Source: Candidatus Schekmanbacteria bacterium
GTDB lineage: Bacteria > CSSED10-310 > JACPHN01
DNA length: 64,000 nucleotides
Direction of reading: 5' to 3'
Assembly (NCBI GenBank): GCA_016188575.1
Contig: JACPHN010000269.1
Coordinates: 62,001 to 126,000, forward strand
Shown here: in pieces, positions 1 through 64,000 of the stretch
Numbering within the stretch: position 1 is the stretch's first letter
How the letters are laid out: every line of letters begins with the position of its first letter
The notes under the pieces: generated by a model
Database searches by the model: none
What the model was told of the DNA's origin: nothing
The model's input: only the letters and a program-made list of their open reading frames with translations
Made by a program: the position numbers and the translations under genes

Positions 1-263
1 AGATTCAGGGCGGCGAGGACGTAGTTGAGCACTTCAGCGGAGCTCTCCTCCAGAATCTGCAGGATTTCTGTTTCGGCTGCGCGGTGTGTGTGACCGGCCT
101 GGAGCGCCTGAATTCGCCTTATCCTCTCGTCGCCGCGCGGCAGTGTCGAAGGTAGCGGCGCGGCGGCTTTCTCCGTAGGCGGCGCACCGGCCACCGCGGC
201 ACCGACCAGGACGGCGACCGGCTGGCGCGGTGGGCAACTAGGAGGGCTGTCAGCGATCGGCAT
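1..263 (-). CDS. hypothetical protein, 3' end beyond window
   Basis: The minus-strand frame is open from an ATG at 263 to the left edge (87 codons) without a stop. The sequence GGAGGA lies six bases before this ATG, which is why I chose it over an ATG pair at 284-287. The N-terminus is Pro/Ala-rich with a short hydrophobic stretch (VAVLVGAAVAGA, about residues 17-28). A charged, helical segment follows (about 50-87, ending EILQILEESSAEVLNYV). I do not recognise a family. A competing frame at 34-237 is Arg-rich and lacks a ribosome site. Bases 264-398, between this gene and its divergent neighbour, hold nothing I can name; the two probably share this spacer as a promoter region. Confidence 0.5.
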   Translation of the reverse strand, partial: MPIADSPPSCPPRQPVAVLVGAAVAGAPPTEKAAAPLPSTLPRGDERIRRIQALQAGHTHRAAETEILQILEESSAEVLNYVLAALN

Positions 264-398
264 GGGGGGTTCCTCCACGACCATCATATCCGCTATCGCG
301 CACGCCAGCAATTGCCCGGCCAGTCCTGAATGCCCTTGCGCGGGATCGCGAAGGCCGATAGAAATGGGGACATTCACGCTGATGGGGATTCTCGATAA

Positions 399-2702
399 TT
401 GAGGTTTTGCTTGAAGTACGGCAGATGGAGAAGGCGCGCTACCACGGCTTGCCGCCGGGTCGCTCAATGCACTGCGGCCGCCGCCGCGATGGCGGCAGCA
501 TTGGCGGCCTGGTGGCCGGGCGACGCCGACGCGGGCTCGCTCCCGGCAGTTGAGCGCCGGCAGCACAAGGTCACCCTTGCCACCTCAAACGTCGCGGTCG
601 ACGGGGTCCTCGACGAGGCGGCTTGGCGGGACGCGGCGCGCGTTTCGCTTGACTGGGAGTGGTTTCCCGGCGACAACGTGCCGGCGCTGGTCTCAACGTA
701 CTGCCTCTTGACATTTGATAGCAAGAACTTCTACGTCGGATTTCGCGCCGCTGACCCCGCCCCTGCCACGATCCGTTCCTACTACGCTGATCGGGACACG
801 CCGTTTCAGGACGACACGGTGGGTTTTGTAGTCGATCCGTTCAACGATCGCCGCCGCGCCTTCCAATTCCGCGTGAACGCCGTTGGCGTGCAGATGGAGG
901 CGGTCAACAGCGACATCACCGGCAGCGAGGATTGGTCCTGGGACATCATCTGGGATGCCGCCGCGCGGATCACGAACACGGGCTACGAGGTCGAGATCGC
1001 CGTGCCGTTCAGCCAGCTTCGCTTTCCGATCGAACCGCGCGCGCAAACTTGGGGCTTCCTGGCGATGCGCGACTATCCGCGCGACGTTCGGCACCGGTTG
1101 CGGTCGACCCTGTACGATCGGAGTCTCGACTGCTTCGTGTGCCAGTTCGAGTCCGTGACGGGTTTTGCGGACTTGAGCCCGGGGCGCAATATCGAGGTTG
1201 ATCCCACGCTGACCGCCAAGCGCACCGACGAACGAAACGAATGGCCGCAGGGTTCCATGGAGCAAGGTAGGGCCGAAGTCGAGCCCGGCCTGACGGGCAG
1301 GTGGAGCATCACGCCCAATGTGACCGGAAACATTGCACTGAATCCCGACTTCTCACACGTCGAGGCCGATGCCGCCCAACTTGCCGTCAATGAGCGCTTT
1401 GCGCTCTATTTTCCCGAGAAGCGGCCTTTCTTTCTGGAGGGGGCTGACCTGTTCGAAACACTAATTACCGCCGTGTTCACGCGCACGGTTGCGGACCCGG
1501 AGGCGGGTGTCAAGCTTACGGGTAAGTCCGGTCGCAGCGCATTTGGGGTGATCTTCGCTCGCGACCGCATCAACAATCTGGTGCTTCCGGACTATTTCGG
1601 GTCGGGTCTCGTGTCCGTCGACGCGCCTGTCAATAGCGCGGTGCTGCGCTATCGCGGCGACGTGGGGAAGACCTCGAGCGCCGGATTTCTCTATGCGGGC
1701 CGCGAGGGCGAGGATTACTACAATCACGCGGCGGGCTTTGACGCCCTCTTGCGGCCTGCCGAGTCGGATACCGTGCGCGCGAATCTCTTCTTTTCCCGAA
1801 CGCGGTACGCCGCGATAGTCGCCGCGGCCCAGGGCCAGCCGGCCGATCGGTTTGACGGCGCGGCAGGCCGGCTCAGCTACGATCACGCCGGTCGGGTCTG
1901 GTCATGGTGGGGGCGGTTCGCGGCCTACAGCGACGACTTTCGAGCGGATTCGGGGTTCATTCCGCAGACCGGCTTCCGCCTCGCTCGCGCCGGGGTCTCG
2001 CGCACGATCTGGGGTCAACCGGGAGGCTGGTTCAGCCAGGTTCAGTTCTCAGCAGATGCACGGGTCACCGATAACATCGGTGGAGAAGCGCGTGACATCA
2101 ATGCAGATCTGGGTGCGACGTATCTGGGTCCGTTGCAGCTCGAGGTCAGTTATAACTTTTCACCTAACCGGGATTATTTCGGAGGCAGCACCTATCGGCT
2201 GTTCCGTCACAGTGTGTGGCTGGCAGCGCGCCCCGGTGGATCGTTCTTTTCATATCTGTACCTCCTTGGAGGCGATACCATTGATTACGCGAACGGTCGC
2301 GCCGCGCGTCTGTGGTATGCGGAACCCTCCGTCGAGGTGCAGCTCGGCAAGCGCCTACATGGCGTGTTCGCGCACTACTGGGAGATCATAACCGTATCAC
2401 AAGGGCGTCTTCTGGAAGCAAATCTGACACAAGCAAAAATGTACTGTCATTTTAGCCTCCGTAGCTTCGCTCGTGTAGTACTTCAATATCAGAGCGTGGA
2501 TCGCAACGCGAGCCTATACATTGACCCCACAGACGAACGGACAAGAACTCTTGCGACTCAAGTCTTGCTCTCGTACAAGATCAATCCGCAGACGCTAATC
2601 CTGGTTGGGTATTCGGACGGCTATCTCGGGATCGATGAAATCGATCTAAAACAAACGGAACGAACGTTTTTCACCAAGATCGGATACGCGTGGACGCTGT
2701 GA
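399..2702 (+). CDS. CBM9-like/DUF5916 outer-membrane protein
   Basis: A 767-residue exported protein. It has an Ala-rich signal segment (about residues 22-44). A beta-sandwich like carbohydrate-binding module 9 follows at about 60-215 (VDGVLDEAAW; FRVNAVGVQMEA). The C-terminal part is of the DUF5916 type, with the conserved block FALYFPEKRPFFLEG near residue 345. The last third alternates short hydrophobic and polar strands and ends in the aromatic YAWTL typical of outer-membrane barrels. Members of this family are of unknown function; glycan binding or uptake at the cell surface is only an inference. The start is a TTG at 399 with no clear ribosome site. An ATG at 486 is an alternative that would keep only part of the signal, so the N-terminus is uncertain. 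The gene is monocistronic, about 40 bp before the next gene. Confidence 0.8.
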   Translation: MRFCLKYGRWRRRATTACRRVAQCTAAAAAMAAALAAWWPGDADAGSLPAVERRQHKVTLATSNVAVDGVLDEAAWRDAARVSLDWEWFPGDNVPALVSTYCLLTFDSKNFYVGFRAADPAPATIRSYYADRDTPFQDDTVGFVVDPFNDRRRAFQFRVNAVGVQMEAVNSDITGSEDWSWDIIWDAAARITNTGYEVEIAVPFSQLRFPIEPRAQTWGFLAMRDYPRDVRHRLRSTLYDRSLDCFVCQFESVTGFADLSPGRNIEVDPTLTAKRTDERNEWPQGSMEQGRAEVEPGLTGRWSITPNVTGNIALNPDFSHVEADAAQLAVNERFALYFPEKRPFFLEGADLFETLITAVFTRTVADPEAGVKLTGKSGRSAFGVIFARDRINNLVLPDYFGSGLVSVDAPVNSAVLRYRGDVGKTSSAGFLYAGREGEDYYNHAAGFDALLRPAESDTVRANLFFSRTRYAAIVAAAQGQPADRFDGAAGRLSYDHAGRVWSWWGRFAAYSDDFRADSGFIPQTGFRLARAGVSRTIWGQPGGWFSQVQFSADARVTDNIGGEARDINADLGATYLGPLQLEVSYNFSPNRDYFGGSTYRLFRHSVWLAARPGGSFFSYLYLLGGDTIDYANGRAARLWYAEPSVEVQLGKRLHGVFAHYWEIITVSQGRLLEANLTQAKMYCHFSLRSFARVVLQYQSVDRNASLYIDPTDERTRTLATQVLLSYKINPQTLILVGYSDGYLGIDEIDLKQTERTFFTKIGYAWTL

Positions 2703-2744
2703 GGCAGATACCTGAGCAGCGGTGCTGAGCGCACAAGCTCGCGT

Positions 2745-3332
2745 TTGCGGGCTCCTCTTCGCTATCAGCCGTATTACTGCGAGGAGAACATCTGGCACCT
2801 GAGCGCCGACGAGTCCTTCGCCGAGTGCTGCACGCGGGTGTGCCTGGTGACCAACGACCTCCATTCGTGCCCCCTGTGGCGCCAGCGGCTCGCGGAAGCG
2901 CCGGATCTCCCGGTGTGGTGGGACTATCACGTGTTCTTGCTGGCGTGGGATGCGGGAAAGTGGGAGGTTTGGGATCCGGATTCCGTCTTGCCGTTTCCCG
3001 TAGATGCGCATGGCTACACCGCCCTGACCTTTGGTGCCGCAGCTTGGCTGCCGCCGCGCTTCTTGCCGCGATTCCGCATCGTCGACGCGACGACGTTCCG
3101 CGCGGCCTTCGCCTCCGACCGCGCGCACATGCGCGCCGCCGACGGGACCTACACGGCGGCACCGCCGCCATGGCCGGCGATTTCGCCATGCCCGGACGCT
3201 CCCTCCAACCTCTCGCAGTTCCTTGACATGGACCACGCGTTCCTGGGGGACGTCCTGAATCTCCAGCAATTTCTGTCGTATGTCTTGAGCGCGCCTGGGG
3301 CGGATTCCGGTGCAGCTTCCCCGGCCCACTAA
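2745..3332 (+). CDS. protein N-terminal glutamine amidohydrolase (NTAQ1 family)
   Basis: Converts N-terminal Gln of proteins to Glu; in eukaryotes this feeds the Arg/N-degron pathway. The 195 residues match the animal enzyme over nearly the whole length. Visible blocks are YCEENIWHL (Cys12), WDYHVFLL (His62), WDPDSVLPFP (Asp77) and FASDRAHM, followed by a Pro-rich PPPWP segment and FLDMDHAFLGDV. Cys12, His62 and Asp77 align with the human Cys28-His81-Asp97 triad, so the protein looks catalytically intact. Length is close to the human protein (about 205). The start is a TTG at 2745 with a poor ribosome site; only a few residues normally precede the catalytic Cys, so the true start must be close. 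No leucyl-transferase (Aat/Bpt) gene is nearby. It lies alone, after the DUF5916 gene and before a HAD phosphatase. Confidence 0.85.
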   Translation: MRAPLRYQPYYCEENIWHLSADESFAECCTRVCLVTNDLHSCPLWRQRLAEAPDLPVWWDYHVFLLAWDAGKWEVWDPDSVLPFPVDAHGYTALTFGAAAWLPPRFLPRFRIVDATTFRAAFASDRAHMRAADGTYTAAPPPWPAISPCPDAPSNLSQFLDMDHAFLGDVLNLQQFLSYVLSAPGADSGAASPAH

Positions 3333-3466
3333 CTCGGTTTGGCGCCCGCACGCGTTTGACTCTCGTCCACTGGCGCCGTATGCTCTTGCCCTCCGTGCAC
3401 ACGAGCCGTGTCGCCTGGGCGCCGCCCGACGCGAATGAAATACTGCCTGCCCGGCCACACACTTAG

Positions 3467-4147
3467 ATGGGAAATACCGTGAGACCTGCGGCACTCTTCG
3501 ACTTGGACGGAACGCTCCTTACGGTCAATAGCGCCAAGCTGTGGGCCCGGCGTGAGCGATCCCAGGGTCGCGCCGGGATATCGTACATGCTCAAGGCGGG
3601 CTTTTACCTGGCGGCCTACAAGCTGGGTGCGATCAACTACGAAAAGGCCCTCGCCGAAGCGCTTGCGACCATCAAGGGAATCCGCGAGGAAACGATTCGT
3701 GAATGGACACAAGCGTGGTTTGCGGCAGACGTCGTGCCGTGCGCGGCGCCCGGTGCCTTTCCGGTGATCGCCTGGCACCGCGCTCAAGGGCATGTTCTTG
3801 CGCTCATCACCTCCAGCTCCCCCTACTTGGCGGAATGTGCGGTGGCGCTCTTTGGACTGGATGCCTATCGGGCGACCACTTACTCGGTAAGCGACGGATG
3901 CTTGACCGGCGAGTTCGTTTCCCCTCCATGTTTCGGGGAGGGGAAAGTGCACTACGCCAAAGAGCTTGCGGCGGAGCAGAGGTTCGACCTCGACGCCAGC
4001 TACTTCTACACGGATAGCTCGACCGATCTCCCGTTGCTGCAGCGGGTTGCCAATCCGCGGGTCGTGCATCCCGACCCCAGGCTCCGGCTCGCGGCCAGAA
4101 GAAACGGCTGGCAAGTCCTCGATTGGCGGCAGGGGTCGTCAGTCTGA
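3467..4147 (+). CDS. HAD-IB family phosphatase (SerB-like)
   Basis: Cytoplasmic haloacid-dehalogenase hydrolase of 226 residues, class IB. Motif I is FDLDGTLL (about residues 11-18, nucleophile Asp12 and general acid Asp14). Motif II is LITSSSP (about 110-116), and motif IV is YTDSSTDLPLL (about 180-190). A helical cap lies between motifs I and II. The family dephosphorylates small phosphate esters, phosphoserine being the best-known substrate. The same layout occurs in phosphatases of lipid or cell-envelope precursors, so the substrate is open. The ATG at 3467 precedes the DLDGT motif by only about ten residues, as usual. Convergent with the diheme porin gene; a second HAD-IB gene lies 1.7 kb away in the operon on the other strand. 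Confidence 0.85.
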   Translation: MGNTVRPAALFDLDGTLLTVNSAKLWARRERSQGRAGISYMLKAGFYLAAYKLGAINYEKALAEALATIKGIREETIREWTQAWFAADVVPCAAPGAFPVIAWHRAQGHVLALITSSSPYLAECAVALFGLDAYRATTYSVSDGCLTGEFVSPPCFGEGKVHYAKELAAEQRFDLDASYFYTDSSTDLPLLQRVANPRVVHPDPRLRLAARRNGWQVLDWRQGSSV

Positions 4148-4208
4148 TTCGATCCGGCGTGCCACACCAGCTTGCGCCGCCAGTTCCTGCGTCTCGCCGG
4201 TGCGCCGT

Positions 4209-5414
4209 CTAGAGCCAGAAGTGCGTCTGAAAAAGGAACGTATCGTTGTCCACCTCCCGACCCGGCCCTTCGCGGTCGAATCGGTATCGCACCTCCCACT
4301 CGAAGCTCTCCAGCAGGTGCAGCGATGTTCCCACGGAATAGCGGTGCCGGTGATCGTCCTTGACAATAACGTCAGGGTCCCAGAAGTCATACTGCACAAA
4401 GAAGTCGACGCCGCTATGCACCTGTACGTTGATGAGGCCAAAGAGCGCCTTCGAATCGAAATCGAGGCCCGAAAGATCATCCGACACCGTTTTCTTGTTC
4501 CATTCCACAAGGCCCGCTAGCCGCCAGATGCCCAGGGCTCCATGGACACCCCACATGCGGGTGTCCTTGTCGTCGGCGTCGACCGCCAGTAACGACACCC
4601 CGGCGCCATAGGACAGCTCCAGCCGTCGATGGAGCAGCTTGCTCCCCAGGTTGATGCTGTATCCCTTCGGGTTTCGACCGAAAGCTTCGTTGCCCATGTC
4701 CGTGAAGTAGGCCGCGTCTAGGAACGGAATGACGGGGTTTGTTCCAATCTCTACCCCTTCCACGTAGTCCCATGCGCCAAGCCCCTGGCCATCGCCTTTC
4801 CAGCCTCTGACGAAGGCTGTGTGGTCCTGATATCGCAGCCCAAAAGGAGGCAGAAAGCGCCCCACCTTGACATGGCTCATGTAGGGGAGCTCATCGAGTT
4901 GAACAAAGAGCTCCTTTCGCGAGGGAATGTCGACCGGAGTCCTGCCATCCTGGTAGTAGATCGTGAGGTGTCGAATGGGCATGACCGCCAGGTAGAGATC
5001 GGCCTGCATGGGGAAGAATCGGTATGAGCGCCCCTGCTGTTTCACATACGCCGTGCGCAGGTCGAGGCCAAACTGAAAGTATTTGCCGAGCGCTTGCCTC
5101 CTTGGCTCCAGCCTCGTGAAGATGGGTAGCACGAAGGAGCTACCGCGCGCGGTGGCGTAGTAGCGGGCGGCGCTGTTGCGCAATCCCCCGCCGCTCTGGT
5201 TGAGATGGCACGAGTTACAGTGAAGAGAGCATTTTCGTTTGGACCAGGCAACCTGCCCCTCCAGTTTCAGTGGGGCCTCATCGTGACATGCTACGCAGTC
5301 CGCGCCGTGCTTGGCGGCGAAGAGAGGATAGGGCTGCGCGGGAGATGCAGCGAGAGCCAGGAAAACCACGACGACGGCACCGGCGGAGAGGTGTACAAGA
5401 CGCATGCTGCTCAT
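4209..5414 (-). CDS. outer-membrane porin fused to N-terminal diheme cytochrome c
   Basis: 401 residues. A signal peptide (about 1-28) is followed by two c-type heme sites, CVACH (Cys40-His44) and CNSCH (Cys66-His70), the second inside the block CNSCHLNQSGGG. The remaining 300 residues alternate short beta strands and turns and end in FLFQTHFWL, a typical outer-membrane barrel terminus. One polypeptide thus carries heme and barrel, as in the iron-oxidising porin Cyc2, though that protein has a single heme. A role in electron transfer across the outer membrane is inferred, not shown. The start at 5414 has GGAGG eight bases upstream; a longer frame beginning at 5459 overlaps the preceding gene and lacks a site. 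It is last in a four-gene operon, 17 bp after the cytochrome-like lipoprotein, which could be its periplasmic partner. Confidence 0.75.
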   Translation of the reverse strand: MSSMRLVHLSAGAVVVVFLALAASPAQPYPLFAAKHGADCVACHDEAPLKLEGQVAWSKRKCSLHCNSCHLNQSGGGLRNSAARYYATARGSSFVLPIFTRLEPRRQALGKYFQFGLDLRTAYVKQQGRSYRFFPMQADLYLAVMPIRHLTIYYQDGRTPVDIPSRKELFVQLDELPYMSHVKVGRFLPPFGLRYQDHTAFVRGWKGDGQGLGAWDYVEGVEIGTNPVIPFLDAAYFTDMGNEAFGRNPKGYSINLGSKLLHRRLELSYGAGVSLLAVDADDKDTRMWGVHGALGIWRLAGLVEWNKKTVSDDLSGLDFDSKALFGLINVQVHSGVDFFVQYDFWDPDVIVKDDHRHRYSVGTSLHLLESFEWEVRYRFDREGPGREVDNDTFLFQTHFWL

Positions 5415-5431
5415 GTTTGTTTCCTCCGATC

Positions 5432-5857
5432 CTAGCGTTCGGCGCCGTTGTCGATCCACGCTTCGATGGCGGCAATATCCGCCTCGGACAGCGGAGTCCC
5501 GTCAAGCGGCATCTGGCTTGCCTCTCCACCGACGGATCCGGCCGTGCCGCGCAGCTTGTGAATCAGATAGCTAGAGGCCGCATCTCCCGGTGCAACCCGG
5601 AACAACGCGGGGACTTGCGAGCTCCTTTGGTTGACGAGATTGTCGTATGCGTTCCCCGAGGCAAGGCTCAACCCGGCGGACGGATTTTGCCCATGGCACC
5701 CAGAAAGGGCGCATCGCGCCTGGAATATCGAGCTATTTATGGTGTCGAACGCGGAATCGGCTCGCGTAGCTTCCGAGCCCTCGCCGCTGCAAGAAAGCAC
5801 AGAGATGATAAGCGCCAAAAGAAGAATCGAGGGGATCTCTTTCGAGATCTTGTTCAT
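5432..5857 (-). CDS. cytochrome-c-like lipoprotein with CX4CH heme motif
   Basis: 141 residues. A basic, hydrophobic leader ends in a lipobox (VLSC, Cys23), so the protein should be membrane-anchored. The mature part carries CALSGCH (Cys49 to His55), a CX4CH spacing instead of the usual CX2CH. After it come PGDAASSYLIHKL, a MPLDGTPLS loop that could offer the axial Met ligand, and the helix EADIAAIEAWIDNGA at the end. This pattern (heme, helix, MP-loop, final IxxWI-xGA helix) is that of small c-type cytochromes common in Myxococcota and Planctomycetes. The start has a perfect AAGGAGG six bases upstream. It sits between a HAD phosphatase gene and the diheme porin gene, so a redox relay to the outer membrane is plausible. 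Confidence 0.7.
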   Translation of the reverse strand: MNKISKEIPSILLLALIISVLSCSGEGSEATRADSAFDTINSSIFQARCALSGCHGQNPSAGLSLASGNAYDNLVNQRSSQVPALFRVAPGDAASSYLIHKLRGTAGSVGGEASQMPLDGTPLSEADIAAIEAWIDNGAER

Positions 5858-5894
5858 CGTAACCTCCTTGTGCTCGATCATGACAACAGACGCG

Positions 5895-6599
5895 CTACGG
5901 AGAAACACCGCTGCGCCGAGGTGTTAGCACGGCGTTCGCAACGTCGCGGAGATCCCCACGAACGACTTTCCCCGCGGCTTTGACCACGGCATCGTGCTTG
6001 GGTTCGAAAGCCACCGCGAGGCCGGCCTCTCGCATGGCGTGTACGTCGTTGATGTTGTCGCCTACAAAGACTGTCTGCGCGAGCGAGACGCCGCATCGGG
6101 CGGCGACGGCGTGGAGAGCGCGCGTCTTTCCCTCCATGTCGTACTCGGTAGCCTGCCAGCCGCAGATCCGGCCCTCCGCATCAAACGAAATGCAGTTGGT
6201 GTAAACGTGGCTGAATGGGTGCTCCGGAAGCAACAGGTCCAGGGTGATGTCGAGTGTGCCGCTGATGACCGCAAGCGCACAACCCGCCGTGCGCAGCTCG
6301 CCCAGCGCTTCCAGGGTGCCGGGAACGAGAAAGAGGTTGTCGCGAATGACGCGGGCGATCTCCGGCCGTCTCGCGCCGGCGGCGATCCAGGACTGAATGT
6401 CGAGGCTGACCCACTCTGCGTAGCTCAGATTTCCCGCGAGCACCGACTCGAACCGCTCCTGGGCGAGCTCTTCCGGCACCCCGTAGCGGCGATTCAGCAG
6501 TTGCCAGACGACCTCTCCCGTGTGGCTCTTCACGATGGTCCCATCGACGTCAAATGCAACCAGGCGATACGGGCTAGTCTTCAATGTTCCCCTCGGCAT
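5895..6599 (-). CDS. HAD-IB family phosphatase
   Basis: 234-residue cytoplasmic phosphatase. Motif I is FDVDGTIV (about residues 15-22), motif II VISGTLD (about 113-119), the conserved Lys is in the EGKTRAL region, and motif IV is FVGDNINDVHAM (about 178-189). These are the classical SerB-type motifs, so phosphoserine or a similar small phosphomonoester is the likely substrate. The second HAD-IB gene at 3467 is clearly diverged, so this is not a recent duplicate. The gene begins 15 bp after the sigma-54 activator gene stops and ends 37 bp before the cytochrome lipoprotein, which indicates one transcript. Why a phosphatase lies between a regulator and cytochrome genes is not clear. Confidence 0.85.
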   Translation of the reverse strand: MPRGTLKTSPYRLVAFDVDGTIVKSHTGEVVWQLLNRRYGVPEELAQERFESVLAGNLSYAEWVSLDIQSWIAAGARRPEIARVIRDNLFLVPGTLEALGELRTAGCALAVISGTLDITLDLLLPEHPFSHVYTNCISFDAEGRICGWQATEYDMEGKTRALHAVAARCGVSLAQTVFVGDNINDVHAMREAGLAVAFEPKHDAVVKAAGKVVRGDLRDVANAVLTPRRSGVSP

Positions 6600-6614
6600 T
6601 TCCGTGGTGCAGGT

Positions 6615-8033
6615 CTAGCCGCCGCCGGTGTCGCGCGGCGATGACGGCCCGAGCAGCTTGGCATGATAGTAGCGAAACTGGTGATAAGAAAGGCCGAGTC
6701 GCCGCGCTGCCGCCGCCTGGTTGTCACCGGACGCCCCGAGCGCTTCTCTCAGCATTCTCCTGGCATGCGTATCGAGCCGATCCTGGAAGGAACCGGCACC
6801 GCCGCCGGCGTCCTCTTCCTCCGCCAAAAGACCCAGATCTTGAGGCGTGATCTCTTGCGTCGTGTCGCGAAACGCAGCGCGCTCGATCAGGTTCTTTAGC
6901 TCGCGCACATTGCCTGGAAAGCTGTATCGCTCGAGAGTCTGCAGCGCGCTGGCGGACAGTCGCTTGCCGCTGAACGCTGGAATGTCCCGGGCAAAGGCAT
7001 CGAGAAAGTGATGCGCAAGCACGCCGATATCGCCGCTGCGCTGGCGAAGCGGGGGAACTTCGATGACCTCGAACGCCAGGCGATCAAGGAGATCCGGCAG
7101 AAACTTGCCCTCGCGAATCCTCACCTTCAAGTCCGCATTCGTGGCGGAGATAATCCGGGCGCGCGTGCACAGCTCGCGGGAGCCTCCGACTCGGCTGAAT
7201 GTGCCATATTCGACGACGCGCAGGATCTGCTGCTGAAACGCCAGGGACATGTGGGCGATCTCGTCCAGAAAGAGCGTACCGCCGTCAGCAAGCTCGAACT
7301 TTCCCGCGGCAGCCGCTTCGGCCCCGGTGAAGGCGCCTTTTTCGTGCCCGAATAGCTCGTTTTCGAGCAACGTGTCGGAAAATGCCGCGCAGTTCACCGT
7401 CACCATGTTGCCGGTGTCCGCACCGTTCAGCGCCGCGGTGTGGATCGCGCGCGCGACGAGCTCCTTTCCAGTGCCGCGTTCCCCAGTGATCAGAACGGGA
7501 CGGGGAATCTTGGCGACGCGGTCAATCTTGCCCACGAGCGCGGCGATTTCCGGCGACTCGCCAACAATGCGGAAGCGCGCCTGAAGCTTTCTACGTAGCA
7601 GCTCATTTTGTTGATCGAGCCGGCGATTGGTGTCTATCGCCGCGAACAGGGAGCTCAGTTTGCCTACGAGCGTCGCGGTGCGGGCTTCAAGTTGCTCGCC
7701 GAGCACCAAGAAATCCGTTGCGCCGGCCGCGATGCTGGCGGCGACGAGCTCGACGGTTCCCTCTTCGGCGGCGACCACGATGGGAGCAATCGCCAGCGCC
7801 TCGCGCATCCGGCGCACGAAATCCAGGCCGGCGTGGCTGTCAGCCGGTCCCGCGGCGGGTTCCAGGTATGCCACCACCAAGTGCACCGGGTGCCGCGCCG
7901 CGGCGTCAAGAACGTGCTGCACCTGCGTGGCCGGTCGGAAGTCCGTGTCTCTCGGCATGATCGCGCACAGGCACTGCGTGAGCGCCGTCAACCGCGGGGT
8001 CACGGAGTCCAAGACAAAGACACAACGAGGCAT
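6615..8033 (-). CDS. PspF-like sigma-54-dependent transcriptional activator
   Basis: 472 residues. The N-terminal 125 resemble a degenerate receiver (VFVLDSVTP at the start, no clear phospho-acceptor Asp). The AAA+ domain has Walker A GERGTGKE (184-191), the sigma-54 contact loop GAFTGA (233-238) and Walker B GGTLFLDEIA (251-260). The C-terminus carries a Fis-type helix-turn-helix whose end, RRLGLSYHQFRYYHAKL, is strikingly like that of the phage-shock activator PspF. I start it at the ATG at 8033; a frame extending to 8189 has no homology before this Met. It is divergent from the flotillin gene, whose upstream region holds a sigma-54 promoter and two direct repeats (8055-8088) likely to be its binding sites. 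The repeat nearest this gene would overlap its own promoter, hinting at autoregulation. Confidence 0.85.
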   Translation of the reverse strand: MPRCVFVLDSVTPRLTALTQCLCAIMPRDTDFRPATQVQHVLDAAARHPVHLVVAYLEPAAGPADSHAGLDFVRRMREALAIAPIVVAAEEGTVELVAASIAAGATDFLVLGEQLEARTATLVGKLSSLFAAIDTNRRLDQQNELLRRKLQARFRIVGESPEIAALVGKIDRVAKIPRPVLITGERGTGKELVARAIHTAALNGADTGNMVTVNCAAFSDTLLENELFGHEKGAFTGAEAAAAGKFELADGGTLFLDEIAHMSLAFQQQILRVVEYGTFSRVGGSRELCTRARIISATNADLKVRIREGKFLPDLLDRLAFEVIEVPPLRQRSGDIGVLAHHFLDAFARDIPAFSGKRLSASALQTLERYSFPGNVRELKNLIERAAFRDTTQEITPQDLGLLAEEEDAGGGAGSFQDRLDTHARRMLREALGASGDNQAAAARRLGLSYHQFRYYHAKLLGPSSPRDTGGG

Positions 8034-8054
8034 GGTCACAGCGTAGCAGCACCT

Positions 8055-8088
8055 GACGAATTTCACCAGGTATGATGATTTTCGCCAG
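8055..8088 (+). promoter_or_regulatory. candidate enhancer sites for the PspF-like activator
   Basis: Two direct repeats 19 bp apart, GACGAATTTCACCAG (8055-8069) and GATGATTTTCGCCAG (8074-8088), differing at four of 15 positions. They lie about 75-108 bp upstream of the -24 element at 8163, the normal distance for sigma-54 enhancers. Read on the minus strand, the first (TGGTGAAATTCGTC) resembles the core of E. coli PspF sites. Binding is inferred. Confidence 0.45.
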
Positions 8089-8162
8089 TCCGGCCGGTCG
8101 CAGTGTGCGTCGATAGTGCGACAGGTGAGCAACCGTGCGCGTTTGAAGTTGGCGCGCAGAAG

Positions 8163-8178
8163 TGGCCGGGTCGTTGCA
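8163..8178 (+). promoter_or_regulatory. sigma-54 (-24/-12) promoter of the flotillin gene
   Basis: TGGCCGGGTCGTTGCA fits TGGC-N7-TTGCW with exact spacing between the invariant GG and GC. Transcription should begin near 8190, about 77 bp before the ATG at 8267. A sigma-54 activator is encoded divergently next door, which makes a chance match less likely. Confidence 0.7.
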
Positions 8179-8266
8179 TGAGTTCGCATTGTCGTTCTGC
8201 GGCCGTCCGCAGATGGGCGCCAGCTCGCAGGGCGCCGCGAATAGCTACCAACAAGAGGAGAGCATC

Positions 8267-10378
8267 ATGGAATCAGCGAGACAAGGTATCGGCGCGGCAG
8301 CGGATTTGTCTGTTTGGAGCGGCTCGCTTTGGACCGTATTCTTGGTCATCGTGCTGAGTCTCTTGGCGATCACGGCGCTGGCCGTTCTGCTGGGCACGCG
8401 CTACGTAGCCAACAACCGGATCGGTATCGTCGAGAAACTCTGGTCGCTTCGGGGCTCGCTGGCAGAAGGGCGGATGGTCGCGCTCAACGGCGAGGCAGGC
8501 TTTCAAGCTGAGCTGCTCCGCGGCGGCTTGCATCTTTTCTACTGGCCGTGGCAGTACCGCGTCCACCGGCACCCCCTCACCACAGTACCCCAGGGCAAAA
8601 TCGGCTACGTCTTTGCTCGCGATGGCGAAGCGCTGCGTCCGGAGCAAACGCTCGGACAGAGTGTCGAATGCAACAGCTTTCAGGACGCGAGAGGCTTCTT
8701 GATGGGCGCCGGAAATCCCGACGGCCTGGTGGGGCAGCGAGGCCGCCAGCGAGCCATCTTGAGGGAAGGTGTCTATGCGATCAACCTGGCGCTGTTTGTC
8801 GTCCTGACGGAGGACGAGGTTTGCCACTTGTCGGTCCAGCATCATGACGATGACGTGGTCCTCGCCTGGCGCAAGCAGCTCGCCGAGATCAAGGGCTTCG
8901 ACCCGGTGGTGATCGGACAATCGCTGAAGGCCGACACTGCCGCGGCCGCGGATACCGATGCCGATGCCAATGATCGGGATACGATCGGAGTCGTTACCGT
9001 TCATGACGGACCGACCCCGGAGGCTGGCCAGATCATTGCACCGGCCGTCGGCAATGCGGCGATCGGGCCGCTCAACCACAACAACTTCCAGGCGCCGGAA
9101 GCGTTCCTGCGCGCCGGCGGGCGGCGGGGCCGCCAGTACGCCACGCTGACCGATGGCACGTATTTTATCAATCGCTGGTTCGCAACCGTGGAAATCATGC
9201 CGAAAACCGTTGTCCCCATCGGCTTTGTCGGCGTCGTCGTCAGTTACTACGGCAAACAAGGTCAGGACTTGTCCGGCGCCGCCTTCCGGCACGGCGAGCG
9301 CGTTGCCGATGACGAGCGCGGTGTGCGCGCCAACACGCTCGGCCCTGGGAAATATCCGTTCAACACGTACGCCGGGCACGTTCACCTGGTGCCAACGACC
9401 AACTTCGTGCTCCACTGGATCACCGGCCGCACCGAAAATCACCGCTACGATGAAACCCTGAGGTCGATCGACCTGGTCACCGCGGATGCCTACGAGCCGT
9501 TGTTTCCACTGTCGGTTGTCGTGCACATCGACTACCAGAAAGCCCCGAATGTCGTGCAGCGCTTTGGTGACGTCAAGAAACTGATCACGCAAACACTTGA
9601 TCCGATGCTGAGTGCTTACTTCCGCGACATTGCCCACAAGAAGGCGATGCTCGAGCTCCTTCATGAGCGCGATCTCATTCAGCGCGAGGCAAAAAAAACG
9701 CTGCGCGACCGGTTTGCCGAGTTCGACATAGAGCTCGTCGACGTCCTCATCGGCAAGCCTGCCACATCCGAGGCAAACGACCAGATTGAGACGCTGCTCG
9801 AGCAACTGCGGCAGCGTCAGCTTTCTCGCGAACAGGTCGCGACGTACGACTCGCAACGGATCGCGGCGGAAAAACTCCAGGAGCTCCGCCTGGCCCAGGC
9901 GGGAGCCGAGATGCAAACCGAGCTCACGAAGTCGCAGGTGCAAATCGAAATCGTGAGGAACCGTGCCGAAGCGAGCCTGGCCGAAGCGAGGAAGCGCGCC
10001 GAGCAGACGGTTGTGACTGCCGACGCCGAGGGTAAGGCCAAGGCTCTGATTGGCGAGGGTGAAGCCGCGCGTGTGCGTCTGGAGGGTGAGGCGGAGGCGG
10101 CGGTTCTACGCCAGAAGATCGAAAGCCTGGGCGAGCCGCGCCTGTACTCGTTGATCCAGATCGCGGCGGCGCTGTCCAACAGCAAGCAGCCGCTGGTTCC
10201 GGAACGTCTGTTCGTGTCCGGGGCGAGTGGCAACGGTGATGCCGGAAAGATTGACCACGGCATGCTCGGCACGCTCATTGACCTGCTCGTAGCCGAAAAG
10301 GTCGGAGCGCCGATGCGCGGTGACGAGGCGGGGGTTTCTACCTCCAGCGCCGACGTCGCAAGGGCGCCGGCGGTGTAG
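8267..10378 (+). CDS. flotillin-like SPFH/Band 7 membrane protein
   Basis: 703 residues. One N-terminal membrane segment (about 17-45, VFLVIVLSLLAITALAVLLG) is followed by a Band 7/SPFH domain (through about 500). A long charged coiled coil comes next (about 510-640, with runs such as REQVATYDSQRIAAEKLQ and AEARKRAEQTVVTADAEGKA), then a C-terminal segment with SLGEPRLYSLIQIAAAL. This is the layout of bacterial flotillins, which scaffold membrane microdomains and respond to envelope stress. An acidic insert near 225-245 (TAAAADTDADANDRD) interrupts the SPFH part. I start it at 8267, where GAGGAG precedes the ATG; an in-frame extension to 8162 runs through the sigma-54 promoter and cannot be translated from it. 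Control by the divergent PspF-like activator makes this a phage-shock-like circuit with flotillin instead of PspA. Confidence 0.85.
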   Translation: MESARQGIGAAADLSVWSGSLWTVFLVIVLSLLAITALAVLLGTRYVANNRIGIVEKLWSLRGSLAEGRMVALNGEAGFQAELLRGGLHLFYWPWQYRVHRHPLTTVPQGKIGYVFARDGEALRPEQTLGQSVECNSFQDARGFLMGAGNPDGLVGQRGRQRAILREGVYAINLALFVVLTEDEVCHLSVQHHDDDVVLAWRKQLAEIKGFDPVVIGQSLKADTAAAADTDADANDRDTIGVVTVHDGPTPEAGQIIAPAVGNAAIGPLNHNNFQAPEAFLRAGGRRGRQYATLTDGTYFINRWFATVEIMPKTVVPIGFVGVVVSYYGKQGQDLSGAAFRHGERVADDERGVRANTLGPGKYPFNTYAGHVHLVPTTNFVLHWITGRTENHRYDETLRSIDLVTADAYEPLFPLSVVVHIDYQKAPNVVQRFGDVKKLITQTLDPMLSAYFRDIAHKKAMLELLHERDLIQREAKKTLRDRFAEFDIELVDVLIGKPATSEANDQIETLLEQLRQRQLSREQVATYDSQRIAAEKLQELRLAQAGAEMQTELTKSQVQIEIVRNRAEASLAEARKRAEQTVVTADAEGKAKALIGEGEAARVRLEGEAEAAVLRQKIESLGEPRLYSLIQIAAALSNSKQPLVPERLFVSGASGNGDAGKIDHGMLGTLIDLLVAEKVGAPMRGDEAGVSTSSADVARAPAV

Positions 10379-10439
10379 CCCGAACGTCGGTGAGATGCGC
10401 TGCCGGCGGTGATCGAAGCGCCGCCTGGGCAGCGCCCCC

Positions 10440-10525
10440 CTGAATCCGCCGCCGGTTCGGCGTCGAGGCGACAGCGCCCCTCTCCGTGCCTCCCCCCGCG
10501 TGCGGGGGGAGATGCGTGTTGCGCT
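10440..10525 (-). repeat. dispersed palindromic repeat, copy A
   Basis: Reverse-oriented partial copy. It starts with the terminal repeat CTGAATCCGCCGCC and continues with TTCGGCGTCGA. The central G/C hairpin (CTCCCCCCGCGTGCGGGGGGAG, two arms at about 10490-10511) follows, and similarity then fades. It sits between the flotillin gene and a convergent lipoprotein gene, where the hairpin may also act as a bidirectional terminator. Confidence 0.7.
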
Positions 10526-10575
10526 CTACCGCCATTATGCGGCGGAGTGCTTCCGCCTGTGGGCGGCTCGCGGGG

Positions 10576-11256
10576 TCAGTCTCTGGTTACGGTGCAGCTC
10601 GTCACGGCAACGGTAAAGGTGTCTGAGTAGCTGCCATAGGAGACCGTTGCCTGTATCGTGCTGCCTCCGTTGAACGTGAGAGATACTTTCAGACCGGCCG
10701 CCGTTCGTGCGACTGCCCTTCCGCTTGTTGGCATGGCGCAAAGTTGCTTGGGCACGACGACATCATATAGAGTTGTCTGCAATGATACGCCATCCCATGT
10801 TCCATTGCTGTCTCCATTGACCGTAACAGAGCGAGATGATGCTTGCGTTCCTGTTATTGTGTACTGGAAAGATAACGTTACATCCGTTCCTGTACCAGAT
10901 CCTGTCGCCACAATCTTAACTGTCGTATTCGGATTATATATCGCTTGCTCATTGTTTGCATTGTCAAAATATCGTAGTGATACATTGACCGATACATTGT
11001 AAGACACTTTGAATGACGCGGAGTCCGCTTTTTCGCCCGATGCCGGCCGCGACACTGCCGCTGCTGCCAGGATCCCGTGGACAGTTTCAATGGTGTTCTG
11101 GGTCAGTTTCGTGGTCGCTCTCATCTCACCGGAGGTGATGCCATCTGGATCGGAGGTGCCCGAGCCGCTGAATGGGCAACCGAGCACGAATAGGCCCAGA
11201 AGCCCGACGACAACTTTGGCGGACGTGATGGAACGGAGGATGATCGTGCGCGACAT
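10576..11256 (-). CDS. hypothetical lipoprotein
   Basis: 226 residues with a leader ending in a lipobox (FVLGC, Cys27), so it is probably anchored in a membrane. The mature part is Thr/Ser/Val-rich with alternating beta-strand patterns (SFKVSYNVSVNVSLRYFD; TVKIVATGSGTGTDVTLSF; STIQATVSYGSYSDTFTVAV). Two Cys near the C-terminus (in KQLCAMP and TSCTV) could form a disulfide. I recognise no family. The coding sequence is visibly less GC-rich (about 10740-11010) than its neighbours, which may indicate transfer or relaxed codon selection. GGGAG precedes the ATG at 11256. It follows the giant sensor gene by 169 bp on the same strand but has its own candidate promoter. Its leader region resembles that of the lipoprotein at 45963-46682. 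Confidence 0.6.
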   Translation of the reverse strand: MSRTIILRSITSAKVVVGLLGLFVLGCPFSGSGTSDPDGITSGEMRATTKLTQNTIETVHGILAAAAVSRPASGEKADSASFKVSYNVSVNVSLRYFDNANNEQAIYNPNTTVKIVATGSGTGTDVTLSFQYTITGTQASSRSVTVNGDSNGTWDGVSLQTTLYDVVVPKQLCAMPTSGRAVARTAAGLKVSLTFNGGSTIQATVSYGSYSDTFTVAVTSCTVTRD

Positions 11257-11309
11257 GACTGCTCCCTTTTCCCGATTGGCGAACGGCGATCGACTGCTGC
11301 AGGCACCCC

Positions 11310-11338
11310 CTTCTACTTCGTAGGGATGTCGAATTCAA
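11310..11338 (-). promoter_or_regulatory. candidate sigma-70-type promoter
   Basis: On the minus strand, TTGAAT and TAGAAG are separated by 17 bases, about 50 bp before the lipoprotein ATG at 11256. The -10 match is weak. The same TTGAATTC-N17-TA arrangement precedes the lipoprotein gene at 46682, which is the main reason for listing it. Confidence 0.35.
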
Positions 11339-11425
11339 GGCAGGACTACGGCGTTGGCCAACGGGGCAGGGGGCATCGGCCGTTGGGGGCGGGTGTCAGG
11401 TTGTCGGCAGGGAGCCGAGGCGCGG

Positions 11426-14400
11426 CTAACCGAGGTCGTAGCGCGCCAGCTTGCGCCGGACGGTGGTGCTGTGATACCCCAGGTACTCGGCGATGGCGGG
11501 CTGATTGGCGGGCATGCGCTCAAGCAGCACCTTGAACATGAGGCATTCGCATAGCTCGATGGGGCTCAATACTCCGGGGTCGGCGTTTTCCGTGTCCAGG
11601 GATAGCAACTGCTCGAGGTGGCAAGCGAGCGGATGTCCGACGACGGCATCGCCGAGGCTCAGGTAGGCGCTGTCCGCGAGTCGCTTGCGGAGGGTCGGTC
11701 GGCTGAGGCCGAGGAGAGCGGCCGCGCGCGACAGGTTTCCCTCGCAAACCGCGAGCGCTTTACTGGTGAGATAGGCGGCGAGACAATCGACAGGTGATTC
11801 TGCTCCGGCGACGCCGCGCTCCCAGACGGCGTCAAGCCAGGCCGCGACCAGGTTGGAGGCTTGGGGTTCCGGCTCGCTCGCGCCGAATATCCGCGCCGGG
11901 TCGGGGTGTGCTTGCGGCGCCGCGGCGACAGCGACTGCTTCACCCGTGTTGCTGGCGGTCCGCCCGCCTGGCGGCGTTCGCCACGCGGTCGTGGGCGGCA
12001 GACCCGGCGCACCCGAAGAAGCCACGCCCATGCCGTTTGCCGCAGGCTCGAAAGTAGCGGCAGGCGGCGGGGCGGCGGGGCGCACCGTGATCTTCGCAAG
12101 ATCCAGCTCGAGATCCGCGGCCCGTAGCTCAGGCCCTTCACCGAGGAGGACAGCGCGCTGGATTCGGTTCTGGAGCTCCCGGATATTTCCGGGCCAGGGG
12201 TACAACGTCATCGCGCGTACTAGCCCGGCGTCGAAGGTGGGAACCTCTCTCCGCGCTTCGGAGGCAAACCGCTGGGCGAAGTGGCGCGCGAGCAGGAGAA
12301 CATCGTCTCCGCGTTCTCGCAGTGGCGGCACCTGGATGGGGATTACCGAGAGTCGGTAATAGAGATCCTCGCGGTAGGTGCCCGACTTTGCCATGGCAGC
12401 GAGATCGCGATGCGTGGCACCGACGAGCCGGAAGTCCACGGTGATGTCCTCGCGGCCGCCGACGCGGCGGATTGTCTTCACTTGCAGAACGCGCAGCAGC
12501 TTGACCTGCAAGGGCAGCGGCAATTCACCGACCTCGTCAAGCATGAGTGTCCCGCCCTCGGCTGCTTCGAACCGGCCGATGTGGCGCCGGCTTGCGCCGG
12601 TAAACGCCCCGGATTCATGTCCGAATAGCTCGCTTTCCAGGAGCGTTTCGGGAATTGCACCGCAGTCGACCACGACGAAAGGTCCACTGCGCCGGTCCGA
12701 GGTGTGGTGCAGGAGCCGGCAGATCTCCTCCTTGCCGGTGCCGCTTTCGCCCAGGACGAGCACGGTTGCGTCGGAATGCGCCACGCGCCGGACCATGTCG
12801 AAGACGCTGATCATCGAGGGGTGCGTGGCAATCAGTTTCAGCTCGCTGCCGATGAGCCGCTTCAGAGAAACGTTCTCCTCACGGAGGCGGCGCTCCTCTC
12901 TGACCCGGGCGACAACAGTCGATTCGATGATCTGGGCATGATCTATCGCGCGCCCGATTTGCGAGGCGACGATTTCCAGAAGCTCGAGCCCCTGTTCGCC
13001 GAGATCCAGCGCGCGCCGTCCCCCTTGCGTCGCCAGGTAGAAGACGCCGAGTAGCGAACGCTCATGGAGAATCGGCAACGCCAGCTCGCGGCAGGTTCCG
13101 AGGTCTGGACCTTGCTCGCGGCTCTGCGTGACTGTTCCATCCCAGAAGGCGGCCTGCTTGCTGGCCGCCGCTGCGAGCGCGAGGTCCGGGACGGTGCGGT
13201 CGTCATTGGGCTGCGGGCAATCGGGCCTTGAGTCCACCCACGCTACCAGCTTCAACGGCTGCTCCGCCACAAGGCGATACAGCGCCGCCCGGTCGCCGCG
13301 AGAGAAGTTCAGGAGGTCTTCGATGGCGCGCACGAGCGTCTCTTTGAGATCATCGAGCGACGAGACGTGTGCGAGCGCACCCCACATCTTGATAGCCGTT
13401 CGCAGCCCTCGCCCCTCCATCCACCCGAGGTGCGAAGACGCCATCGTGTCGCCATCGGTGGGTGAGCACAAGATTTCTGGCCGGCACCGCTCGACCCGAT
13501 TCCCGCCGGCGCGTTTCGCTGACTCCAGTGTCCGCAGCGCCGCGGCAAGCAGGGACTCGGGGCGAACGTCCTCGACGTCCGTGACGTCAACCACCGCGGC
13601 GCTAGCTGTCGTGAGTAGCACCGTGCCCGGATTGGTCGCGGCGAGGGCTTGCACGACCTCAGTGGCCTTGACCTCCACCTCGCTTCCGCTCACGCCGGCG
13701 GCCAGCACGGCGATAGTTGCGCCACCAAAGTGGCCGACGATCTCACCGGCGTTGAAGCGAGCGCGAATTACCCGAATGAATTCTGAAAGTATCGCATCAC
13801 CTTTTTCAAATCCGCGCTCACGGTTGAGCTCGCGCAGCCGGTCTACGGCAAACAGTGCCAGCGACACGGGGAAGGGATGCTTGCGGGCCGCGGCAAGATA
13901 ACGAGCAAGCAGGCGGAGAAGCCCATGGCGCGTAATGCCGCCGGTCAGCGAGTGGCCATCGGGCTTCGGCATCAGGTCGCGAAGGAACAGGAGGCATCCA
14001 AGCCTCCTTGCTACCCCACACAAGTCCCCGAGATCGGCTTCCGTAAGCGCCTTCCGTGGCACCCGGGTCTCGACGAGAATCCCACCGAGTGTGATCTCCG
14101 GCACGTGGGGGTTCGTGATTCCGGACGATCCGAGGGCGAGCCCAGACGGAGCCTGGATGGGGACCCACGCGAGGGATGAGATGTCGCTCGGCCAGGCCGC
14201 AGTGTCCGCTCGTAGCGCGGCGCCGAGCTCGGAGAGCTCGCGTGACGCCCACACGCGTGGTGCGTCGCAGAGGCCGAGATCATCGAACCTGCGCAGCACC
14301 GCTGTTGCGAGAGCGTTGCCGAGCGGAGCGGCACCGGCAATTTGCCAGGGTTCGCCATGATTGCCGCCGGCGTCTTCAAAAGCGACTGCGAATACCCCTT

Positions 14401-17041
14401 CGGAGGCCACGAGCTTGCGCGCTGCGTGGGAAACGCTGGCGAGGAAGCTATCGGAGGGCAGGGCGGCGGCGGAGAGGACCCGATCGAGCAGGCGGTGCCT
14501 CAACAGCGAGCGAACGCGCGCGGACAGCTCGCGTGGATCAAATGGCTTCGGGAGGTAATCGTCGGCGCCGCAGGAGAGCCCAAGCACGGCCCCCTCCGCG
14601 CCGGCTCGTGCCGTGAGCACAAGAACTGGAACGTGGCTTGTGGCCGCATCTGACTTGAGCTCGCGCACCAGCTCAAAGCCGGACTTCTTGGGCATCATCA
14701 CGTCGGTGACAATCAGGTCCGGATCCCCGGCTCTCGCCTTGGCGATTCCTTCGTCGCCGTCCTCGGCCAAAATAACCACATGATCCGGGCGGAGGATCTC
14801 CACGAGATAGGCGCGCATGTCCGGGCTGTCCTCGACTACGAGGATCGTAGCCGCCGTCTGCGACCCGCTTCCCGCGTCCAGGCGCCGGGTGTCGTCGGCG
14901 GCGCAAGAGGATTTCGCCGGCTCGGCGGCGACCATGGCGAGCTGCGGTGTGCCCAGCGTGCCCAGACAACCGGGGACCTCCACCCAGGCGCGACGAATCG
15001 GAATCGACACGCGGAAGGTCGTACCTGCACCGACAGTGCTCGCGACTTCGATCGCACCACCATGCAAGGCCACGATCTCTTTGGCCAGCGGCAGCCCCAG
15101 GCCCGTCCCGGATTGTGGCGTCCGAAAGCTCTCCGCTGCCAACCTGCGGGCGTAGCTGGCGGTCGATACTTGACGAAACGGTTGAAATAGGTGTGGAATT
15201 TCGTCTCCGGCGATGCCGCATCCGGTGTCCGTAACGGAAAAAACGAGATCGTCGCCATCCACGTGCACCGACAGCGTGATCTTGCCGCCGTCAGGAGTGA
15301 ACTTTATCGCATTACCGAGCAGATTCAGCAGCACCTGCCCGATCTTGTCGCCGTCAAAAACCATGGACGGCAGCGTGCTCGGCCCTTCATACTCCATGCG
15401 GATGTGGCAGGACTTTGCTGCCGGAGCGCCTTCTTCGACGACTTGTCGGGCGACGACGGCGGCGTCCCAGGCGGCGAGCTCGAGCGACATCTGGCGGGCT
15501 TCGACCTTGGCGAAATCAAGCAGGAGATTGACCTGACGAAGCAGTCTTCGCCCGTTTCTGATGGCCATCTCCAGCGCCTGGCGCCAGCCTGGCGGCGGCC
15601 CATCTTGCTCGAGAACCGAGGTGAGCGGCCCCAGCAGCAGCGTGAGTGGAGTACGAAGCTCGTGCGAAACGCGCGCGAAGAACGCGCTCTTTTCGCGGTC
15701 GACCCGCTGCAGCTCGGTGTTGGCGATCTCGAGCTCCCGCGTGCGATCGGCAACGCGGCGCTCGAGGTTGCGGCGCAGCGCATCGAGCTCTCCGAAAACG
15801 CGCGAGTAGCGATCGGCCAGGGTGACCGCCATGGCGACGAGGAGAACGCCGAAACCGACCGAGAGCAGGCGCGGCGTATCGAGCACATCGTGGTCCCGGA
15901 GAATATCGTTGGCGACCGCGATGGCGACGCCGCCGATGCCAATGGCAATCGTCGAGGCATCTGCATTGCCGCGCCAGGCCTCGCGGATGACCAGTGCCGG
16001 CACGAACACAATCTGGGGTAGAACGGCGAGCTCGAAGGCGGCCATGGCGGCGACACTGAGATGTAACCCGGGCCAGGCAGGGACAATGACCGCCAAGAGG
16101 ACGAAGGACATCTGGTAGGCGCGCAGCCCGCGGCTAATGCGCAAGCCCAGCATCGGAATGAGGAATTGCAGGACTATCGCCGGCATGGAGAACAGAAATA
16201 CGTAGTCTAGCTCCTTCATCAGTATGAAGTCGTCTGTTATACGATATTTCCACTGCGTCTGAACGAAGCTATACGCTGCCAGATTCATGGCGAATAGCCC
16301 GAACCAGAAGTAATCTTCTACCTGTCGCCTCCTTCTGTAGAGCTGGATCTGATAAAGGCCGGTGCAGAAGAATAGAGACGTCAGCAGGAGCTCGGTAATT
16401 TCCGAAAGAAGCTCGCGCCAGATCAAGGCGTCGATTGGCCCAATCGAGAATGGGCCTTCGAAGGGACCGGACTTGGCGGCGCGCTGCCCGGCCCACCGCC
16501 ACATGCGGATGGCGACAAGGACGCGGCCATCGTCCGGGATCGCCGCCCGGGGGAGCCGAAAAATCGCCCGGCGATCCCACTGCGGTTCGGCGTTCGGCGG
16601 CAGGCGACCGACTCCACCGAGCTTCAGTCCGCCGGCAAAGACCTCATAAGCGTCGCCGATTTTGCCCATGGCGAGACCGAGGTGGTCACCGCGGTCCGCG
16701 CGGTCACCGAGCGCCTCCGGAGCTAGCTGGACCTCACGTCGGTACCAGGCGATACCGGAATAGGCCCGCAGCTCATTCCACTCCCACGGCGCGGGAAGCT
16801 CTCTGAGGCGCCAGCCGCGATCATCGAAATCAGGTCGCGCCCAAGCCGCATCATCGCCGAGCTGGAAGTGCCAGGCTCCGGAAATGTCCGCGATTCGTTC
16901 CGCGGATGCTTCCGATTCCTGCCGTTCGCCTCCACAGCCTGCCAACAGCAGGAACGCCACTGCGGCGGCCGCCCGTGCTGCCCAGCCACACCCTCGCATG
17001 CGCGCCGCTGAAATCGATTTCGCTTCATGACTGCCGACCAT
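11426..17041 (-). CDS. giant membrane hybrid sensor kinase fused to a sigma-54 activator
   Basis: 1,871 residues in one open frame. Domain order: leader with lipobox (LLLAGC36); periplasmic jelly-roll like the sugar-binding domain of glycosidases (50-200); seven-helix 7TMR-DISM-type membrane part (210-410); coiled coil; HisKA with His460 (SHELRTPL); HATPase (N-box NLLGNAIKF 572-580, G2 GTGLGLPLAKE 645-655); receiver with Asp780 and Lys832; a GAF-like region (855-1025); a degenerate GGDEF-like domain (1035-1190, FGGAT at the active site); GAF (1215-1370); AAA+ with GESGTGKE 1431-1438 and GAFTGA 1478-1483; two Fis-type helix-turn-helices (1757-1790, 1845-1870). It could sense a periplasmic ligand and activate sigma-54 promoters without a separate regulator. 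The start may be 17041 or the Met codon at 16999, which gives a shorter lipoprotein leader. GTAACGCTGTTAC, a perfect inverted repeat, abuts the upstream start. Confidence 0.9.
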   Translation of the reverse strand: MVGSHEAKSISAARMRGCGWAARAAAAVAFLLLAGCGGERQESEASAERIADISGAWHFQLGDDAAWARPDFDDRGWRLRELPAPWEWNELRAYSGIAWYRREVQLAPEALGDRADRGDHLGLAMGKIGDAYEVFAGGLKLGGVGRLPPNAEPQWDRRAIFRLPRAAIPDDGRVLVAIRMWRWAGQRAAKSGPFEGPFSIGPIDALIWRELLSEITELLLTSLFFCTGLYQIQLYRRRRQVEDYFWFGLFAMNLAAYSFVQTQWKYRITDDFILMKELDYVFLFSMPAIVLQFLIPMLGLRISRGLRAYQMSFVLLAVIVPAWPGLHLSVAAMAAFELAVLPQIVFVPALVIREAWRGNADASTIAIGIGGVAIAVANDILRDHDVLDTPRLLSVGFGVLLVAMAVTLADRYSRVFGELDALRRNLERRVADRTRELEIANTELQRVDREKSAFFARVSHELRTPLTLLLGPLTSVLEQDGPPPGWRQALEMAIRNGRRLLRQVNLLLDFAKVEARQMSLELAAWDAAVVARQVVEEGAPAAKSCHIRMEYEGPSTLPSMVFDGDKIGQVLLNLLGNAIKFTPDGGKITLSVHVDGDDLVFSVTDTGCGIAGDEIPHLFQPFRQVSTASYARRLAAESFRTPQSGTGLGLPLAKEIVALHGGAIEVASTVGAGTTFRVSIPIRRAWVEVPGCLGTLGTPQLAMVAAEPAKSSCAADDTRRLDAGSGSQTAATILVVEDSPDMRAYLVEILRPDHVVILAEDGDEGIAKARAGDPDLIVTDVMMPKKSGFELVRELKSDAATSHVPVLVLTARAGAEGAVLGLSCGADDYLPKPFDPRELSARVRSLLRHRLLDRVLSAAALPSDSFLASVSHAARKLVASEGVFAVAFEDAGGNHGEPWQIAGAAPLGNALATAVLRRFDDLGLCDAPRVWASRELSELGAALRADTAAWPSDISSLAWVPIQAPSGLALGSSGITNPHVPEITLGGILVETRVPRKALTEADLGDLCGVARRLGCLLFLRDLMPKPDGHSLTGGITRHGLLRLLARYLAAARKHPFPVSLALFAVDRLRELNRERGFEKGDAILSEFIRVIRARFNAGEIVGHFGGATIAVLAAGVSGSEVEVKATEVVQALAATNPGTVLLTTASAAVVDVTDVEDVRPESLLAAALRTLESAKRAGGNRVERCRPEILCSPTDGDTMASSHLGWMEGRGLRTAIKMWGALAHVSSLDDLKETLVRAIEDLLNFSRGDRAALYRLVAEQPLKLVAWVDSRPDCPQPNDDRTVPDLALAAAASKQAAFWDGTVTQSREQGPDLGTCRELALPILHERSLLGVFYLATQGGRRALDLGEQGLELLEIVASQIGRAIDHAQIIESTVVARVREERRLREENVSLKRLIGSELKLIATHPSMISVFDMVRRVAHSDATVLVLGESGTGKEEICRLLHHTSDRRSGPFVVVDCGAIPETLLESELFGHESGAFTGASRRHIGRFEAAEGGTLMLDEVGELPLPLQVKLLRVLQVKTIRRVGGREDITVDFRLVGATHRDLAAMAKSGTYREDLYYRLSVIPIQVPPLRERGDDVLLLARHFAQRFASEARREVPTFDAGLVRAMTLYPWPGNIRELQNRIQRAVLLGEGPELRAADLELDLAKITVRPAAPPPAATFEPAANGMGVASSGAPGLPPTTAWRTPPGGRTASNTGEAVAVAAAPQAHPDPARIFGASEPEPQASNLVAAWLDAVWERGVAGAESPVDCLAAYLTSKALAVCEGNLSRAAALLGLSRPTLRKRLADSAYLSLGDAVVGHPLACHLEQLLSLDTENADPGVLSPIELCECLMFKVLLERMPANQPAIAEYLGYHSTTVRRKLARYDLG

Positions 17042-17054
17042 GTAACAGCGTTAC
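17042..17054 (-). promoter_or_regulatory. inverted repeat at the start of the giant sensor gene
   Basis: GTAACGCTGTTAC is a 5+3+5 perfect inverted repeat touching the ATG at 17041. It could be an operator or an mRNA hairpin; nothing links it to a protein. The remaining bases 17055-17441 hold no gene I can support: the frames are Arg-rich and lack ribosome sites, and I see no clear terminator. Confidence 0.3.
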
Positions 17055-17441
17055 GCTCTGCGCGGCGGTCGCCGAGGCGGCGACGCGCACCGCGCGATCG
17101 CCTTTCCACCCGTTTGACGAACTGGCTGCGGCCCAGCGGACGAGTACCTCGCCAGGGGAGTATACCCGGAAGCCTGTCGCGAATCGAGCCCAAGCAGCTC
17201 GGGTTTGCAGGTGCTGGCGCCAGGCACGCGCGGATCGAGCGCTCGAAGAAGGGCTGCTCGAGTCGCGCGAACAGACGCGACGCTGCACCAGTACGGCAAG
17301 GGTGCTCATCTCCTCGCGCGCCGCTTTCGCAAGCAGGCCGAAAGTAGCGGGGGCGAGTGCGAGATGCGCGGCATCGCTCAGGTCGCGGCGAGAGGCACAC
17401 GGGGAAAGTGCCCTCGACCCAGAGCGCGGAGGAGGATAGGG

Positions 17442-17549
17442 CTACTTGGCCTGAAAACGGCCGAGAATGCGGAAGCCGACGTTGATCAACGCACCGGCGG
17501 CAAGAATCCCGAGACCCACACCCACAGATCCCACAAGTAGCGATGACAT
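17442..17549 (-). CDS. 35-residue single-span membrane peptide
   Basis: A short gene with a good ribosome site (GGAGG eight bases before the ATG at 17549) and a TAG at 17442. The peptide starts MSSLLVGSVGVGLGILAAG, continues ALINVGFRILGRFQAK and is one hydrophobic, Gly/Ala-rich helix (about residues 3-25) with a basic tail, so it should insert with the tail in the cytoplasm. I know no family. A sigma-54-like promoter lies about 109 bp upstream, preceded by inverted repeats. Directly downstream on the same strand is the giant sensor that carries a sigma-54 activator domain. It may be a target of, or a ligand/partner for, that sensor; this is inference. A longer in-frame reading to 17753 lacks a ribosome site and is less likely. 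Confidence 0.6.
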   Translation of the reverse strand: MSSLLVGSVGVGLGILAAGALINVGFRILGRFQAK

Positions 17550-17657
17550 GTTCCTTACCTCCGTGCTGTTCGCAGCACAGCCACTACCACACCAATCTCT
17601 GTCCCAAGTCCGGGCGGTTTTTCGACCGCTCCACCATAGACGGACAACCATGAAGAA

Positions 17658-17673
17658 TGCAAGCCCCATACCA
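17658..17673 (-). promoter_or_regulatory. candidate sigma-54 promoter of the small membrane peptide
   Basis: On the minus strand TGGTATGGGGCTTGCA matches TGG-N8-TTGCA with the GG and GC at the required spacing. The predicted start, near 17647, leaves a leader of roughly 98 bases. The base after TGG is T instead of the usual C, so this is weaker than the flotillin promoter. Confidence 0.5.
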
Positions 17674-17747
17674 ACGCCGGCAAGGCGAGGAAATGGCGCG
17701 CTCTCTGAATTGCCGAGTGCGTCGCCAAGACTGCGACGTGGGGAATT

Positions 17748-17808
17748 TGACACAACTGTCAGAAAACCGGCAGGGTAACAATGCCGTGAGGCTGTCTACA
17801 AGCAGACA
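17748..17808. promoter_or_regulatory. candidate enhancer cluster of TGTC/GACA inverted repeats
   Basis: Two inverted repeats, TGACA-CAAC-TGTCA (17748-17761) and TGTCT-ACAAGC-AGACA (17793-17808), share TGTC half-sites. They lie 75-135 bp upstream of the sigma-54-like promoter at 17658-17673, a normal enhancer position. The giant sensor's paired helix-turn-helices would be an obvious ligand, but this is untested. Confidence 0.4.
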
Positions 17809-17874
17809 CAGATGTGTCCATCCGGCACAGCCGGGGGCGCGCGCAACCGCGCCACCGTGACGCCCAGAATCCAC

Positions 17875-18002
17875 CGCCAGTGCGACTGCGAGCTGAGCGA
17901 AAAGCGCATCACGAAAACCCCTCACCACGCCTGCCCCCGCTTGCGGGAGGAGGGCCGGAGGGGGGCACAGTCACGTCGACGAAGAACAGGCGGTGGCTTC
18001 AG
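17875..18002 (+). repeat. dispersed palindromic repeat, copy B (near complete)
   Basis: 128 bp. The left end AGAATCCACCGCC and right end GGCGGTGGCTTCAG are near-complementary terminal repeats. Inside are GAAAAGCGCA, CCCCTCACC, the central hairpin (GCCCCCGCTTGCGGGAGG) and GGAGGGGGGCAC, in the same order as in copy C. It lies in the leader of the Nudix gene, whose reading frame happens to be open through it. Confidence 0.8.
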
Positions 18003-18131
18003 GGTGCCGCCGCCATGATTGCGTGGCCGGCAATCACGGTATATGCTGCGGCACTCCGGCGGCGGTGGCGATTTTGCCGCGTGCCCCGGCTGCGTCGCTG
18101 TGATTCCCGTACCGAGCTCGGAGGAAGGTTC

Positions 18132-19016
18132 ATGATCAGCTCCCCGCGCGCCGCGGCAACCGTTGTCGTCATGCGCGATAGCCTCGCCGGCCCACCTGAG
18201 GTGTTCTTGCTCAAACGGCACGGTCAAGCCTCCTTCATGGGCGGTGCACACGTGTTCCCGGGCGGCGCGGTCGACCCCTCCGACAGCTCGCCGGACCTCG
18301 CGGGTGCCTGCGGGGAGAACGCTCTAGAAAACTTGGGTCACCTGTGCTCCGAGGTCGGCGCCAGCGCCGCCACCGCCATTCTCGTCTGCGCAGCTCGCGA
18401 GGTGTTCGAGGAATCCGGCCTGCTATTGGCGTATGGGTCCAGGAGCGACGCGTCCCGCGACGCGCTGGTGGACCTGAACGGAGACTTTGCGGTGAGCGCC
18501 GCGGCTGCGCGGCAGAAGCTGATCGCCGGGCAGGGGAGCTTTGCCGCGCTGGTCTCGAGCCACGGACTTGTGCTTGCCATCGATCGTCTGGCCTACTTCG
18601 CTCACTGGATTACCCCGGAAATTGAACCCAAGCGGTTCGATGCTCGCTTTTTCATGGCCGTGGCGCCGCGAGACCAGCACGCCGGCCACGACCGGGCCGA
18701 GACAACCGCATCGGTGTGGCTCAGCCCGGCCGCGGCAATCGACTGCTACGAGGCGGGGGAAATTGTGCTCGCGCCTCCGACTCTTGTCGTCCTCGATCGT
18801 CTCGCCCACTTCGACTCGGCCGCGGCTGCTTTTGCCGCGCTACGCGCCACCGCGGCGGTGCCGCCCGTGATGCCGAAGCTCTTGGCGGCAGCTTCATCCA
18901 TCGTCTTGTTGCTGCCCGGCGATCCCGAGTACGGGGACGGGCATGTCGCTGCGGTGGCCGGCGAGCCAGTGCGCATCGAGCTGTGCGACCGCAAATGGCG
19001 ACTCCTGCGCGCCTGA
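18132..19016 (+). CDS. Nudix hydrolase (NUDT19/NUDT7-like)
   Basis: 294-residue cytoplasmic hydrolase of nucleoside-diphosphate-linked compounds. N-terminal features typical of the long NUDT19-type enzymes are visible: EVFLLKRHGQASFMGGAHVFPGGAVDPSD at about 23-51. A Nudix box follows (AAREVFEESGLLL, about 87-99) with the metal-binding REVxEExG core at 89-96. Relatives act on coenzyme A or NAD-type substrates; the substrate here is not predictable. The ATG at 18132 has GAGGAAGG upstream; the open frame continues to 17814 but that part is translated repeat B and Arg-rich sequence, so I exclude it. Eleven bases separate it from thyX, so the two are probably co-transcribed. Confidence 0.85.
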   Translation: MISSPRAAATVVVMRDSLAGPPEVFLLKRHGQASFMGGAHVFPGGAVDPSDSSPDLAGACGENALENLGHLCSEVGASAATAILVCAAREVFEESGLLLAYGSRSDASRDALVDLNGDFAVSAAAARQKLIAGQGSFAALVSSHGLVLAIDRLAYFAHWITPEIEPKRFDARFFMAVAPRDQHAGHDRAETTASVWLSPAAAIDCYEAGEIVLAPPTLVVLDRLAHFDSAAAAFAALRATAAVPPVMPKLLAAASSIVLLLPGDPEYGDGHVAAVAGEPVRIELCDRKWRLLRA

Positions 19017-19027
19017 GGTGATGCAGC

Positions 19028-19804
19028 ATGCAAATCGATATCATCCGGCAACCGCGCGTGACCCTGGTGGCAGCGCCGCAATTTCACTACCCCCCGCACC
19101 TTGCGTGGCGCTCGGACAACGACGCGGATGGCGAGGTACTCGCGGAATTCGCCGGTCGCCTGTGCTACCTGTCGTTCGGGAAGGAAGCGGGTATCGACGC
19201 GGGCCACAAGACTGTGGCGGGAAGAACCACCGCTGCCTCCTATCTGCAAAACATTCTGGAGGTCAAACACGGAAGCGTTCTCGAGCATGCCGTGTGGAGC
19301 CTTCTCATTGAGGGCGTCAGCCGCAGCCTGACACACGAGCTCGTTCGCCATCGCGCCGGTTTCGCGTTCAGCCAGCTCAGTCAGCGCTACGTCGAGGAGT
19401 CCGCCGTCGCCTTCGTGCTCCCTCCCGAGATTCATGAACCGGGCCGCGCGTTTGAGACTTGGTGCACGGCGTGCCAGGCCGCGCTCGCGGCGTACCGGGA
19501 GTTGCTTTCGGAGCTCCGCGTGGAGCTCGGAGGCGACGCGGGCGTCAAGCGGCTAAGGCAAACGGCGCGGGCGGTGCTTCCAAACTGCGTCGAAACCAAG
19601 ATTGTGGTCAGCGGCAACGGCAGATCCTGGCGCCACTTTGTGGAGATGCGCGGGTCGCCGGCGGCCGAAACCGAGATCCGCCGCCTGGCGGTTACGGTAG
19701 CACGAGCGCTGCGCGTGTGCGCTCCAAACATTTTCGGGGACATCGAGGAAGCGGACGCCGAGGCGGGAGTTCCGTGCCTGGTCGTGCGTCACTCAAAAGT
19801 GTAA
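19028..19804 (+). CDS. thyX: flavin-dependent thymidylate synthase
   Basis: Makes dTMP from dUMP with methylene-tetrahydrofolate and FAD/NADPH. The 258 residues include the FAD/dUMP signature RHRAGFAFSQLSQRY (about 107-121), the upstream LEHAVWSLLIEGVSR segment (about 85-99) and the C-terminal block with NCVETKIVVSGNGRSWRHF (about 191-209), all characteristic of ThyX tetramers. Length is normal for the family. The ATG at 19028 follows the Nudix stop by 11 bases. Carriage of thyX suggests that the strain may lack thyA; thyA is not in this window. Codon use matches its neighbours. Confidence 0.95.
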   Translation: MQIDIIRQPRVTLVAAPQFHYPPHLAWRSDNDADGEVLAEFAGRLCYLSFGKEAGIDAGHKTVAGRTTAASYLQNILEVKHGSVLEHAVWSLLIEGVSRSLTHELVRHRAGFAFSQLSQRYVEESAVAFVLPPEIHEPGRAFETWCTACQAALAAYRELLSELRVELGGDAGVKRLRQTARAVLPNCVETKIVVSGNGRSWRHFVEMRGSPAAETEIRRLAVTVARALRVCAPNIFGDIEEADAEAGVPCLVVRHSKV

Positions 19805-19812
19805 GATATACA

Positions 19813-20076
19813 TCACGTTTCCACCGCGGGCGTGAGCACGCCGCTGCGGCGATCGAGATAGACCCGGGCCACTGTGTCGCCGGGGCAGATCCGCAGAGTG
19901 TGATCGAAGCTCGCGCGCGCCCCCATGCGATCCCCGCGGTGGAAACACTCGCCGCCCCTGCCAAAGACCTCGATCGCCGCGATCTTGGCCTCTCGGAGAG
20001 GCGGCGGATCGCCGTCGACGGCTTCGTAAACGTCGACCACACCCGCGCTCCCGCGCACGTGAGCGCGGTGGCAATC
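19813..20076 (-). pseudogene. remnant of a class III adenylate/guanylate cyclase C-terminus
   Basis: The minus-strand frame contains VRGSAGVVDVYEAVDGDPPP, then LREAKIAAIEVFGRGGECFHRGD and FDHTLRICPGDTVARVYLDR. This is the tail that follows the catalytic domain in many bacterial class III cyclases (VRGKxxPVxVYEVxDGDP, then a short TPR-like segment). The catalytic domain is absent: upstream the frame turns into Arg-rich nonsense, and the glycosyltransferase gene begins on the other strand. A second frame over 20000-20110 keeps a protein-like stretch (VVADIAEADAGRLWIATAL), consistent with a frameshift at the broken edge. I read it as a truncated, non-functional relic. Bases 20077-20298 hold nothing else recognisable. 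Confidence 0.5.
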
Positions 20077-20298
20077 CACAGTCGTCCTGCGTCGGCTTCG
20101 GCGATATCGGCAACGACGGGGTTCTGACTGCTCACCGCGGCCGCGGCGAGCGCATTGCATCCACTCTCCGCGCTGCTCGCGCGGCGCGAGGCTTGACAGA
20201 GCTGGCAGCATCGCCGTAACAACAACACACTTTGGATGGCGTTGCGCGCTCCGGGCGGCAGATCATGGCGTCGGGTCGCGCGCAGCACAACCGCCGAA

Positions 20299-21462
20299 AT
20301 GGACCGAGGGCGCGTCGTGCGAAGACTGCGAATAGCGATAAACACGATGGCGGCGAACCCGTACCGCCGTCACGCGTGGCTCGAAGACTACCTCACGCTG
20401 ATGCGTGCGCTTGCACCGCTAGCGGTAAAAGAGCATTTTCTCTTGCTTACGGGTGAAGGCCAGGACGAGCAGGCCGGCGCGCTCCCACCCAATGTGGAGC
20501 TTCTCGCCGTGCCGCGCCTACACCGTCGGGGAGGGTGCCCCTTGCTGTTCGACGCCATGACGCTGCCCTCGATTATACGCGACCAGCGCATCGACGTCCT
20601 GCATACGAGCCACGTCGCGCCGTTGGCGGTGCGCTGCCGCCTGGTCGCGACCATGAGAACTCTGCACGCGTACACTGTCCCCGCGTTGCTCCCTCGGGGC
20701 GTCCGTGTCGCGCGGCGCCTGGCCACGCGCTGCGCGGTCCGGCGGGCCGACCTCGTGATCGCGCCGACCAGGGCGGCTCGCCGGGACATCGCGGAGCTGT
20801 TCGGCGTCGAGACAAGTCGCCTCCGGGTGGTTCCGGGAGCGGTCGACTGCGAGGTGTATCATCCGGCGGGCGATCGGGTTCAGCTTGTCAAGGTGCTCGA
20901 TCGCCTGGGTGTGAAGTCACCGTACGTTCTGTGCGTGTCTTCGCTATGGCGGTACAAGAATGTAGAGGACCTGATCCAAGCATTCTCTGTCGTGCGGCGC
21001 TATTACCCGGATTTCAAGCTGCTTGTAATCGGCTATGGGGCGGACGCCGCGTATCGCGCCGCGCTGGGTGATCGGGCGGCTGATCTCGGCCTGACGGGAT
21101 CCATCTCGTTTCGCGAGGCCGTGGACCGCGACGCCATGCCGTGGATCTATCGCGGCGCGCAGATGCTTGTCTATCCCTCTGAGGATGAGACGTTCGCGGC
21201 TCCGATCATCGAAGCCATGGCCTCGGGTTGTCCGGTAATCGCCACGGGCGTTCCGAGCCTGGTTGAAATCGCCGACGGGTGCGCCGTCCACTATCCCGCC
21301 CGGGACCTGGACGCGCTTACCAAGTGTATGCTGGATCTCATCCGTGAAGATGATCGCGCGCGCTTCATCGCGCGCTCCGGAGTCGCTCGTGCCAAGGACT
21401 TTTCCTGGCGGAACGCGGCCGAGCTCACGCTCGCCGCTTACCGTTTCGCGGCCGCCGGCTGA
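20299..21462 (+). CDS. GT4-family glycosyltransferase
   Basis: 387-residue cytoplasmic enzyme of the GT-B fold that transfers a sugar from a nucleotide donor. The C-terminal half has the hallmarks of family GT4: VLCVSSLWRYKNVEDLIQAF, a donor-binding EDETFAAPIIEAMASG segment (EX7E) and PVIATGVPSLVEI. The N-terminal half holds the acceptor Rossmann domain (LRIAINTMAANPYRRH; IDVLHTSHVAPL). The acceptor is unknown, and no other polysaccharide genes are adjacent. I use the ATG at 20299; the frame is open to 20236, so the N-terminus is uncertain by about 20 residues. It is followed after 30 bp by yjbQ on the same strand. Confidence 0.85.
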   Translation: MDRGRVVRRLRIAINTMAANPYRRHAWLEDYLTLMRALAPLAVKEHFLLLTGEGQDEQAGALPPNVELLAVPRLHRRGGCPLLFDAMTLPSIIRDQRIDVLHTSHVAPLAVRCRLVATMRTLHAYTVPALLPRGVRVARRLATRCAVRRADLVIAPTRAARRDIAELFGVETSRLRVVPGAVDCEVYHPAGDRVQLVKVLDRLGVKSPYVLCVSSLWRYKNVEDLIQAFSVVRRYYPDFKLLVIGYGADAAYRAALGDRAADLGLTGSISFREAVDRDAMPWIYRGAQMLVYPSEDETFAAPIIEAMASGCPVIATGVPSLVEIADGCAVHYPARDLDALTKCMLDLIREDDRARFIARSGVARAKDFSWRNAAELTLAAYRFAAAG

Positions 21463-21492
21463 CGGCGAGCACCCCTGCCGGTGGACCTCCCA

Positions 21493-21933
21493 ATGACTTC
21501 CCCGACGGTCTTTTTTGGAGGCACCTTCTCGGTGCGCACCGGAGGGCGCGGTCTGCACGAGATCACGAGCCGCGTTCAGGACGTGGTGAGCGGCAGCCGT
21601 GTGCAGCGGGGGCTGTGCACGGTGTTCCTCCACCATACGTCAGCATCCCTGATTATTACCGAAAACGCGGACCAGGACGTCGCCTCCGACTTGGAGGCTT
21701 TCCTGTCGCGCCTGGTTGTGGACGGCGACAGACTGTTCAAGCACAGGTCGGAGGGGCCGGATGACATGTCCGCCCACGTTCGCACCGCCCTGACGCAAAC
21801 CACCCTCGGCATTCCCGTCGCCGGTGGCCGCTGCGACTTGGGCACGTGGCAGGGGATCTTCCTGTGGGAGCACCGCCATCGGCACCACGATCGTCGCGTG
21901 TCAGTGGCGATCGTGGGCGAGCTGGCGGGCTGA
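21493..21933 (+). CDS. YjbQ/UPF0047 family protein
   Basis: 146 residues. Conserved family features are FLHHTSASLIITENAD (about 46-61), DDMSAHVRTALT (about 90-101), IPVAGGRCDLGTWQGIFLWEHR (about 108-129) and a closing beta segment. YjbQ proteins are small trimeric enzymes; E. coli YjbQ shows thiamine-phosphate synthase side activity, and the physiological role is not settled. The conserved His and Asp/Glu residues of the metal site appear to be present. I start at the ATG at 21493 rather than a GTG at 21481, because family members begin close to this point. Possibly co-transcribed with the glycosyltransferase. Confidence 0.9.
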   Translation: MTSPTVFFGGTFSVRTGGRGLHEITSRVQDVVSGSRVQRGLCTVFLHHTSASLIITENADQDVASDLEAFLSRLVVDGDRLFKHRSEGPDDMSAHVRTALTQTTLGIPVAGGRCDLGTWQGIFLWEHRHRHHDRRVSVAIVGELAG

Positions 21934-21942
21934 GCCGCGCTC

Positions 21943-21972
21943 TTGACGGATTGGATGGCGCGCCTATATGGC
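21943..21972 (+). promoter_or_regulatory. candidate sigma-70 promoter with downstream hairpin
   Basis: TTGACG (21943-21948) and TATGGC (21967-21972) are 18 bases apart, about 65 bp before the lipoprotein ATG at 22036. Just downstream GTAGCG-GATAGG-CGCTAC (21976-21993) is a perfect 6-bp inverted repeat at the expected transcription start, either an operator or a 5' hairpin. Confidence 0.45.
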
Positions 21973-22035
21973 TGAGTAGCGGATAGGCGCTACCGTGTTC
22001 AGCGCTATTGTTCTCCGTGACGGAGGGTAGAAGTC

Positions 22036-22371
22036 ATGCGACACCGCCGAATCGCCATGGGGTTGGCGCTTGCGTTTGGGCTGGCTCTCGCGGGCTGCCT
22101 TGTAGTCGGAGACAGTATTATCTGGTGGGGCGATGGCAGAGCGGATTTGATCGTCTACAACAGCAGCGATTGCGATCTGCTCGTATACGTAGACGGTCGC
22201 TATGAAGTGAGGTTAGACGAAAACGAGATGGAGGTAATTGAAGATATTGACGAAGGAGATCACATCATCGAAGCCTACTACGAGCGCAATAGCGATCTTG
22301 TGCTCGTAAAGCGGCGGCACATCCATATTGACGATAATGAAGACAGATATGTCAACATAGATGAATGTTGA
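22036..22371 (+). CDS. small hypothetical lipoprotein
   Basis: 111 residues. The leader ends in a lipobox (LALAGC, Cys21). The mature part is strongly acidic (VRLDENEMEVIEDIDEGDH) and ends with RRHIHIDDNEDRYVNIDEC. It has short beta strands (DLIVYNSSDCDLLVYVDGRYEV) that could form a small sandwich. I know no family. GGAGGG lies nine bases before the ATG. The second half is much less GC-rich than the surroundings, as in the lipoprotein at 10576. It is convergent with the malic enzyme gene, 13 bp away. Confidence 0.6.
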   Translation: MRHRRIAMGLALAFGLALAGCLVVGDSIIWWGDGRADLIVYNSSDCDLLVYVDGRYEVRLDENEMEVIEDIDEGDHIIEAYYERNSDLVLVKRRHIHIDDNEDRYVNIDEC

Positions 22372-22384
22372 GGTCGTCCAAAGA

Positions 22385-24109
22385 TCACTCGAGACTCGAA
22401 GGTTCCGGCGCATACCGAAACGGGAAGTAGCGAGGCGACCACATCGCGGCTTCTGCAATGGCGCGCCAATTGGTATCGCGAGGAGCAGCCGAGTATCCTT
22501 CCGTCACGGCCTGCTCGGCCACGGCAGTGGCTACTGCGAGAGAAACGGTACGGATATCGTTGATCGGAGGCAAAATCGCGCCGGCCACGAGGCGGTCCCA
22601 ACTGACGCAGTCGGCCAGAGCGCGGGCGGCGGCACTAAACATGCTGTCACTGGCGTAGCGGGCGCGGCTGATGATGATCCCGAGTCCGACGCCGGGGAAT
22701 ATGAACACATTGTTGCACTGGCCGACTGGACGTTCCGCTCCATTCCAGCGCACGGCGGGGAAGGGGCTGCCCGTACCGACTATGGCGCGTCCTTCCGTCC
22801 ACTCGGCCAGGCTCTGCGGGCTCGCCTCACACAGCGAGGTCGGGTTGGACAATGGCATGATGATTGGGGCCTCCGTATTTGCAGCCATCGCGCGGATGGC
22901 GCCCTCGGTAAAGTACCCGGCCTGGCCCGTGGCGCCCACCAGGACTGTGGGGCGCACCGCTGCAACGATCTCTTCGAGCGGTGCGGCGGGGTTGGAGAGG
23001 CCGAGCGCGGCCATGCGCTCTGGATCGGCACCAAACTCCGCCTTGAACGATTGAAGGCGTTCCTGCCCCTTCAGAACGAGGCCGCGGCTATCGCAGAGCA
23101 CGATGTTCTCGGGACTGGTTCCTTCCTCGCCGAGCGCGGTGCGAAAAGCACGCGCGATGCCCACTCCGGCGCCGCCGGCGCCGGCAATCAGGATGCGCTG
23201 CTCGGCAAGCTGGTTTCCCGACAGGCGCAAGGCGGCAAGCACCGCCCCCAAGGCTACGGCACCCGTGCCCTGAATATCGTCGTTAAAGCAGCGAATACGG
23301 TCTCGGTAGCGTTCGAGCAGCACGAAGGCGTTGTCCTTGCCAAAGTCCTCGAACTGCAAAATGGCGTTCGGGCACGCTTCGACGAATCCTTTCGCGAAGG
23401 CGCCGACGACGTTGTCGTACGCTTCGCCTCGGAGCCGCGGCCGGCAGGTTCCGAGGTAAAGCGGATCATGAAGAAGCTCCTGGTTGTTGGTACCCACATC
23501 CAGGAGAATCGGCAGCGTGTTGGCGGGGTGGATGCCGGCTGCAGCCACATAGAGAGACAGCTTGCCGATGGGAATCCCCATGCCGCTCGCGCCCAGGTCG
23601 CCGAGCCCGAGGATCCTTTCGCCGTCCGAAACGACGCCGATCGCGATGTTGGCCCCTTGCGTCGCAGCGCGAATAATGCTCGCCGTTTTCTCGACGTACG
23701 CGGCCGCGATATAGAGGCCCCGCGGGCGTTGGTAGATGCGATGAAACGCCTTGCACGCCGCCCCCACCGTCGGCGTGTAGATGATTGGCATCATCTCCTC
23801 GAGGTGCTCCATGAGAAGGCGGTAGTACAACGTCTCATTGCGGTCATGAAGCGACGCCAGAAACATGTACTTGTCGAGGTCGGACAGTTGCCTGGAGAAA
23901 TTTCCGTAGGCCCGCGCGCGTTGCTCGTCCTCGGAGGAAACATGCGGTGGCAAGAGCCCGCGGAGCTGTAGAGCATCGCGCTCGTCATCCGTCCAGACGG
24001 TCCCCTTGTTGTACAGAGGCTCATCGATCAGGCGGCGGCCACGCAGAGGAACCGGCACGAATTCTTCGTTGGTTATGGGGTCACGCCGAGGAGTGTACAG
24101 GTCGATCAT
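22385..24109 (-). CDS. NAD(P)-dependent malic enzyme
   Basis: Oxidative decarboxylation of malate to pyruvate. About 574 residues, the size of the large MaeA/eukaryotic-type enzymes rather than the MaeB fusion. Visible motifs: YTPTVGAACKAF with the catalytic Tyr (about 111-122), SDGERILGLGDLGASGMGIP (about 160-179), the metal-binding FEDFGKDNAF region (about 250), CFNDDIQGTGAVALGA (about 271-286) and the nucleotide-binding GAGGAGVGIARA (about 307-318). The conserved block PLSNPTSLCEASP lies near residue 405. I start at the ATG at 24109 (MIDLYTP); an ATG 27 bases earlier is possible. It is transcribed alone, divergent from the hydrolase gene at 24272. Confidence 0.92.
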   Translation of the reverse strand: MIDLYTPRRDPITNEEFVPVPLRGRRLIDEPLYNKGTVWTDDERDALQLRGLLPPHVSSEDEQRARAYGNFSRQLSDLDKYMFLASLHDRNETLYYRLLMEHLEEMMPIIYTPTVGAACKAFHRIYQRPRGLYIAAAYVEKTASIIRAATQGANIAIGVVSDGERILGLGDLGASGMGIPIGKLSLYVAAAGIHPANTLPILLDVGTNNQELLHDPLYLGTCRPRLRGEAYDNVVGAFAKGFVEACPNAILQFEDFGKDNAFVLLERYRDRIRCFNDDIQGTGAVALGAVLAALRLSGNQLAEQRILIAGAGGAGVGIARAFRTALGEEGTSPENIVLCDSRGLVLKGQERLQSFKAEFGADPERMAALGLSNPAAPLEEIVAAVRPTVLVGATGQAGYFTEGAIRAMAANTEAPIIMPLSNPTSLCEASPQSLAEWTEGRAIVGTGSPFPAVRWNGAERPVGQCNNVFIFPGVGLGIIISRARYASDSMFSAAARALADCVSWDRLVAGAILPPINDIRTVSLAVATAVAEQAVTEGYSAAPRDTNWRAIAEAAMWSPRYFPFRYAPEPSSLE

Positions 24110-24188
24110 GGCAGGCGTCTTTCCGAGTTGGTGCAAGGCCCGGCAGTATGACCGTAGCCGGCCACTGCGCCCTGTCTACTCCGCCGGA

Positions 24189-24218
24189 TTGACGCTTGTC
24201 AAGAAGAGTTGCTAGGCT
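24189..24218 (+). promoter_or_regulatory. candidate sigma-70 promoter of the ABHD18-like gene
   Basis: TTGACG (24189-24194) and TAGGCT (24213-24218) are 18 bases apart, about 54 bp before the GTG at 24272. The -10 element is imperfect. It lies in the 160-bp divergent spacer with the malic enzyme gene. Confidence 0.4.
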
Positions 24219-24271
24219 GAGGCGCACAGCATCAATAGCCAACGCGAACGACCGTAGCGGGAGGCTCAAAC

Positions 24272-25861
24272 GTGTCCGCTCAAAGAAACCCTGTGACCTC
24301 CGATCTTTCTGGCTGGAGCCCCGGCGCCGATGGCCCCTCCAGTCGCTCCCACGAATCCACAAGTGAAGGCATTTCCGCACTTGGCCGGCCGGAGCCTGGT
24401 GTCGTCTGGACCGGCACGGGCGCTCTGGGGCAAGGGCGCGGACTGCTTTCGAGCCTCCTGGCGGCGGGCGCCGGCCTGTGCTGGCTTGCACTGGGGCAGC
24501 GAGAAGGCATTGTCTGGGCAATTCTGAGCGCAATTCCCGGTGGTCTACTGCTGGCTGCCGGCATGGCCAGCGCGCTTTGGAGTGGGGATCTGAGAATCCG
24601 CCAGTATGGTGTGCTGGGAGCGGTACTCGGGACGACGCTCGCGCTCATGTTCGCGGGCGCCGCCAGTGTGCCTGCCGGCCTCGTGCTGTTTGCCTTGTCT
24701 CTGGGGGCGGGGATGGCGTTGGCGGCGGCGGCCTTGCGCGGCGAGCCGCGTCACGCCGGCGTCCCGGTGCCCGAACCGTCGGCGGCGCTCGCGGCTCAGG
24801 TGGCACTCGATGAGCTCGTCCTGTCGACGATGCACCTGACCATACCGGTGTCCCTGCGCGAGACGGATTGGTGCCGCATTCGCCGGGAGGTTGAACAGGC
24901 GGTGGACTTGTTTGCCCGCGAGGGGTGGCTCGACTCCCCGGAGTCGTACCACCGGGTGCCGGCCGCGCCGAGCCAGTTTGAAGTGCGCGTGAAGCGCGCC
25001 GGCGGAATGGCGTTTGAGCACGTGCGGTTCGCTAGCGACTACAGGCCGTGGCCCGACGAGCCAGGAGCCTCCCGCTGGCTCTCCTATGCGCCCAACCGTA
25101 CGGCGCACGCCTGGCTCTTGCGGCATCACGGCGGCGCGCGCCCGTGGCTCATCTGCCTGCATGGGTACCAGATGGGGACCGCAGCGATCGACCTGCGGCT
25201 ATTCCGCGCGGAGTGGCTGAAGCACCGGGCCGGATTCAATGTGGCCTTTCCCGTGCTGCCGCTGCATGGGCCGCGCAAGATCGGTCGTCGCAGCGGCGAC
25301 GGCTACCTCTCCGGGGATTTCCTGGACACGCTGCACGCGCAAACGCAGGCGCTGTGGGACATCCGCCGCTTGCTATGCTGGATCCGCGAGCTCGAGCCAC
25401 ACGCGCCGTTGGCTCCGGCGGTATTCGGCCTGTCGCTTGGGGGGTATAACGCGGCGTTGCTGGCCGCGCACGTTGCGGACCTTTCCGCCGTGATCGCCGG
25501 GATTCCCGCCACCGACTTTGTACGCTTGTTCTGGAGGCACGGGACACCTCACGGCTCCCGCCTGCTCGAGCACGTTGGCCTGTCCCGGGAGCCGGTTTCG
25601 CGGGCGCTGTCACTGGTTTCGCCGCTGGCGCTGCCGGCCAAGGTCGAGAGAGAGAACCTGTTTGTCTTCGGCGGTGTTGCGGACCGACTTGTTCCACCGG
25701 ACCAGATCCGGGATCTTTGGGAACATTGGAATCGCCCCCAGATTGCCTGGTATCAGGGGGGGCACCTCACGTTCCCGGCGGACACAGGCGTGCGGCGAAT
25801 GATTCGCATGGCCCTGTCGGGAGCGGGGGCAACGGTCCAGCCGTCGCCTACCCACGGCTAG
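24272..25861 (+). CDS. ABHD18-like alpha/beta hydrolase with N-terminal membrane region
   Basis: 529 residues. Residues 50-155 hold three to four hydrophobic helices ([64 protein letters not shown]). From about 290 onward there is an alpha/beta hydrolase of the DUF2048/ABHD18 type: [22 protein letters not shown], the nucleophile elbow [12 protein letters not shown] (GxSxG with Ser near 395), and [13 protein letters not shown] late His (QGGHLTF) completes a plausible triad. The substrate is unknown; ABHD18 proteins are poorly characterised, although lipids are likely substrates given the membrane part. The GTG at 24272 has GGGAGG upstream. The fused membrane domain is not something I associate with ABHD18 itself. 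Confidence 0.75.
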
Positions 25862-26000
25862 CGGCGCACGATGGCGGCGCCGAGCCGATCGGGCGGGCGG
25901 GCGTGGCGCCAACAATCAGGACGAGCTATTTGGATTTCCGCACGTTTTCAGCATTGGCGCAGCGCTCCGCACGGCCTGCGGGAGTTGCCCGGAGAGCACC

Positions 26001-26903
26001 ATGAGAATCGCCGTATTGTCACAAAACCCCACTTTGTATTCGACGCAGAGGTTAGTCGAAGTGGGCACGGCACGGGGGCATGACGTTCAGGCTGTGGACT
26101 ATCTGCGATGCTACATGACCATTTCGCCAGACAAGCCTTCCGTCATCTATCAGGGGAACCCGCTTGAAGTCGATGCGGTAATTCCGCGAATTGCAGCGTT
26201 GAGCACCTTTTATGGAGCGGCAGTGGTCCGGCAGCTCGAGATGATGGGCGTATTCACCGTCAACAAGTCGATAGCGATCACGCGATCTCGGGACAAGTTG
26301 CGGTGTCACCAACTGCTGGCGGGTGAAGGGATCGGGCAACCGATCACGAGCTTCGCCCACTCGACCAAAGACATCGATGGCGTGATCGATGCCGTGGGTG
26401 GACCGCCGCTAGTTGTCAAGTTGCTCGAGGGGACCCAGGGGGTTGGGGTCGTATTGGCGGAAACGCGTTCGGCGGCGGAATCCGTGATCTCGGTGCTACG
26501 CCTATTGGATGCGAATATCCTCGTTCAGGAGTACATTAAGGAAGCTGGTGGCCAGGACGTGCGGGCGTTCGTAGTGGGGGAGCGGGTGATTGCCGCGATG
26601 CGCCGCATCGCTCCGCCGGGGGAGTTTCGCGCCAACGTGCACCGGGGGGCGCGGTGTCAGCTCGAGCGTCTGACACCGGAGGAGAGAAACATCGCCCGGC
26701 GCGCCGTGCGCATTTTGGGATTGAAGGTCGCTGGCGTCGATATCATCCGCTCCAATCGGGGGCCGGTGGTCTTGGAGGTCAATTCGTCACCGGGGCTTGA
26801 AGGGATCGAGAACATCACCGGGGTCGACATTGCGGCGGCGATCTACGAGCTAATCGAACAGGCCTTGGCGAGTGGGGCCCCAGCAGGAAAGATCGTTGGA
26901 TAG
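26001..26903 (+). CDS. rimK: RimK-type ATP-grasp glutamate ligase
   Basis: Adds glutamate to a protein or peptide C-terminus using ATP; E. coli RimK modifies ribosomal protein S6. 300 residues, normal for the family. Motifs: [10 protein letters not shown] at the start, the ATP-grasp lid and P-loop region [18 protein letters not shown] (about 134-151), [20 protein letters not shown] (about 174-193), the metal-binding [15 protein letters not shown] near 258-272. The segment [13 protein letters not shown] is typical of RimK. GGAG precedes the ATG. It overlaps the zinc-deacylase gene by eight bases, so the two are translationally coupled. S6 (rpsF) is not in the window. Confidence 0.9.
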
Positions 26904-27861
26904 ATCAGAGCGCGGATATCTTGAAATCGGTGACGTCAGAATCACTCCTGGCAAGAAAAAATTCGGGAGCATCGACGTTACCCGCCTGATTCCGACGGAC
27001 GCGTGGCTGTCGATGCCGGTGGCGGTCTGCTATGGGGTGGAGCCTGGGCCGCGGCTATGGTTGAGCGCGGCGGTCCACGGGGATGAGCTCAACGGGGTGG
27101 AGATCGTGCGCCGGGTGTTGGACGCACTGGATCCCGGGAGGCTTCGAGGCGCGGTCGTGGCGCTGCCGGTAGTAAACGTTTTTGGCTTCATGTATGGTTC
27201 TCGGTATCTTCCGGATCGGCGCGACTTGAACCGCTCGTTCCCGGGATCGGCGCGGGGCACACTGGGTGCGCGGCTGGCGCGCTTGGTGCTGGTGGAAGTG
27301 GTGGATCGATGCTCGCACGGGATCGACCTGCACACGGCGTCCGACCAGCGCACGAACCTGCCGCACGTGCGCGCTGACCTGGAGGATGCGGAAACGCGCC
27401 GTCTGGCGCTGTCATTTGGAGCGCCCGCGGTGGTGCATGCGCGGACACGGGACGGTTCGTTGCGCGAAGCGGCGGTGGAACGGGGGCACCGGGTGCTGGT
27501 ATTCGAGGGCGGAGAGCCGTTGCGGTTCAACGAAGACGTCGTGGAGATCGGGGTAGCGGGGGTGTTGCGGGTGATGGCGGCACTGGAGATGTTGGAGGCG
27601 GGGCCGGCGGCGCCTGGCAGGCCTTCGGTGGTGTTGAAGAAGCCGCGCTGGATCCGCGCGAGTCGGAGTGGCATTGTGCACCTGGCGGTGGATCGCGGGC
27701 AGCGGGTAGAGCGTGGGGATCTGATCGCGCGGATATCGGACGTGTTTGGGAGGCCGCGGGCGACGTTGCGGACGCCGGTATCGGGTGTGGTGTTGGCAGT
27801 GAGCAAGAAGCCGCACGCGAATCAGGGGGACGCGATCGCGAACGTTGGGCGGGTGAGCTAG
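26896..27861 (+). CDS. succinylglutamate desuccinylase/aspartoacylase family protein
   Basis: 321-residue zinc enzyme of the M14-like AstE/AspA family that removes acyl or amino-acid groups. Zinc ligands are visible in VHGDELNG (HxxE, near residue 60) and IDLHTASD (His near 140); substrate-binding LNRSFPG lies between. The last 80 residues form a barrel-sandwich/biotinyl-like part ([33 protein letters not shown]) often present in this subfamily. The start is probably TTG at 26896, with AGGAAAG six bases upstream and an eight-base overlap with rimK; a GTG at 26872 overlaps more. Pairing of RimK with such a deacylase recurs in bacteria, which suggests that it trims or reverses the glutamate modification. 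Inference only. Confidence 0.85.
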
Positions 27862-27932
27862 GCGGGCTCGTGGGCGTAGGTGGCGGGTTTTTGGTGGCGC
27901 CGTCAATGTCCGATAATGGATATTATGTAAAG

Positions 27933-28109
27933 TCACGGCCGCGCTGCCTCCCCGCTCATTCCAGCCGCCGAATCACCCCATACACCCCCGCCTCCAGAAA
28001 TACCGCCTGCCCCAACCGCCGCCACCGTGGACACGAGCGCGATGGGGCCAGGGATCAGCGACGGCCGCCACTGGCGCTTGTCGATGGGGTAGTCAACCAT
28101 CGCGGTCAC
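27933..28109 (-). pseudogene. N-terminal fragment of a flavin reductase-like protein
   Basis: A GTG at 28109 with GGAGGGTGA upstream starts a 58-codon frame reading MTAMVDYPIDKRQWRPSLIP then GPIALVSTV. This is the conserved N-terminus of flavin reductase (FMN-binding split-barrel) family proteins, which continue with a DxxGxPNxAP segment. Here the match ends at STVAAVG and turns into a Gly-rich run with a stop. The rest of the gene is missing, and the ALDH gene ends 60 bp away on the same strand. I read it as a truncated relic. The remaining bases 27862-27932 and 28110-28171 hold nothing else I can name. Confidence 0.5.
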
Positions 28110-28171
28110 GATGTCACCCTCCCGCCGCGTACCGCCTCCCGGCCGCGGCTCATGCCGGCGGACGGCAGCGC

Positions 28172-29734
28172 CTACAGTCTGCCAAGCGTATCCAGGCCGT
28201 GGGCAAGCCGTTCGAGGACCCCGAGCATCCTGTCGCCGAAGGCCCGAGAATACGGATGCCACCAAAGCTCGCGCTTGAGGCTGACCGGAAAGCGGTCCGA
28301 CGTGACGACGCGTTTCTCACACATCGCCAGCAGCCCCTCTTCACCGTGTACGCGTCCGATGCCGCTCGCCTTCACCCCACCAAACGGGAGCTCCGGAAAG
28401 GCGTACGTTACCAGCACGTCATTGACCACGACGGTGCCCGCGCGCAAGCGCTCGGCGACCCGCCGCGCGCGTGCCTTGTTGCCGCCGAACACGTACGCGT
28501 TGAGGCCAAGGTGCGAATCGTTGGCAAGGCGCACGGCTTCTTCCTCATCCTTTACTTTCATTACCGGGAGCGCCGGGCCAAAAATCTCCTCGTGCATGAT
28601 CGGCATGTCCTGTGCGCACTCGGCGACGATCGTGGGCGGGTAAAACTGGCCGATGCCCTCCCGCCGCCATCCTCCCGTGAGAGCTCGCGCACCGCGAGCC
28701 ACTGCGTCCCGCACCAAGTCGTCGACGACGTCGATCTGGCGCGGCATGGTCATGGCGCCCATGTCCACCTCGCCGGCCGCCGGATCGCCCTGGCGCAGCA
28801 AGCTCACGAGCTCCGTCATGCGGGACAGCAAGCGATCATGGATTGCCTCGACGGCGTAGACGCGTTCCACGGCCACGCAGGTCTGGCCGCAGTTGGCGAA
28901 CTTTCCCCAGACGATCGCGCGCGCCGCCCGCTCGACATCGGCGTCTTCGAGCACGACCGCTGGCGCTTTCCCACCAAGCTCGAGCGTGCACGGAAGCAGC
29001 CGCTCGGCGCACGCCGCCGCGACGCGCCGCCCCACAGCAACGCTGCCCGTGAAGGTGATCTTGTCCACCCCTCCTTCGATCAATGCCCCGCCCGTCGGCC
29101 CGTATCCCGTTACCACCTGAAAAAGATCGACGGGCATACCGCTGTCGTCGAAAATCTCCTTGAGCTTCAGAGCAACGAGGGGCGTCCACTCACTGGGTTT
29201 CAGTGCCACGCCATTGCCGCCAACGATGGCGGTCACGATGTCGCTCATCGGGATCGAGCACGGGTAGTTCCATGGGCTGATGACGCCGACTACGCCGAGG
29301 GGGACGTGGTGAATCGTTGAGCTCTTGTAGATAGAAAGGCCCCAGGAGCTGCGCTTGCGCGGGCGCAGGAACTTGGGCGCCTTGGCCGCATAATAGGTCA
29401 TCAGCATGACCGGCGGGGACACCTCCGCCAGTATTGCTTCCTCGCGCGTCTTGCCGTTTTCACGGACGAGCAGATCGATGATCTCTTCTGCTCGCTGCAG
29501 AAAATGGTCCCGCCATTTCCTCACGAGCCGTGCGCGCTCGGTCACGGCGACCTTTGCCCACGACGCCTGTGCCTTGCGAGCGACACCGATGGCATCGCGC
29601 ACCTGATCCGCTGTGAAGACGGGGACTGATCCGAGCTCTTCGCCAGTTGCAGGTCCGCGCACCGCGATTTGATCGGTCACCGCCGTAGGGGTGACGCGCG
29701 GCGCCACCGGTCGTTCTTGTACAGTTGTCGTCAT
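28172..29734 (-). CDS. NAD(P)-dependent aldehyde dehydrogenase
   Basis: 520 residues of the ALDH superfamily: oxidises an aldehyde to the acid. Motifs: VVGVISPWNYPCSIPM (cofactor pocket, about 148-163), ITFTGSVAVGRRV (about 226-238), the catalytic Glu in LELGGKAP (about 255) and catalytic Cys in ANCGQTCVAVERVY (about 282-295), EEIFGPALPVM (about 382). The C-terminal extension (SLKRELWWHPYS) resembles that of the broad-specificity SSADH-like group used with long-chain or aromatic aldehydes. Start at the ATG at 29734 with GAGGA upstream; a frame to 29770 lacks a site. It is the last gene of an operon tetR-SDR-unknown-ALDH on the minus strand, which suggests an alcohol-to-aldehyde-to-acid pathway with the SDR. 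Confidence 0.92.
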   Translation of the reverse strand: MTTTVQERPVAPRVTPTAVTDQIAVRGPATGEELGSVPVFTADQVRDAIGVARKAQASWAKVAVTERARLVRKWRDHFLQRAEEIIDLLVRENGKTREEAILAEVSPPVMLMTYYAAKAPKFLRPRKRSSWGLSIYKSSTIHHVPLGVVGVISPWNYPCSIPMSDIVTAIVGGNGVALKPSEWTPLVALKLKEIFDDSGMPVDLFQVVTGYGPTGGALIEGGVDKITFTGSVAVGRRVAAACAERLLPCTLELGGKAPAVVLEDADVERAARAIVWGKFANCGQTCVAVERVYAVEAIHDRLLSRMTELVSLLRQGDPAAGEVDMGAMTMPRQIDVVDDLVRDAVARGARALTGGWRREGIGQFYPPTIVAECAQDMPIMHEEIFGPALPVMKVKDEEEAVRLANDSHLGLNAYVFGGNKARARRVAERLRAGTVVVNDVLVTYAFPELPFGGVKASGIGRVHGEEGLLAMCEKRVVTSDRFPVSLKRELWWHPYSRAFGDRMLGVLERLAHGLDTLGRL

Positions 29735-29832
29735 GCCAATCCTCTGCTCAGGTGGGAGCCCCTTCCCCACGCCCGCGCCCGTGGGCGCGAGGAAAGGGAC
29801 GCAAGAATGCTCAGACGGCGCGGCGCGGATCT

Positions 29833-30336
29833 CTACGCCAAGCGCAAGCTGGCGATGAACGCGGGAGCAGTCCGGAAGCGGAAAAACGTGATCGACCGCG
29901 AGACCAGCTCTCCCGAGGTCTCGTCCACGAGCTCACCATAGCACGTCGTGTGGGAAACGTGGAGATTCCAGGGCCAGATGTTGACTTTTTCGCCGACGAA
30001 CCGGAAACTCCTCCCTGCGTTGCTGAAGCGAAAATCGTAGCGGATCTTGCGCTCGGTGAAATATCGCAGCGCAAGCGTTCCCGAACACGGCGCGTCGACA
30101 CAGAGGCCATCCACCGTGACCGTGCCGTCCAACGGCTGCGTGAGGAACTCGTCGCCCCAGGGGTTGAGCCACTTGAAGAGGTTGGTGGGTCCCCAGGTTA
30201 CGCGAAAAGACATCGGCCGGCGCTCACCCGGCCCATGCCCCGGCTGGAACTCGTGCTCGCCGCTCATCACCTCGTCCATCTTGAAGCCGATACGCCGCTC
30301 GGACGCCAATCTCGCAATCGTGCTCATCGTCGCCAT
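29833..30336 (-). CDS. conserved-looking hypothetical protein of the SDR/ALDH operon
   Basis: 167 residues, soluble, no signal or membrane segment. It is rich in predicted beta strands and aromatic residues: MSFRVTWGPTNLFKWLNPWG (about 42-61), LTQPLDGTVTVDGLCVDAPC (about 65-84), GTLALRYFTERKIRYDFRFS (about 86-105), FVGEKVNIWPWNLHVSHTTC (about 112-131). The pattern suggests a small beta-barrel, such as a lipocalin- or START-like ligand binder, but I recognise no family. It is 18 bp after the SDR gene and about 100 bp before the ALDH gene, so a role in the same pathway (carrier or dissociated subunit) is reasonable. The start at 30336 is preceded by GGAAGAGATG. Confidence 0.65.
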   Translation of the reverse strand: MATMSTIARLASERRIGFKMDEVMSGEHEFQPGHGPGERRPMSFRVTWGPTNLFKWLNPWGDEFLTQPLDGTVTVDGLCVDAPCSGTLALRYFTERKIRYDFRFSNAGRSFRFVGEKVNIWPWNLHVSHTTCYGELVDETSGELVSRSITFFRFRTAPAFIASLRLA

Positions 30337-30354
30337 GTCATCTCTTCCTTCCCA

Positions 30355-31224
30355 CTAGCTCGCCATCGCCTGCGCCGCCGGACTCGGCTTGGCCGACTCC
30401 TGCCGCGTCTTTTCTTGAGCTCCACCCGCCAGGAACCAGTTCGCCATCAAGGCCATGCCGTCGCCAACGAGCGGCAACGCCTTGGCGATGCTTCCAACGG
30501 AGTTGATAATGCTCACCATCTCCACTTTCTTCTTTCGCGACACGGCCTTGAACACGATCCGGCCGACAGTCTCGGGCTTCATCGAATAGTAGGGCACTAG
30601 CCGCATCGAGAGCTTCTGGCCAAACGTCTTGGACTCGACGTCCTTGTAGAAACCGGTATTCACCATGAACGGATAAATCGTCGTAACGCGAACTCCGTAC
30701 TTCCGCACCTCAACCTGCAGAATCTCAGATACCGCGCCCAGAGCCGCCTTCACGGTCGCGTACGCACCCCACGTCGGCAACCGGAAAAAGGCCTGGCCAG
30801 AAGAGACGTTTGCGATCTGCCCCGAGCGGCGCTCGATCATGTGCGGCAGGAACGCATACATGTGGTATAGAGGTCCCCAGAAGTTTACCGCCACCAGGCG
30901 CTCCCACGTCTCGATCGGGGTCTGCGATAGCTCTCCGGCGTAGCCGATACCGGCATTGTTCACGAGCACGTCCAGTCCGCCGAGGTCATCAATTACCCAA
31001 CGGGCGAGCTCCTCCACCTGAGCACGGCTGGACACGTCGAGCGCCCGCGTGTGCACCTGCGCACCCAGCGCGCGAAGCTCCCCCGCCACGTCCTCAAGTG
31101 CGTCGGCGTTGATGTCCGTCAACACGAGATCGTACCCCGCCTGGGCAAACTCCCGCGCCGTGCAACGGCCGATGCCCGTGCCCGCCCCCGTAATCAAGGC
31201 TCTTTTTCCCGCTCCTGTCTTCAT
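30355..31224 (-). CDS. short-chain dehydrogenase/reductase
   Basis: 289-residue NAD(P)-dependent oxidoreductase of the classical SDR type. The cofactor site is TGAGTGIG (about 12-19), NNAG lies near 88-91, the active-site Ser in NVSSG (about 139) and the catalytic Tyr/Lys in YATVK (about 154-158). The C-terminus extends about 35 residues past the usual end, with a hydrophobic segment (PLVGDGMALMANWFLAGGA) often seen in SDRs acting on membrane-bound or long-chain substrates. Its ATG overlaps the tetR stop (ATGA), so it is translationally coupled to the regulator. Regulated by that TetR protein in all likelihood; substrate not predictable. Confidence 0.9.
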   Translation of the reverse strand: MKTGAGKRALITGAGTGIGRCTAREFAQAGYDLVLTDINADALEDVAGELRALGAQVHTRALDVSSRAQVEELARWVIDDLGGLDVLVNNAGIGYAGELSQTPIETWERLVAVNFWGPLYHMYAFLPHMIERRSGQIANVSSGQAFFRLPTWGAYATVKAALGAVSEILQVEVRKYGVRVTTIYPFMVNTGFYKDVESKTFGQKLSMRLVPYYSMKPETVGRIVFKAVSRKKKVEMVSIINSVGSIAKALPLVGDGMALMANWFLAGGAQEKTRQESAKPSPAAQAMAS

Positions 31225-31892
31225 CTGTTCTCTCCTTCACCGCTCGGGACCATTGTCAGGCGCATGCGAGGATCGCCGAAGCCAAAGAACGCCAAGTCGA
31301 CGATCTCTTCGATGACGCGATCCAATGCGGACGTGGCGAAGCGCCCTTTCGCCCACGTCTCGACCAACCGCAAGGCGATTCCGATCAACGCCTGTCCGAC
31401 AACCTCAGTGTTGCAGTGCCGCGCGAACCCCATCAGGATCGCATGCTGCAGATAAAAGCCGGCCAGCGCCGCGAAGCGGTTCAACATCGCGTCCAGCTTC
31501 GCTGCCATCGCCGGGCTGATCGTCGGGGCTTCGCGTAGAAAAAAGAGCACCAGCTCCCGGTTTTCCTCGAAGATCGCAGCCAGTTTCTTGGTGGCGGCCA
31601 GCGACGCGGCGCGATACTCCTCGGCGTTTTTCGGAAGGTTGGCGCTCATATCGGCAAACTGCGCGAGCATCCGCTCGATGAATCCGTCAACGAGCGTCGA
31701 AAAGACGTCTTCCTTGTCTCTGAAGAATCGGTAGAAGGTTCCCTGACCCACGCCGGCCTCGGCGACAATGTCGGAGATGACGGTCTTGTGGTAGCCGGTT
31801 CCCAGGAAGACGCGCGCGGCTGCCGCCAGCAGCGACTGGCGGGTCCGTTCCTTGCGCTCCTGATCACTGGTTTTGCGGGTCTTGGTGACCAT
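31221..31892 (-). CDS. TetR-family transcriptional regulator
   Basis: 223 residues. The N-terminal helix-turn-helix is typical: SLLAAAARVFLGTGYHKTVISDIVAEAGVGQGTFYRFFRDKEDVF (about 22-66, broken here by the turn at GVGQGT). The C-terminal ligand domain is helical with a hydrophobic core (AALAGFYLQHAILMGFARH). The start at 31892 (MVTKTRK) follows from homology; the frame is open to 31964. It heads the operon with the SDR, so autoregulation is likely. A short inverted repeat, GACG-GACT-CGTC (31951-31962), lies 60 bp upstream and could be the operator, with low confidence. The 250-bp divergent spacer to the pirin gene holds nothing else clear. Confidence 0.88.
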   Translation of the reverse strand: MVTKTRKTSDQERKERTRQSLLAAAARVFLGTGYHKTVISDIVAEAGVGQGTFYRFFRDKEDVFSTLVDGFIERMLAQFADMSANLPKNAEEYRAASLAATKKLAAIFEENRELVLFFLREAPTISPAMAAKLDAMLNRFAALAGFYLQHAILMGFARHCNTEVVGQALIGIALRLVETWAKGRFATSALDRVIEEIVDLAFFGFGDPRMRLTMVPSGEGENR

Positions 31893-32142
31893 CTGCGGGA
31901 TGCCTCGCGGGGTGACGGCCTGATCTTGAGTACACCATATAAGCCAAACGGACGGACTCGTCAATCTCGTTTTGCGGCCTGGCGTCGCCCACCTGGCGGT
32001 TATACATACTTAACAAGATCCCTTTTCTCGGCGTCGGCCGAATATCGGGTGATGCTCCCCTACAAGTGTCCACGCGCACTGCGCTCGCCATGGTCCAAGC
32101 CACATTCCGCCGGCGCCCGTTCCTTTTTCCCGGGAGGGCTTC

Positions 32143-33066
32143 ATGTCGATCCGCCCTGTTCATCACACCGCTACCGCGCGCCCCGCCGTGGAAGGCGCCG
32201 GCGTGCGACTTCGCCGCGCATTTGGGTTCGGCGAAACCGCCGGCTGCGATCCGTTCCTGCTCCTGGACGACTTCCGCAGCGATCTCCCTCAGGACTACAT
32301 CGCCGGTTTTCCCTGGCACCCCCACCGCGGCATCGAGACCATCACCTACGTGCTCGCGGGTTCGGTCGAGCACGGCGACAGTCTGGGCAACAGCGGCGCC
32401 ATTTCCCCGGGTGGCGTCCAGTGGATGACCGCGGGTAGTGGCATCATCCACCAGGAAATGCCTCGCGGCGACGGTCATGGCCGGATGCATGGATTCCAGC
32501 TCTGGGCGAATCTGCCCGCCGCACTGAAGATGACTGCCCCCAGGTATCAGGACATCACCGCGGCGGACATTCCGGAAGTCGTCGAAGACGACGGTGCGCG
32601 CATTCGCGTTATCTGCGGCGCTGCCTACGGAATCCGCGGGCCGGTGGACGGCGTCGCCGCCGACCCATGCTACCTGGACGTTTGCCTCCCCCCCCTGTGC
32701 CGCAAGCGCCTGCGGGTCGAGATCGATCGCAATGCCTTCGCCTACGTGTTCTCGGGTTCGGCGCTGTTTCGCGACGCGAGTGAACCGCGCCCCGTGCAGA
32801 CGGACTATGTCCTGCCACAGCCCGTGCCGGGCGAGCTGATGGGCAATCGCACGCTCGTCGTCTTCGCCCGCGGCGACGAAGCTTTCGTGCAGTCGGGTGA
32901 CGAAGGAGCGAGATTCCTGCTGGTTTCAGGACAGCCGATACGCGAGCCCGTTGCCTGGTACGGCCCCATTGTGATGAACACCGAGCAAGAGCTGCGCCAG
33001 GCGTTTGCCGAGTATCGCAACGGAACGTTTCTCAAACACCCGCTCCCGGCGGCGAATCCGAAATAA
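32143..33066 (+). CDS. pirin family protein
   Basis: 307-residue bicupin. The N-terminal cupin has the full pirin signature: FPWHPHRGIETITYVLAGSVEHGDSLGN with the metal-binding His residues (about 63-80), GGVQWMTAGSGIIHQEMP (about 91-108) and FQLWANLP (about 120-127). The C-terminal cupin (RVEIDRNAFAYVFSGSALF; WYGPIVMNT near the end) is present and of normal length. Pirins bind iron; some bacterial members have quercetin dioxygenase activity and others bind enzymes, so the function here is open. GGGAGGG precedes the ATG. It is divergent from tetR and convergent with the DHCR24-like gene. Confidence 0.92.
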   Translation: MSIRPVHHTATARPAVEGAGVRLRRAFGFGETAGCDPFLLLDDFRSDLPQDYIAGFPWHPHRGIETITYVLAGSVEHGDSLGNSGAISPGGVQWMTAGSGIIHQEMPRGDGHGRMHGFQLWANLPAALKMTAPRYQDITAADIPEVVEDDGARIRVICGAAYGIRGPVDGVAADPCYLDVCLPPLCRKRLRVEIDRNAFAYVFSGSALFRDASEPRPVQTDYVLPQPVPGELMGNRTLVVFARGDEAFVQSGDEGARFLLVSGQPIREPVAWYGPIVMNTEQELRQAFAEYRNGTFLKHPLPAANPK

Positions 33067-33086
33067 AGCGACCGGGCGCAAGCACG

Positions 33087-34517
33087 CTATCCGTCCTTTG
33101 CCTTCGTCCGGTTGGCGCGCCATTCATACCAGAGATTCACCAGGCGCCAGGCGGGAATTTTCCCCTGCTTGCCGGTTTTCGGCATGAACTTGATCTTGCG
33201 CTCGATGGGCACAAACGCGTCAGCGGCGTGATACGCCGCCTTTACGCGCTCATAGGCCGCCAGGTCGTAAATCTCGGCAAGCTCCTCGCGCGTCAAGTAA
33301 CAGACGCCCCACATGGCGGGGAGGTCGACAAACGTCTGCAGAGCGCGCATGGCATCGATATTTCGATAGGGCTTGACCCGGGGCTCGCCGTAGATGCCGA
33401 TATCGACTGCCAGGACCGCGCGCCGGTCGCGCCGCTTGTTCTGTGCGAACACCATGTCGACGTCGCCAATCCGCGCCGGGCAGTTCCAGAGCGGATAAAC
33501 CTTCAAGTTTTTCTCCACGTATTCAATCCCCTCACCGAGACGCTCGACGGCGACAACCATGTCCTGGTTGATCATGCAGCGTTCGCCGAGCTCCACGGGG
33601 AGGCTTGAGCGAAAGCCCGTCTCCCGCACCTTGCGCTCGGCTTCACGGTCGAGGTAAGCACGGCCGGCGGGTTTTTCGATGAATCCTCTCAGGTTGGCGA
33701 TGATGCCGGTCAGCCACATCAGGCTGCGCTGATGCCGGAACATGTACTGGTAGCTGGGGACGAGGTCTTCCCCACCGGTCTGGGCACGCTCCCGGACGTG
33801 CTGATAGTACCACGGGTTGCCGTGGCGCATCGCCTCGTAGCGATCCAGACCATTCGCCGCGTCGCTGAAATCGCTCGTAATGAGCGCGTAACAGCGCGGC
33901 GCCAGCACCAGTCCCTCGACGAAACTGTGCTCGTCCAGAGCCGTGCGAAACTCGCGGCAGTAGGCCGGCAGCTCCGTGAATAACCGGTATCGGGAGCGCA
34001 CGAACGGCAAGGCGTCGACCAGTCGAACCGTGGCCCGCGTGACCACTCCGAGCGTGCCATACGACCCCGGCAATGTCGAGAAAAGGTCGCGATGACTGTC
34101 TCGGCTCGCCGTCACGACGTCACCACTGCCGAGCACAACCTCAATGTCCTCGATCGTGTTCGGAAAGACCCCGTAGCGGTGCGACGAGCTCTCGATGCCG
34201 AGCCCGTTGATGAGGCCGGAAATCGTGAAGGTTTCAAACTCGGGCACCACGGGCGGCAGCATGCCCGCAGCAAACGTCGCCTTACAGAGCTGTCCGAGCG
34301 TAACCTGTCCTTCGACCACCGCTACCTTCCGGGCCGTGTCGATGCCGAGAATTTCCCCGAGCGCCTCGACGCTGACGGGGTGGCAATCGCTCTTGTAGCC
34401 AAGGTCGTGGGGACTGTGCCCTGGGTGTCGTTTGGAAATGGTCAGCCTGCGACCCGCGGGTCGCGCGCGCACCTGCTGCTGCACGGCAGCCAGTTTTTCT
34501 TCGTGAGATGGGGTCAT
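33087..34517 (-). CDS. FAD-binding oxidoreductase, DHCR24/DIMINUTO-like
   Basis: 476 residues. The N-terminal half is a PCMH-type FAD domain. VSVEALGEIL and VAVVEGQVTLGQLCKATFAAG are followed by GLGIESSSHRYG and FPNTIEDIEVVLGSGDVVTA, nearly the wording of human delta24-sterol reductase (GTHIESSSHKYG, then LVLADG). The C-terminal half keeps LKVYPLWNCPARI and VDIGIYGEPRVKP. In eukaryotes the enzyme reduces the sterol side chain. Bacterial members may reduce sterols, hopanoids, carotenoids or other isoprenoids; no sterol genes lie in this window, so the substrate is open. There is no membrane anchor at the N-terminus, unlike the eukaryotic protein. Convergent with pirin; divergent from proline dehydrogenase. 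Confidence 0.8.
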   Translation of the reverse strand: MTPSHEEKLAAVQQQVRARPAGRRLTISKRHPGHSPHDLGYKSDCHPVSVEALGEILGIDTARKVAVVEGQVTLGQLCKATFAAGMLPPVVPEFETFTISGLINGLGIESSSHRYGVFPNTIEDIEVVLGSGDVVTASRDSHRDLFSTLPGSYGTLGVVTRATVRLVDALPFVRSRYRLFTELPAYCREFRTALDEHSFVEGLVLAPRCYALITSDFSDAANGLDRYEAMRHGNPWYYQHVRERAQTGGEDLVPSYQYMFRHQRSLMWLTGIIANLRGFIEKPAGRAYLDREAERKVRETGFRSSLPVELGERCMINQDMVVAVERLGEGIEYVEKNLKVYPLWNCPARIGDVDMVFAQNKRRDRRAVLAVDIGIYGEPRVKPYRNIDAMRALQTFVDLPAMWGVCYLTREELAEIYDLAAYERVKAAYHAADAFVPIERKIKFMPKTGKQGKIPAWRLVNLWYEWRANRTKAKDG

Positions 34518-34715
34518 GGCGAGCTCTCGGAGTCGATCGGTGTGCTCGGGGATTGCCGGGACATCTTATGGCGCAGGCCCGCGGCGCACAATCACAGCCG
34601 GGGAAGAACCGAAGCTCTGTGCAGGCAACTCCAGCCGCTCTATACTGCTTGCGCGCCAACGGGTCGCTGCGATCGGGCTGAGGACCCGCCTAGTGGAGCT
34701 TCCGGAGACAGACAA

Positions 34716-35669
34716 ATGAACGGCTCTGCGCTTTTTTCTCGGCTGCTGGTGCGCCTGCTCCCGCTTCTACCCAAGCGACTCGTCCGGCTCGCCGCCGATC
34801 GCTACATTGCCGGAGAGACACTCGACGATGCCCTGTCGATGGTGCGCACACTCGGGCTTGAGGGCATCGCTGCGACGCTCGATATTCTGGGCGAGGATGT
34901 CGCCGCGCCGGCCGCGGCCGAAGCGGCGGCGACCGCATACAGCCTGGCACTCGAGCGAATCGCCGCCAATGAGCTGGACTGCAACGTCTCCGTGAAGCCC
35001 TCGCAGCTCGGCCTGAAAATCGACAGGGAGCTGTGCTGCCGCAACTTCCGCGCGATCGTTTCGCGCGCTCGTGAGCTTGGCAACTTCGTTCGCATCGACA
35101 TGGAGGATCATACGCTGACCTCCCCAACCATTGCGCTCTACCGGGAGCTGAGGCGGGATTTTGACAATGTCGGGTTGGTGCTGCAGGCGTACATGCGGCG
35201 CTCAATCGCGGACGTGGACGCGCTCGCGCCCTTGGTGCCCAATTTCCGGCTCTGCAAGGGAATCTATGACGAGCCGCGCGCACTGGCCTACAAGATGCCG
35301 GCCGTCATCAACGACAACTTCACGTGGCTGCTGCAAAAAATGTTCGATGGCGGCTCGTACGTGGGCATCGCCACGCATGATGAGGCGCTGGTGTGGAGCG
35401 CGCTGCGAGAGATCGAGCGAAGGAAGCTCACCCCTGATCGCTATGAGTTTCAGATGCTGCTCGGCGTCGATCCGGAGTTGCGCAGCATCATCGTGGGGGC
35501 GGGGCATCGCCTGCGCGTGTATGTCCCGTTTGGCGCTCACTGGCACGCCTATTCGCTGCGCAGGCTGCGGGAAAACCCGAGAATGGCCTCGTACGTGGCG
35601 CGCGATGTGACGGGCAGGTTCGTGCAGCGGCTGCGCGCCAGACCGGAGCTGCAGCAGCATGGCCAGTGA
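34716..35669 (+). CDS. proline dehydrogenase
   Basis: 317 residues, the monofunctional short type. Oxidises proline to pyrroline-5-carboxylate with FAD and passes electrons to the quinone pool at the inner membrane. Conserved blocks: VSVKPSQLGLKID (about 92-104), FVRIDMEDHTLTSPTI (about 127-142), VGLVLQAYMRRSIADVD (about 152-168), RLCKGIYDEP (about 182-191), GIATHDEALV (about 219-228), YEFQMLLGVDPELR (about 247-260), VYVPFGAHWHAYSLRRL (about 274-290). All FAD- and proline-binding motifs are present. Start at the ATG at 34716 with GGAGAC upstream; a long extension to 34092 is antisense to the neighbour. The last 11 bases overlap the phosphatase gene. No P5C dehydrogenase is adjacent. Confidence 0.92.
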   Translation: MNGSALFSRLLVRLLPLLPKRLVRLAADRYIAGETLDDALSMVRTLGLEGIAATLDILGEDVAAPAAAEAAATAYSLALERIAANELDCNVSVKPSQLGLKIDRELCCRNFRAIVSRARELGNFVRIDMEDHTLTSPTIALYRELRRDFDNVGLVLQAYMRRSIADVDALAPLVPNFRLCKGIYDEPRALAYKMPAVINDNFTWLLQKMFDGGSYVGIATHDEALVWSALREIERRKLTPDRYEFQMLLGVDPELRSIIVGAGHRLRVYVPFGAHWHAYSLRRLRENPRMASYVARDVTGRFVQRLRARPELQQHGQ

Positions 35670-36156
35670 AGCGGTCCGCGAGGGCGCGGTGACGGCGAAT
35701 GTCCTGGTCATCTGCACGGCAAATCGGTGTCGCAGCCCGCTGGCACACGGCATTCTCCGCGCCAGTTGCGGAGCCGGCATCGCTCTGCGGTCTGCCGGCG
35801 TGATGGCGATTCCGGGGCTGCCGCCGCTGCTGGAAGTACAGGAGCTGGCGTCTGCGAACGGCATCGACGTATCTGACCTGCGCTCGACGCCGCTTACCAG
35901 CGCCCTGGTGACGTGGGCGGACCATCTTCTGGTCATGGAAGGATATCACGTGGCGATCGTCCGCGACCGGTTTGGGGCGCACGCTGCGGCCAGGACGCGG
36001 CTGCTCGGGAGCTTTCACCCAGACGCGGCGCTGCGAGGCGAGATCGATGACCCGGTAGGTATCGGTCCGTCTGCCCTTGAGCGCTGCTTTGCGCAGGTCG
36101 AGGCTTGCTGCCGCGGCTTCTTGCGTGAGCTGTCCGCCACCGAGCCTGACAGCTAG
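35659..36156 (+). CDS. low-molecular-weight protein tyrosine phosphatase family protein
   Basis: 165 residues. The P-loop CTANRCRS (CX5R-S, Cys19 to Ser26) opens the fold, and the acid pair appears as IDDPVG near residue 132. In between are LRSAGVMAIPGLPP and the helix with ADHLLVMEGYH. LMW-PTPs dephosphorylate protein tyrosines or arginines, often in control of exopolysaccharide synthesis. The position of the DP motif is normal, so the enzyme seems intact. The ATG at 35659 overlaps the proline dehydrogenase gene; a GTG at 35692 (before TANVLVIC) is an alternative start without overlap. Probably co-transcribed with proline dehydrogenase. Confidence 0.85.
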   Translation: MASEAVREGAVTANVLVICTANRCRSPLAHGILRASCGAGIALRSAGVMAIPGLPPLLEVQELASANGIDVSDLRSTPLTSALVTWADHLLVMEGYHVAIVRDRFGAHAAARTRLLGSFHPDAALRGEIDDPVGIGPSALERCFAQVEACCRGFLRELSATEPDS

Positions 36157-36268
36157 CCAGCTCACGAGCGGGGAGTCTATTGCGTCGCTCGGTTCACGTG
36201 CCCATAGTGAGTGGGACATCACGGTCACCTTGATCGAAGTGAGGCGGATCTCACCTCCGGGGGGATGA

Positions 36269-37978
36269 ATGATAAGCTCTCGGCATGCGCGTAGAAATCT
36301 CACCATCGCAGCGATTGGTGCGGCGGTTGTGGCGGCCGGGCTGGCTGGATGGATCTTGCTGGGACACTGGCAGGCGGGAGATCTGACGTTTTTCGGCGAC
36401 GATTCCTTTTCTCCGGCGGACGATGAGGTCGCGGGCCGTGACAAGCTTTTTCAACCGGACGCGGTGATCCTGACGACGAGTCTGTCCTCGCTTCCACGCG
36501 ACATCATTTCGGTTCCGGTCCTGAACGACCTGCTGTCCGAGGATTTCGTCTTTTACTATGAGGAAAACGAGGGGCGACTGGGCTTGGAGGGAACGTTTCG
36601 GCGCATCGCATACGAGCGAAATCTCGGTGTCGGCGACGAAATTTTGGCCTATGTGCTGAATACGTCGGCTCAGATCGCTTTCTGGAAGGGAAAGGACGGA
36701 AAGCTCAAGGAGTATCTTCTCGTTGTTCCGCGATCCGGTCTCTTGAAGTATGCGGGACGGCTGGCCGGGCTGCTTGGAGCGCCGCCCGCGCCTACGGTCG
36801 CGGACAGCACGCCGCCGGCGGCCGAGCGCGATCCGCTGGCCGAGTACGAGGATGAGCAGCTCGCGCGTGAGACCGTGCTGCCAGGCGATCCGGCAAGCCC
36901 GGTATATCGGCTCGAGTATACTGCTGACAAGAGCCTGTACTTTGCGGCTCGAAAGGACCACTTGCTGGTTTTTTCGGAGCTCGAGCTGTTGGTTCCCGAG
37001 GATGCTAGCCGGACAGAGCGGGTGAGCGAGTTCCTTGGATCGCTCGATCACCAGAACCTCGGCCGGAGATTCCGCTTGCCCCGCCCGGCCGGACGCCACT
37101 CCGTAGTCGTCGGGGCCGAGTATCTCTCGTTTGGGTACCAGCGTTTCTTCCCCGCGGTTCGCGCGTTGCGCTTTGATTTTTCTGGGAACCGGTGGCGCAC
37201 GCACCTGCTTTCAAGTGCGGCGTTTCCCTCACCGCAGGCGCTCTGGCAGTACGTGCCAACAGGTGCGGCGCTCTGCGCGGCCCTCCCGGTTGCGCTCGCG
37301 AGCGTGGCCGAGGTGGCGGCGGATGTGGATGCGGACCCTGCTCTCGCTGATTTCCTGACGACGCTTTCGGCTCCGGTGGCCGTGTGCTGGTACGGAACGT
37401 CAGAGCTGCAGACGCCGCTCTTTGTCGCTCTGGCGCCCGCCAAGGAGAATACCGCAGCCACGGCGGCGCTCGGGCGCCTGTTCGCGGCCACGGTTGGCAC
37501 GTGGGAGTCGGAAGACGGCGCGAAAGGGCCGGTCACCGAAGCGACGTGCACCGGAGGCAGGGTCTGGTCGCGCGAGGTGAGCTCACCGTATGGGCCGCTG
37601 GAGGGCGAGGGCATGCGGTATCGTCACCACTTCCGCGTGACGCTCGCGTCCTGCGGCGGAGCTCTGCTGTTTTCCCCGGACCCACGCCTGGTCGATCTCG
37701 GTGTGGGCGTGCTGCAAAAGAAGTACCCGGCTCTGGCGGATTCCCTGAGTGAAGAACCGGACGCCGTTGTGGTCCTGGCGCCGGCCGGCCTCGCGCAACT
37801 GCTCGAGAGCGCCCTGATGAGCTCGCTGCCTTCCGCGCAAGAGCCGGTATTCCGCACTAGCGTGGTGCGAAGCCTCTTGCCGTTGCTCAAGCGGGCAGCC
37901 GAGTACCCAGGGTACGTGCTGCCCGCGCCGCAGCGGTTCGGGGAATGGGAGGTGTTGGCTTGGAAGGAGTGGGAGTGA
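36269..37978 (+). CDS. DUF2138 protein of the alpha-2-macroglobulin operon (YfaA-like)
   Basis: 569 residues. An N-terminal hydrophobic segment (about 13-30, IAAIGAAVVAAGLAGWILLG) is a signal anchor, so most of the chain should be periplasmic. Typical DUF2138 features are LTTSLSSLPRDIISVPVLNDLLSEDFVFYYEENEGRLGLEGTFRRIAYE at about 68-116, the acidic linker near 185-200, and LSFGYQRFFPAVRALRFDF in the middle. The function is unknown; it is the first gene of the conserved group yfaA-T-S-Q-P (mag-type operon). Its last codon overlaps the next gene (GTGA), giving coupling. A GGGGGG run precedes the ATG. An inverted GTGAG/CTCAC pair lies just upstream (36239-36254). Confidence 0.85.
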   Translation: MISSRHARRNLTIAAIGAAVVAAGLAGWILLGHWQAGDLTFFGDDSFSPADDEVAGRDKLFQPDAVILTTSLSSLPRDIISVPVLNDLLSEDFVFYYEENEGRLGLEGTFRRIAYERNLGVGDEILAYVLNTSAQIAFWKGKDGKLKEYLLVVPRSGLLKYAGRLAGLLGAPPAPTVADSTPPAAERDPLAEYEDEQLARETVLPGDPASPVYRLEYTADKSLYFAARKDHLLVFSELELLVPEDASRTERVSEFLGSLDHQNLGRRFRLPRPAGRHSVVVGAEYLSFGYQRFFPAVRALRFDFSGNRWRTHLLSSAAFPSPQALWQYVPTGAALCAALPVALASVAEVAADVDADPALADFLTTLSAPVAVCWYGTSELQTPLFVALAPAKENTAATAALGRLFAATVGTWESEDGAKGPVTEATCTGGRVWSREVSSPYGPLEGEGMRYRHHFRVTLASCGGALLFSPDPRLVDLGVGVLQKKYPALADSLSEEPDAVVVLAPAGLAQLLESALMSSLPSAQEPVFRTSVVRSLLPLLKRAAEYPGYVLPAPQRFGEWEVLAWKEWE

Positions 37979-38751
37979 GACCACTCGTTGCGCTCCTGAA
38001 CCCACCGCCGGCTCGACTCGTAGCGGCGCAGAAAGCGCACCTCGAAAACACCCCACCTCACCTCCCCCCGCAAGCGAGGGGAGGGACGGAGGGGGGCGCT
38101 GTCGGGTCGAAGTCGAACAGGTGGTGGATTCAGGCGCTCTTGACCGCCGCCGTCTTGCTGGCGACCGGTGCTGACCTCGATGCGGCAGAAAGGCTAGATC
38201 CATCGCAGGCGCCGTTGTTTCGCGCCTGGTTTGTGCGCATCGTGGCAGAGCAGGTCCGCCAGGGGCCTTCACCTCGCTGGGTCCACCGAGATTGCGCCGG
38301 CCTGGTGCGGTTCGCTGTAGCCGAGGCCCTACGGCCACATGGCCCGGCCTGGCAGCAGGCCTCCGGAGTCTCCGGGCATCTGCCGCAGGAGCTGACGCTA
38401 GCTCCAGATCAGCGGTCGCTGCGGAACAGTTGGCGCCAGGTGGACAAGAGCGTCGGGCCCTTTGTCTCGGCGCTCGCGCTTGTCCAGGAGAACACCGAGT
38501 TCGTATCGAAAGAGATTCAGCATGCGTTGCCCGGAGACCTCTTGTTCTTTGATCAGGGAGACGATCAACACGTGATGATCTGGATGGGAGATCACGTCGC
38601 CTATCACCGCGGCGAGGTAGCTCCGCGAGATAACGGCATGAGAACAGTTCGCATCGCCGCTTTGCTTGACTGGAAGGACACGCGATGGCAGCCCAGAGTA
38701 GAAAATCCCAACTTTGTGGGTATTTTTCGTTTCTTTTTCTTGTCGCGCTGA
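37975..38751 (+). CDS. DUF1175 protein (YfaT-like) with a repeat-derived N-terminus
   Basis: 258 residues from the GTG at 37975, which overlaps the DUF2138 stop. Residues 8-53 are encoded by dispersed repeat copy C and are low-complexity (LENTPPHLPPQARGGTEGG). A signal-peptide-like stretch follows (WWIQALLTAAVLLATGADLDA, here split, about 50-70). The DUF1175 domain proper includes FRAWFVRIVAEQV, RWVHRDCAGLVRFAVAEAL with a Cys reminiscent of NlpC/P60-type hydrolases, and HALPGDLLFFDQGDDQHVMIWMG with His residues. The catalytic arrangement Cys...His suggests a papain-like peptidase or amidase, but this is inference. Internal start codons are not obvious, so the repeat may really be translated or a TTG (38140) may be used. 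It overlaps the macroglobulin gene by 67 bases. Confidence 0.75.
   Translation: MRPLVALLNPPPARLVAAQKAHLENTPPHLPPQARGGTEGGAVGSKSNRWWIQALLTAAVLLATGADLDAAERLDPSQAPLFRAWFVRIVAEQVRQGPSPRWVHRDCAGLVRFAVAEALRPHGPAWQQASGVSGHLPQELTLAPDQRSLRNSWRQVDKSVGPFVSALALVQENTEFVSKEIQHALPGDLLFFDQGDDQHVMIWMGDHVAYHRGEVAPRDNGMRTVRIAALLDWKDTRWQPRVENPNFVGIFRFFFLSR
37996..38133 (+). repeat. dispersed palindromic repeat, copy C (complete)
   Basis: 138 bp, the best-preserved copy. The left end CTGAACCCACCGCCGGCTCG and the right end, whose complement reads CTGAATCCACCACCTGTTCG, form imperfect terminal inverted repeats. Between them lie GAAAGCGCACCTCGAAAACA, CCCCACCTCACC, the central hairpin around 38062-38083 and GGAGGGGGGCGCTGTCG. 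The frame of the DUF1175 gene stays open through all of it. Confidence 0.85.
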
Positions 38752-41700
38752 CCGCGGCAGGGCGCGCGGCTGATATCGAGCCCAGTGGCTATTCGCCGGA
38801 CCCGGGGGCGAAATTCTACTTGCTGGCGGATTCGGGGTTTTCGCCCGGAGAGATGGTAACGGTTCGCCTGGATGGGCCGCGCAGCGGGCCGGGCGCGTAT
38901 TCCGGTGTGGATATCATTATCTACCGTGTTCCTGAGCCCATGGCGTTTCTGAAGAAACAGCCCAACCTTCATCGGGTGAGAGTCGAGGGCCGGTTCACAG
39001 GCGAAGGGCTCGCGAATGCGTTGGAATATGTATGGGACTCCTGGTACAAGAAATCGCGCCTCTCCTGGCAGCGGTTGTTCACTGCGGACGCGCGAGCCAA
39101 AGTGGTGCGCCACGCACCCGAGCTCAAACAGACGCCGCCCTACACGTATCACACGCGGTTTGAGGACAATCCGCAGTTCGCACCCTTGCCTGGATTCGAG
39201 ATGGTGGCCCGCTTCCGCTACCCGTTCATGAACGCGGCGCCCCTCGATCCTGGCGATGGCACGGCGCTCGAGGGGAGCAGCAGCGAATTCACCGCGGCCC
39301 GCGCGGGCAATATCCGCCTGCCGCTCGGACTGCTGCCCGCCGGCCTCTACCTCGTGGAGGGCTACGTCGGCCCCTATCGGGCGACGACCTTGGTGTTCGT
39401 CTCGGATACCGTGGCGGTGACCAAGGTGTCGGGTAACCAGCTCATGGTGTGGACGGTGCACAAGAAGGATGGGCGGATCTTCGGCGGGGCCGAAGTGGCG
39501 CTCACGGACGCCACCGGCACGCTCGAGAGCGGTTCCACGGACAGCCATGGCGTGCTCGTCATCGAGCGCGAAAGCCCGGAGCGCACCTACGTCATCGGCG
39601 AGGATGAGGATGGCGGCATTTTCGTCTCAGAGAATTTCTATTACGACAGCGAAATCCACAAGACCAAACTCTACGTCTTCACCGACCGGCCTCTCTACCG
39701 CCCCGGGGATACGGTTCGGTTCAAGGTATTTGGACGCTATTTCCAGGATTCTCAGCATTCCACGCCAGCTTCATCCGAGATCGCTCGGGTGACCGCTCTC
39801 GATCCCAATGGCAATCCCGTCAGCGCGCTGGAAGTTTCGTTCGCCTCACAAGTCGGCGGAGACGGTGCCTTTGAGCTCCCGGACCAGTCCATCGCCGGCG
39901 GGTACACGCTACTGCTCGTGCACGCCGCCGAAGTCTATACCGCGTCCTTTCGCGTCGCGCACTTCGCCAAGCCTCATCACGACCTCGACATTGTCATGGA
40001 CAACGCCGCGTTCACGACGGAGCAGCCGGCTACGGGCCACGTGCGCCTGTCGTATCCCGATGGACAACCGGTCCAGCACGCCAGCATCGAGCTTGAGCTG
40101 CGCGCCCAGAAGCTCTCCATGGTCGAGCAGGAAGTGCGCTACATGGGGCGTTTCCCCGTCGCACTCCTGACGGCAGAGCTCGCCACCGGCGAGGACGGGC
40201 AGGTGGCGTTCACCTTGCCCCCGGCTCACGAGCCATCGCGTTACATTCTGAGAGTGATCGCATCGGACGGCGGGCCGCAACGAGTCACGGCGAATCATGA
40301 GATCGTAATCTCAGCCGGCCACCCGCTGTATGTGGTCACGGCGGCGCAGCACCTGACCCGTCCGGGTGAGGAGGCCGCATTCACGGTGCGACCGCTGGCG
40401 GGTCCGGCCGCGCGGCCGGCCCGCTGGGCGGCGACCCGGCTCGAAGATCGCAGCCGCGTGGACGGGCCGCTCGCCGGCGGAGACTCGTTTGCGGTGCGGT
40501 TCGCTCAGCCAGGCGCTTACACGGTAGTGGTCATCGATGAAAATGGTCTGGAAGTCGGATCCACACCGCACTTCGTGGAGGGGCCGGGCCTCGCGGCGCC
40601 GGCGGGCAGTGTCACCATCTTGCTCGATCAGGACGAGTATCGGCGCGGCGACGCCGTCAAGGCTCTCATCGCCTTCCCGGAACCAGTCGACGAAGCTCTC
40701 ATCACTCTGGAGCGCGATCGGGTTCACGACTACGCGACGCTGTCCCGGGGAGCGAGCTGGCTTCGCCTGGCGCGGCTGAATCCGCTCCAATGGCGCGCCG
40801 AGATTCCGGTGACGGAGGCGTTCTCGCCAAATCTGACCTTGTCGGTGCTGTTCGTCAGGAATGGCGTCTGCTCTTTTCAGAACAAGGGCATCAGGGTGCG
40901 GGTACCCCGGATAGGCATCGCCATGACGCCGGACAAGGAACGGTATGCGCCGGGTGACGTGGTGACCGTCGCGGTGCTCACTACCGTGGACGGCGAGCCC
41001 ACCTCCACCGATTTCGCCGTGAGCGTCGTCGACGAAATGGTCTACGTTCTGCAACCGGAGCTCGCGCCGAACATCTCCGACTTTTTTCATCACCCGCGAC
41101 GCAATCAGGTGCGAACGACCTCGACTCTCGACTTCTTTACGTTTGACGGAGCGTCGCCCCAGGGCACCGGCGAACCCCCCGCCAGCACGGGTGCGGGGCG
41201 CTCCTACAAGGTGCTGGAGCGGCCCAGGCGGGACAACATCGACACCGCCGCGTGGTTTCCTCGCCTGAAGACTGACGCGACGGGCCGCGGCCAGTTTCAC
41301 TTCACCATGCCGGATGCCATCGCGCGGTGGCGGATGACGGCGCGGGCCATCACGACCGCTGGCCAGGTAGGGCAGGACGAAGCCTACATCATGTCCGTGA
41401 AGGAGGCGTACCTCAAGTGGACGGGACCCACGGCGTTTCGCCAAGGAGACGTCATTCGGGGCATGATGCTCGGTTTCAACCTGGGAGCGGAGCCGCGCGC
41501 GCTGACGCTCGAGCTTTCAGGCATGGGCATCAGCACTTCCAGAGAAATCACCCTGCAACCGGGTGCGAATTATCTGGAGGTTCCACTGGAGCTTCATGAG
41601 AGCGGGCTTCTGCGCAGCCGCTTGCTGGGCGCCGGCAGCGAGCTGGACCAGTTGGAGACGCCGATTGCCGTCGCGCCCGTGGGCTGGCAAACCCGCCGCA

Positions 41701-43325
41701 GCCGCAATCTCGAGCTGACGGCTGCGCACACGGCGCTGGACCTACCGCGCGATGCCCGAAACGTGCGACTGGCGACCATGGCCCCAGGAGCCGGTGCCTT
41801 CCTCCGTGTCGCCGACGAGTTATTGGACTACCCATACGGCTGCGTGGAGCAAGTGGCCAGTCGGCTCCTCCCCCTGAGTCTGGTTTTTCGCCACGTTGAG
41901 GACCTGAACCTGTCGGCGGATACCACCGCAAAGCTGCGCGGTGTCCTGAGCAACCAACGCCTGCGGCTGGCGCGCATGGCCGGACCAGGTGCCGATTTCG
42001 GCTGGTGGGGTGACTTGACCGGGGGTGATCCGTTCTTCACGGCCTATGCCTATCTCGCCGACAGATTCGCGCTGGCGGCGCTCGGCATCCAGGCCGCGCC
42101 TGCCCACTGGGAGCATCTGCTCGAGGTGTATCGCCAGGCGAGCACCGCCGATAGCGTCACGCAGCGGGCCGCGACCGTGTGGCTCGCCAGCGAGCTGAAG
42201 CTGCCGACGCGCACGCTGGTTGAAGGCGTGGCTGCGGACCTGGCTCGCCTGGAGGGTGGTGCGAATGCCGCGAGCTCCTTCCCTGCGGGGCACAGTCGGC
42301 TGCTTGACCAGGATACGGAGGATCCGGCGCTGGCCTGGGCGTTCCTGGGCCTGGCTTCCGCCGGCGATGACGTGAGCAGGGAGATGGCTGAGCGGGCGTT
42401 GAACGCGGCGCAAGAGCTCGCCCAGGCCGCCGATCCGCTGCCGCGCGCGCTCGCCCTGGTGATCCGGCTGAGACTCGGCGACCGGGCGGCCGGTTCCGGG
42501 GCGGCGGCACACGAAGATGCGGCTGCCTTGTTGGAGAGCGTCGCCGGCGAGGTCCCGACAATCGACCGGGCGCTGACCTTGGTGCTCCTGAATGAAGCTG
42601 TGACCCCCGCCGCCGAGTCGCCCAAGCCGCTGGACCTCGCGCCTGCCGGCCCGTGGGAGCGGCGAGAGGACCGCTTTGGACGCGCGACCTGGCACCATGA
42701 GGGAGACGCCCACGCGTCGTTGGCCATCGACCTGCAGCGCGCTCCCGCAGCGCCGATCCCCGTGGTCGTCACCTTCGATGCGTTCACGGATACCGGCGAA
42801 GAGGCTGCCGGTCAGGGAGTACGCCTGCGGCGGCGGCTGTATCGACTGGAAGCAGAGCCGACGCAAGTCGACCCGGACTACCTGGCGGAGCAGCCTGTCG
42901 AATGGCTGTATCAGGCAACCCCGGTGCGCCCGGGTGAAGTCATCAGCAGCACGGTCACGTACGTGGACGAGGTGAGACTGTTGCCCACCACGGAGAGCTC
43001 GCAGCGCTTCTCGCTTCTCGAAGTTCCCTTGCCGCCTGGCGCCGATCTCGAACCCGTGCCCTGGGGATCGGCATTTAGCGGCATCGATGGGGTCTCGGAG
43101 AGCGCGCCGCCCGAGCAGCTCAATCAGGGCGCGAGCGTTGCCGGCGGCTACGCGGTGCCGGTCCGTGTTCTCGAGTCAGGGACAGAGCTCACAGCGCTAC
43201 AGCTTGTCCGTTTTTCCCAGGAGGGGACCTTTCAATTGCCCGCCATGCGGTTCTTCCCGATGTACCGGCCAGGAGCAATTGTCTGGAGCAAAGACACTTC
43301 CTGGCGGAGCATGGTGGTGCGGTGA
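38685..43325 (+). CDS. bacterial alpha-2-macroglobulin (YfaS/MagD-like)
   Basis: 1,546 residues, secreted (signal about 9-28, FSFLFLVALTAAGRA; no lipobox). Macroglobulin-like beta domains fill the first half, e.g. KTKLYVFTDRPLYRPGDTVRFKVFGR (about 326-351, two adjacent blocks). The bait-like variable region lies around 820-850, then the conserved A2M block AAWFPRLKTDATGRGQFHF and WRMTARAIT. The thioester motif GCVEQ is intact with Cys1053, followed by a helical thioester domain (about 1050-1330) and a receptor-binding-like C-terminal part. Such proteins trap attacking proteases in the periplasm. Some operon-type homologues are reported to lack the thioester, so its presence here is notable. 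It begins inside the DUF1175 gene and overlaps the DUF2300 gene by four bases (GTGA). Confidence 0.92.
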   Translation: MAAQSRKSQLCGYFSFLFLVALTAAGRAADIEPSGYSPDPGAKFYLLADSGFSPGEMVTVRLDGPRSGPGAYSGVDIIIYRVPEPMAFLKKQPNLHRVRVEGRFTGEGLANALEYVWDSWYKKSRLSWQRLFTADARAKVVRHAPELKQTPPYTYHTRFEDNPQFAPLPGFEMVARFRYPFMNAAPLDPGDGTALEGSSSEFTAARAGNIRLPLGLLPAGLYLVEGYVGPYRATTLVFVSDTVAVTKVSGNQLMVWTVHKKDGRIFGGAEVALTDATGTLESGSTDSHGVLVIERESPERTYVIGEDEDGGIFVSENFYYDSEIHKTKLYVFTDRPLYRPGDTVRFKVFGRYFQDSQHSTPASSEIARVTALDPNGNPVSALEVSFASQVGGDGAFELPDQSIAGGYTLLLVHAAEVYTASFRVAHFAKPHHDLDIVMDNAAFTTEQPATGHVRLSYPDGQPVQHASIELELRAQKLSMVEQEVRYMGRFPVALLTAELATGEDGQVAFTLPPAHEPSRYILRVIASDGGPQRVTANHEIVISAGHPLYVVTAAQHLTRPGEEAAFTVRPLAGPAARPARWAATRLEDRSRVDGPLAGGDSFAVRFAQPGAYTVVVIDENGLEVGSTPHFVEGPGLAAPAGSVTILLDQDEYRRGDAVKALIAFPEPVDEALITLERDRVHDYATLSRGASWLRLARLNPLQWRAEIPVTEAFSPNLTLSVLFVRNGVCSFQNKGIRVRVPRIGIAMTPDKERYAPGDVVTVAVLTTVDGEPTSTDFAVSVVDEMVYVLQPELAPNISDFFHHPRRNQVRTTSTLDFFTFDGASPQGTGEPPASTGAGRSYKVLERPRRDNIDTAAWFPRLKTDATGRGQFHFTMPDAIARWRMTARAITTAGQVGQDEAYIMSVKEAYLKWTGPTAFRQGDVIRGMMLGFNLGAEPRALTLELSGMGISTSREITLQPGANYLEVPLELHESGLLRSRLLGAGSELDQLETPIAVAPVGWQTRRSRNLELTAAHTALDLPRDARNVRLATMAPGAGAFLRVADELLDYPYGCVEQVASRLLPLSLVFRHVEDLNLSADTTAKLRGVLSNQRLRLARMAGPGADFGWWGDLTGGDPFFTAYAYLADRFALAALGIQAAPAHWEHLLEVYRQASTADSVTQRAATVWLASELKLPTRTLVEGVAADLARLEGGANAASSFPAGHSRLLDQDTEDPALAWAFLGLASAGDDVSREMAERALNAAQELAQAADPLPRALALVIRLRLGDRAAGSGAAAHEDAAALLESVAGEVPTIDRALTLVLLNEAVTPAAESPKPLDLAPAGPWERREDRFGRATWHHEGDAHASLAIDLQRAPAAPIPVVVTFDAFTDTGEEAAGQGVRLRRRLYRLEAEPTQVDPDYLAEQPVEWLYQATPVRPGEVISSTVTYVDEVRLLPTTESSQRFSLLEVPLPPGADLEPVPWGSAFSGIDGVSESAPPEQLNQGASVAGGYAVPVRVLESGTELTALQLVRFSQEGTFQLPAMRFFPMYRPGAIVWSKDTSWRSMVVR

Positions 43326-43723
43326 CGGGCATGATGGCGCGACCTCGCGGCTTGCTGGCAGGCGCGATTCTTGGCGGCGGCCTCCTTTGCCTGGGGCTAC
43401 AGTCAGCGCGTGCCGAATGCCGGAGAGATCCCGCGTGGGAGGCCTGGCTTCAGCGGCGGCTTCCCGCGTGGGAGGAGCGCTTGTCGCCGCTTCCGGGATT
43501 TGTCAGGCCGGAGGGCGTTGTCGTCTGCCGGAGCGCTGGTGGGATGCCGTTTGCCGAGCTCGAAGCGAATCGCATCCACTTGCCGCCCATGCCGCAAGAC
43601 GAACAGGAAATCAGTGTCGCTCACGAGTATCTGCACCTGGCCTTTGCCCATCACCCCGCGGGAAAACGCGAGCGCTTCGTTGAGCGATTGGCAAGGACGC
43701 TGGTGGTGCAGGAGGAGGATTAG
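43322..43723 (+). CDS. short DUF2300 protein with HExxH motif (YfaQ-like)
   Basis: 133 residues with a signal peptide (about 11-31, LLAGAILGGGLLCLGLQSARA). The mature part contains EANRIHLPPMPQDEQEISVA and HEYLHLAFAHHPAGK; His101-Glu102-His105 form an HExxH zinc-protease-like site. E. coli YfaQ is far longer (about 550 residues), and only its C-terminal HEYLHLAF part is represented here, so this is a minimal version. A peptidase role in processing or priming the macroglobulin is conceivable but unproven. Two Cys (33 and 69) may pair. It overlaps the macroglobulin stop by four bases and directly touches the next gene (TAG-ATG), so the operon is tightly coupled. Confidence 0.8.
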   Translation: MTGMMARPRGLLAGAILGGGLLCLGLQSARAECRRDPAWEAWLQRRLPAWEERLSPLPGFVRPEGVVVCRSAGGMPFAELEANRIHLPPMPQDEQEISVAHEYLHLAFAHHPAGKRERFVERLARTLVVQEED

Positions 43724-44779
43724 ATGGTGCGCCGGATGGTTGTCCCGGTAGTGGTTTCCGTGGCAGTGGCGGCGTTGAGCGGACACGCATGGGGTATCGA
43801 TTGCGAGAAAGCCGGCACGACCAGTGAGCGGATGATCTGCGCTGATGCCGAGCTCAAGCGCCTGGATGACGCGCTCACCGAAACCTACCGGCGCGCCGTG
43901 GCGGCGCTCGCGGGAGACGATGCCGCGGTTGACGCGTTGCGGGAGGAAGAGCGGCGGTGGTTGCGCGTTTCGCGAGACCCGTGCCGCGAGCGCTCGTGCC
44001 TCGTAGCCGCCTATCGCTTACGAGAGCAGGAGCTGGGAGCGCGCATTCAACCGGGGATCACGATCGACACGCCGCTCAACGGCTGGCGCAACTCCTGGGG
44101 GGAGACCGTGCTCTACACGCAGGAAGTTCACTATCCGGCCAGCAGCGTGAATGCGCAGGAGGATCAGGCGGAGTCCGCCATGATACGGGGCCGGATCGCG
44201 GCGCGCGTGAAGGCGCGCGGCGGCATGGAAAAGCCGCTGACACTGGTCGTAAACGGTGTGCCCATGCCGCTCGAGGTCGATGAATCGGGCGCGTTCTCCA
44301 GACCGTACGCGTTTGGGTCCGGCGCCAACGGGGTCGAAGTGCGCACCGAAGATGGCTCGGAACGGGCACGCGTGCAGTTTTTCGAGGCGTACGCCGAGAA
44401 GCCGCGGCCGCGGATGCGCATCCTCCTGTCTTGGGACACTGACAATACCGATCTGGATCTGCACGTGATCACCCCGGACGGCCAACACTGCTACTACGGG
44501 GAACGGGTCCTCGAGAACGGCGCCGCTCTGGACGTCGACGTAACTACCGGATACGGTCCGGAGATCTTCTCCACGCCGGCGCCACAGCCCGGAGCGTACC
44601 TGGTCTACGTCAACCTGTATGGCGAGAGCTGGGACGGGGCGGAAGGCGGAGATGTTACTGTGAGTCACGTCAGCATCGTGACCGAGGAGAACACGCTCGA
44701 CGAGAAGATGCGCTCGTACTCGGTGCCGATGAGATTTGCGGGGGATCTGGCGCTCGTGGCGAAGTTCATCTACCCGTAG
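43724..44779 (+). CDS. LprI-like plus DUF2135 protein (YfaP-like)
   Basis: 351 residues with a signal peptide (about 4-24). Residues 26-105 form a lysozyme-inhibitor LprI-like domain: DCEKAGTTSERMICADAELK, LDDALTETYRRA and LREEERRWLRVSRDPC, with the four Cys of the family. The C-terminal part (about 225-351) is DUF2135: RILLSWDTDNTDLDLHVITP, DGQHCYYGERVLENG, DVDVTTGYGPEIF and PQPGAYLVYVNLYG. A linker domain lies between (SAMIRGRIAARVKARGG). E. coli YfaP has the DUF2135 part; the LprI-like front is an extra defence-like module that could block host or rival lysozyme. It is the last gene of the five-gene operon and the start codon follows the previous stop without a gap. Confidence 0.85.
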   Translation: MVRRMVVPVVVSVAVAALSGHAWGIDCEKAGTTSERMICADAELKRLDDALTETYRRAVAALAGDDAAVDALREEERRWLRVSRDPCRERSCLVAAYRLREQELGARIQPGITIDTPLNGWRNSWGETVLYTQEVHYPASSVNAQEDQAESAMIRGRIAARVKARGGMEKPLTLVVNGVPMPLEVDESGAFSRPYAFGSGANGVEVRTEDGSERARVQFFEAYAEKPRPRMRILLSWDTDNTDLDLHVITPDGQHCYYGERVLENGAALDVDVTTGYGPEIFSTPAPQPGAYLVYVNLYGESWDGAEGGDVTVSHVSIVTEENTLDEKMRSYSVPMRFAGDLALVAKFIYP

Positions 44780-44843
44780 GCGGAGGCGGACGCGGAGGCG
44801 CGATGGGGCGATCGCGGATGTGCGCGTCGGCGGAATGTGGGTG

Positions 44844-45821
44844 TCAGTTCTTCTTGCCGCTGAAGAAGAAGTACCCCGGATCCGCGGCGTACACGCCTTT
44901 GGAGCGCTTCGCCGCCTTTCCGATCGCCGTGATTTGCTCCACGCGCAACGATGCGCGGACGGCTTCGGGTTCGAACGGCGCGATGAGCTGCAGAGCCTCG
45001 CGCTTCGACTCCGCAGCCACGACGTAGGAAGCGAGGAAGCGGGGCGGGCGCTTGGCGTTTAGAATGGGCGCGTGCCACCGCCCTCTCACGAGCACATCGA
45101 AGATGCGTGTCTTGGTGCCGACCAGATTGGCGGCTTCGCGCACGACCCACATGGCCGCCGAGCTTCCCTTGTCCAACTGGATCGCTTTCCAGGCGTAATC
45201 GAGGGCGCGAGTCGAATCGTGCGCACCTTTCCAGGCGGCGGTGGCGAGCTCTTCCAGGACACTGGCCTCGAGGACAGCAAGACCCTTCCCGAAGCGCGTC
45301 TTTGCCATGGCGTCTTCGCCATAGGCGAGCGCATCGGTATGCCTGCCAGCACTGTTGAGAAGGTGCATGCGCAAGGGGATGACGCGAGTCAGCAGATGGT
45401 TTCCAGCGATGCGATCGAGCTCCAGCACGGCTTCGGTGTACTGTTTCGCTCGCCCCAGCGCCGTGGCGGCGTTCAGGTGGACGAGATCGGCGTCAACGCC
45501 GGGGCACGTCTGGGCGCGGCGAAAGCACTCCGAGCTCCGCTCGTGGCGCTCCCGATCGGAATACAGATTGCCGAGCATCAGCCAGAGAGCCCATGAGTCA
45601 GGGGCATCGCGCAGGCCGGCTTTAAGAATGCGAATGGCCTTGCGGGGCTTCTCCTCGAGCTCGGCCGCGCGCGCGAGTAGCTCGAAGCCCCCGGAGTACC
45701 CGAGCCCAAGGAGCCTGTTGCCGATCCTTTTGGCGCGCGCAAGTCGACGGTCGGCAAGCGCGGCGCGGCCGCTCTCGACCAGATCAGACGCCTTTTTCTC
45801 AGGGAAGGAGCTCCGAGCCAT
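44844..45821 (-). CDS. tetratricopeptide-repeat protein
   Basis: 325 residues, soluble, almost all helical. Repeats of the TPR type are visible: ALADRRLARAKRIGNRLLGLGYSGG, ARAAELEEKPRKAIRILKAGL, WALWLMLGNLYSDRERHERSSECFRRA and LNAATALGRAKQYTEAVLELDRI. The C-terminus is different: NAKRPPRFLASYVVAAESKREALQLIAPFEP, then AADPGYFFFSGKKN, perhaps a small separate domain. No enzyme motif and no signal are seen, so it is probably a scaffold or adaptor. I start it at the ATG at 45821, where GGGAGA lies nine bases upstream; a frame to 45836 has no site. It is convergent with the macroglobulin operon and alone on its strand. Confidence 0.75.
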   Translation of the reverse strand: MARSSFPEKKASDLVESGRAALADRRLARAKRIGNRLLGLGYSGGFELLARAAELEEKPRKAIRILKAGLRDAPDSWALWLMLGNLYSDRERHERSSECFRRAQTCPGVDADLVHLNAATALGRAKQYTEAVLELDRIAGNHLLTRVIPLRMHLLNSAGRHTDALAYGEDAMAKTRFGKGLAVLEASVLEELATAAWKGAHDSTRALDYAWKAIQLDKGSSAAMWVVREAANLVGTKTRIFDVLVRGRWHAPILNAKRPPRFLASYVVAAESKREALQLIAPFEPEAVRASLRVEQITAIGKAAKRSKGVYAADPGYFFFSGKKN

Positions 45822-45962
45822 CGTGATTTCTCCCAATAGCGGAGAGGTCTCGGGTAGAGCGCGCGGGGGTTCTTTCGTGCAACCGGCCGGCAGCCACTGC
45901 TGGCGGAGACAAGACGACCGCCCGCCTGGCGCCGGGCGTCGCCGCTGACGGGTAAGGGGAGA

Positions 45963-46682
45963 CTATCCTTCGAGGCAGCCGCACTTGAGATTGAGGTGCA
46001 TTACCATGGCGGCCTCATTGGCGGTGGCCCTGATTTCCACGAGGTATGTGCCGTCAAACGTGACCGCGGCATTCCAGAGCCCGAGATCGAGATCGTCGAG
46101 GGTCGCGGTCATGGCGCCGGTGGGATATTCCTGATCCGGGGACATGCGGAAATCCGCGATATCGTAGGCGATGGTGCCGTAGCCGAACGTTCCTGAGCCG
46201 CTTCCCGTGATCCCGAGATCTTTCGGGAAGGCGTCAGCGCCGAGGTTGGTCAGGGTCGTGTCACCGGTGAGCCGGGCAGCGGTGTCGAACAACTGCGCGT
46301 TCAGGTCATGGTGCTCGACCATCTTGGAGATCCCCGACAATGGAAATTGCACGACTTTTCCGGACTTGTCGAGCCACTGGAGGTCCAGAGCCAGCGTGCC
46401 TTTGGCGCCCATCTTCAGGTCGAACGACAGCGTAACGTGCCACCAGCCGTTGGAGTAGCCGGCCCCCGAGATCCCCAGACTGCTCAGCACGCTCACGTCC
46501 TTGGCCACCATCTCGTACGTGAGCTGGGTGACCGCCATGAGCCCGTTGGCTGACTGCTGCGGCGGGTCGTGCTTGATGCCGGACGGTGAGGGCGATGAGG
46601 AACAGGCGCAGATTGCCAGGGCCGCAGACAGGGCGCAAACGACGCCAAGGCGGGATCTCACTGCTCGCAACGTCCGTTTCAT
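45963..46682 (-). CDS. hypothetical lipoprotein
   Basis: 239 residues. The basic leader (MKRTLRAVRSRLG) and hydrophobic stretch end in a lipobox-like ICAC (Cys25 or Cys27). The mature part is rich in beta strands: NGWWHVTLSFDLKMGAKGTL, ALDLQWLDKSGKVVQFPLSG, GTFGYGTIAYDIADFRM, NAAVTFDGTYLVEIRATAN. A terminal CGC could be a redox or metal pair (LNLKCGCLEG). I recognise no family. GGGAGCTGTC before the ATG and the upstream TTGAATTC-N17-TA element match those of the lipoprotein at 10576-11256, and both proteins start with a short flexible region after the Cys. They may be co-regulated, but I see no sequence homology between the mature parts. Confidence 0.6.
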   Translation of the reverse strand: MKRTLRAVRSRLGVVCALSAALAICACSSSPSPSGIKHDPPQQSANGLMAVTQLTYEMVAKDVSVLSSLGISGAGYSNGWWHVTLSFDLKMGAKGTLALDLQWLDKSGKVVQFPLSGISKMVEHHDLNAQLFDTAARLTGDTTLTNLGADAFPKDLGITGSGSGTFGYGTIAYDIADFRMSPDQEYPTGAMTATLDDLDLGLWNAAVTFDGTYLVEIRATANEAAMVMHLNLKCGCLEG

Positions 46683-46756
46683 GACAGCTCCCTTTCTGAT
46701 GAGTTGGGAATGGGCGCGTGCCCGAAGCTTCCGGCACCGCGATCAAGCTCCGCATT

Positions 46757-46785
46757 TCCTTAGCAGGTTTGCGGGGAGAATTCAA
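46757..46785 (-). promoter_or_regulatory. candidate sigma-70-type promoter
   Basis: On the minus strand, TTGAAT and TAAGGA are 17 bases apart, about 75 bp before the lipoprotein ATG at 46682. The -10 element is weak. The TTGAATTC core and spacing match the element at 11310-11338. Confidence 0.35.
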
Positions 46786-46952
46786 GAGCGATGCCCCGCC
46801 CATGCGCCTGGCCCAATAGGCCCGTCGACCGCCAAGTGATGATCGCCAGGGCCAGATGCAGTTGCAAAGTAGTTTCGCGGTTTCCTTGCCCCGCGCACCA
46901 AGACTCCGCGACGTTGCCGACCCAGGTCGACGGCGGAGCTGCCGGGGCCCTC

Positions 46953-47120
46953 CGATTTGGCGTTGGCGCCGTTGCCTGTAATGCCGAAGGCAGCCCGTTC
47001 GGAGACCGCACCTATGACCTGATGATTGCCGCTTCGAGCCGGGAGACGGTCCCAGGGATCACGGGGATGATGGCGCTGCTCGCGCTGGCTTTGCTGCTGC
47101 GCATGCGGTGGCGAAGGCCC
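46953..47120 (+). other. possible gene fragment ending in a sorting-signal-like helix
   Basis: In one forward frame, GVGAVACNAEGSPFGDRTYD is followed by SRETVPGITGMM, a hydrophobic helix (ALLALALLL) and a basic RMRWRR tail. That pattern recalls PEP-CTERM-type C-terminal signals (VPxx, helix, Arg cluster). No start or upstream domain is recognisable, and the frame runs straight into repeat copy D. It may be the last piece of a lost exported protein or a chance frame. The rest of 46786-46952 holds nothing I can name. Confidence 0.2.
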
Positions 47121-47200
47121 CCCACCTCACCTCCCCCGCACGCGGAGGGAGGGACGGAAGGGGACGCTGCGGCGTCGACGCCGAATCGGCGGTGGGTTTG
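47111..47200 (+). repeat. dispersed palindromic repeat, copy D
   Basis: Right-hand two thirds of the element: GCGAAGG, CCCCCCACCTCACC, the central hairpin (about 47130-47150), GGACGGAAGGGGACGCTG and the right end GTCGACGCCGAATCGGCGG. The left terminal repeat is missing. It ends about 20 bp before the strong promoter at 47221. Confidence 0.75.
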
Positions 47201-47220
47201 GGTTTTGGGACCACGTCTGC

Positions 47221-47249
47221 TTGACAGGTAGCGGTCCACGCCATATAGT
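47221..47249 (+). promoter_or_regulatory. strong sigma-70 promoter, near-leaderless
   Basis: TTGACA (47221-47226), a 17-base spacer and TATAGT (47244-47249) form an almost perfect consensus promoter. The expected start is near 47253-47259, while the next ATG is at 47259, so the message would be leaderless or nearly so. I see no ribosome site, which agrees with that. Confidence 0.65.
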
Positions 47250-47258
47250 CTCACGCCT

Positions 47259-47555
47259 ATGGCCAATCCCAAGCTCCCCTCCAAGTCGGCGTTCGCGCTG
47301 GCGTTTTTTCTTACACTGGCGGTGCTCTTTGCGCCGATGCACCGCCATCCGGGCAGCGGCCTCTCGACGGCTCATGCACACTGCCCCGCGTGCTCCTGTC
47401 AGCTTGACCCGCGGGTGAGCCCGCCGGCAGTCGCTGACTCCATTCCCGGAATCGCCGCAAAGTGGGACGAGTCCTTCGTCTCGGACGCGATTCCGAAGTC
47501 GGCCACCTTCTCCTTCTCGCCTCCCGGCCGCGCCCCTCCCGCATCCTCGGTCTAG
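47259..47555 (+). CDS. small His/Cys-rich exported protein at the metal-uptake locus
   Basis: 98 residues. The leader is hydrophobic (SAFALAFFLTLAVLFA, about 9-24). A probable metal-binding patch follows, MHRHPGSGLSTAHAHCPACS, with four His and two Cys, then a disordered Ser/Pro/Ala-rich tail. I recognise no family. Position supports a role in metal handling: a consensus promoter lies directly before it, and the outer-membrane protein, the ZnuA-like binding protein and the permease follow on the same strand. The ATG at 47259 would give leaderless translation. The function is inferred from composition and context only; no Zur or Fur box is evident to me. Confidence 0.5.
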   Translation: MANPKLPSKSAFALAFFLTLAVLFAPMHRHPGSGLSTAHAHCPACSCQLDPRVSPPAVADSIPGIAAKWDESFVSDAIPKSATFSFSPPGRAPPASSV

Positions 47556-47644
47556 CCGATCCGCCATGCTGGCCGGTCCGCTCTTCGTCAGAAGCGCGAA
47601 CCATAGGCTCAGCTTCCGAATTTCCTTGCAGGGAGGGTCTCTGG

Positions 47645-48955
47645 ATGAGGACACATCCTCGTTTTCTCGTTGTCGCCATGATGTTCTTGGCGGCGCCGGC
47701 GGCTCACGCCGCGGCGCCCGTCCAACCCGAGTCGCCGCGCGCCGTTGAAGAAAGCTACGCGGAGGCCTTGATCGCCCCGGTGTCGGCGGTGACCTCGCCG
47801 CCTGCACCGGCGGCGTCGCCGACGAGCACCATCTCGGTAGGTCGCATCGGCTCGGCCTACATGAACGTGAGCTTTGACACCCTGCTGGACCTGGGTTGGT
47901 CGACCTCACGGGGGGGGCTAAACCTGGGTGGTCACGATCCAGCCTCCCGAGGATTTACCATGCCGAATTCCGAGCTCGTGCTCGATGGCGCTGTCGATCC
48001 GTACTTCAAGGGGGTCGCGGATATCGTGCTCAGTCTCGATGCGGACGGCGAAACCGCGGTGGAGCTCGAAGAAAGCTATCTCCTCACTACTGCTCTGCCG
48101 TGGAACCTGCAGATCAAGGCCGGGCAGTTCTTCACCGAGCTTGGCCGGCACAATCCACAGCACCCCCACCAATGGGCGTTCGTGGATCAGCCGCTGGTTA
48201 TCGGCCGGATGTTTGGCCCGGATGGCCTGCGCAGCCCCGGCATGCGCCTTTCGTGGCTCGTGCCGACGAGCTGGTACGCCGAGGTGATGGTCGCGATCCT
48301 CAACGGACAAGGCGAGACGGCCTGGAGCTTCCGCAGCGGGGAGTCCGTGGAGATTCACGGCGGCGAGCCCGTCGAGCGGCCGTTGCGCGGTGCCGGCGAT
48401 CTGGTCTACGTGCCGCGCGCGACGGTTTCCTTCGATCTGAGCGATACGCAGACCGTGGTCGCCGGGGCTTCGGCCGCTCTCGGTCCAAACAACTCCGGGC
48501 CACGTGCGGCAACGCGGGTATACGGGGTCGATGCCTACTGGAAATGGCGAGCCGTTTCTGCCCAGGCGGGGTTCCCGTTCCTTTCCTGGCAAACCGAAGC
48601 ACTATACCGCTCCTACGAGGCGGATTCCCGCGCCGCGGCGGAGGATGAGGATGCCGCGCTGCCGGCCGAAACCCTGCACGATTGGGGGGGCTACTCACAG
48701 GTGCTCTGGGGCTTCACGCGGGGCTGGGTCGTCGGGCTGCGAGGCGAGCTCGTAGCGGCGGACGACGGCGCGTTCGCATCCGAGCTCAGGCGCGACCGCA
48801 CGCGAGTAGCGGCCAACGTGACCTGGTATCCGACCGAGTTTTCGAAAACTCGCCTGCAGTACAACCACGACCGCGGAGATCAGTCGGAAAGCGATCACTC
48901 GCTGTGGCTGCAAGTTGATTTTCTGCTTGGCGCTCACGCCGCCCACAAGTTCTGA
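47645..48955 (+). CDS. outer-membrane porin-like protein of the metal-uptake locus
   Basis: 436 residues. The signal peptide (about 7-22, FLVVAMMFLAAPAAHA) is followed by a Pro/Ala-rich linker (about 25-60). A beta-barrel-like chain comes next, with short aromatic-bordered strands: AYMNVSFDTLLDLGW, FKGVADIVLSLDADGETAVE, WNLQIKAGQFFTELGRHNP, VYGVDAYWKWRAV and TRLQYNHDR. It ends with SLWLQVDFLLGAHAAHKF, whose final Phe is typical of outer-membrane proteins; the HAAH near it could touch metal. GGGAGGG precedes the ATG at 47645; the frame is open earlier but without homology. It lies 90 bp after the small His/Cys-rich gene and 16 bp before the ZnuA-like gene, so it is probably the outer-membrane entry of the same uptake system. 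Confidence 0.75.
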   Translation: MRTHPRFLVVAMMFLAAPAAHAAAPVQPESPRAVEESYAEALIAPVSAVTSPPAPAASPTSTISVGRIGSAYMNVSFDTLLDLGWSTSRGGLNLGGHDPASRGFTMPNSELVLDGAVDPYFKGVADIVLSLDADGETAVELEESYLLTTALPWNLQIKAGQFFTELGRHNPQHPHQWAFVDQPLVIGRMFGPDGLRSPGMRLSWLVPTSWYAEVMVAILNGQGETAWSFRSGESVEIHGGEPVERPLRGAGDLVYVPRATVSFDLSDTQTVVAGASAALGPNNSGPRAATRVYGVDAYWKWRAVSAQAGFPFLSWQTEALYRSYEADSRAAAEDEDAALPAETLHDWGGYSQVLWGFTRGWVVGLRGELVAADDGAFASELRRDRTRVAANVTWYPTEFSKTRLQYNHDRGDQSESDHSLWLQVDFLLGAHAAHKF

Positions 48956-48971
48956 ACGAGGAGACCCGAAG

Positions 48972-49904
48972 ATGAAGACATCCGTGCGACCGTTCCTTCT
49001 GGTTCTGCTCGCCATTCTCGCCAGTCCTGCGGCGGCCGGCGCCGGCCTCAATGTCGTGGCAACGACACCGGATCTCGGTGCGCTTGCCCGCGAGGTAGGA
49101 GGAGACCGCGTCGAGGTTTCGGTACTGACCAAGCCGACCGAGGACCCGCACTTCGTGGACGCCAAGCCGAGCTTCATCGTCAAGCTCAACCGCGCCGATG
49201 CGCTCATCGAGGGGGGCGCGGATCTGGAGGTCGGCTGGCTCCCGGCATTGCTCGAAGGCGCGCGAAATGACGCGCTCGCCGCCGGATCGCCCGGGCGCGT
49301 TGTCTGCTCCCGGGGAGTGCAGATGCTCGAGGTGCCGGCAAACCTCGACCGCTCCAAGGGAGACGTGCACGCAGCGGGGAACCCTCACTTCATGACCGAC
49401 CCCGAGAATGGCAAGGTCGCCGCGCATGAGATTGCGGAGGGATTCTGCACACTGGACGCCGCGTCGTGCGACACCTTCCGGGCCAATCTCGACAGGTTTA
49501 CGCGGCGACTCGACGAGAAGCTCACGGAGTGGAAGGCGGTGCTGTCCTCGCACCATGGCGCCGAAATCGTGGCGTACCACAACACGTGGCCCTATTTCGC
49601 GACGCGGTTCGGCCTGACGATCAATCTTTTTCTGGAACCCAAGCCGGGAATCCCGCCGACGCCCGCTCACCTGGCGAGCGTGATCGGAAGGATCAAGAGC
49701 AACGGCGTGCGCGTCATCATCGTCGAACCGTACCAGAATCGGAAGACCGCCGAAAGTGTCGCGGAACAGACCGGCGCCACCGTGGTCGACGTCGCTCAGT
49801 ACCCTGGCGGCGTGGAAGGCACAGACGGCGGCTACGTGGAGCTCATCGACTATCTGGTCCGCGCGATCGCCCAGGCGCTCGAAGCGGGGGCGGCTCGCCC
49901 GTGA
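48972..49904 (+). CDS. metal ABC transporter substrate-binding protein (ZnuA/TroA family)
   Basis: 310-residue periplasmic protein that captures zinc or manganese. The signal peptide (about 6-23) is followed by NVVATTPDLGALAREVGGDRV. Candidate metal ligands of the cluster A-1 fold are His in KPTEDPHFVDAKPS (about 58), His in GNPHFMTDPENG (about 139), the His region AYHNTWPYFATRFGL (about 203) and an acidic residue late in the chain (EGTDGGYVELI). The long His-rich loop of true ZnuA proteins is absent, so manganese or mixed specificity is possible. GAGGAGA precedes the ATG at 48972. The permease gene follows 25 bp later; the ATPase gene does not. Confidence 0.88.
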   Translation: MKTSVRPFLLVLLAILASPAAAGAGLNVVATTPDLGALAREVGGDRVEVSVLTKPTEDPHFVDAKPSFIVKLNRADALIEGGADLEVGWLPALLEGARNDALAAGSPGRVVCSRGVQMLEVPANLDRSKGDVHAAGNPHFMTDPENGKVAAHEIAEGFCTLDAASCDTFRANLDRFTRRLDEKLTEWKAVLSSHHGAEIVAYHNTWPYFATRFGLTINLFLEPKPGIPPTPAHLASVIGRIKSNGVRVIIVEPYQNRKTAESVAEQTGATVVDVAQYPGGVEGTDGGYVELIDYLVRAIAQALEAGAARP

Positions 49905-49929
49905 CGCGGGCGGCGGCGGAGGTGGAATC

Positions 49930-50802
49930 ATGATCGAGGCGCTCACTGTTCTGCAATGGCCGCTGGCGGCCTGCCTGCTACTGCCTGGGTTGCTGGTCTA
50001 TCTGGGATTGCACATCGTGCGGCGGGAGATCATCTTTGTAGACCTGGCGCTGGCGCAGGTCGCGGCGCTCGGCAACTGCATGGCGATCTTGCTGGGCCAT
50101 GACGCCCACGACTGGCAAACCTTCGCGTGGGCGGTGAGTTTCACGCTGGTGGGAGCGGCGCTCTTCACAATGACGCGCACGCGGGATCACCGGGTGCCGC
50201 AGGAAGCGCTCATCGGGATCGTTTACGTGGTGGCCGCGGCGCTGGGGATCGCGCTGCTGAGCCAGACGGCCGAGGGGAACGAGGAGCTGAAAAGGACGCT
50301 GGTGGGAGACGTCCTGCTGGTCCGACCTGGCGAGATCGCCAAGACGTTCGCCCTTTATGTCGGCGTGGCACTCGTCCATTTCGTGTTCCGGCGCCAGTTT
50401 TTCGCGATTTCGTTTGACCCCGAGGGGGCGGCGACGGATGGACTGTCGGTTCGGGCGTGGGATTTCCTGTTCTACGCGCTCTTCGGCCTGGTCGTCACGT
50501 CGTTCGTGCGGATCGGCGGGGTGCTGCTCGTCTTTTCCTACCTGATCGTCCCGGCGGTCGGTGCGACGCTTCTGGTCGATTCCCTGGTGATCCGGTTGGC
50601 CGTCGGCTGGGCGATAGCGACGGGCGCAAGTATCCTGGGTCTTTACGGTTCGTACGCGCTCGACCTTCCCACTGGCGCGGCGCTCATCTGCGCGCTCGGG
50701 ATCGCATTACTGCTGGCCGGGGCAGCGGCAAGTCTGCGCGGACCCAGGTCCCAGGCTCAGTCCTCCGTGTCGCTCCATTCTTCGGGCGCGCCGGCGTCGT
50801 GA
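49930..50802 (+). CDS. metal ABC transporter permease (ZnuB/TroC family)
   Basis: 290-residue inner-membrane permease with about eight hydrophobic segments, e.g. LAACLLLPGLLVYLGLHIV, IGIVYVVAAALGIALLS, VGVALVHFVFRRQFF, FYALFGLVVTSFVRIGGVLLV and GWAIATGASILGLYGS. Family landmarks: REIIFVDLALAQVAALG near residues 34-50 and the coupling region AISFDPEGAATDGLSVRAW near 160-178. The ATP-binding subunit normally encoded beside it is missing; the next gene is on the other strand. The last 46 bases overlap the 3' end of pdxJ tail to tail. Either a distant ATPase serves it, or the system is incomplete. Confidence 0.88.
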   Translation: MIEALTVLQWPLAACLLLPGLLVYLGLHIVRREIIFVDLALAQVAALGNCMAILLGHDAHDWQTFAWAVSFTLVGAALFTMTRTRDHRVPQEALIGIVYVVAAALGIALLSQTAEGNEELKRTLVGDVLLVRPGEIAKTFALYVGVALVHFVFRRQFFAISFDPEGAATDGLSVRAWDFLFYALFGLVVTSFVRIGGVLLVFSYLIVPAVGATLLVDSLVIRLAVGWAIATGASILGLYGSYALDLPTGAALICALGIALLLAGAAASLRGPRSQAQSSVSLHSSGAPAS

Positions 50803-51509
50803 ACAACCGCCGACATCTCGCGCACGGCTTCCTCGATCCCGACGAAGATGGCGCGCGCGATAATCGCGTGCCCGATGTTCACCTCCTCCAGGAAACTGGT
50901 GCTGAGCACGGCTTGGACGTTGCGGTAGTCCAGGCCGTGTCCGGCGTGCACGGCGAGACCTCGGCGGTTGGCCTGGACCGCGGCGGCGTTGAGCTTGCCG
51001 AGCTCCCGCAAGATGTCGTCGGGTTGCCGGCAGCGCGCGTACGCACCGGTATGGAGCTCGATGTGGGTAGCGCCGAGCTCCGCCGCGGCGCGAACCTGGG
51101 CGACGTCGGGATCGATGAAAAGCCCTGGCCTCACGCCGGCCTTGCGCAGCCGTTCGATGGCGCGCTCCACTGCGCGTCGGTTCGCCTTGAGATCGAGACC
51201 TCCTTCCGTGGTGAGCTCCTCACGGCGCTCGGGAACGAGGCAGGCCGTGTCGGGCCGCACGTCACAGGCGCACGCCAGCACGTCCTCGCTGGAGGCGAGC
51301 TCGAGATTGAGCGAGGACTTGACGAGCTCGCGCAAGAGTCGCACGTCGCGCTCTTGGATGTGGCGGCGATCCTCGCGGAGGTGCGCCGTAATGTTGTCAG
51401 CGCCAGCGAGCTCGGCGATCATCGCCGCGGTCACCGGGTCGGGGTCCCGGGCCTTGCGCGCTTGCCTGAGAGTCGCAACATGATCGACATTGACGCCCAA
51501 TCGCACCAT
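50757..51509 (-). CDS. pdxJ: pyridoxine 5'-phosphate synthase
   Basis: Condenses 1-deoxyxylulose 5-phosphate with 3-amino-2-oxopropyl phosphate in vitamin B6 synthesis. 250 residues, a TIM barrel of normal length. Motifs: GVNVDHVATLRQAR (about 5-18), DNITAHLREDRRHI (about 38-51), NLELASSEDVL (about 68-78), LVPERREELTTEGGLD (about 89-104), ELHTGAYA (about 150-157) and GHGLDYRNV, EVNIGHAIIARA near the end. All catalytic residues (His, Glu and the second His) are visible. I start it at the ATG at 51509 (MVRLGVNV); a longer frame to 51563 runs through repeat fragment F. It closes the housekeeping operon, 54 bp after ybbR. Confidence 0.95.
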   Translation of the reverse strand: MVRLGVNVDHVATLRQARKARDPDPVTAAMIAELAGADNITAHLREDRRHIQERDVRLLRELVKSSLNLELASSEDVLACACDVRPDTACLVPERREELTTEGGLDLKANRRAVERAIERLRKAGVRPGLFIDPDVAQVRAAAELGATHIELHTGAYARCRQPDDILRELGKLNAAAVQANRRGLAVHAGHGLDYRNVQAVLSTSFLEEVNIGHAIIARAIFVGIEEAVREMSAVVHDAGAPEEWSDTED

Positions 51510-51520
51510 CGTAGCCCCAC

Positions 51521-51550
51521 TTCCTGGCCTTCCCCGCGTAGGGGAGGTGA
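51521..51550 (-). repeat. possible repeat fragment F (central hairpin only)
   Basis: CTTCCCCGCGTAGGGGAGGTGA resembles the central hairpin and GGTGAGG flank of the dispersed element in two adjacent arms; no terminal repeats remain. It lies between ybbR and pdxJ, just ahead of the pdxJ start. Confidence 0.4.
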
Positions 51551-51563
51551 ACAGATGCTCCAC

Positions 51564-52526
51564 CTAGTCCGGCGGCATGAGTGAAACGGTAATTGTAGCC
51601 GGCGCCGGCACGACACCCACGAGGTCGGCCGGCAGGCCGGACACGACGGGAGCGATCTGGATGCGGCTACCAATCTCCGCCGTTGCCTTCGAGGCGTCGG
51701 CGACCACGTGCACCGCGTCAGCGCGCAACTGCTGGACGGCACTATACAGCCCCGTCACGCGGACATCTACACGGGACGGTTCGCACGCCGCATTGACCAC
51801 ATTGCCCGCCTTGATGGGGCCCATACACGCCACTGCGACTCCGGTGAAAATCCGTTCCGCCGTCTCCTCCTCGATGCCGATCTCCACATTGACCACGGAG
51901 GGATCAATGCTCGTGATGTTGCTTACATGCAGAAGGAGCGGCAGGCGCTGCTGAAAACCTGACTCCGCATTCGCGATGTCGATCGACTCGGTATTGATCG
52001 TGTCGACTGTCGTCAGGACGCTTGCCGCGCCGCGCACCGTCACGGTGTTGGGAGTGGCGGTGACAGGACCGAGGCGGTAGCCGACTGCGGGACGTCCGAC
52101 GACCCGGGGATGGACGGGAATCTGTCGTTCAACAATTTCTTCAAGTTTCACGTTCAGTCGAGAGGGGCTGACGCCGATTACGCGAACGCCGTTGGGGACA
52201 CGCACGCGGTCGGGCGGGATCTCGAAGATGGTCTCGCCGGGCGTCGCGCTGCTGTCGAGATGAAGGTTAACGTCGAAATCTTGGGGGCTGAGGAGGCGGA
52301 CGACGCGCGGCTGGCCCAGGACGCTGATGGTCAGCGCTGCCACGGACTGATCCACCACCGCAAGGTGCTCCGGGACCCCGTGAATGATGACAGGCACGCG
52401 ATACTTGACCTCGTAGACCTCCTGGCCGATGACGAATGCCCAGAGCAGCAGGGACAACAGTACCGAGCCGCTTTTCAGGCCGAGGTTGTGGAAGATGGCC
52501 TCACGGACTTTCTTTCTTGGCGGCAT
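51564..52526 (-). CDS. YbbR/CdaR-like protein
   Basis: 320 residues with one N-terminal membrane span (about 17-36, LKSGSVLLSLLLWAFVIGQ) and three or four YbbR-type beta repeats outside. Each contains a VPVIIHGVPEHLAVV- or PVHPRVVGRPAVGY-like unit. YbbR (CdaR) proteins bind and tune the diadenylate cyclase CdaA; the gene is directly downstream of cdaA (12 bp), as in Firmicutes and deltaproteobacteria. Length and repeat number are slightly below those of Bacillus CdaR. The C-terminal PAPATITVSLMPPD is normal. In many relatives glmM follows; here the next gene is pdxJ. Confidence 0.88.
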   Translation of the reverse strand: MPPRKKVREAIFHNLGLKSGSVLLSLLLWAFVIGQEVYEVKYRVPVIIHGVPEHLAVVDQSVAALTISVLGQPRVVRLLSPQDFDVNLHLDSSATPGETIFEIPPDRVRVPNGVRVIGVSPSRLNVKLEEIVERQIPVHPRVVGRPAVGYRLGPVTATPNTVTVRGAASVLTTVDTINTESIDIANAESGFQQRLPLLLHVSNITSIDPSVVNVEIGIEEETAERIFTGVAVACMGPIKAGNVVNAACEPSRVDVRVTGLYSAVQQLRADAVHVVADASKATAEIGSRIQIAPVVSGLPADLVGVVPAPATITVSLMPPD

Positions 52527-52538
52527 GGCGATCTCCGG

Positions 52539-53336
52539 CTACTTCTGAACGCGGCCGAGCCCTTCCAGGTAGACCTTGTTCAGGATGCGCCGCAAGGTCT
52601 CCGGAGTCAGATCCCGCACGAGCTGGCCGTTGAGAGCGACGGTGATTCTTCCGGTCTCCTCCGAGACGACGACCACCACCGCATCGGTTTCTTCGGTGAC
52701 GCCGAGCGCGGCGCGGTGTCGGGTGCCGATCGAGGCGCTGAGGTAGGGCCTCTTGGTCAGCGGCAGGAAGCAACCTGCCGCCGCCAGTCGGAGCTCGGAA
52801 ATGATCACGGCGCCGTCATGGAGCGGGCTATCGGTGTGAAAGATGGAGCGTAGGAGACCTGAGGAAACGCGGGCGTCCAGAGGTACGCCCATCTCGCGGA
52901 ACATGCGCAATCCGGTGCGACGCTCGAAGACAATGAGCGCCCCCGTGTAGGTGGCCGCCATCTCCCGAACCGCCTGCACGACTTCCGCGATGAGCTCGGC
53001 GCCACCGGCCGCGGAGGCCCTTTTCCCGAGAAAACCGCCGCGGCCGAACTGCGCGAAGGCGCGGCGGAGCTCCGGCTGGAAAAGGACAATCAGGGCGAGC
53101 ACCCAGATGCTCCAGAAGTTGCGCAGCATCCAGTTCAGGGTGTAGAGCTGGAAGAGATTTGAGATGTGGGAGACGATGAAGAGCATGCCGATGCCGAGGA
53201 GCATCTGCACTGCAAGGGTCCCCTCGATCAACAAGAAGAAGCGATAGAGCAGGAACGCGGTGAGGCCGATATCCACGGTGTCGGCCAGGCGGAAGTTGAA
53301 ATCTCGGAGGCTCCTGAGAAATAGCGACCAGTCCAC
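52539..53336 (-). CDS. cdaA: diadenylate cyclase
   Basis: Makes c-di-AMP from two ATP at the inner membrane. 265 residues: three membrane spans in the first 90 (VDIGLTAFLLYRFFLLIEGT; LAVQMLLGIGMLFIVSHISN; FWSIWVLALIVLFQPELRRA), then the DAC domain with LHDGAVII (DGA, about 174-181) and GTRHRAALGVTEETDAVVVV (RHR, about 208-227). Both catalytic motifs are intact. I place the start at the GTG at 53336, eight bases after the folP stop; the frame is open further, but only inside folP. The neighbour ybbR encodes its regulator. c-di-AMP is best known from Gram-positives, yet cdaA is also regular in deltaproteobacteria. Confidence 0.93.
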   Translation of the reverse strand: MDWSLFLRSLRDFNFRLADTVDIGLTAFLLYRFFLLIEGTLAVQMLLGIGMLFIVSHISNLFQLYTLNWMLRNFWSIWVLALIVLFQPELRRAFAQFGRGGFLGKRASAAGGAELIAEVVQAVREMAATYTGALIVFERRTGLRMFREMGVPLDARVSSGLLRSIFHTDSPLHDGAVIISELRLAAAGCFLPLTKRPYLSASIGTRHRAALGVTEETDAVVVVVSEETGRITVALNGQLVRDLTPETLRRILNKVYLEGLGRVQK

Positions 53337-53343
53337 GTCTCGT

Positions 53344-54645
53344 TCACTCGCCGGGCATGCCGACTGCCATCTGCCACGCCGTACGGGCCGCCCGGCTCGC
53401 CGCGCGGACGTCGTGGACCCTGAGAACATGCGCGCCCGCGAAGACCGCCGCGACGACGGCGGCGAGCGTTCCTTCGAGGCGCTCCTCTGCGGGCAGGTTG
53501 AGCATACGGCCGATGAACGATTTGCGCGACGGGCCAATGATCACGGGGGCGCCGAGCGCCGCCAGCGCTCCGCAGCCGTGAATCAGCGCCACGTTGTCCT
53601 GAGCACGCTTGCCAAATCCGATGCCAGGATCGACAGCCAGGCACTCGCGGGCGACGCCCGCGGCTTCCGCTGCCAGCAGGTACCGCGCCAGAAGCTCGGT
53701 AACCTCGAGCACGACGTCATCGTAGCGGGGCGCCAGTTGCATCGTCCGTGGGGTGCCGGCCATGTGCATGAGCACGGCGCCGGCGCCTTCCCGCGCGACC
53801 ACCGCCGCCATTCGCGGGTCGAGCTGCCAGGCACTGACGTCATTGATGACCTCGGCTCCGAGCTCCAGTGCGAGCGTCGCCACCTCGGCGTCGGAGGTGT
53901 CGATGCTGATCGGGATCGGCAGCGACGGCGCCAGACGCCGCAGCACGGGTGCGAGCCGCGCGCACTGTTCTCGGGCGCTTACGGGTGCGGCGCCCGGTCG
54001 CGTCGATTCCGCTCCGAGGTCCAGGAGATGGGCGCCTTCTTCGCAGAGCTGGGCGGCCCGTTCCGCCGCGGCGCCGGGGTCCAGGTAGCGGCCGCCGTCA
54101 TAGAACGAGTCCGGTGTGACGTTCAGGATGCCCATGATGAGCGGTCCCACGGCGGTGGAGAGCGAGCGCGTTCTGAGCTTCCAGACGAGCGCGGGCTGGC
54201 GGCGGAGCGACGCGTCGGCACGCGCCAGACAGTCGGCCAGCGCGGCAGTTGGTTCGGAGTGTCTGCGCCAGGCCTCGAGCAAGTGGGGGAGCCGCTCCGG
54301 TGGCCAGAATACAGCGACGCCGGGCCTTCCCAGGTGGTCGCACGCAGCCAGCACGCGGTGCCGCGGATCGCGCTCCGGAGGAAGTGCGTTCAAAGCGCTC
54401 GCCAAGAGCTCGGAGGCGCGAGACGACGCCGCCGGCAAGACTGCCAGAAACCAGCCAATGGGCGGAGATTCGACTGCGCCGCTCCACCGGGCGCCGCTTG
54501 CGGCCAGCCCGCCCGACGTCGCCACGCAGGCACCCACAACGCTATCTATCGGCGCCCCCTCGGACCGCGCCCGGGCAGCGATCGATGCCAGCAACCGCGA
54601 AGGCGCCGTGAGCGGGTGAGGGACGAGCTGCGGGCGAGCGTCCAC
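53344..54645 (-). CDS. folP: dihydropteroate synthase with a long N-terminal extension
   Basis: Joins p-aminobenzoate to pterin pyrophosphate in folate synthesis. The canonical DHPS barrel occupies about 165-430: IMGILNVTPDSFYDGGRY (about 169-186), LLDLGAESTRPGAAPVS (about 207-223), PISIDTSDAEVA, EVINDVSAWQLD and GIGFGKRAQDN; SRKSFIG comes near the end. All substrate motifs are intact. The first 165 residues are extra: they are Ala/Arg-rich with a possible fold near LAACDHLGRPGVAVFWPPERLPHL and no similarity I recognise. Typical enzymes are about 280 residues, so 433 is unusual. A GTG at 54645 starts it, six bases after ftsH. Part of the ftsH-folP-cdaA-ybbR-pdxJ operon. Confidence 0.92.
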   Translation of the reverse strand: MDARPQLVPHPLTAPSRLLASIAARARSEGAPIDSVVGACVATSGGLAASGARWSGAVESPPIGWFLAVLPAASSRASELLASALNALPPERDPRHRVLAACDHLGRPGVAVFWPPERLPHLLEAWRRHSEPTAALADCLARADASLRRQPALVWKLRTRSLSTAVGPLIMGILNVTPDSFYDGGRYLDPGAAAERAAQLCEEGAHLLDLGAESTRPGAAPVSAREQCARLAPVLRRLAPSLPIPISIDTSDAEVATLALELGAEVINDVSAWQLDPRMAAVVAREGAGAVLMHMAGTPRTMQLAPRYDDVVLEVTELLARYLLAAEAAGVARECLAVDPGIGFGKRAQDNVALIHGCGALAALGAPVIIGPSRKSFIGRMLNLPAEERLEGTLAAVVAAVFAGAHVLRVHDVRAASRAARTAWQMAVGMPGE

Positions 54646-54650
54646 AAGCG

Positions 54651-56504
54651 TCAGTGGGATCCGAGTGGGGATTCGAGGGCGAGCCGCGCCGATTGCGGTT
54701 CGGGCAAGGCCACCACCGACATGCCGATCAGAGTCCGAATGGCCTCGGCGTCCAGGGCTTCGCGCTCCAGCAATGCCGCCGCCATGGCGTGCAACCGTTC
54801 GAGATTCTCCAGGAGCACCGCCTTGGCGCGCTCGTAGCTGTCAACCACGATGCCGCGGACCTCCTTGTCGATGTGGATGGCCGTTTCCTCGCTGTAGTCC
54901 TGGTGTTGCGCAATCTCGCGACCCAGGAAGATTTGCTCCTCACGCCTGCCGAAAGCGAGCGGACCCATGGCTTCGCTCATCCCCCACTTGCAGACCATGC
55001 GTCGCGCCAGCTCCGTAGCCTTGTCGATGTCGTCCTCAGGGCCCGTGGTATGCTCCTTGAAGACGATTTTTTCGGCCGCAATGCCACCCATCAGCATGGA
55101 AATGCGGTCCAGCAGGTATTCTCGTGAATAGCTGTGGCGCTCGTCGATGGGCAGAGTCTGCGTCAGGCCGAGGGCGCGGCCGCGGGGAATGATCGTAACT
55201 TTGTGAATGGGGTCACATTCAGGCAGGAGAACGGCGAGCAGCGCGTGCCCGGCCTCGTGGTACGCGGTCATGCGCCGTTCCTTTTCGGACAGGATCACGC
55301 TGCGGCGCTCCGCCCCCATGAGCACCTTGTCCTTGGCCGAGTCGAAATGCTCCATGTAGACCTTGTCACAGTTCTCGCGGGCGGCGAGCAGCGCCGCTTC
55401 GTTGACCATATTGGCGAGGTCGGCGCCGGTAAAGCCGGGAGTCGCGCGCGCCAGAATGGAAAGATCGACATCGTCGCTCAGCGGCACCTTGCGCGTGTGC
55501 ACTGCGAGTATTCCTTCGCGGCCTTTGACGTTGGGGCGGTCCACGACTACCTGCCGATCGAAGCGACCGGGGCGGAGCAAGGCGGGGTCAAGTACGTCCG
55601 GGCGATTGGTCGCCGAGATCAGGATGACCCCCTCGTTTCCCTCGAAGCCGTCCATCTCCACGAGCAACTGGTTGAGCGTCTGCTCGCGTTCGTCGTGGCC
55701 ACCGCCAAGGCCGGCCCCGCGATGGCGGCCGACCGCGTCGATTTCATCCATGAAAATGAGGCAGGGTGCGTTCTTCTTACCCTGCTCGAAGAGGTCGCGA
55801 ACTCGGGAGGCGCCGACGCCGACAAACATCTCCACAAAATCCGATCCGGATATGCTGAAGAACGGCACGTCGGCCTCACCGGCGATCGCGCGTGCCAGGA
55901 GCGTCTTGCCGGTGCCCGGAGGGCCGACCAACAGCACGCCCTTGGGAATTCGCCCTCCAAGTCGACCGAACTTTTCGGGGTCACGCAGAAACTCAACAAT
56001 CTCCTGAAGCTCCGCCAGCGCCTCGTCGACGCCAGCGACATCATCGAAGGTGACCTTTTTCTGGTCGCCCGTCGTGAGCTTGGCGCGAGCCTTGCCGAAG
56101 GAAATAGCCTTGCTGCCGCCGGACTGCATCTGGCGCATGAAGAAAATCCAAACGCCGATAAACAGCAGGATGGGAAACCAGCCGATCAAGATCGACAGCC
56201 AGATGCTCTCGCGCTCTTCCTTGACCTCGATGTCCAGCCCTTCTTTCTCGCGCAGGACTTTCAGGAGCTCGGAGTCTTCGGGTGCGATGGTGGTACGAAA
56301 ATGGTTGCCGTCGATCGTCTCGCCCTCGACTGTTTGCCCGATGATGCTGATGCTCTTGAGCTGATTGTCCGTCGCGTGGCGAAAGAACTCGCTATATTTC
56401 CATTCCTCCCGTTCGACGGCGCCGCGCTGGTGCGCCGTGTAGAAAAGCACCAGCAGCAGCACCATGGCTCCCCAAACGAGTGGAGACTTAAACCTTTGGC
56501 TCAA
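54651..56504 (-). CDS. ftsH: ATP-dependent zinc metalloprotease FtsH
   Basis: Membrane-anchored AAA+ protease that degrades misfolded and regulatory membrane proteins. 617 residues: membrane span 1 (about 8-22), periplasmic loop, span 2 (about 102-124, [20 protein letters not shown]). The AAA+ domain has Walker A GPPGTGKT (194-201) and Walker B in [12 protein letters not shown] (about 249-260), with the arginine-finger region [17 protein letters not shown] (about 298-314). The zinc protease site is HEAGH (416-420). All motifs are intact and the length is normal. The stop is five bases before the folP start. The 127-bp gap to tilS may hold a promoter, but I could not identify one. Confidence 0.97.
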
Positions 56505-56631
56505 CTTTTCATCCTCGAATTTGCGTTGTCGAAGTCATGCCAGAAGCGTACCAGTGGCACTATTCCAAATGATACGCGAAAAAACGGCGCGATGCAACCT
56601 GTGCACCACCGCCCGAGGCGGGACGAGCGGT

Positions 56632-58188
56632 TCACACGCGAGGGGTGATCGACGCAACGGCAATCGCTTTCGTGTGCGGCTTGACGCGTGCAGCTTCCGC
56701 CAGAACCAGGCCCGGAACCCAGAGGACCGTCTGTCCAATCGCCATGACCGCGACGCGCGTACGCAAGTTTTCCGGCACCCTTGTCTCGATAAACAACCGC
56801 GAGAGCCGCCGAGCTCCCGGTGCGCCGAAGGGATGGATACGGTCACCCGGTTGTTTGCGCCGCAAGGCAACGGCGGCGCCAGCGAAGACATCGACATCGA
56901 GATAGACTTGCCACGGCGCCTGGCGTCTTGCGAGCTCCGGAGAGAAATCCGCTGCCGGCCTGACCTCGATCACGACGTCCCAGGGCGCGGTGTCGCGGGC
57001 CGCGCCGGTGACGGCTGGCGGCGGCGTTGCCGCCAGCACCGCGCCCGCGGGGAGCGCCAGGCGGCAAGGGGGGAGAACGGTGATCACGGCCGCTCCTGCT
57101 CCCCCTCCTTCTGCGCCGGGCGGAGCCGCCTCCGAGGCCGCGCGGCGGGCGACGGTGAAAAGCTTTCCGGAGCGGTGCGCCGACCCTCCACCGGAAAGGT
57201 CGAAGCGGCGGGTGCGGCACGATTGACGCGACACCGCCTCATCCAGTGCGAGCACATCGCGGGATGCCGGCGATACTTCAAGTTCTTCCTCAACTATTCG
57301 GGCCACAACGCGCCGCCGAATTGCCGGAGGTAGGGCTCGGAGCGCGGCGCACTCGAAGGTGATTCCGCCGGCTCCGTGCCGTTCGCCGCAAAGGGCGTCT
57401 CGCGCCTGTCGCGCCTGCTCGTCAAGCACCGTATCCTCATCGCGCAGCAGCGTCCCCAGCCGGCACAAGTGCTCCACGACGCGCGGATTCCTACCCGTCA
57501 ACACGGGCATTACGACCGTTCTGAGCCAACCGCGGGCGTAGCGCGGGTCGCCGTTGCTCTCGTCGCGCTGAAAGGACTGGCCGAGCCGTTGCAGCGCACA
57601 GAGGATTTCGCGTTTGCGGACCGGCAACATGGGCCGCAATACCGTGCCGGCCACGGGGTGCATCCCACCCAGGCCGCGTGTCCCACCGCGCAGCAAAACG
57701 CGCATCAGAATCGTCTCGGCCTGGTCGTCGGCGGTATGGGCGAGCACCAGCCAGCCGGCGCCGACCTCGGCCACGACGCGCGCCAGCGCGCGCTGCCGCG
57801 CCCGGCGCCAGCGATCCTCGCTGCCGCCTTCGCGCCCGGCCGCGGCGATCTCCGCGCTGACGTCCACGACGCGCAGCTCCAAACCCAGGCGCGCGGCGAG
57901 GTCCCGGCAGAACCGCTCGTCCGCAGCCGACCCCACGGGGCGCACACCGTGAACGACGTGAGCGGCGGTGAGCTGTAGTCCCGGCCACGGGTCGGCGAAA
58001 CCCTCGCCACGTGCCAGGCGCACTGCCGCACAAGCCAGCAGCACCGAGTCCGGACCTCCGGACAGTCCGACCACAGCATGGAAATCGCCGCCAGCGGCCG
58101 CAGCGCGAAACTGCGCTGCAACCAGGCGTTCGATGCGAACCAGGCACCCGCAACGCCGGTCATGAGGGGCGCTCGGCGCCATCGCCAT
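56632..58188 (-). CDS. tilS: tRNA(Ile)-lysidine synthetase
   Basis: Attaches lysine to C34 of tRNA-Ile(CAU) so that it reads AUA. 518 residues: an N-terminal PP-ATPase with the P-loop VVGLSGGPDSVLLA (about 39-52), HVVHGVRPVGSAADERFCRD (about 76-95), AHTADDQAETILMRVLLRGGTRGLGGM (about 149-175, two blocks) and RPMLPVRKREI. The central substrate-binding domain and a C-terminal TilS domain (RKQPGDRIHPFGAPGARRLS, FIETRVP, VLWVPGLVLAEAARV) follow. The inserted Ala/Gly-rich stretch near 355-375 is long. Start at 58188 or the ATG six bases later, which has better spacing from GGAGG. The STAS gene ends 17 bp before it. Confidence 0.95.
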   Translation of the reverse strand: MAMAPSAPHDRRCGCLVRIERLVAAQFRAAAAGGDFHAVVGLSGGPDSVLLACAAVRLARGEGFADPWPGLQLTAAHVVHGVRPVGSAADERFCRDLAARLGLELRVVDVSAEIAAAGREGGSEDRWRRARQRALARVVAEVGAGWLVLAHTADDQAETILMRVLLRGGTRGLGGMHPVAGTVLRPMLPVRKREILCALQRLGQSFQRDESNGDPRYARGWLRTVVMPVLTGRNPRVVEHLCRLGTLLRDEDTVLDEQARQARDALCGERHGAGGITFECAALRALPPAIRRRVVARIVEEELEVSPASRDVLALDEAVSRQSCRTRRFDLSGGGSAHRSGKLFTVARRAASEAAPPGAEGGGAGAAVITVLPPCRLALPAGAVLAATPPPAVTGAARDTAPWDVVIEVRPAADFSPELARRQAPWQVYLDVDVFAGAAVALRRKQPGDRIHPFGAPGARRLSRLFIETRVPENLRTRVAVMAIGQTVLWVPGLVLAEAARVKPHTKAIAVASITPRV

Positions 58189-58205
58189 CGCCTCCGGCGA
58201 GGCGG

Positions 58206-58553
58206 TTACCGAAACTCTTTCAGGGCTTCGTCCTCTGATTCGTGGACGGTCCCGTACTCGGTCAGGCCGATCATCTTGAAGAGCTTCTCGTTCATCCGCG
58301 ACAGATTCGAGTACTTGACCACGGCGCTACTCTTGGTGGCCTGTTCGATAAGCTCGAGGATCCCCGCGATTCCCATTGAGTTGATCTTCTTGACACCGGA
58401 GAAATTCAGCAGAATCTTCCTTCCTCCCTTGGCCAGGATATCGTGGAATGTCGGCACCATGGACTGGCGTGCTTCGAAATCAATATATCCGTTCGGGTAC
58501 AGCACGGATACATCGTCCTTCTGTTGGATCTCAATCGAAAAATCGGCAGCCAT
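58206..58553 (-). CDS. STAS-domain anti-sigma-factor antagonist
   Basis: 115-residue single STAS domain of the RsbV/SpoIIAA type. The phospho-acceptor is the Ser in KINSMGIAGI (about residue 59), within the family motif; NGYIDFEARQSM and VVKYSNLSRMNEKLFKMIGL are the usual flanks. When unphosphorylated it should bind the RsbW-like kinase encoded directly upstream (16 bp) and release that kinase's partner. The gene is less GC-rich than the operon genes that follow. No sigma factor or SpoIIE phosphatase is nearby, so the output may be elsewhere or not a sigma factor. Confidence 0.9.
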   Translation of the reverse strand: MAADFSIEIQQKDDVSVLYPNGYIDFEARQSMVPTFHDILAKGGRKILLNFSGVKKINSMGIAGILELIEQATKSSAVVKYSNLSRMNEKLFKMIGLTEYGTVHESEDEALKEFR

Positions 58554-58569
58554 TTCTCTTGCAGCCCCC

Positions 58570-58995
58570 CTATTGTTGATCGGCGGTGGACTTGTATTTT
58601 TTCATCTCCACCTTTGTCCCAGATGGTTCTGCCTGAGAAATCTGGATCTCGTCCATGAGCTGCTCGATCAGCATCAGCCCCCAGCCTCTCTTGTATTCGC
58701 TATTGAGCTTGCTGCTTATTGTCGGATTGTGATCCACTTCCTCAGGACTAAATCCCTCGCCCTTATCTTCCACGGAGATCTGCAAGAAATTCTCCGTTGC
58801 CGTGAAGGTCACCGTGAAATAGTCATTGAAGCACTTGCTATACTCGATAGCGTTTATGCACGCCTCGCCGAGAGCGGTTTCTATTTCTTCGATTTCCTCT
58901 TCGCTGAAACCCGATAGCTCGGCGACCTGTCGTGCGACGGCCTCCGCAACAAGCTCATTCTTGAAGACGGTCGGCAGCTCGACGCGAATCGACAT
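58570..58995 (-). CDS. RsbW-like ATP-binding anti-sigma factor kinase
   Basis: 141-residue GHKL ATPase without a HisKA domain. The N-box is LGEACINAIEYS (about 50-61), the G1 box VEDKGEGFSPEEVDHN (about 79-94) and G2 RGWGLMLIEQLMDEI (about 108-122). Such proteins phosphorylate their STAS antagonist and sequester a sigma factor or other partner. I start it at the ATG at 58995 (MSIRVELP, with AAAGAGAT upstream); an upstream ATG at 59022 is less likely. It begins the minus-strand operon that continues into tilS and ftsH. Codons are clearly less GC-rich than those of the genes around it, as in the STAS partner, suggesting a shared and perhaps acquired origin. Confidence 0.88.
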   Translation of the reverse strand: MSIRVELPTVFKNELVAEAVARQVAELSGFSEEEIEEIETALGEACINAIEYSKCFNDYFTVTFTATENFLQISVEDKGEGFSPEEVDHNPTISSKLNSEYKRGWGLMLIEQLMDEIQISQAEPSGTKVEMKKYKSTADQQ

Positions 58996-59127
58996 ATCTC
59001 TTTCGGTCCAGGTGTCACCCATCGGTACGTGAATCCTCGGGGAAAATGTGCCGAATCTGGCAATGCGATGGCTGTTGACCTTCGATACTAGGTCCGCAGG
59101 GTGATGTCGTCAACCCTTCGCGTGGTC

Positions 59128-59180
59128 CTGAATCCACCGCGCATTCACCCTCGGCACGACCGTGCCCCTCCGCCCCTCCT
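59128..59180 (-). repeat. dispersed palindromic repeat, copy G (partial)
   Basis: Begins with the terminal repeat CTGAATCCACCGC (59128-59140), then CCCTCGGCACGACCGTGCCCC and CTCCGCCCCTCC, matching the reverse-oriented end of the element up to the central hairpin, where it stops. Its inner edge (59180) coincides with the last recognisable codon of the ABC ATPase remnant, so the repeat appears to have replaced the ATPase 3' end. Confidence 0.65.
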
Positions 59181-59364
59181 TGCAGCGCCTCGGACGCCGA
59201 GTCGAGGTTGCCGGTCGGCTCGTCCAGCAGCAGGATGCGGGGCTCGTTGGCGAGCGCGCGCGCCACCGCGACCCGCTGCTGCTGCCCACCGGAGAGCGCC
59301 GCGGGCAGCAAGGTCGCCCGGTCCGCCAAGCCGACCGAAGCGAGCAGCGCCAGGGCGCGGGCGT
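59180..59364 (-). pseudogene. ABC transporter ATPase remnant (LolD/MacB type)
   Basis: The frame reads [20 protein letters not shown], then [19 protein letters not shown] (signature motif), [20 protein letters not shown] (Walker B and D-loop) and stops making sense exactly where repeat copy G begins. The Walker A half, about 120 residues, is missing on the other side, where the permease remnant is joined directly. About 60 of some 230 codons survive, with no start codon or ribosome site. It cannot make a working ATPase. Confidence 0.8.
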
Positions 59365-59365
59365 G

Positions 59366-59867
59366 TTACCGGTCGTGCCCGTTGCCACCCAACCAGAGCG
59401 CCAGACCGATGGACAGACCGAGTGTCCACAGCAGACTGCGACCGTCGACGGCAGGCATCGGCGACTGCCGCAGCGCCGCGGTGAGGGGGTTGTCGGTCAG
59501 ATAGGGACCAAGCACTGCCGCGCCAGCCACGCCGATCAGAGCCCCAAGAGCTCCGCCACGCGCGCCATACGATCCCGACTCCAACAGGAACGCCGCGAAC
59601 AGGGTGCGCCGCGTGCTCCCCACGGCCTGCAGGATGCCGATCTCTCGGCGTCGCTCGTGGACGGCAGCAAGCAACGTGTTGACGATACCGAACGCCGCCG
59701 CGACTACCCCCACGGCCGCCACCGCCTGCATGGCGGCGCTCACCGTGCCGACGATGGCCAGGATTGAGGCGAGGAGTTGCTTGGCCGATCGCCACACGGC
59801 CACGGGTGAAGACGAACCGCCCCTTGCGGCGCAGCAGGTTCCGCCAGACCCGTTTCCCGAGGTTCAT
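59366..59867 (-). pseudogene. internally deleted FtsX/MacB-type ABC permease
   Basis: A start at 59867 (MNLGKRVWRNLLRRKGRF) gives the conserved N-terminus of an FtsX-like permease. After about 25 codons the frame changes, and the sequence resumes in the C-terminal domain: [77 protein letters not shown]. The first membrane span, the large periplasmic domain (roughly 200-250 residues) and the last few residues are lost. The tail ends [13 protein letters not shown], where relatives continue into the membrane exit. The gene lies ten bases after the small membrane-anchored gene, so an original operon arsR-anchor-permease-ATPase is likely, now broken by at least two deletions. Confidence 0.8.
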
Positions 59868-59877
59868 CCACGCCTCG

Positions 59878-60381
59878 CTATTTGATGGAGCCGAGGTTCT
59901 CGATGCTGTCCGCTTCCAGGTACACGAGGCTCTCCCCCGCCACGATCTTGCCGCGGACGTGCAGCTCATCCCACGGCTCGGGCAACGGCGCGGTGGTCTT
60001 GACCGACAGCGTCTTTTTGGCACAGTGAAGCTCCCGGCACATCCGCGCTTCGCGGGTGTCGATCATGGCGAACGTGCCGGGATACTTCTGCGGTACAAAT
60101 GCCATGACGCCTCGCACGTGGATGGTGCCCTGGAAGCCTTTCGGGTCGGTGGCGACGTCGTCGACGTGCAGCGCGTCATCGGGCTGCGAAGGGGAACCAC
60201 CGCCGAGAAATGCAGGCAGGTCTGGAAGGTGCCCATCTCCGATTGCCAGGAGCACACCTAGGACGAGCGCCGCACGAGCGGCGGCAACGATTGCGATGGC
60301 CGGCGCCCACCGCCGGCGCCTGCGGGTCGCCCCTCCGGAGACACTTTGCTGGGGATCATTGTCCCGACTCGTCACGGTCAT
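59878..60381 (-). CDS. membrane-anchored OB-like hypothetical protein of the decayed ABC operon
   Basis: 167 residues. One hydrophobic segment (about 26-50, APAIAIVAAARAALVLGVLLAIG) anchors it; the rest is periplasmic. The domain (about 75-165) reads DDVATDPKGFQGTIHVRGVM, FVPQKYPGTFAMIDTREARM, CRELHCAKKTLSVKT, ELHVRGKIVAGESLVYLEAD. This is an OB-fold-like strand order, with two Cys six residues apart (CRELHC) that could bind a metal or heme group. I know no family name. AGGAG precedes the ATG at 60381. It follows the ArsR gene by about 50 bp and, unlike the permease and ATPase beyond it, is intact. It may have been the periplasmic partner of that exporter. Confidence 0.65.
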   Translation of the reverse strand: MTVTSRDNDPQQSVSGGATRRRRRWAPAIAIVAAARAALVLGVLLAIGDGHLPDLPAFLGGGSPSQPDDALHVDDVATDPKGFQGTIHVRGVMAFVPQKYPGTFAMIDTREARMCRELHCAKKTLSVKTTAPLPEPWDELHVRGKIVAGESLVYLEADSIENLGSIK

Positions 60382-60432
60382 GAACCACAGCTCCTTTGCA
60401 CATTGGAGACGCAAAAAACGCCGTTGCCGCAC

Positions 60433-60846
60433 TCACGCACTGGCACCCGGTGCGCGCTCGGCCTCGCGCATCGCGATTGTTGGTTCATCCTCGTGCGGGC
60501 GCGCGGCACCTGTGTCTTCAAGCAGGCACACGCCCGCCTCGAGGAGCAGGGGGACGCAGGGGTCGACAATGCGATAGTAAATCGACTGGCCCTGGCGGCG
60601 GGTGGACAGGATCCGGCGGTCGGCCAGGCTGCGCAACTGATTCGACGCGGCCTGCACACTGATCTCGGCCTCATCGGCAAGCTCCATGACGCATCGCTCG
60701 GGAGCTTGCAACAGCGCGTGGAGCAGGCGAAGGCGGGCAGGGTTGGCAAAGACGCGAAATATCTCGACGAGCCGTGCGGCACGGGCTGGATCCAGGGGCG
60801 CGGCGGGTGGTTTTCTTGCGGGACACCAGGAACGCTTGGCAGGCAT
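60433..60846 (-). CDS. ArsR/SmtB-family transcriptional repressor
   Basis: 137 residues. Winged helix-turn-helix of the ArsR type: LVEIFRVFANPARLRLLHAL (about 26-45), CVMELADEAEISVQAASNQL (about 52-71, recognition helix) and the wing DRRILSTRRQGQSIYYRI. The classical ELCVCDL metal site is replaced by RCVMEL with a single Cys, plus Cys residues in DPCVPLLLEAGVC. Sensing of a soft metal through a different site, or of no metal, is therefore possible. AGGAGG precedes the ATG. A perfect 20-bp palindrome at 60873-60892, just upstream, is the probable operator. It heads the operon with the anchored protein and the two ABC remnants, so the repressor has outlived its transporter. Confidence 0.9.
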   Translation of the reverse strand: MPAKRSWCPARKPPAAPLDPARAARLVEIFRVFANPARLRLLHALLQAPERCVMELADEAEISVQAASNQLRSLADRRILSTRRQGQSIYYRIVDPCVPLLLEAGVCLLEDTGAARPHEDEPTIAMREAERAPGASA

Positions 60847-60872
60847 GGTAGAGCACCTCCTGAAGGTTCATC

Positions 60873-60892
60873 CATGATTACATGTAATCATG
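60873..60892. promoter_or_regulatory. 20-bp perfect palindrome, probable ArsR operator
   Basis: CATGATTACATGTAATCATG is self-complementary over all 20 positions and lies 27 bp before the arsR start codon at 60846. TGATTACATGTAATCA-type cores are typical of ArsR/SmtB operators. It is AT-rich in a GC-rich setting, so it stands out strongly. Confidence 0.7.
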
Positions 60893-60992
60893 TAGAATGC
60901 AAGGCGCTCGCGTCTCCTGCCTTCACCGAGGGAGGTGGCGGCGAACGCGCCGGCGGGGTACGATCGGGTGGCGTCCATGAAGGAGATCGACA

Positions 60993-62021
60993 ATGCGCAT
61001 TGTGTTCATGGGGACTCCGGAATTCGCGGTACCGACACTGAATCGTATCGCCGGCAGTGTCGACCACGCCGTGGTGGCGGTGTACACGCGGCCGGATCGG
61101 CCCGCCGGTCGAGCGCTGCGGCTGCGCCCGTCACCGGTGAAGGAGGCCGCGCTCCGACTGGGTTTGCGCATCGAGCAGCCCGAACGGCTGCGGGGGCCGG
61201 CCGCTGAGGACATGGTCCTGGACCTTACCAGCCACGGCGCCGAGGCGATTGTGGTGGTCGCCTACGGCCTGATCATCCCGCAGCGGATATTCGACGCGCC
61301 GCCATACGGGACGGTGAATCTGCACCCCTCGCTCCTGCCACGCCACCGGGGGGCGGCCCCCATCGAGCGGGCGATCCTGGCGGGCGATGCCCGGACCGGC
61401 GTCACCACGATGCGCATCGATGCGGGGATCGATACCGGCGCGATCCTCGAGCAGCAGGACGTGCCCATCTTGCCGCACGAGACCAGCGGCGAGCTGCGCA
61501 CGCGCCTTGCGGAGCTCGGCGCGGAGCTGGTTATGAGCACGCTGGCTGCGCTCGGAGCCGGCCACCTCGTGGCTCGTCCCCAGACGAGCGGCGAGGAAAC
61601 GTATGCGGAGAAGGTAGGCAAGGCGGATTGCGCGCTCGACTTCAGTGGTAGCGCCGAGCAGGTGGCACGCATCGTGCGAGCCCTGTCGCCCGAGCCTGGC
61701 GCGTGCTGCCTCCTGGTGCGGGGTGCCGGCGCGGGGACGGCGCCGGCGGCGAGCGCCCGGCCGCTCCGCGTCAAGCTCCTGCGGGCGACCGCCGGGGCGC
61801 CGGTACCGCCTGCGGGGGCTGCTTTGCCCGGAACGATCGTGCGTGCGGATTCCAAGGGCAGCGACCTCGTCGTCGCCTGCGGTGACGGCAGGACAGTGGT
61901 CGTTACCGCGCTGCAACCCGAAGGGAAGCGACCGCAAGACGGCGGCTCGTTTGTCCGCGGCTATCGAGTGGGGCGCGGCGACCAATTCGTTTCGTTAGCG
62001 AGCGAGGCCAGCCATGCATGA
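60993..62021 (+). CDS. fmt: methionyl-tRNA formyltransferase
   Basis: Formylates initiator methionyl-tRNA. 342 residues: MRIVFMGTPEFAVPTLNRI at the start, YGLIIPQRIF, then VNLHPSLLPRHRGAAPIERA with the catalytic Asn-His and the SLLPxxRG signature (about 108-127), GVTTMRIDAGIDTGAIL and the C-terminal OB-like domain (about 210-342). The C-terminal part has an Ala/Gly-rich insertion (LLVRGAGAGTAPAASARPLR). AAGGAG precedes the ATG at 60993. It overlaps rsmB by eight bases; the two are a normal bacterial pair. No peptide deformylase gene is adjacent, unlike in many relatives. Confidence 0.96.
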   Translation: MRIVFMGTPEFAVPTLNRIAGSVDHAVVAVYTRPDRPAGRALRLRPSPVKEAALRLGLRIEQPERLRGPAAEDMVLDLTSHGAEAIVVVAYGLIIPQRIFDAPPYGTVNLHPSLLPRHRGAAPIERAILAGDARTGVTTMRIDAGIDTGAILEQQDVPILPHETSGELRTRLAELGAELVMSTLAALGAGHLVARPQTSGEETYAEKVGKADCALDFSGSAEQVARIVRALSPEPGACCLLVRGAGAGTAPAASARPLRVKLLRATAGAPVPPAGAALPGTIVRADSKGSDLVVACGDGRTVVVTALQPEGKRPQDGGSFVRGYRVGRGDQFVSLASEASHA

Positions 62022-63465
62022 ACCTGCAGGTGCTCCGCACCCCAACGACGTCGCCAGCGACCCGGAAAGGCAGCGCCGCCTCCGCGACGCCGCGCATCGC
62101 AAGCGCCGGCGCGTGGACCCGCGAATCGTGGCAGCGAACATGCTGGTTCTGGCCGAGAAGCTCGGCAGCCTGGACGATTCGGCCATGGAGGCCGAGCTCG
62201 ACAGAGCGCGGTTCCCGGAGAAGGACCGGCGCTTCGTCATTCAGCTCGTGCGCGGAGCGCTTCGCCATCAGGCTCGACTCGACGCGGCCTGGACGCGGTA
62301 CTCGCATCGCCCCGTCTACGCCGTTCATCCGCTGGTCCGCGCGGCGATGCGCATCGGCTCGTTTCAACTGCTGCACCTCTCGCGGGTGCCCGCCTACGCG
62401 GCCGTCGACGCTTCCGTGCGCCTGGTCAAGAGCAAGCTCGGCAGCGGCGTCGGCGGCTTCGTCAACGGGGTGCTCCGCAAAGTCGCCGAGAAAGGCTTCA
62501 CCGCCACGCTTCCTGAGCGCGTTGACGGGCCGCTGGCGTACTGCGTACAAACGCTGTCCTTCCCCGCCTGGCTCGTTGAACGGTGGCGCCAGCGCTATGG
62601 AGACGAGTGCTGCATGAACCTGTGCGAAACGCTCAATGAGCGCGCGGCTCCAACCCTTCGCGTGAACGTCACCAAATCGCCGCCCGCTGCAGTAATTGCG
62701 GAGCTTGCCGCCGAGAATATCGCGGCGGCTCCCGGCCGCTACAGCCCGGTGGCGCTGACCACCGCGCGGCTCGGGCCGGTGCTGGGTTCGGCGGCCCACG
62801 CCTCGGGATTGGTGACGATTCAGGGCGAAGCATCGCAGTTGGTCGGGCTGCTGGCGCGCCAGGGCCGCGGCGACAGCGTGCTGGAGATGTGCGCCGGCGT
62901 CGGCGGCAAGTCTTTTCATGCGCTCGAACGCGCGCACGGAGAGCTCAGACTCACGACCGCGGACATGTCGCCCGGGAGGCTGACGCGGATGCTGGGGGAG
63001 GCCGCGCGGCTCGGGTTGCCGCTCCCGGCACGGGTCGCCATGGACATGCGCGAGATCCCGCCAAGCTGGGCGCGACGCTTCAATTGTGTGCTGCTGGACG
63101 CGCCATGCTCGACCTTCGGGGCGATCCGCAAGCACCCGGACGTGAAATGGCGTCCCGAGGAGCGGCTCGCCGATGTGCGCCGTGATCAGCAAAGCCTGGT
63201 CGCGGCCGCGCTGGAGGCCGTAAAGCCCGGTGGCGAGGTCGTGTACAGCGTGTGCAGTTGCGAGTCCGAGGAGGTTGAGGAGATCCTCGACTTCGCCGTC
63301 TCGGGGCGAGCAGGATCACGCCGGTGCCGCGCCGTGGATCTGCGCGAGCGGCTACCGGAATCCTGCCACGCCGCGCTGCTGCCGCGCCCCTCTCTGCTGC
63401 AAACCTGGCCAGGGGCGCTGGAGCTCGACGGTATGAGCGCCTTTGTCTTGGAGGTCACGGCGTAG
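62014..63465 (+). CDS. rsmB: 16S rRNA m5C967 methyltransferase
   Basis: Methylates C967 of 16S rRNA with S-adenosylmethionine. 483 residues: an N-terminal NusB-like RNA-binding domain (about 45-180, MLVLAEKLGSLDDSAMEAEL; AVHPLVRAAMRIGSFQLLHL; YAAVDASVRLVK) and a C-terminal Rossmann methyltransferase with LEMCAGVGGKSFHAL (about 290-304). Catalytic Cys residues lie in LDAPCSTFG (about 359-367) and YSVCSCESEEVE (about 411-422). Length is slightly above the usual 430-450 because of a basic N-terminal tail. It is translationally coupled to fmt. Its stop is followed within six bases by repeat copy E. Confidence 0.94.
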   Translation: MHEPAGAPHPNDVASDPERQRRLRDAAHRKRRRVDPRIVAANMLVLAEKLGSLDDSAMEAELDRARFPEKDRRFVIQLVRGALRHQARLDAAWTRYSHRPVYAVHPLVRAAMRIGSFQLLHLSRVPAYAAVDASVRLVKSKLGSGVGGFVNGVLRKVAEKGFTATLPERVDGPLAYCVQTLSFPAWLVERWRQRYGDECCMNLCETLNERAAPTLRVNVTKSPPAAVIAELAAENIAAAPGRYSPVALTTARLGPVLGSAAHASGLVTIQGEASQLVGLLARQGRGDSVLEMCAGVGGKSFHALERAHGELRLTTADMSPGRLTRMLGEAARLGLPLPARVAMDMREIPPSWARRFNCVLLDAPCSTFGAIRKHPDVKWRPEERLADVRRDQQSLVAAALEAVKPGGEVVYSVCSCESEEVEEILDFAVSGRAGSRRCRAVDLRERLPESCHAALLPRPSLLQTWPGALELDGMSAFVLEVTA

Positions 63466-63470
63466 CTACC

Positions 63471-63551
63471 CTGAATGCACCGCCCCTTCGGCCCTCCCCC
63501 CGTGTGCGGGGGAAGGTGAGGTCGGAGGTCTTCGTGATGCGGTTTCTGCGC
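63471..63551 (-). repeat. dispersed palindromic repeat, copy E
   Basis: Reverse orientation. The terminal repeat CTGAATGCACCGCC (63471-63484) is followed directly by the central hairpin CCTCCCCCCGTGTGCGGGGG, then AAGGTGAGGT, GTCTTCGTG and GCGGTTTCTGCGC. The stretch between terminal repeat and hairpin present in copy C is deleted, and the far end is lost. It follows rsmB and could serve as a terminator hairpin. Confidence 0.75.
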
Positions 63552-63581
63552 AACTTGCAGCCAGACTGGCGGAGGTTCAGG

Positions 63582-64000
63582 TTACGCTCCGAGCTTGTAG
63601 CCGACAATCTTGAGCTGGAGATTCAGCGCCTTGTCGTCGGGGTTCAGACTGTGGGCCTTCTGCCAGATGTCGCGCGCGGCGCCGAGGTCACCGGCGCGGT
63701 AGGCGTCGTATCCCCGTTCAAACAGCTCGAAGAATTCCTTTCGGGTCGTGTCGTCACGCTGCGTATGGCGGCTCTTGAGAATCGCTACCTTTTCGTTCAC
63801 CTCGTCCGTAACCGCGGCGTGCTGGTCATCGATGAGAGCGTCCAGGTAGTAGCGATCGAGATTGTCAGGGGCCGTCGTTTTTTTCATGAGAACGCTGCCA
63901 TCGAGAAGCACGACGGTGCGAATCTGCACCTCGGGGCGCGACGCGAACTCCGTTTGAATCTGAAAAACGCGATGGTCGAGCCGCACGGCGGAAAGCTTCC
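63582..64000 (-). CDS. TPR-containing protein, 5' end beyond window
   Basis: The frame is open from the right edge to a stop at 63582, so the gene starts outside. The visible 139 residues begin with KLSAVRLDHRVFQIQTEFASRP, a segment VQIRTVVLLDGSVLMKK (a beta hairpin), and a helical linker. The end is a TPR-like unit, FFELFERGYDAYRAGDLGAARDIWQKAHSLNPDDKALNLQL, given here as two adjacent helices. The pattern 'HRVFQIQTEF...VLLDG' followed by a terminal TPR occurs in unnamed deltaproteobacterial proteins. The function is unknown. A GTG at 63986 could be an internal start, but family-like sequence continues past it, so I treat the gene as truncated. Confidence 0.7.
   Translation of the reverse strand, partial: KLSAVRLDHRVFQIQTEFASRPEVQIRTVVLLDGSVLMKKTTAPDNLDRYYLDALIDDQHAAVTDEVNEKVAILKSRHTQRDDTTRKEFFELFERGYDAYRAGDLGAARDIWQKAHSLNPDDKALNLQLKIVGYKLGA

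Follow-up and report, generated by a model that had tools for sequence, protein, structure and literature searches.

The window analysed here, a stretch of 64,000 nucleotides, carries on its reverse strand a gene that runs from ATG to stop as a single frame of 1,871 codons with no internal stops; in the alternative frames of this strand, stops number 38 and 41. Along the encoded protein, Pfam domains were found in the order 7TMR-DISM_7TM, HisKA, HATPase_c, Response_reg, GGDEF, GAF_2, Sigma54_activat, AAA_lid and HTH_8, that is, a membrane sensor kinase with a receiver followed on the same chain by a sigma-54 activator (Table 1). The initial annotation had proposed an unbroken chain from sensor to activator with a jelly-roll sensor followed by a 7TM part, His460 and Asp780 as key residues, an intact GAFTGA loop and a degenerate GGDEF domain; these readings held, the first through the frame and the ordered Pfam domains, the second through a PDB profile match and Pfam, and the others through motif reading.

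Table 1. Coordinates of the fused gene, its domains and the split pair of the same genome (window positions unless prefixed; residues are those of the fused protein)
Feature	Position	Strand	Basis
Whole gene, fused sensor kinase - sigma-54 activator, 1,871 aa	11426..17041	-	Frame, Pfam, same-genome homology
Signal sequence ending in lipobox-like LLAGC (Cys36)	16934..16999	-	Sequence, paralogue comparison
Periplasmic jelly-roll sensor, GH2/sialate-acetylesterase type, residues 50-207	16421..16894	-	Alignment, PDB profile match
7TMR-DISM_7TM, residues 216-411	15809..16396	-	Pfam 1.3e-14, 55 bits vs cut-off 29
HisKA, residues 451-515, phospho-acceptor His460	15497..15691	-	Pfam, motif reading
HATPase_c, residues 563-683	14993..15355	-	Pfam, motif reading
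Receiver (Response_reg), residues 733-844, Asp780	14510..14845	-	Pfam, motif reading
Fusion junction, residues 851-858, receiver helix end meets activator homology start	14468..14491	-	Homology, composition, alignment
GAF-like domain 1, residues 859-1022	13976..14467	-	Homology to split activators only
Degenerate GGDEF, residues 1032-1182, GGATI replaces GGDEF	13496..13948	-	Pfam, alignment, motif reading
GAF domain 2 (GAF_2), residues 1231-1367	12941..13351	-	Pfam
Sigma-54 AAA+ core (Sigma54_activat), residues 1404-1570, GAFTGA 1478	12332..12832	-	Pfam 4.5e-66, PDB, motifs
AAA+ lid (AAA_lid), residues 1575-1650	12092..12319	-	Pfam
Fis-type HTH 1, residues 1761-1789	11675..11761	-	Pfam, C-terminus search
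Fis-type HTH 2, residues 1828-1870	11432..11560	-	Alignment, C-terminus search
C177 pair, activator and kinase	L029:4523-10970		
C177 kinase	L029:7623-10970		

The extracytoplasmic N-terminal domain and the 7TMR-DISM_7TM match above its curated cut-off place the front of the protein among the 7TMR-DISM receptors. The jelly-roll itself gave no Pfam match above cut-off, and a profile built from five homologues matched the PDB entries 7kmm (8.8e-17) and 5uj6 (5.4e-11), solved jelly-rolls of the GH2 beta-galactosidase and sialate O-acetylesterase kinds; on the strength of these matches one may reasonably guess at a carbohydrate-type ligand. Translation could alternatively begin at Met15. The lipobox-like Cys36 lies ahead of the 7TM receptor, and an N-terminal lipid anchor would be an uncommon feature in a polytopic receptor; at this position the closest two kinase paralogues carry LSAC (contig C177) and ASGC (C60).

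The H, N, G1 and G2 boxes of the kinase and the acid pocket, Thr and Lys of the receiver are intact, and with HisKA, HATPase and receiver domains and their catalytic residues all on one chain this part is a hybrid histidine kinase. In the activator half, the first GAF-like domain (about 859-1022) had no Pfam match, and the signature of an active diguanylate cyclase, GG(D/E)EF, was absent here and degenerate also in the separately encoded activators of the same genome. The AAA+ motifs are intact (GESGTGKE at 1431, GAFTGA at 1478, GGTLMLDE at 1496 and REDLYYRL at 1557, covering Walker A/B, the loop and the arginine-finger region), and together with the Fis-type domain they are those of a sigma-54 enhancer-binding protein; the closest AAA+ structures in the PDB belong to the NtrC family. 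The genome also encodes rpoN. Against the model for the PEP-CTERM response regulator PrsR (TIGR02915) the protein scored 396 bits, below the curated cut-off of 502.6. When the C-terminus was searched alone, HTH_8 was found in two stretches (2.6e-14) and HTH_23 stood at its cut-off, which supports a second DNA-binding unit; the single-sequence structure prediction of this region had a pLDDT of 45 and was set aside. All five activators align across both C-terminal segments, with not each HTH detected in each.

Immediately downstream on the same strand lies a gene for a 226-residue putative lipoprotein with no Pfam match (10576-11256), a possible target or operon partner of the fused gene. Another sigma-54 activator with an intact GAFTGA motif is encoded 3 kb away (6615-8189, reverse strand), and its N-terminal part is receiver-like, though unrecognised by Pfam. 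Besides, the forward strand encodes a bacterial alpha-2-macroglobulin-like protein of 1,546 residues with MG2, bait region and A2M (38685-43325).

Both halves of the fused protein align end to end with proteins that the same genome encodes separately. Contig C177 carries an activator of 1,035 aa and a 7TMR-DISM hybrid kinase of 1,115 aa, whose genes overlap by 8 bases in one operon; the kinase is 45% identical to residues 24-860 of the fused protein, and the activator, built as GAF-GGDEF-GAF-AAA+-HTH-HTH, is 39% identical to residues 857-1865. A stand-alone activator on C143 with no adjoining kinase is 43% identical to residues 855-1867. Over 914-980 aligned residues, the split activators of C177, C143, C62 and C98 are 31-41% identical to the fused gene and share with it the GAF-like, degenerate GGDEF, GAF and AAA+ domains and one or two C-terminal HTHs, but unlike it they are soluble and have neither kinase nor receiver. 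Two HTH_8 stretches also occur in the C177 activator; the paired DNA-binding units singled out by the initial annotation are therefore a trait of the split activators and not of the fusion. Because both halves have separate counterparts, because GC by codon position is even along the gene, including residues 820-980 across the junction, and because the alternative frames are full of stops, a chance open frame can be ruled out.

A search of this genome for 7TMR-DISM_7TM returned four proteins, each of which adjoins a sigma-54 activator or is fused with one, and further histidine kinases adjoin sigma-54 activators, for example on C21, C141, C147, C160, C161 and C264. A relative in genome G002 (L197) has no sigma-54 activator within the 12 kb examined. 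On C150 and C179 the 7TMR-DISM kinase is followed directly by a sigma-54 activator, in both cases of another type. As kinase precedes activator in the fused gene and at these two loci, and the order is the opposite on C177, the fusion probably descends from a kinase-activator operon and not from the C177 arrangement, to judge from gene order.

Whether two separate genes had been joined by an assembly or sequencing error had to be weighed, since the gene is a single copy in one draft metagenome-type assembly of 275 contigs and since the C60 kinase paralogue lacks an internal segment at an 11-base repeat, a gap that might be an assembly misjoin too. Homology, GC, alignment and motifs gave no hint of a false join at the junction. 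The two halves meet in frame and at a domain boundary, where in the alignment the last helix of the receiver passes into the first GAF-like domain with no intergenic remnant; codon composition is continuous, and codon usage is similar on both sides. The contig is at least 126 kb long, of which at least 62 kb lie to the left of the window, and neither of its ends is near the gene. Collapse of the C177 pair could not have yielded the order seen in the fusion, and collapse of near-identical repeats is contradicted by the nearest paralogues being only 39-45% identical. An artefact is thus highly improbable, and the fusion is probably real. In the C60 paralogue (L036:3054-4981) neither the 7TM part nor the phospho-acceptor His is present. 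Its join sits on the repeat CTGCTCGGCCC, of which the C177 paralogue has a copy at each of the two places, and its phosphatase part lies in another frame; it is a decayed copy or an assembly error.

The initial annotation had presented the architecture as unfamiliar, and no second example or large family with the same domain order emerged from surveys with the full-length protein, a composite query, the 7TMR-DISM domain and long sigma-54 proteins. In 193 genomes searched with the full-length query, the other places above threshold were kinase-only or AAA+-only, and no orthologue was found in seven other genomes of the phylum. The composite HisKA-HATPase-REC-AAA+ query was run against 195 genomes of one phylum, 290 across bacteria and 249 of another phylum (734 genome searches over partly overlapping sets), with the best three to five candidates scored per genome and 150 matches listed per search; a fusion interrupted by large extra domains would appear there as two separate matches, so coverage is good and not exhaustive. 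Among the matches listed, only the fused gene had kinase and AAA+ in a single frame, and every other kinase-to-AAA+ span crossed at least one stop, as two adjacent genes do. Four matches whose frames ran to about 1,350 aa were considered as fusions and rejected, direct reading giving two genes with a stop between them. The 7TMR-DISM survey of 290 genomes gave 59 matches above cut-off, the longest frame being that of the fused gene (1,874) and the next that of its own paralogue (1,132 aa). Apart from the fused protein, none of the long sigma-54 proteins tested (903-1,786 aa) had a histidine kinase. A tblastn search against plasmids gave no record with 80% query cover, the best records having kinase and activator annotated as a pair of genes, and a scan of genome contigs, in which a receiver motif brought up chiefly hybrid kinases from Bacteroidota and elsewhere, gave no fusion. 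Of the 37 activators in Desulfovibrio vulgaris, 22 are response regulators, and neither kinase nor receiver domains occur in the remaining 15 (PMC4641369). The literature search, partial in coverage so that an earlier report is possible, found no fusion of a histidine kinase to a sigma-54 AAA+ domain and no precedent for a membrane-tethered hexameric AAA+ activator.

The nearest functional parallel is the hybrid two-component system (HTCS) of Bacteroides, in which a single chain holds the sensor kinase, the receiver and the DNA-binding domain and an inhibitory contact between receiver and DNA-binding domain must keep the tethered dimer silent (PMC11253607). Like BT4124 and BT4663 (PMC11253607), the fused protein carries a membrane sensor, histidine kinase, receiver and DNA-binding part on one chain, and it faces the same problem of remaining silent before stimulus. 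Its sensor, a GH2-type jelly-roll with 7TMR-DISM, is unlike that of HTCS, and its output is GAF/GGDEF-like/GAF, sigma-54 AAA+ and two Fis HTHs in place of the AraC type; by Pfam no AraC HTH is present. No linked polysaccharide-utilisation locus was recognised among the ten neighbouring genes scanned, of which the only carbohydrate-related ones encode a CBM9/DUF5916 protein (399-2702) and a glycosyltransferase (20236-21462). By analogy, therefore, the protein resembles HTCS in its way of working while standing outside that family. Of the view that DNA binding from the membrane is notable here, tethering as such proved to be precedented by these systems (PMC11253607), and what is new is the sigma-54 AAA+ output.

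With NtrC-family regulators of the NtrB/NtrC, AtoS/AtoC and ZraS/ZraR kind, the proposed mechanism shares His-Asp phosphotransfer to a sigma-54 AAA+/Fis activator, but in those systems kinase and activator are made as two proteins, with AAA+ following immediately after the receiver. The 7TMR-DISM hybrid kinases of C177 and of G002 (L038) have sensor, 7TM, HisKA, HATPase and receiver in the same order as the fused gene, to which they are 45% and 33% identical; the former ends in a SpoIIE/PP2C phosphatase after the receiver, the latter stops after the receiver, and both lack a DNA-binding output. As the continuation of the C177 kinase into a phosphatase shows, outputs can be swapped behind the receiver within this family. 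Two of the long sigma-54 proteins, of the Ser/Thr kinase-TPR-GAF-sigma-54 type, likewise unite kinase and activator on one extended chain, one in the same genome (C162, L107:4201-8793, 1,530 residues) and one at L106:4683-10043 (1,786 residues); unlike the fused protein, these have a Pkinase-type Ser/Thr kinase and no histidine kinase, receiver or 7TMR-DISM.

We consider it likely that the gene is a natural in-frame fusion which has given rise to a single-chain, membrane-anchored two-component system with sigma-54 output. A periplasmic carbohydrate-like ligand would bind the GH2-type jelly-roll, the 7TMR-DISM part would relay the signal to the kinase dimer, and phosphate would pass from His460 to Asp780 on the same chain or within the dimer. 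The receiver would then free the AAA+ domain through the coiled linker and the stack of GAF, degenerate GGDEF and GAF domains, which may bind a cytoplasmic ligand too. Three tethered dimers would assemble the AAA+ ring, the two Fis-type HTHs of each chain would bind upstream sites, and a sigma-54 promoter would be opened through looping of DNA to the membrane. Chances look about even that tethered dimers of this polytopic receptor make up the enhancer-binding ring themselves and, while anchored in the membrane, remodel sigma-54 RNA polymerase, in a lineage where the halves are otherwise encoded by separate genes. Scans for sigma-54 promoters near the gene stayed at background level and gave no convincing promoter and hence no target gene.

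The span of about 560 residues between receiver and AAA+ makes their coupling non-standard, unlike that in NtrC. This distance, and the fact that the split activators of C177, C143 and C98 are regulated without a receiver of their own and hence without its direct control, would also suit a real fusion in which the receiver for the most part drains off phosphate or acts in trans, the GAF/GGDEF-like domains control the activator and the membrane part only localises it. We regard this as quite improbable, because the active sites of kinase and receiver are fully intact and all four 7TMR-DISM proteins of the genome are paired with an activator, which together suggest functional coupling. Alternatively, the activator half of a real fused gene could be freed by proteolysis or an internal start and act as a soluble sigma-54 activator, as its split relatives are soluble and a ring-forming AAA+ activator that loops DNA would work more simply in solution. 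The post-receiver linker and the proline/alanine-rich stretch 1660-1730 could be cleavable, but no cleavage site was recognisable, the long linker from AAA+ to HTH occurs in the split activators as well, and no in-frame start codon with a ribosome-binding site was found near the junction, so that release of the activator appears improbable.

If the membrane-anchored reading is correct, a hexameric, DNA-looping AAA+ enhancer-binding ring can work while tethered, one molecule should both detect the signal and, still at the membrane, activate genes, and the outputs of hybrid two-component systems extend beyond the AraC type. Its split relatives, unfused versions of one circuit encoded by the same genome, provide a ready control and open the benefit of tethering (insulation, fixed stoichiometry, signal integration) to direct test. 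Apart from these, the C177 kinase, in which the receiver is followed by the SpoIIE-type phosphatase, may drive both sigma-54 and partner-switching outputs.
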